NCBI GenBank assembly: GCA_031255425.1
Contig: JAIRSN010000121.1
Span: 1 to 13,688 of the forward strand
DNA: 13,688 nucleotides
Source of the DNA: Dysgonamonadaceae bacterium
Lineage (GTDB): Bacteria > Bacteroidota > Bacteroidia > Bacteroidales > Azobacteroidaceae
Direction: 5' to 3'
The first letter of the stretch is position 1, and the number at the start of each line of letters is the position of its first letter. The position numbers and the translations under genes are program-made. Below, one piece after another: positions 1 through 13,688 of the stretch. The notes beneath the pieces were generated by a model that was given only the letters and a program-made list of their open reading frames with translations, was not told the origin of the DNA and made no database searches.

Positions 1-125
1 GAGTTCTCATTTGCGATTCCGGCGCGAGCCGGAAACGTTTTGGAGTACTCATTTGCGTTTCCGGCGCGCGCCGGAATCATGAATTTGTTAACATTTGCGA
101 GTTCGAGTTTCCCTCGAAAACGCCT
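1..125 (+). repeat. Degenerate 42-bp-period hairpin repeat array (left copy)
   Basis: Three units in register, truncated at the window start. The landmark blocks AGTTCT, AGTACT and TGTTAAC begin at about 2, 44 and 86, giving a 42-base period. Each is followed by CATTTGCG and then an inverted repeat. The stems differ but still pair: TTCCGGC/GCCGGAA around GCGA (about 17-34), the 18-base palindrome TTCCGGCGCGCGCCGGAA (59-76), and TTCGAG/CTCGAA (102-107 with 113-118). Beyond 125 the pattern decays, apart from a weak CAGGA/TCCTG hairpin near 147-159. Orientation and period match the array at 13439-13688. The frame with codons beginning at position 3 is open to a TAA at 198-200. Confidence 0.85.
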
Positions 126-200
126 CGCAGATTCCATAAACGCTTCCAGGAGTATCCTGAAAGCCATTTTGAGATAAAAAAAGAAGTAAAGGTTTATTAA
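3..200 (+). CDS. Possible 3' end of an open frame through the repeat array (doubtful)
   Basis: This frame has no start inside the window and ends at TAA 198-200. It uses the same phase of the 42-bp unit as the open frame at 13428-13688, so the units read as degenerate 14-residue repeats, for example GVLICDSGASRKRF-like and GVLICVSGARRNHE-like. A non-repetitive basic tail follows, ending in KKEVKVY. I recognise no domain. A second plus-strand frame is also open to a TAA at 175-177, so openness alone is weak evidence. A hairpin with a T-rich tail at 253-276 could terminate transcription arriving from this side. It may equally be non-coding repeat DNA. Confidence 0.2.
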   Translation, partial: VLICDSGASRKRFGVLICVSGARRNHEFVNICEFEFPSKTPRRFHKRFQEYPESHFEIKKEVKVY

Positions 201-231
201 CAATTAGAAATTAACAATTCAATTAACAATT
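196..231. repeat. Three direct copies of ATTAACAATT
   Basis: Perfect 10-base copies lie at 196-205, 210-219 and 222-231 inside a very A+T-rich stretch (about 175-247). Spacing is 14 and then 12 bases. Function is unknown. It separates the 42-bp array from the composite repeat that follows. Confidence 0.7.
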
Positions 232-248
232 GATAATTCAATTTTTTT

Positions 249-302
249 GGCGGACACGCAGTGTCTTTTATATTTTAAAGGAGTACGGTATATTTGCCTG
301 GT
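249..302 (+). repeat. Composite dispersed repeat, left copy
   Basis: This stretch begins GGCGGACACGCAGTGTC, continues through a TTTTATATTTTAAAG block and then AGTACGG. The same blocks, in the same order and orientation, occur at 13252-13317, where extra sequence separates them. The copies are diverged, so this is a dispersed intergenic repeat rather than a recent duplication. No open frame of interest is seen. Confidence 0.6.
253..276 (+). terminator. Short hairpin with TTTTATATTTT tail
   Basis: GACAC (253-257), loop GCA, GTGTC (261-265), then TTTTATATTTT (266-276). It is terminator-like for transcription moving rightwards. The 5-bp stem is short. It belongs to a set of similar hairpins at 326-351, 13256-13280 and 13336-13360, so it may be a repeat element rather than a dedicated terminator. 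Confidence 0.45.
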
Positions 303-325
303 TACGGCATAGGGGGATTGCTTCC

Positions 326-351
326 AAAAAATACAAAAGCGCCTGTGGCGC
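326..351 (-). terminator. Terminator-like hairpin downstream of the lolD-HhH operon
   Basis: On the minus strand GCGCC (351-347), loop ACA, GGCGC (343-339) is followed by TTTTGTATTTTTT (338-326). It lies about 55 bases past the stop of the helix-hairpin-helix gene and points the right way to end that operon. The loop and tail resemble the other short hairpins in both flanks. Confidence 0.6.
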
Positions 352-381
352 CGGTGTATCTGCTTGGCTGCGGAGGCGGGG

Positions 382-400
382 GGCGGCTGCACAAGCCGCC
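382..400 (-). other. G+C-rich hairpin just after the HhH gene stop
   Basis: GGCGGCT (382-388) pairs with AGCCGCC (394-400) around a 5-base loop, five bases beyond the stop codon of the minus-strand gene. There is no T-tract on the minus-strand side. It may therefore stabilise a 3' end or work with the 326-351 hairpin rather than act as an intrinsic terminator alone. It resembles the G+C-rich hairpin at 13336-13348. Confidence 0.4.
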
Positions 401-405
401 GGAAA

Positions 406-1113
406 TTAAAATTCGAGATAAGGTTCGAGGAGCATCCAGTCCTCCCCGGTAAACTCTTCCAGGAGTTTCAGGTCATCTATTCCGTCCAGCCTTCCTTTCT
501 TTTTCCGTATTTCGATGATTGCTTTTGCCTGGTAAAAGTTAAGGTACGGATGCTTTTTCAATTTCTCCAGAGAAGCCGTATTGACGGGAAGCCGTACCGT
601 TTCGTTGGGATTCACCGTCAAATAGGGAACAATCTTCGCGTACAGTTCTTCATACATTCCCTCCACTTCCTGCAACTGTTCGAGGCGGAGATAACCTCCC
701 AAACGCTGCCTGTAACCGCTGATCCGGCAGGCATAAGCGCTACCGATGCCGGGAATTTTCTTCAAATCCAACGTATCCGCCGTATTCAGTTCCAATGTTT
801 CGCCTTTGGACAGCTTGGGCGTTTTGGGATAATCGCGCGCCGGAGGCTTGGCGGTATCTTTTTTTTGCACGTAATACGTCCGTTGCTCCTTTTTCGGCGG
901 CGGAGCGTATTGCTTTTTGCGGATTTCCGGTTTCGGCGTTTCGGGCAAATCAACGCGGGAAGCGGTTTTTTCCACCGGTTCCGGTTCTTCGAAGGGTTCT
1001 TTTTCGGAGAAAGAGAGAAATTTTCCAAGGAAAATACCGGCAGCGAATACCAGCAAAAGGAGAATACTGTGCCGTTCCCCGTGCGAGAGATAAAAGAAGT
1101 TTTTCCATGTCAT
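406..1113 (-). CDS. Membrane-anchored helix-hairpin-helix (ComEA-like) protein
   Basis: A 235-residue protein with one predicted membrane segment near the N-terminus (about residues 16-34). A charged, proline- and lysine-rich linker follows (about 37-100), then two helix-hairpin-helix units. The first is at about 107-167 (ELNTADTLDLKKIPGIGSAY) and the second at about 176-233 (VNTASLEKLKKHPYLNFYQA). The NTA..L..(I/H)P.(I/L) pattern is that of ComEA-type DNA-binding HhH repeats. In ComEA these bind DNA at the membrane during uptake; in Bacteroidales the role of such proteins is not established, so DNA binding is inferred from the fold only. The second unit lacks the usual PGIG (it has HPYL), so its binding may be weak. 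It starts 10 bases after the upstream ABC ATPase stop, indicating one operon. Confidence 0.85.
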   Translation of the reverse strand: MTWKNFFYLSHGERHSILLLLVFAAGIFLGKFLSFSEKEPFEEPEPVEKTASRVDLPETPKPEIRKKQYAPPPKKEQRTYYVQKKDTAKPPARDYPKTPKLSKGETLELNTADTLDLKKIPGIGSAYACRISGYRQRLGGYLRLEQLQEVEGMYEELYAKIVPYLTVNPNETVRLPVNTASLEKLKKHPYLNFYQAKAIIEIRKKKGRLDGIDDLKLLEEFTGEDWMLLEPYLEF

Positions 1114-1123
1114 GGCGCCGGAT

Positions 1124-1786
1124 TTAGTGCTTTACGTCCTCGATTATGCCGTCTTTCATGTGGATTGTCCGGTCGGTTAGCCGGGCGAGGTTTTCGTCGT
1201 GCGTCACAATCACAAAAGTCTGGTTAAACTGTTGCCTCAGATCGAAAAACAAGCGGTGAAGTTCGTCCTTGTTCCGGGAGTCCAAGCTGCCGGACGGTTC
1301 GTCGGCAAAGATGACGGACGGCTTATTCACCAAGGCGCGGGCGACCGCCACCCGTTGCTTTTCCCCGCCGGAAAGCGCAGCCGGCTTGTGATCCGTCCGG
1401 TCGGACAAGCCCAGGAAATCCAATATATCCTTCGCTCGTTTTCCGGCTTCCGGCTGTTTCGCATTTCCGATCAGGGCGGGAATCATGACGTTTTCGAGCG
1501 CCGTAAATTCCGGCAACAACTGGTGAAACTGGAAGACGAACCCGATGTTTTTGTTCCGGAAGGCGGCAAGTTCCTTATCCTTCAATTTCCCGGCGTGAAT
1601 TTCTCCGTACAGGACATCGCCCGAATCCGGCTTGTCCAACGTTCCCAGTATCTGGAGCAAGGTGGTTTTACCGGCGCCACTCGGACCGACAATCGATACA
1701 ATTTCCCCCTGCGAAATAGACAAATCGATTCCTTTCAGGACTTTCAGATCGCCAAAGTTTTTTGTGATGTTTCTACAACTGATCAT
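1124..1786 (-). CDS. lolD: ABC transporter ATP-binding protein, LolD/MacB type
   Basis: A 220-residue nucleotide-binding domain of usual length. Visible motifs are Walker A GPSGAGKT (34-41), Q-loop Gln86, signature [15 protein letters not shown] (138-152), Walker B VIFADE (158-163) and the H-loop in VTHD (His196). This family powers lipoprotein release (LolCDE) or MacB-like export at the inner membrane. The substrate cannot be told here because no permease gene is adjacent; the downstream partner is a helix-hairpin-helix gene. I chose the internal ATG at 1786 because family members begin M-I-x-x-x-N-I-T-K. An upstream in-frame ATG at 1825 would add 13 residues of unrelated sequence. A promoter-like site lies at 1907-1937. 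Symbol given on family resemblance; specificity not proven. Confidence 0.88.
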
Positions 1787-1906
1787 ATTCTCTGTTTTTT
1801 GATTTAGAAGATTTATGTATTTCATTTATTTTGATTAACAGCTATCTGGTTTTGAGTCGGGAGCAACCGTTTCGTTAATAAGCCGTTTACCGATTGCAAC
1901 CGGATG

Positions 1907-1937
1907 CAAAAGTAATGTCTTTTTTTATAAAAGCAAA
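1907..1937 (-). promoter_or_regulatory. Bacteroidota-type promoter for the lolD operon
   Basis: On the minus strand TTTG (1937-1934) and TACTTTTG (1914-1907, matching TAnnTTTG) are 19 bases apart, the spacing described for Bacteroides primary-sigma promoters. The start codon at 1786 would follow a leader of about 115 bases. The site lies outside the direct repeat that marks the edge of the neighbouring cassette, so the cassette has left it intact. Confidence 0.65.
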
Positions 1938-1960
1938 TAAGCAACGCAGTTGAATCTGCA

Positions 1961-1977
1961 AAATCCTTGTCGCTGAA
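1961..1977 (+). repeat. Direct repeat flanking the ATPase-nuclease cassette (left copy)
   Basis: AAATCCTTGTCGCTGAA, identical over 17 bases to 3818-3834. It begins 18 bases beyond the nuclease stop codon and sits upstream of the lolD promoter. Bases around it show looser similarity between the copies (CAGT-GA blocks before, GAA-AAA-GAA blocks after), so an older repeat of perhaps 40-50 bases is possible. It could be a target-site duplication, an att-like site, or a dispersed repeat used for recombination. Confidence 0.8.
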
Positions 1978-1994
1978 GAAACAAAAACAGGGAA

Positions 1995-2498
1995 TTATTT
2001 TACGGGAACCGTCGCACAAATGCTTAACCGAAAACCTGTTTCGGATTTGAATTTTTCCATTTGTTCTTTATGCCCAAAGTGGTAATCAGGATGTTTTCTA
2101 TTTGCGAGATAAGCCGCTTTTTTTGAAAGGCAAGAGAGATTATAACGATCCTGAAAACGCAGAATAGTCGTTTTTAACTGGTTGATTCCACCGGTTATCC
2201 AGTCTGCTCTAACTTCTTTCAGCTCGACAAAATAAAAGTCGTATTTGTTTCCCGGCCGCAAACAAATCAGCAGAGCGTCGCATTGCGATTCTGCATTTCC
2301 GTCGGGTCTTAAACATTTAATATTGTTGTCAAGCGGAACAAAATAAACGGAGAGACTGCTCGCATTTTCAATTTTGGCAATGCCATCGTCAAAAGCGACA
2401 ATTTTTACAGGTTTGGTTGGCTGGTTTGTGTCATCGAAAATGCCGAAACGGTCTGTCTTCCGCTCAAAACAAGTGGTTGAGAATAAATCAATTTTCAT
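1995..2498 (-). CDS. Putative PD-(D/E)XK-type nuclease partner of the adjacent ATPase
   Basis: A 167-residue protein of no family I can name. Residues 71-96 have the layout of a PD-(D/E)XK nuclease core: Asp74 in a hydrophobic strand (CDALLICL), then, after 17 intervening residues, E92-L-K94 in the strand YFVELKEV, then a helix starting NQL (Gln107), which fits the conserved glutamine often seen after the ExK strand. This fold includes restriction endonucleases and many anti-phage effectors; nuclease activity here is inference. No signal peptide or membrane segment is seen. The ATG at 2498 was chosen because it overlaps the ATPase stop by 11 bases (ATGAAAATTGA), a sign of translational coupling. 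An upstream in-frame ATG (2549) would add 17 residues lying inside the ATPase gene. Base composition is A+T-rich like its partner. Alternatives considered (TOPRIM, HNH) lack their motifs. Confidence 0.72.
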   Translation of the reverse strand: MKIDLFSTTCFERKTDRFGIFDDTNQPTKPVKIVAFDDGIAKIENASSLSVYFVPLDNNIKCLRPDGNAESQCDALLICLRPGNKYDFYFVELKEVRADWITGGINQLKTTILRFQDRYNLSCLSKKAAYLANRKHPDYHFGHKEQMEKFKSETGFRLSICATVPVK

Positions 2499-3729
2499 TT
2501 TCTTCTTCGATTTCCTGCAATTGAGCAAACAGATGATTGGTATCGGCAAGCATATTGTTCAGGTAATTATTATCTGACGGAATTAAATCATTGTATTTGG
2601 GCAGCGCTTTAATTGTTCCCTCTTTTTCTTCTATTTCGTAAATCGAAACATCAGAAGCATTTACACAGGAATCAAAAGCAATTATCTCAGAAATAGAAGT
2701 GGATAAAGTTTCTTTATTTGCCGGCGATAAATTGTCCAAAACTTGTTTTGCCTTTATTGCAATAGTCAGGTAATTAATTAAATAGGGGCTGTGTGTAGTC
2801 AAAATCAACTTATTGTCGCCGTTCATATTGTTGAATCTCAACAAACTTTGCAACATTTTCCATTGAGAAACCGGATACAGGTTTTGTTCGGGTTCTTCTA
2901 CAATGTTGATAAAAGCCGTCTTGTTAAAAGCAGAGGCAAGTTCGGAAATTGCCTGCCGTTTTTGGCTGTCGGTTAAATGTTCATTGTCCCAAATAGTGCG
3001 CAATCCTCTTTGAAACTTAATGGTTTCTTCACTGCTCATCGTGGCCTTTTTACCGCTCTGTTTTTTTACGGACTTTGCCAAAAATTCAGAGACCAGATAC
3101 AGCGGCACAAACGACTGAAAACCGCTTGAAGCAACGCGCAATTTAATTCTGAAATCGTTACTTTTCAAATACAATTCGTCTGAACGCTTATCGTAGCGGA
3201 TTTCGGTATCGTTGACAGGCAAAGAGACCGCATTTCCATTCATATCCTGCATTGCATTGTAGTATTCCGTGCTAAATTCCTGCAATGCTTCCGAAGAAAG
3301 TTTCAGTTCTTCCGCTCCTTTTATGTAGGTCAGCAAATTGCGTTCGGCAGGCACATACATTATTTTGGGCAAAGAATACTTATCGTCCTGTATTTCCGTA
3401 ACAGATAATTCATTGTTTCTGTATGAAATCGAAAATTTATTTCCTGTATAATCAATTTCCGAATTGTCGTTAAGATAATCTTCCAAACGATGATAGGGTA
3501 AATAATAGGATTCTAATCTGTTTTTCACCTCAAACCAATCTTTTTCAAAATCGCCTCGCACTAACGATTTTTCGATTTTAGTAAAAACTGAAATAAGTTT
3601 GGCTACCGTACTTTTGCCGGCGCCCTGATTGCCGGTAAACACAGTCACTTTGTTTACATCAAGCCACCCGTCATTATTTTGAAAACCGGTTTTTATGGGA
3701 CCAAAATTTGTGATTTTTATCTTGCTCAT
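2488..3729 (-). CDS. AAA/OLD-like ATPase of a putative defence module
   Basis: A 413-residue P-loop ATPase of the SMC/ABC-like class (AAA_15/AAA_21 type). Motifs in order: an N-terminal strand pattern IKITNFGPIKTG; Walker A GNQGAGKST (33-41); YVPAERN (125-131), a conserved block in this group; an ABC-like signature ASSGFQS (200-206); Walker B with catalytic acidic residues FINIVEEPEQNLYP (273-286); and switch histidine TTHSPYL (His313). No C-terminal TOPRIM domain is present, so it is not a full OLD nuclease. Such ATPases serve as sensors or regulators in two-gene anti-phage systems, partnered by a nuclease or toxin. Here the overlapping downstream gene has a PD-(D/E)XK signature. The gene is A+T-rich relative to its neighbours (19 of 60 bases are G or C at 2641-2700) and lies between 17-bp direct repeats, suggesting horizontal acquisition. 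I cannot assign a named system. Confidence 0.85.
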   Translation of the reverse strand: MSKIKITNFGPIKTGFQNNDGWLDVNKVTVFTGNQGAGKSTVAKLISVFTKIEKSLVRGDFEKDWFEVKNRLESYYLPYHRLEDYLNDNSEIDYTGNKFSISYRNNELSVTEIQDDKYSLPKIMYVPAERNLLTYIKGAEELKLSSEALQEFSTEYYNAMQDMNGNAVSLPVNDTEIRYDKRSDELYLKSNDFRIKLRVASSGFQSFVPLYLVSEFLAKSVKKQSGKKATMSSEETIKFQRGLRTIWDNEHLTDSQKRQAISELASAFNKTAFINIVEEPEQNLYPVSQWKMLQSLLRFNNMNGDNKLILTTHSPYLINYLTIAIKAKQVLDNLSPANKETLSTSISEIIAFDSCVNASDVSIYEIEEKEGTIKALPKYNDLIPSDNNYLNNMLADTNHLFAQLQEIEEENEN

Positions 3730-3748
3730 ACCGTGGATATTTTAGGTA

Positions 3749-3783
3749 GCAAATGTACTAATTTTTCCTGAAATACCAGCAAA
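3749..3783 (-). promoter_or_regulatory. Promoter for the ATPase-nuclease cassette
   Basis: On the minus strand TACATTTG (3757-3750) matches TAnnTTTG exactly and is preceded by TTTG (3783-3780) with a gap of 22 bases, slightly longer than usual. The ATPase start codon (3729) follows about 20 bases downstream. It lies inside the direct repeats, so the cassette carries its own promoter. Confidence 0.55.
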
Positions 3784-3817
3784 AACAAAAACCACTCTCC
3801 CAGTGATTGTGTCGTCC

Positions 3818-3834
3818 AAATCCTTGTCGCTGAA
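3818..3834 (+). repeat. Direct repeat flanking the ATPase-nuclease cassette (right copy)
   Basis: AAATCCTTGTCGCTGAA, a perfect 17-base match to 1961-1977 in the same orientation. It lies just upstream of the cassette promoter and about 70 bases before the -7 box of the divergent DUF2723 gene. The interval from copy to copy (1961-3834) contains exactly the two cassette genes and their promoter. Confidence 0.8.
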
Positions 3835-3902
3835 CAAATAGAAATGCGATTAAAGCGCCTGAGTTTTTTCCAAAGAAACAGCGGAGAAAATCAAACTTTT
3901 AC

Positions 3903-3910
3903 TATCTTTG
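3903..3910 (+). promoter_or_regulatory. -7 box of the DUF2723 operon promoter
   Basis: TATCTTTG matches the Bacteroidota TAnnTTTG box, 40 bases before the ATG at 3950. No clear TTTG is seen 19-22 bases upstream, so the assignment rests on the -7 box and its position. Confidence 0.5.
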
Positions 3911-3949
3911 CAGCCAAAATAAATTCTTAAGTAATAATCATTGAACGTT

Positions 3950-6900
3950 ATGGGAATTAAAAAATATTATTTGACAAACAACCTGCTGGGGTGGGTAGTG
4001 TTTGCAATCGCGGCGGTAGTGTATCTGATGACGATCGAACCGACTGCCAGCTTTTGGGATTGCGGTGAATTTATTTCATCGGCGTACAAATTGGAAGTAG
4101 GACATCCGCCCGGCGCCCCGGTGTTTATGCTTATGGGAAACCTGTTTTCCCATTTGGCAACCGAAGCCTCGCAGGTGTCGTTGATGTTGAATGCCCTGTC
4201 TGCCATATTCAGCGCGTTGACCATCCTGTTCCTTTTCTGGACCATCACGCACCTTGCCAGGCGAATCGTGATGCAGGACACGGCACAGGAAATGACCATC
4301 GCACAATTCATTACCATACTGGGCGCAGGGACAGTCGGCGCCCTGGCCTACACCTTCTCCGATACGTTCTGGTTTTCGGCGGTAGAAGGCGAAGTGTACG
4401 CCTTCTCCTCCCTGATGACCGCCGTCGTCTTCTGGCTTATCCTGAAATGGGAAGATGTTGCCGACGAACCCCATTCCAATCGCTGGCTCGTCCTGATCGC
4501 TTACCTGATGGGGATTTCCATTGCGATCCACTTGCTGAACCTGCTCTGTATTCCCGCCATCGTACTGGTATATTATTTCCGGAAAAACCCCAACCCGACA
4601 GGGAAAGGCGCCGCCGCCGCCCTGCTGGTTTCCTTCGGAATCCTGGTTGCCATCCTCTACGGACTGGTACAGGGACTGATGGAGGTGAGCGGATGGTTTG
4701 AACTCCTGTTTGTCAACGTCTTCCACCTGCCCTACAATTCGGGAGTGGTGTTTTACCTGATCCTTATCTTCGGCGTCCTGGCATGGGCAATCAAAGAGTC
4801 GATGAGCGCCGGCGGACAACTGAAACGGACGAAAATATCCTTCATCCTCGCCATTACGTTGCTGGGGATTCCGTTTATAGGCAACGGATTGTGGCTGGGG
4901 ATACTGATTCTTACGGCGCTGGTCATCTACCTGTTCTCGTCTAAGAAAATCAACCCGGCGGCATTGAACACCATCTTATTAGGACTGCTCGTCATCACCA
5001 TCGGGTATTCTTCCTATGCCCTGATTATGATCCGTTCGGCGGCGAATACGCCGATGGATCAAAATTCACCGGAAGACATTTTCACCCTAAGAACCTACCT
5101 GAGCCGGGAACAATACGGAGAAACGCCGCTGTTCTACGGACAAACGTTCGTTTCGGAAGTGAAATACGAGCGAAAAGGCGAAATGCTTGAGGCGGTGACG
5201 AAAGACGAAGGACCGGTCTGGTCGCAAATCCCCAAAAGAGATCCCTCGGAAAGGGACCGGTACTACGAATCGAGCCGCAAAAAACGATACATCTATGTGG
5301 ATGAACTGAATACGCTGTTTCCGCGCATGTACAGTTCGGACGCCCAACATATTCAAGGCTATAAGGAATGGTCCGGCTTCAAAGGGAAGCGCGTGCGGGT
5401 GGCGACGCCCCAGGGCAACAAGTGGGTGGTACGGCCGACGTTCGGCGAAAACCTGCGCTATTTCTTTGAATACCAAGTCAACTTTATGTATTGGCGATAC
5501 TTTATGTGGAACTTTTCGGGCCGGCAGAACGACATTCAGGGCAACGGGGGAATCTCCAACGGCAACTGGATCACCGGCATCAAGTTTATCGATCAGTTCC
5601 GCGTCGGGCCGCAGGACAACCTGCCCGATTTTATTGCCCAAAACAAAGGACACAATAAATACTATATGTTGCCGCTATTGCTCGGAATACTCGGCATCTT
5701 CTTCCAGATTTCTTCAGGAAAAAAGGGGAAAGAGCAGTTCTGGGTCACCTTCCTGCTGTTCTTTATGACCGGACTGGCGATTGTGCTGTATTTGAACCAG
5801 CCGCCTTTCCAGCCGCGGGAACGGGATTATGCCTACGCCGGGTCGTTCTACGCTTTCTGCATCTGGATTGGTCTCGGCACGGCGAAAGTCATCGGGGAAC
5901 TGAACAAGTACATCCGGAAACGGGAAACGGCGGTCGCCGCGCTGGGGACGGCGCTTTGCCTGCTGGTGCCCATTCAAATGGTGTCGCAAACCTGGGACGA
6001 CCACGACCGTTCCGGCAGATACGTCACGCGCGACTTCGGGATGAATTACCTGTCGACCTGCGAACCCAACGCGATTATTTTCACCAACGGCGATAACGAC
6101 ACCTTCCCGCTCTGGTATGCGCAGGAAGTGGAGGGATACCGCACGGACGTCCGCGTGTGCAACCTGAGCTACCTGCAAACCGACTGGTACATCGACCAGA
6201 TGAAGCGGCAGGCGTACGAGTCCGACCCGCTTCCGATTGAATGGAAAAAATACGAATATGTACAGGGAAATCACGACGTGGCGTATGTGATTGACGAATA
6301 CGATGAGCCGTGGACGGTGGAACGGGTCTTGAACCGCATCAAATCGGATGACGCAAGAGACAAGCGGATCGCCGGATACGACTTTGAACTGGACAATATT
6401 CCGACCACCAAAATAACGATTCCCGTGGATGCCGGCGCCGTCGTTGCGGCGGGGTTGGTGGAGCCCGGAGAAGCCGGCCGGATTCCCCCGTATATGCTTA
6501 TCGACCTGGGGGAAAAGCCCAACGAACGGCGGGGGACGACCTCTCCGCAGAAGAAATACCTCTCGAAGCACGAGTTGATGATTCTCGAAATGCTGAAGAA
6601 CAATTCCGACTGGTCGCGCCCCATTTACTACGCCCTGACGGTCGACTCGGAGCAATACCTGAGGCTGGATTCCTACCTGCGCCAGGACGGTATCGCCTAC
6701 CGCATTGTCCCCTTCGAATCCGCTAAGTACCAGAACATCAACCCGGATATTTTATACGACAACCTGATGAATAAATACCGCTGGGGAAACCTCCGGCAAC
6801 CGGGGCTGTACCTCGACGAAAACAGTATGCGGATGACAAAAACCTTCCGCATCCTCTTCGGGCAACTGGCGCAGACGCTGGCGGATGAAAAAGACTTCGA

Positions 6901-7285
6901 AAGGGCGGCGAAAGCCTTGGATTACTGCCTGCAAGTGATTCCGGACTACAACGTACCCCACGATTATTATTCGTCGGGCGAAATAGCCGATGCGTACCAC
7001 AAAATCGGGCAAACGGAAAAAGCCAAAGCGCTTTACGTAGAGATGGCAGACGTGCTGCTGAAAAACCTGAACTGGTACAACCGCCTCGGCACGAGGGAAT
7101 ACCTCTCCGCATTGAACGAAATAAGAAGGGATATTTTCTTCCTGCAACAAATCGCCTACTACTTTATCGACAACGACCCCGAATCGTTCGACCGCTACGC
7201 CGACGAGTATTCACGCAGCCTGGAGCGCTTCCAAGCCGCCACCCAGCGGGCGTCGCAAAAAAGAGGAGGGGGCTCAAACCGGTAA
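3950..7285 (+). CDS. DUF2723 (TMEM260-like) membrane protein, putative protein O-glycosyltransferase
   Basis: An 1,111-residue multi-pass membrane protein. The N-terminal half (to about residue 370) holds many hydrophobic segments, and more lie at about 570-690. The family hallmark is TIEPTASFWDCGEF near 28-41, with acidic residues Asp37 and Glu40 in the first external loop, then GHPPGAP (51-57); the block QPRERDYAYAGSFYAF follows later. The acidic first loop is typical of GT-C glycosyltransferases. Human TMEM260, a member of the DUF2723 family, O-mannosylates IPT domains; acting as a lipid-sugar-dependent protein glycosyltransferase in Bacteroidota is inference. The C-terminus has TPR-like helices (about 950-1025). 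The ATG at 3950 is preferred over an in-frame TTG at 3941. It heads a plus-strand run and ends 3 bases before the deacetylase gene. G+C is high (36 of 60 bases at 6481-6540). Confidence 0.9.
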   Translation: MGIKKYYLTNNLLGWVVFAIAAVVYLMTIEPTASFWDCGEFISSAYKLEVGHPPGAPVFMLMGNLFSHLATEASQVSLMLNALSAIFSALTILFLFWTITHLARRIVMQDTAQEMTIAQFITILGAGTVGALAYTFSDTFWFSAVEGEVYAFSSLMTAVVFWLILKWEDVADEPHSNRWLVLIAYLMGISIAIHLLNLLCIPAIVLVYYFRKNPNPTGKGAAAALLVSFGILVAILYGLVQGLMEVSGWFELLFVNVFHLPYNSGVVFYLILIFGVLAWAIKESMSAGGQLKRTKISFILAITLLGIPFIGNGLWLGILILTALVIYLFSSKKINPAALNTILLGLLVITIGYSSYALIMIRSAANTPMDQNSPEDIFTLRTYLSREQYGETPLFYGQTFVSEVKYERKGEMLEAVTKDEGPVWSQIPKRDPSERDRYYESSRKKRYIYVDELNTLFPRMYSSDAQHIQGYKEWSGFKGKRVRVATPQGNKWVVRPTFGENLRYFFEYQVNFMYWRYFMWNFSGRQNDIQGNGGISNGNWITGIKFIDQFRVGPQDNLPDFIAQNKGHNKYYMLPLLLGILGIFFQISSGKKGKEQFWVTFLLFFMTGLAIVLYLNQPPFQPRERDYAYAGSFYAFCIWIGLGTAKVIGELNKYIRKRETAVAALGTALCLLVPIQMVSQTWDDHDRSGRYVTRDFGMNYLSTCEPNAIIFTNGDNDTFPLWYAQEVEGYRTDVRVCNLSYLQTDWYIDQMKRQAYESDPLPIEWKKYEYVQGNHDVAYVIDEYDEPWTVERVLNRIKSDDARDKRIAGYDFELDNIPTTKITIPVDAGAVVAAGLVEPGEAGRIPPYMLIDLGEKPNERRGTTSPQKKYLSKHELMILEMLKNNSDWSRPIYYALTVDSEQYLRLDSYLRQDGIAYRIVPFESAKYQNINPDILYDNLMNKYRWGNLRQPGLYLDENSMRMTKTFRILFGQLAQTLADEKDFERAAKALDYCLQVIPDYNVPHDYYSSGEIADAYHKIGQTEKAKALYVEMADVLLKNLNWYNRLGTREYLSALNEIRRDIFFLQQIAYYFIDNDPESFDRYADEYSRSLERFQAATQRASQKRGGGSNR

Positions 7286-7288
7286 ATT

Positions 7289-7903
7289 ATGTTGATCGAA
7301 CAACCCCCGTTTCTGTACAGAATCCTGTTTCCGGGCGCACACTGGCGGCTGCAACCCAGCGAAAAAGCCGTCTATCTCACCTTCGACGACGGGCCGATAC
7401 CCGAAATGACGCCGTGGGTCCTGGACTTGCTGGATGCATACCGGATCAAAGCCACGTTCTTTTGCGTAGGCGACAATGTACGCAAATACCCCGAAGTCTA
7501 TCAGCAGATTATCGACCGGGGACACCGCACCGGCAATCACACCTGTCACCATTTGCAAGGGCTGCAAGTAAGCACCGAACAGTATCTCCGCGACGTGGAC
7601 GAGGCGGCTCAACTGATCCGGAGCCGCCTTTTCCGCCCGCCCCACGGACACCTCCGCTTCCCGCAGTTTTTCGCCCTCCGGAAGCGGTTCAAAATAATTA
7701 TGTGGGACGTGGTGACCCGCGATTACAGCCGTTTAGTCGACGCCAGGCAGGTATTTGACAATGTGAAGCGGTATACCCGCCCCGGCTCCGTGATCATCTT
7801 CCACGACTCGCTGAAGGCGGACGCCAAAATCCGGGAAGCCCTCCCCAAATCAATTGAATGGCTTATCGAACAGGGGTATACATTCAAAACAATCGAAGAA
7901 TGA
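7289..7903 (+). CDS. NodB-homology polysaccharide deacetylase
   Basis: A 204-residue carbohydrate esterase 4 domain with all five expected motifs: TFDDG (31-35, metal-binding and catalytic aspartates 33 and 34), H84-T-C-H-H88 (metal-binding HTxxH), RPPHG (116-120), WD plus TRDY (139-146) and IIFHD (169-173, His172). The family removes N- or O-acetyl groups from glycans such as peptidoglycan, chitin-like chains or exopolysaccharide. The substrate is unknown. There is no signal peptide: the protein begins with a short hydrophilic leader, so it may work on a cytoplasmic or membrane-associated precursor. It starts 3 bases after the DUF2723 stop, so the two are probably co-transcribed, but a joint role in glycan processing is only suggested by position. 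Confidence 0.93.
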   Translation: MLIEQPPFLYRILFPGAHWRLQPSEKAVYLTFDDGPIPEMTPWVLDLLDAYRIKATFFCVGDNVRKYPEVYQQIIDRGHRTGNHTCHHLQGLQVSTEQYLRDVDEAAQLIRSRLFRPPHGHLRFPQFFALRKRFKIIMWDVVTRDYSRLVDARQVFDNVKRYTRPGSVIIFHDSLKADAKIREALPKSIEWLIEQGYTFKTIEE

Positions 7904-7919
7904 CAAGCGCGCTACGGAC

Positions 7920-8666
7920 ATGAAACTCTACCGCAAAATCCGGCACCGGAAGGGTTTCGGCATCCATTCGCCCTTTGTCTACAACCTGATAACAAAGGTG
8001 ATAGAAGAAAAATACTCGTTCTACGCCTACACCGAAATCGAAAATTTCAGGAAACAGCTCCTCGCCGGCAACGACGAAACGAGCCGGATCACGGCGCACG
8101 AAACCCAGCGACCCGCCTACGGCGCCCTGCTGTTTCGCATCGTCAACTTTTTCAACTGCCGGAATGTCATACACATCGGCGCCTCCACCGGTGTACTCAG
8201 CCTTTACCTCTCGATGGCCATCCGCACGCAGGGGCGATGCTACCTGCTGGAAAAGCGTGCGGGATTGCTGTGCCGGTTAAAAGACTACGCCGCCCGCCAT
8301 AACTTACAGAAACTCTATTATATAGAAGGAAGCGAAGCGGAAACCCTGCCCACCTTCCGCACCCTCTTTCCGGAAGCCGATCTGATCTTCGTTAACCGTT
8401 GCGACCGGCTCGATGAACTTGAACAAGCCCTCCCCTTCTGCCGGCCTTCCGCCGAAAGAAGCCCTGTTCTGATACTGAACAACATTGCTAAGAGCCGCGA
8501 AATGAAGCAACTCTGGCAAAAAGTAAAAGAACTGCCCTCCGCCCGGATCTGTATCGACCTGTGCGCGTTGGGAATTGTATTTTTCAACCATAAACTGCCG
8601 AAAAGGCAATATAAGTTATTTTTTAATCATGAAAAAAAAGAAAGTGTACACCCGAAAAGGAGATGA
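7920..8666 (+). CDS. Class I SAM-dependent methyltransferase-like protein
   Basis: A 248-residue protein starting MKLYRKIRHRKGFGIHSPFVYNLI in meaning; its first 24 residues resemble the N-terminus of a small methyltransferase-like family I recall from Bacteroidales. The SAM-binding loop is IHIGASTG (84-91) after the strand RNV, with an acidic residue ending the second strand (LLEKR, Glu111). Both are weak versions of the usual E/DxGxGxG and D/E sites, so catalysis is likely but unproven. The substrate is unknown. The ATG at 7920 was preferred to one at 7854 that lies inside the deacetylase gene. Its 3' end overlaps the next gene by 38 bases in another frame, indicating coupled expression. The last 20 residues are very basic and were probably shaped by that overlap. 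Confidence 0.78.
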   Translation: MKLYRKIRHRKGFGIHSPFVYNLITKVIEEKYSFYAYTEIENFRKQLLAGNDETSRITAHETQRPAYGALLFRIVNFFNCRNVIHIGASTGVLSLYLSMAIRTQGRCYLLEKRAGLLCRLKDYAARHNLQKLYYIEGSEAETLPTFRTLFPEADLIFVNRCDRLDELEQALPFCRPSAERSPVLILNNIAKSREMKQLWQKVKELPSARICIDLCALGIVFFNHKLPKRQYKLFFNHEKKESVHPKRR

Positions 8667-9168
8667 AGGATTCACTACCTTAATCGGGGGAAGAAAAGTG
8701 TCGAAGGCCGACCTGCGCGTAGAAACCTACGGCACAATCGATGAGTTAAATTCCTTCGTCGCCCTGCTGCTGGACGCGATAGAAGACCCGGACGATTATC
8801 GCTACATCATGCGGCTGAACCTCAACCTGTTTAACATCGGCGTTTACATCGCAAGCGGCAATGAAGACGACGCCACGTTCGAAATCGAACTCGCCGAGCT
8901 GAATGCCTTAGAAGCCGCCATCGACAAGATCGACGCCGAACTGCCGCCCATTCGCCACTTCGTGGTGCCGGGCAGATGCGTCGGAAACGCGCTGGCAAAC
9001 GTCTGCCGTACCGTCTGTCGCCGGGCAGAGCGGTTGATCTGCCGCCTGAATCAGGAGTCTGCCGTCAACCCGCGGGCGATGCAATTTATCAACCGCGCGT
9101 CCGATTACTTCTTCGTACTCGGCCGCAAACAACATTTTATCCACAACGTAGAAGAAACTGCATGGTAA
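8629..9168 (+). CDS. Cob(I)alamin adenosyltransferase, PduO type (ATR)
   Basis: A 179-residue enzyme transferring the adenosyl group of ATP to cob(I)alamin to form adenosylcobalamin, the cofactor of mutases such as methylmalonyl-CoA mutase. Family motifs are the N-terminal ATP-binding loop YTRKGDEGFT (7-16), YGTIDELNS (34-42), CRRAER (130-135) and NRASDYFFVLGR (155-166). Length and motif order are those of a complete trimeric PduO-type ATR. The ATG at 8629 was chosen because the protein then begins at the conserved KKKVYTRKGD; an ATG at 8575 would add 18 unrelated residues. It overlaps the methyltransferase gene by 38 bases. No cobalamin riboswitch could fit upstream, so regulation would be at the operon level. 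Confidence 0.93.
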   Translation: MKKKKVYTRKGDEGFTTLIGGRKVSKADLRVETYGTIDELNSFVALLLDAIEDPDDYRYIMRLNLNLFNIGVYIASGNEDDATFEIELAELNALEAAIDKIDAELPPIRHFVVPGRCVGNALANVCRTVCRRAERLICRLNQESAVNPRAMQFINRASDYFFVLGRKQHFIHNVEETAW

Positions 9169-9173
9169 AAAGA

Positions 9174-9203
9174 TTGCATTTAGCATATAATTTTATACTT
9201 TTG
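9174..9203 (+). promoter_or_regulatory. Bacteroidota-type promoter before the 73-residue acidic protein
   Basis: TTG (9174-9176) and TACTTTTG (9196-9203, matching TAnnTTTG) are 19 bases apart, the expected spacing. The ATG at 9221 follows 17 bases after the box. This gives the small gene its own promoter besides any read-through from the upstream genes. Confidence 0.65.
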
Positions 9204-9220
9204 CGAAAAATTTGCGAGAT

Positions 9221-9442
9221 ATGTATTGGACATTAGAATTAGCTTCAAAATTAGAAGACGCGCCGTGGCCCGCAACGAAAGATGAATTAATCGATTACGC
9301 GATGCGTTCGGGCCTGCCGCAGGAAGTAGTGGAAAACCTGCAGGAAGTAGAAGACGACACCGAGATATACGAGTCCATAGAAGATATATGGCCCGACTAT
9401 CCGAGCAAGGAAGATTTTTTCTTCAACGAGGACGAATATTGA
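9221..9442 (+). CDS. Small acidic DUF2795-family protein
   Basis: A 73-residue protein rich in Asp and Glu, with no membrane segment or signal. It begins MYWTLELASKLEDAPWPATK and ends PSKEDFFFNEDEY; I recognise it as a strongly conserved small Bacteroidota protein of the DUF2795 family. In its middle, AMRSGLPQEVVENLQEV looks like a short helical segment of the kind found in DUF2795. The function is unknown. The ATG at 9221 is preferred to an in-frame TTG at 9212. It is preceded by its own promoter-like site and followed by a strong terminator. Confidence 0.88.
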   Translation: MYWTLELASKLEDAPWPATKDELIDYAMRSGLPQEVVENLQEVEDDTEIYESIEDIWPDYPSKEDFFFNEDEY

Positions 9443-9487
9443 TCGGAGCCGGTCATCCGGAGCCCCGGTAAGGGGCGGTACATCATC

Positions 9488-9523
9488 GAAATAGCTTACT
9501 CCAAAAGTAAGCTATTTCTTTTT
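9488..9523 (+). terminator. Strong intrinsic terminator of the plus-strand gene run
   Basis: A perfect 13-bp stem, GAAATAGCTTACT (9488-9500) with AGTAAGCTATTTC (9506-9518), a 5-base loop CCAAA, then TTTTT (9519-9523). It lies 46 bases after the stop at 9442 and in the convergent gap before the tex stop. Read from the minus strand the stem is the same but the tail lacks a T-run, so it mainly serves the plus strand. Confidence 0.9.
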
Positions 9524-9573
9524 GCCATCCGGCGCCGTTGTTTTTTGAGCCGGTGCCTTCTTCCGCCGGGAAC

Positions 9574-11700
9574 TCAGTCCGTGAGAAGGCTTAACTGGAT
9601 GCGTTTGCGGTCGAAGTCGACGCTGAGTACTTTCACGCTGACGTGCTGGTGGATCGACACGATTTCGGTCGGGTCCGACACGAAGCGTTCCGCCATGTTG
9701 GAAATGTGTACCAAACCCATCTCCTTGATTCCGAGATCGACAAAACAACCGAAATTGGTGATGTTCGTGACGATGCCGGGCAAGACGCTGCCTTCGCGGA
9801 GGTCGTTGATTGTCCGGATGTCCGGGTCGAAAGAAAAGACTTTAATCCCCTGCCTCGGGTCGCGTCCCGGCTTGTCGAGTTCGGCGACAATATCGAGCAG
9901 GGTGGGCATCCCGACGGTTTCGCTGACGTATCTTTCCGGCCGGATGCTGTCCCGCAGGTCTTTGCGGAGCATCAGTTCGGGGAGGGAACAGTTCAGGTCG
10001 CGCGCCATGTTTTCCACAATGCAATAGCTTTCGGGATGCACGGCGGAGTTGTCCAGCGGATTTTCGGCGCCGGGAATCCGGAGAAAACCTGCCGCCTGTT
10101 CAAAGGCTTTGTCGCCCAGGCGCGGCACCTTGAGCAACTCGCGGCGCGAGCGGAAAGGACCGTTCGCGGCACGGTATTCCACAATATTCTTCGCCAGGGC
10201 GGTCCCCAGTCCGGAAACATAGGTCAGCAGGTGCATGCTGGCGGTGTTGAGGTTGACGCCGACCTTGTTCACGCAGTTTTCAACCGTCTGGTCCAGTGCG
10301 TTTTTCAACTCCGGCTGGTCGACGTCGTGCTGATACTGCCCGACGCCAATCGCTTTCGGTTCGATTTTAACCAACTCCGCCAGGGGGTCCATCAACCGCC
10401 GCCCGATGCTGACGGCGCCCCGCACGGTGACATCGAAATCCGGAAATTCGTCCCTCGCCAACTTGGATGCGGAGTAGACCGAAGCGCCGTCTTCGCTCAC
10501 AACAAAGACCTGCAACTTGCGGTCGTAGCGCAGGTTGGTGATAAACATTTCGGTTTCCCTGCCCGCCGTTCCGTTTCCGATGGCAATCGCTTCGATGGCG
10601 TAAAGTTTTACAAGCGAGGTGATTTTCATTGCCGCCTTGCTTTTCTCGTTCTGCGGGGGGTGCGGGTAAATCGTTTCGTTGTGAAGCAGGTTCCCTTGCG
10701 CATCCAGGCAAACCACCTTGCAACCGGTCCGGAAGCCGGGGTCGATGCCCAGCACGCGCTTCTGTCCCAGGGGCGGCGCGAGGAGAAGCTGCCGCAGGTT
10801 TTCGGCAAAGACGCGGATGGCTTGCTTGTCCGCCTTTTCTTTGGCGGCGGCGGCAAATTCCGTTTCGATGGCTCCCCGCAACAGTCTTTTGTAACAGTCC
10901 TTTACGGCGAGGACAACCTGTCCGGAAGCGTCGTTGTCCGTTTTCACAAAGCGTTTGCAGAGCGCCTCCAGGCAGTGTTCGTCGCCGGGTCCGATGCCGA
11001 CCTTCAGGAATCCTTCGGCTTCCCCCCGCCGCATGGCTAACAGCCGGTGGGAGGTGCATTTAGCAAGCGGTTCGCTGAAGTCGAAGTAGTCGCGGAACTT
11101 GGCTGCCGCCTCTTCTTTGCCCTTCACCACTTTGGACGTGATGAGGGCTTCGCGGTCGAAAATACGCCGCACCGTGTGGCGGGCGGATTCGTTTTCGCTG
11201 ATCCATTCCGCCACAATGTCGCGGGCGCCTTGCAGGGCTTCGTCCGCGTCTTTCACTCCTTCGCCGAGGAAGCCTTCCGCCCGGTGGCGGACATCCGTTT
11301 CGTGTTGAGCCATAAGGATTTTTGCCAGCGGTTCCAAGCCTTTTTTGCGGGCGATACCGGCACGTGTCTGGCGTTTCGGTTTGAAGGGAAGGTAAATATC
11401 TTCCAGTTCCGTGCGATCCCAGGAGTTGCCGATGCGGGTGGAGAGTTCGGGCGTCAGAAGTCCCTGTTCCTCCAGGGAGTGCAGTATTGTTTCCTTGCGT
11501 TTGAGCGTCTCCAGTAGCTTTTCGTACTGCCGCTTGATTTCGGCGGTCGCGACCTCGTCCAATCCGCCGGTCACTTCCTTGCGGTAGCGGCTGATAAAGG
11601 GGATGGTAGCGCCATCGTTCAGCAGGCCGATCGTCTTTGAAACTTGCCTGTCCGACAGGGAAAGGGATTGCGAAATAAGTTTTGCGAATATAATTTGCAT
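9574..11700 (-). CDS. tex: Tex-family RNA-binding transcription accessory protein
   Basis: A 708-residue protein with the full Tex layout. The N-terminal helical region includes TIPFISRYRKEVTGGLDE (32-49) and DIYLPFKPKRQTRA (101-114). A YqgF/RNase H-like domain follows from about 315, with GIDPGFRTG (318-326). Then come GQYQHDVDQ (454-462), helix-hairpin-helix units (about 485-545: LNTASMHLLTYVSGLG, PFRSRRELLKVPRLG) and an S1 RNA-binding domain (about 633-706: EGSVLPGIVTNITNFGCFVDLG). Length is normal. Tex binds nucleic acid and affects transcription, and its loss alters gene expression in several pathogens, though its exact mechanism is unsettled. It appears to be transcribed alone, convergent with the DUF2795 gene. 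A TACTTTTG box sits just upstream (11728-11721). Confidence 0.96.
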   Translation of the reverse strand: MQIIFAKLISQSLSLSDRQVSKTIGLLNDGATIPFISRYRKEVTGGLDEVATAEIKRQYEKLLETLKRKETILHSLEEQGLLTPELSTRIGNSWDRTELEDIYLPFKPKRQTRAGIARKKGLEPLAKILMAQHETDVRHRAEGFLGEGVKDADEALQGARDIVAEWISENESARHTVRRIFDREALITSKVVKGKEEAAAKFRDYFDFSEPLAKCTSHRLLAMRRGEAEGFLKVGIGPGDEHCLEALCKRFVKTDNDASGQVVLAVKDCYKRLLRGAIETEFAAAAKEKADKQAIRVFAENLRQLLLAPPLGQKRVLGIDPGFRTGCKVVCLDAQGNLLHNETIYPHPPQNEKSKAAMKITSLVKLYAIEAIAIGNGTAGRETEMFITNLRYDRKLQVFVVSEDGASVYSASKLARDEFPDFDVTVRGAVSIGRRLMDPLAELVKIEPKAIGVGQYQHDVDQPELKNALDQTVENCVNKVGVNLNTASMHLLTYVSGLGTALAKNIVEYRAANGPFRSRRELLKVPRLGDKAFEQAAGFLRIPGAENPLDNSAVHPESYCIVENMARDLNCSLPELMLRKDLRDSIRPERYVSETVGMPTLLDIVAELDKPGRDPRQGIKVFSFDPDIRTINDLREGSVLPGIVTNITNFGCFVDLGIKEMGLVHISNMAERFVSDPTEIVSIHQHVSVKVLSVDFDRKRIQLSLLTD

Positions 11701-11720
11701 GGTATAATGAGATTAGATAG

Positions 11721-11728
11721 CAAAAGTA
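11721..11728 (-). promoter_or_regulatory. -7 box of the tex promoter
   Basis: On the minus strand TACTTTTG (TAnnTTTG) ends 20 bases before the tex ATG at 11700. No clear TTTG lies 19-22 bases further upstream; that region is the T-run of the gdhA terminator. Confidence 0.5.
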
Positions 11729-11742
11729 GTGCCTTTTTCCGT

Positions 11743-11778
11743 AAAAAAAAAGAGGGCGCGTCTCGCGACGCCCCCTCT
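11743..11778 (-). terminator. Intrinsic terminator of gdhA
   Basis: On the minus strand AGAGGGGGCGTC (11778-11767), loop GCGA, GACGCGCCCTCT (11762-11751), a 12-bp stem with one mismatch, then a run of eight T (11750-11743). It lies 22 bases beyond the gdhA stop and ends just before the tex promoter box, insulating tex from gdhA. Confidence 0.93.
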
Positions 11779-11800
11779 CCGATCATAAGCCAACATTAAA

Positions 11801-13141
11801 TTACACAATTCCTTGCGCCATCATCGCGCGGGCAACTTTCATAAACCCGGCAATATTAGCGCCTTTCACATAGTTGATATAGCCGTTCGGCTGTTTGCCG
11901 TAAATGACACACTGTTCATGGATGGCGTTCATGATCTGATGCAGCTTGGCGTCGACTTCTTCTGCCGACCATTGCAGGTGCATCGCGTTCTGCGTCATTT
12001 CCAATCCGGAAGTGGCGACTCCGCCCGCGTTGACCGCTTTGCCCGGTCCGAACATGATGTTTTTTTCGATAAACAGGTCGGCGGCTTCGGCGGTGCATCC
12101 CATGTTGGAGATTTCGGCAACGCAGGTCACGCCATTGTTGATAAGCATTTTAGCGTCTGCTTCGTCCAGTTCGTTCTGGATGGCGCAGGGCAGTGCGATG
12201 TCTACTTTTTGTTGCCACGGCCGTTTGCCGGGGAAAAATTCCACGCCGTATTTTTCCGCATAGGGTGCTACGATGTCTTCTCCCGAAGCGCGGAGGTCGA
12301 GCATGTAGTCGATTTTTTCGCCCGAAATGCCGTTCGGATCGTAAACGTATCCGTCGGGTCCGGAAATCGTAACGACTTTACCGCCCAGTTCGGCGGCTTT
12401 CAGTGCGGCTCCCCAGGCGACGTTTCCGAATCCGGAGATGGCAATGGTTTTTCCTTTGATGTCCATCCCTTTTTCTTTCAACATGTTTACCACAAAGTAA
12501 ATGCCTCCGAAACCGGTTGCTTCGGGACGTATCAGCGAACCGCCGTAGTCCAGTCCTTTACCGGTGAAGGTTCCCGTGTTTTCCAGCGCCAATTTTTTGT
12601 ACATGCCGTACATGTAACCAATTTCGCGCGCTCCTACCCCAATATCGCCGGCGGGAACGTCGGTGTCGGGACCGATATGCCGCCACAGTTCGGTGATAAA
12701 TGCCTGGCAAAACCGCATCACTTCGGCATTGGATTTTCCCCGGATGCTGAAATCGGATCCGCCTTTTGCTCCGCCCATCGGCAAAGTGGTCAGCGCGTTC
12801 TTGAAGGTTTGTTCGAATCCCAAAAATTTAAGGGTGGATAAGGTTACGGACGCATGAAAACGAATCCCGCCCTTGTACGGGCCAATCGCGTTATTAAACT
12901 GTACTCTGTAACCCAGGTTTACCTGCACATTCCCCTTGTCGTCGACCCAGGGCACTTTGAATGTGAAGATCCGGTCGGGTTCGACCAGACGCTCGATAAG
13001 GCTGGCTTTTTCAAATTCGGGATGTTCGTTATAAACATCTTCGATGGAAAGAAGCACTTCTTTCACGGCTTGCAGGTATTCCTGTTCGCCGGGATGCTTT
13101 GCTTCAAGTGATTGAAGAATCAATTCTGTTTTCATATACAT
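11801..13141 (-). CDS. gdhA: Glutamate dehydrogenase, NADP-type hexameric family
   Basis: A 446-residue enzyme interconverting glutamate and 2-oxoglutarate plus ammonia, the main ammonia-assimilation route in many gut Bacteroidales. Substrate-site residues are visible: Lys90 in GPYKGGIRFH, Lys114, catalytic Lys126 in PMGGAKGGSD and Asp166 in PAGDIGVG. The Rossmann nucleotide loop is GFGNVA (237-242). The strand after it ends VVTISGPDG, with no acidic residue at the ribose-binding position, which favours NADPH; this is inferred, not proven. The C-terminal block KAVNAGGVATSGLEMTQN (368-385) is intact and length is normal. The first ATG (13141) was used; a second in-frame ATG at 13135 (MKTELILQ) is equally plausible. 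The gene has its own promoter and terminator. Confidence 0.96.
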   Translation of the reverse strand: MYMKTELILQSLEAKHPGEQEYLQAVKEVLLSIEDVYNEHPEFEKASLIERLVEPDRIFTFKVPWVDDKGNVQVNLGYRVQFNNAIGPYKGGIRFHASVTLSTLKFLGFEQTFKNALTTLPMGGAKGGSDFSIRGKSNAEVMRFCQAFITELWRHIGPDTDVPAGDIGVGAREIGYMYGMYKKLALENTGTFTGKGLDYGGSLIRPEATGFGGIYFVVNMLKEKGMDIKGKTIAISGFGNVAWGAALKAAELGGKVVTISGPDGYVYDPNGISGEKIDYMLDLRASGEDIVAPYAEKYGVEFFPGKRPWQQKVDIALPCAIQNELDEADAKMLINNGVTCVAEISNMGCTAEAADLFIEKNIMFGPGKAVNAGGVATSGLEMTQNAMHLQWSAEEVDAKLHQIMNAIHEQCVIYGKQPNGYINYVKGANIAGFMKVARAMMAQGIV

Positions 13142-13196
13142 TTAAGTTTAAGTAATAAAATGTCAGCCGTCCGGCTGTTTCATTTCGTTTAAGCGA

Positions 13197-13227
13197 CAAA
13201 ATTAAAAAATCAAACGAATATAACCAA
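13197..13227 (-). promoter_or_regulatory. gdhA promoter and leader hairpin
   Basis: On the minus strand TTG (13227-13225) and TAATTTTG (13204-13197) are 20 bases apart, matching the Bacteroidota pattern. The leader of about 50 bases before the ATG contains a small inverted repeat, CAGCC/GGCTG around GTCC (13164-13177), which may affect translation or be incidental. Confidence 0.6.
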
Positions 13228-13251
13228 CAAAATGAAAGAGTTTTTTTTTGA

Positions 13252-13317
13252 GGCGGACACACAGTGTGTCTTATATTTTAGCGGCGCAGCAGCTTTTATA
13301 ATTTTAAAGAAGTACGG
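13252..13317 (+). repeat. Composite dispersed repeat, right copy
   Basis: GGCGGACACACAGTGTGTC is followed by T/A-rich blocks, TTTTATAATTTTAAAG and AGTACGG, the same order of blocks as at 249-302. Compared with the left copy it holds an extra segment rich in GC (about 13281-13292). It lies upstream of gdhA and is not part of a gene. Confidence 0.6.
13256..13280 (+). terminator. Short hairpin with TTATATTTTA tail
   Basis: GACACAC (13256-13262), a single A, and GTGTGTC (13264-13270) form a 15-base perfect inverted repeat; a real hairpin must open the centre to make a loop. TTATATTTTA follows. It resembles the hairpin at 253-276. No plus-strand gene lies directly upstream, so a repeat element explains it better than a gene terminator. 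Confidence 0.35.
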
Positions 13318-13335
13318 CGTACCGGCTTGACTGCG

Positions 13336-13360
13336 GCGGCACAGCCGCTTTTATATTTTT
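13336..13360 (+). terminator. Short hairpin with TTTTATATTTTT tail
   Basis: GCGGC (13336-13340), loop ACA, GCCGC (13344-13348), then TTTTATATTTTT (13349-13360). Loop and tail match those of the minus-strand hairpin at 326-351, while the stem sequence is different. It is terminator-like in form, but its position, with no plus-strand gene before it, is unexplained. Confidence 0.4.
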
Positions 13361-13427
13361 ATGAAGCAATAAGATTGGGACATAGACAGTTTTGTTATTA
13401 AAATTAGGTAGAAATGAGGTTTTGGAG

Positions 13428-13688
13428 ATGCCGCTGCCGAGTTCCGGGCGACCCGGAACTCGTCCCGGAGTACTCATTCACGATTTCCGGGTACCCGGAA
13501 AACGTCCCGGCGTACTCATTTGCGATTTCCGGATACCCGGAAAACGTCCCGGCGTTAACATTTGCGATTTCCGGGTCACCGGAAAACGTTCCGGCGTTAA
13601 CATTTACGATTTCCGGGTCACCGGAAAACGTCCCGGAGTACTCATTTACGATTTCCGGGTACCCGGAAAACGTCCCGGCGTTAACATT
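13428..13688 (+). CDS. Possible tandem-repeat protein, truncated at window end (doubtful)
   Basis: An ATG at 13428, directly preceded by GGAG, opens a frame that runs through the whole 42-bp array to the window edge (87 codons). After a 13-residue lead (MPLPSSGRPGTRP) it reads as 14-residue repeats of the type GVLIYDFRVPGKRP, varying at positions 3 (L or N), 5 (Y, C or H), 9 (V or I), 10 (P or T) and 14. No signal peptide, membrane segment or known domain is seen. At least one other frame is also open, and unit-to-unit changes are often amino-acid-changing rather than third-position. It may therefore be non-coding repeat DNA that happens to be open because 42 is a multiple of 3. Confidence 0.3.
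   Translation, partial: MPLPSSGRPGTRPGVLIHDFRVPGKRPGVLICDFRIPGKRPGVNICDFRVTGKRSGVNIYDFRVTGKRPGVLIYDFRVPGKRPGVNI
13439..13688 (+). repeat. 42-bp palindromic tandem repeat array (right copy, runs off window)
   Basis: Five complete 42-base units start at 13467, 13509, 13551, 13593 and 13635, with a leading partial hairpin at 13439-13461 (GAGTTCCGGG, CGA, CCCGGAACTC) and a cut unit at 13677. Each unit has a short palindromic block (AGTACT or GTTAAC), then CATT plus a short linker, then TTTCCGG/CCGGAAA arms with a variable four-base centre (GTAC, ATAC or GTCA), then AACGT(C/T)CC. Units at 13467 and 13635 contain the 18-base palindrome TTTCCGGGTACCCGGAAA. There are no unique spacers, so it is not a CRISPR array. 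The related array at 1-125 has the same period and orientation. Confidence 0.93.

Follow-up and report, generated by a model that had tools for sequence, protein, structure and literature searches.

The gene pair and its genomic setting

The DNA analysed here, which we refer to as the window, is a stretch of 13,688 nt that constitutes contig C152 in the 2.01-Mb draft genome (274 contigs, 77 % complete) of a Dysgonamonadaceae bacterium. It contains two overlapping genes on the same strand, bracketed by a short direct repeat; the existence of this gene pair, as originally described in a first-pass annotation, is confirmed, down to the 11 bases shared by the stop of the ATPase gene and the start of the second gene. 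The features of the locus are as follows.

1961–1977, plus strand: direct repeat copy 1, AAATCCTTGTCGCTGAA; 17 nt past the nuclease stop
1995–2498, minus strand: candidate nuclease gene, 167 aa (ATG at 2498, stop at 1995); PDC-M29B family; proposed effector
2488–2498, minus strand: 11 bases shared by the end of the ATPase gene and the start of the nuclease gene; suggestive of translational coupling
2488–3729, minus strand: gene of the 413-aa ATPase (Pfam AAA_15/AAA_21; PDC-M29A family), the proposed sensor and regulator
3818–3834, plus strand: direct repeat copy 2, identical to copy 1; 88 nt ahead of the ATPase start

A longer reading of the nuclease gene would begin at TTG 2549; ATG 2498 is the start in 23 of the 26 aligned nuclease rows (window and homologues), the other three (P0019, P0021 and P0024) having longer starts as assigned by their source records. 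By Pfam, the genes surrounding the pair look ordinary: to the left lie genes for a helix-hairpin-helix protein and an ABC transporter ATPase, and to the right those for a TMEM260-like protein, a polysaccharide deacetylase, a product without assignment, a cobalamin adenosyltransferase and a Tex protein, as well as a glutamate dehydrogenase-type gene. No BREX genes were recognised among these neighbours using Pfam only. At the contig end (13438–13681) a 42-nt unit is present in 5.8 tandem copies, with several frames open.

With a GC content of 38.3 %, compared with 52.0 % for the remainder of the window, the pair is an island of foreign composition. The repeat that brackets it is perfect over 17 nt and 79 % identical over 38 nt, its copies being spaced by 1857 nt. 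When one mismatch or fewer was allowed, no further copy of the 16-nt repeat core was found in its own draft genome, and the 17-nt repeat was present in 3/38 genomes of the genus, its own included. Flanking repeats were sought in 37 rows, where the pair in the window is row L001 and genomes G324 and G343 contribute two rows each. Perfect repeats of ≥ 17 nt were found in two of these (the window and genome G022) and repeats of 12–14 nt in L016, L023 and L028; the remaining rows had ≤ 11 nt, a length reached in at least 4 of 200 shuffles. The right-hand neighbour gene is present in 33/39 genomes of the family, and upstream of its orthologues in 29 of the 32 genomes other than its own the pair is absent within 1.5 kb (or within the shorter stretch left by contig ends in L086 and L103). 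The left neighbour is non-syntenic in the seven relatives examined, and no clean empty site emerged from these comparisons. Taken together, the low GC content, the repeat bracket, the absence of the pair beside orthologues of the right-hand neighbour and the patchy distribution described below support acquisition of the pair as a unit.

Motifs and family assignment of the two proteins

The 413-aa protein possesses a Walker A motif (residues 33–41, GNQGAGKST), an ABC-like signature (residues 200–206, ASSGFQS), a Walker B region with a catalytic acid (residues 273–286, FINIVEEPEQNLYP) and an H-loop histidine (H313), all of them at the residues given in the first-pass annotation. Across 18 aligned ATPases, K39, S40, E278, E279, Q282, N283 and H313 were invariant, and the signature residues S201 and S202 nearly so. 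These conserved motifs, along with Pfam matches to AAA_15 and AAA_21 above cut-off, bear out the earlier placement of the protein in the SMC/OLD-like class; it is a putative OLD-type ABC ATPase. Sequence matches in the PDB were weak, the best being FtsE at 0.004, and NCBIfam returned nothing above its cut-offs for either protein of the pair. In PADLOC-DB, PDC-M29A matched at E 1.1e-169 (563 bits; residues 1–410 on 1–409 of 410). In a homologue search with the ATPase, at least 5311 of the 7999 proteins scored reached E ≤ 0.001; the best 120 of the list entered no analysis.

For the 167-aa protein we found a PD-(D/E)XK-type motif comprising D57, D74, E92-L93-K94 and Q107, in agreement with the D74, E92-x-K94 and Q107 reported for it before. 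When the protein was aligned with 25 of 42 other homologues, D74, E92, K94 and Q107 were invariant (26/26). A more diverse set (A3), composed of 28 of 39 diverse nuclease ORFs, retained E92 and K94 in 28/28 and Q107 in 26/28, with position 74 occupied by D in 25/28 and by E in 3/28. Left out of this set were close kin (L002, L005, L016, L017, L033, L036 and L038), fragments or ORFs with uncertain starts (L019, L021 and L039) and the ORF of a different pair (L064); L019, L021 and L064 likewise contain CD ... E-x-K, and the listed piece of L039 is without that region. In a further alignment (A4), consisting of the window protein, 50 other listed proteins and two locus ORFs, D, E and K were found in 53/53 and Q in 52/53.

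Searches with the 167-aa protein gave no match to Pfam at E ≤ 1 and none to PDB sequences at E ≤ 10. The predicted model gave no sign of a missing PD-(D/E)XK core (alpha-beta-beta-beta-alpha-beta): its strands and helix occur in the order expected, at moderate confidence. VIA matches include FokI, BamHI, McrC and PaqCI, and EndoMS is found among the fold matches. The PD-(D/E)XK reading put forward originally is supported, and the protein is probably a nuclease of this type. It is matched over its length by PDC-M29B of PADLOC-DB (E 4.8e-38, 129 bits; residues 1–166 on 1–163 of 164), the conserved residues of which are, judging from the alignments, the probable catalytic residues.

Pairing, distribution and defence neighbourhoods

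Using the M29A model at E ≤ 1e-40, 22 genes were identified in 19 of 395 genomes of the phylum, and 20 of these 22 have an M29B match directly downstream. The other two are L062 (G284:C8), which is without a following nuclease partner, and L063 (G000:C210), the second copy in the window's own genome, the downstream partner of which runs off the contig and shows SQCE and FLELK. Scanned with the M29B model at E ≤ 0.001, the same 395 genomes gave 32 rows in 29 genomes, counted as 30 ORFs. An ATPase lies directly upstream of 29 of these, broken in three cases (by an in-frame stop in G024, and as fragments in G197 and G249), and the single ORF without one (L030) contains internal stops. Among named loci from a GTDB scan, the ATPase is upstream in 10/10, with the nuclease split between frames in L039. 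In the window's own family there are 10 ATPase genes across 9/45 genomes; eight have a complete downstream partner (the window, L105–L110 and L112) and two belong to truncated loci, with the partner cut in L063 and the ATPase itself cut by the contig end in L111. As the ten named loci and the family sample overlap (five locus pairs have equal ATPase scores), these sets were never summed. Gene junctions in 46 rows, some loci being counted more than once, include 20 overlaps of 4 bases and 15 of 10 or 11 bases. The pairing of ATPase and nuclease is thus near-obligatory; the two genes remain together in homologues, and the proposal that they form a two-gene unit holds across the phylum sample, the named loci and the family.

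L063 (contig C210, 1501–3040) represents a second, divergent ATPase–nuclease pair in the same genome, with E replacing D at motif II. L112 is a complete pair of the L063 type, by motif kinship, with a 191-aa partner carrying QCE and EIK.

A small nuclease beside a larger regulator, the tight overlap of their genes and the cassette-like features of the locus would also suit a toxin–antitoxin pair, in which a nuclease toxin is neutralised by the ATPase and functions in addiction or a stress response rather than in phage sensing; Pfam, moreover, labels AAA_21 'putative AbiEii toxin, Type IV TA system'. We regard this explanation as unlikely. The ATPase gene comes first, L062 is an ATPase found without a nuclease, and the ABC catalytic residues are conserved, which argues against simple sequestration, as this would have no need of them.

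Among named records, those closest to the pair come from Dysgonamonadaceae and from other Bacteroidales or Bacteroidia. Such pairs occur here and there across the phylum, in bacteria that, to judge by the record names, range from symbionts of the termite gut to free-living relatives. One plasmid record, of Persicobacter sp. JZB09, contains the pair. A scan of IMG/VR with the window's nuclease yielded 18 pattern stretches and no relative, and phage records scanned with the nuclease of a relative gave no match. The combination of an SMC/OLD-type ATPase with a nuclease resembles Rad50–Mre11, and the fold matches include repair nucleases, for example EndoMS, so a housekeeping-type DNA-repair or recombination pair was also considered. 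Against this stand the patchy distribution (9/45 genomes in the family, 19/395 in the phylum sample), the low GC content and the defence neighbours presented below. Neither Pfam nor NCBIfam returned a repair family above cut-off, and neither matched both proteins to a named housekeeping pair. On the basis of the Pfam and NCBIfam results and the patchy family distribution, we rejected the repair reading, which we hold to be very improbable.

Tabulation of gene neighbours, proposed at the outset as a way of recognising defence islands, was performed for nine relatives' pairs taken with about 9 kb per side; a tenth region (L064), holding an ATPase without an adjacent nuclease, was left uncounted. 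For each locus we counted the nearest gene of ≥ 100 aa per side (18 genes) and accepted PADLOC matches at E ≤ 1e-15. Matches were obtained for 7/18 nearest flanking genes, in 5/9 loci, compared with 0/20 control genes, a small set picked at fixed, arbitrary positions in five of the nine genomes (Fisher p 0.0025 by gene, 7/18 vs 0/20; 0.011 by locus, 5/9 vs 0/10). The matching flanks are listed here.

L065: HEC-01-type protein
L068: DpdF-like helicase
L069: type I restriction enzyme and DarG-like protein
L071: type I restriction enzyme and PDC-S05
L072: Cas13b

The nearest flanking genes in L066, L067, L070 and L073 had no PADLOC match at E ≤ 1e-15. Other large neighbours were scanned by choice and lie outside this count, as does a pooled PADLOC scan of 57 neighbours, in which 190 families matched without gene assignment. 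Several PDC-M29 pairs lodge within or beside other defence clusters: that of L069 is surrounded by the methyltransferase, specificity and restriction genes of a type I restriction-modification cluster, and that of L071 has Qat genes on one side and a type I restriction gene on the other. Other pairs adjoin ordinary genes, namely those for an M20 peptidase and glycine cleavage T protein in L034 and for an FtsX-like permease in L070.

PD-(D/E)XK is a common fold among restriction enzymes. This, the VIA matches named above and the location of some pairs in or beside restriction-modification clusters would be consistent with a restriction-like complex that directly recognises and cleaves phage or plasmid DNA entering the cell, allowing the cell to survive. 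The pair, however, has no specificity or modification gene of its own, and for this and a further reason given below we judge such an activity to be rather improbable.

Additional observations were made at three loci. In L064 (8168–15559, G284), type II restriction-modification genes adjoin the nuclease-less ATPase, and about 2.4 kb further on there is another ATPase (PDC-M29A 133 bits) with an adjacent KRCD...GELK protein. In L065 (11236–12991, G112), a HEC-01-type ATPase and its partner lie beside the PDC-M29 pair, such that two ATPase–effector modules adjoin. Upstream of the pair in L036 (2446–5801) are a patatin-like phospholipase gene and a gene of 659 aa without assignment.

Relation to known systems and proposed function

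Both window proteins match the PADLOC phage-defence candidate PDC-M29 over their full length (M29A and M29B), with the adjacency, here an 11-base overlap, and the gene order that are seen in relatives. No difference from PDC-M29 was found, a family which is itself a prediction. Its name was not found in the literature searched. According to PMC12988326, PADLOC candidate families derive from a guilt-by-embedding search, with validation pending for most of the core set.

The first-pass annotation had held that the pairing matches neither PARIS, Septu nor Gabija, nor any known system. The first part of this stands. PARIS (AriA/AriB) likewise has a sensor ATPase whose nuclease partner is encoded separately, and the AriA model scores 52.5 bits on the window ATPase; it was rejected as the second protein has no AriB or TOPRIM match at E ≤ 1 (PADLOC, Pfam). 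Septu has a related ATPase (PtuA, 40 bits) and was rejected for want of a PtuB or HNH match to the second protein at E ≤ 1 (PADLOC, Pfam). The ATPase of Gabija is also related (GajA, 25 bits), and this system was rejected with no TOPRIM in the 413-aa protein by Pfam and no helicase among the eight window neighbours. The second part is not supported: besides PDC-M29A/B in PADLOC, the same design is described in PMC12839542 and, for WonAB, in PMC12137116. The former, a BREX survey, describes pairs of OLD-ABC ATPases with HNH, PD-(D/E)XK and PIN nucleases; by description, its OLD-ABC and PD-(D/E)XK REase pairs in BREX and related loci follow the same pairing principle as the pair in the window. 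PD-T4-4, given in a table of PMC10952713 as a PF13175 ATPase with a PD(D/E)XK domain, resembles the window pair in its combination of proteins, but its model scores 36.7 bits on the ATPase compared with 563 for PDC-M29A. It was rejected on the finding that the PADLOC scan returned no PD-T4-4_B (PDLC04034) match for the nuclease at E ≤ 1. A search for PD-T4-4_B across 148 genomes from the phylum found nothing, and the controls gave no signal either.

WonAB, from the Vibrio cholerae WASA-1 prophage, is described in PMC12137116 as a two-gene operon of an OLD-type ABC ATPase and a PD-(D/E)xK nuclease, for which protection has been demonstrated by experiment and requires both genes and the tested active-site residues. 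The window pair, with its probable PD-(D/E)XK nuclease, shares this two-gene design, a likeness of architecture. The mutated WonA positions K34, E300 and H333 compare with K39, E279 and H313 of the window ATPase, their different spacing implying inserts of unequal length, and the catalytic lysine is residue 71 in WonB compared with 94 in the window nuclease. The same text places WonAB in a wider family of ABC-ATPase sensors with nuclease effectors, its relatives being an OLD-ABC + novel-REase operon and PD-T4-4. Activation of WonAB halts translation and genomic DNA is not degraded, which speaks against the restriction-like alternative; its authors suggest tRNA or rRNA as the target (PMC12137116), and AriB of PARIS is described as cleaving tRNAs (PMC12409363). 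Moreover, WonB toxicity depends on WonA, and because toxicity requires the ATPase, the WonAB authors exclude simple sequestration (PMC12137116), a further point against a toxin–antitoxin pair.

The motifs, the pairing, the conserved predicted catalytic residues, the defence-rich neighbourhoods of relatives and the foreign-composition island form the basis for a defence reading. The defence role suggested earlier is accordingly upheld as probable, and the pair is very probably a defence system, most likely one working like WonAB given the shared design of OLD-ABC ATPase and PD-(D/E)XK nuclease. We think it likely that the pair is a PDC-M29-family anti-phage module in which the ATPase senses a phage-made signal and frees or activates the nuclease, such that infection is aborted. 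In such a module the ATPase, probably as an ABC-type dimer, would hold the nuclease in a complex and respond to some phage-made signal; an ATP-driven change would then release or activate the PD-(D/E)XK nuclease, which would cut nucleic acid (tRNA, rRNA or DNA) and thereby abort infection. Complex formation, the need for both genes and abortive infection are taken over from WonAB by analogy.

That PDC-M29 is catalogued as a candidate was already known, as was a tested precedent for the general design in another bacterium. New here are the probable catalytic assignment for M29B, the strictness of pairing, the comparison of neighbours with a small control and the cassette with its bracketing repeat. 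The predicted catalytic residues can be mutated and connect PDC-M29, a candidate in PADLOC, with a class of mechanism for which one member, WonAB, has been tested. The pair is also compact enough to be useful for studying the signals to which such ATPases respond.

A more speculative, and on balance doubtful, possibility is that the PDC-M29 family forms a lineage of its own, with suicide nucleases that are gated by the ATPase, cut RNA (as suspected for WonB) and spread as a bare two-gene cassette. The G022 pair (L010) is bracketed by a 33-nt perfect direct repeat (441–473 and 2311–2343) of different sequence from that of the window, with a spacing of 1870 nt. This repeat is absent from four further genomes of that genus, and in G112 a near-identical copy is present once, after the nuclease and ahead of what seems to be the same downstream gene, a pattern compatible with a repeat stemming either from the target or from the cassette. 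G022 and the window come from distant genomes; their cassettes are of near-equal length, with no recombinase between the bracketing repeats.
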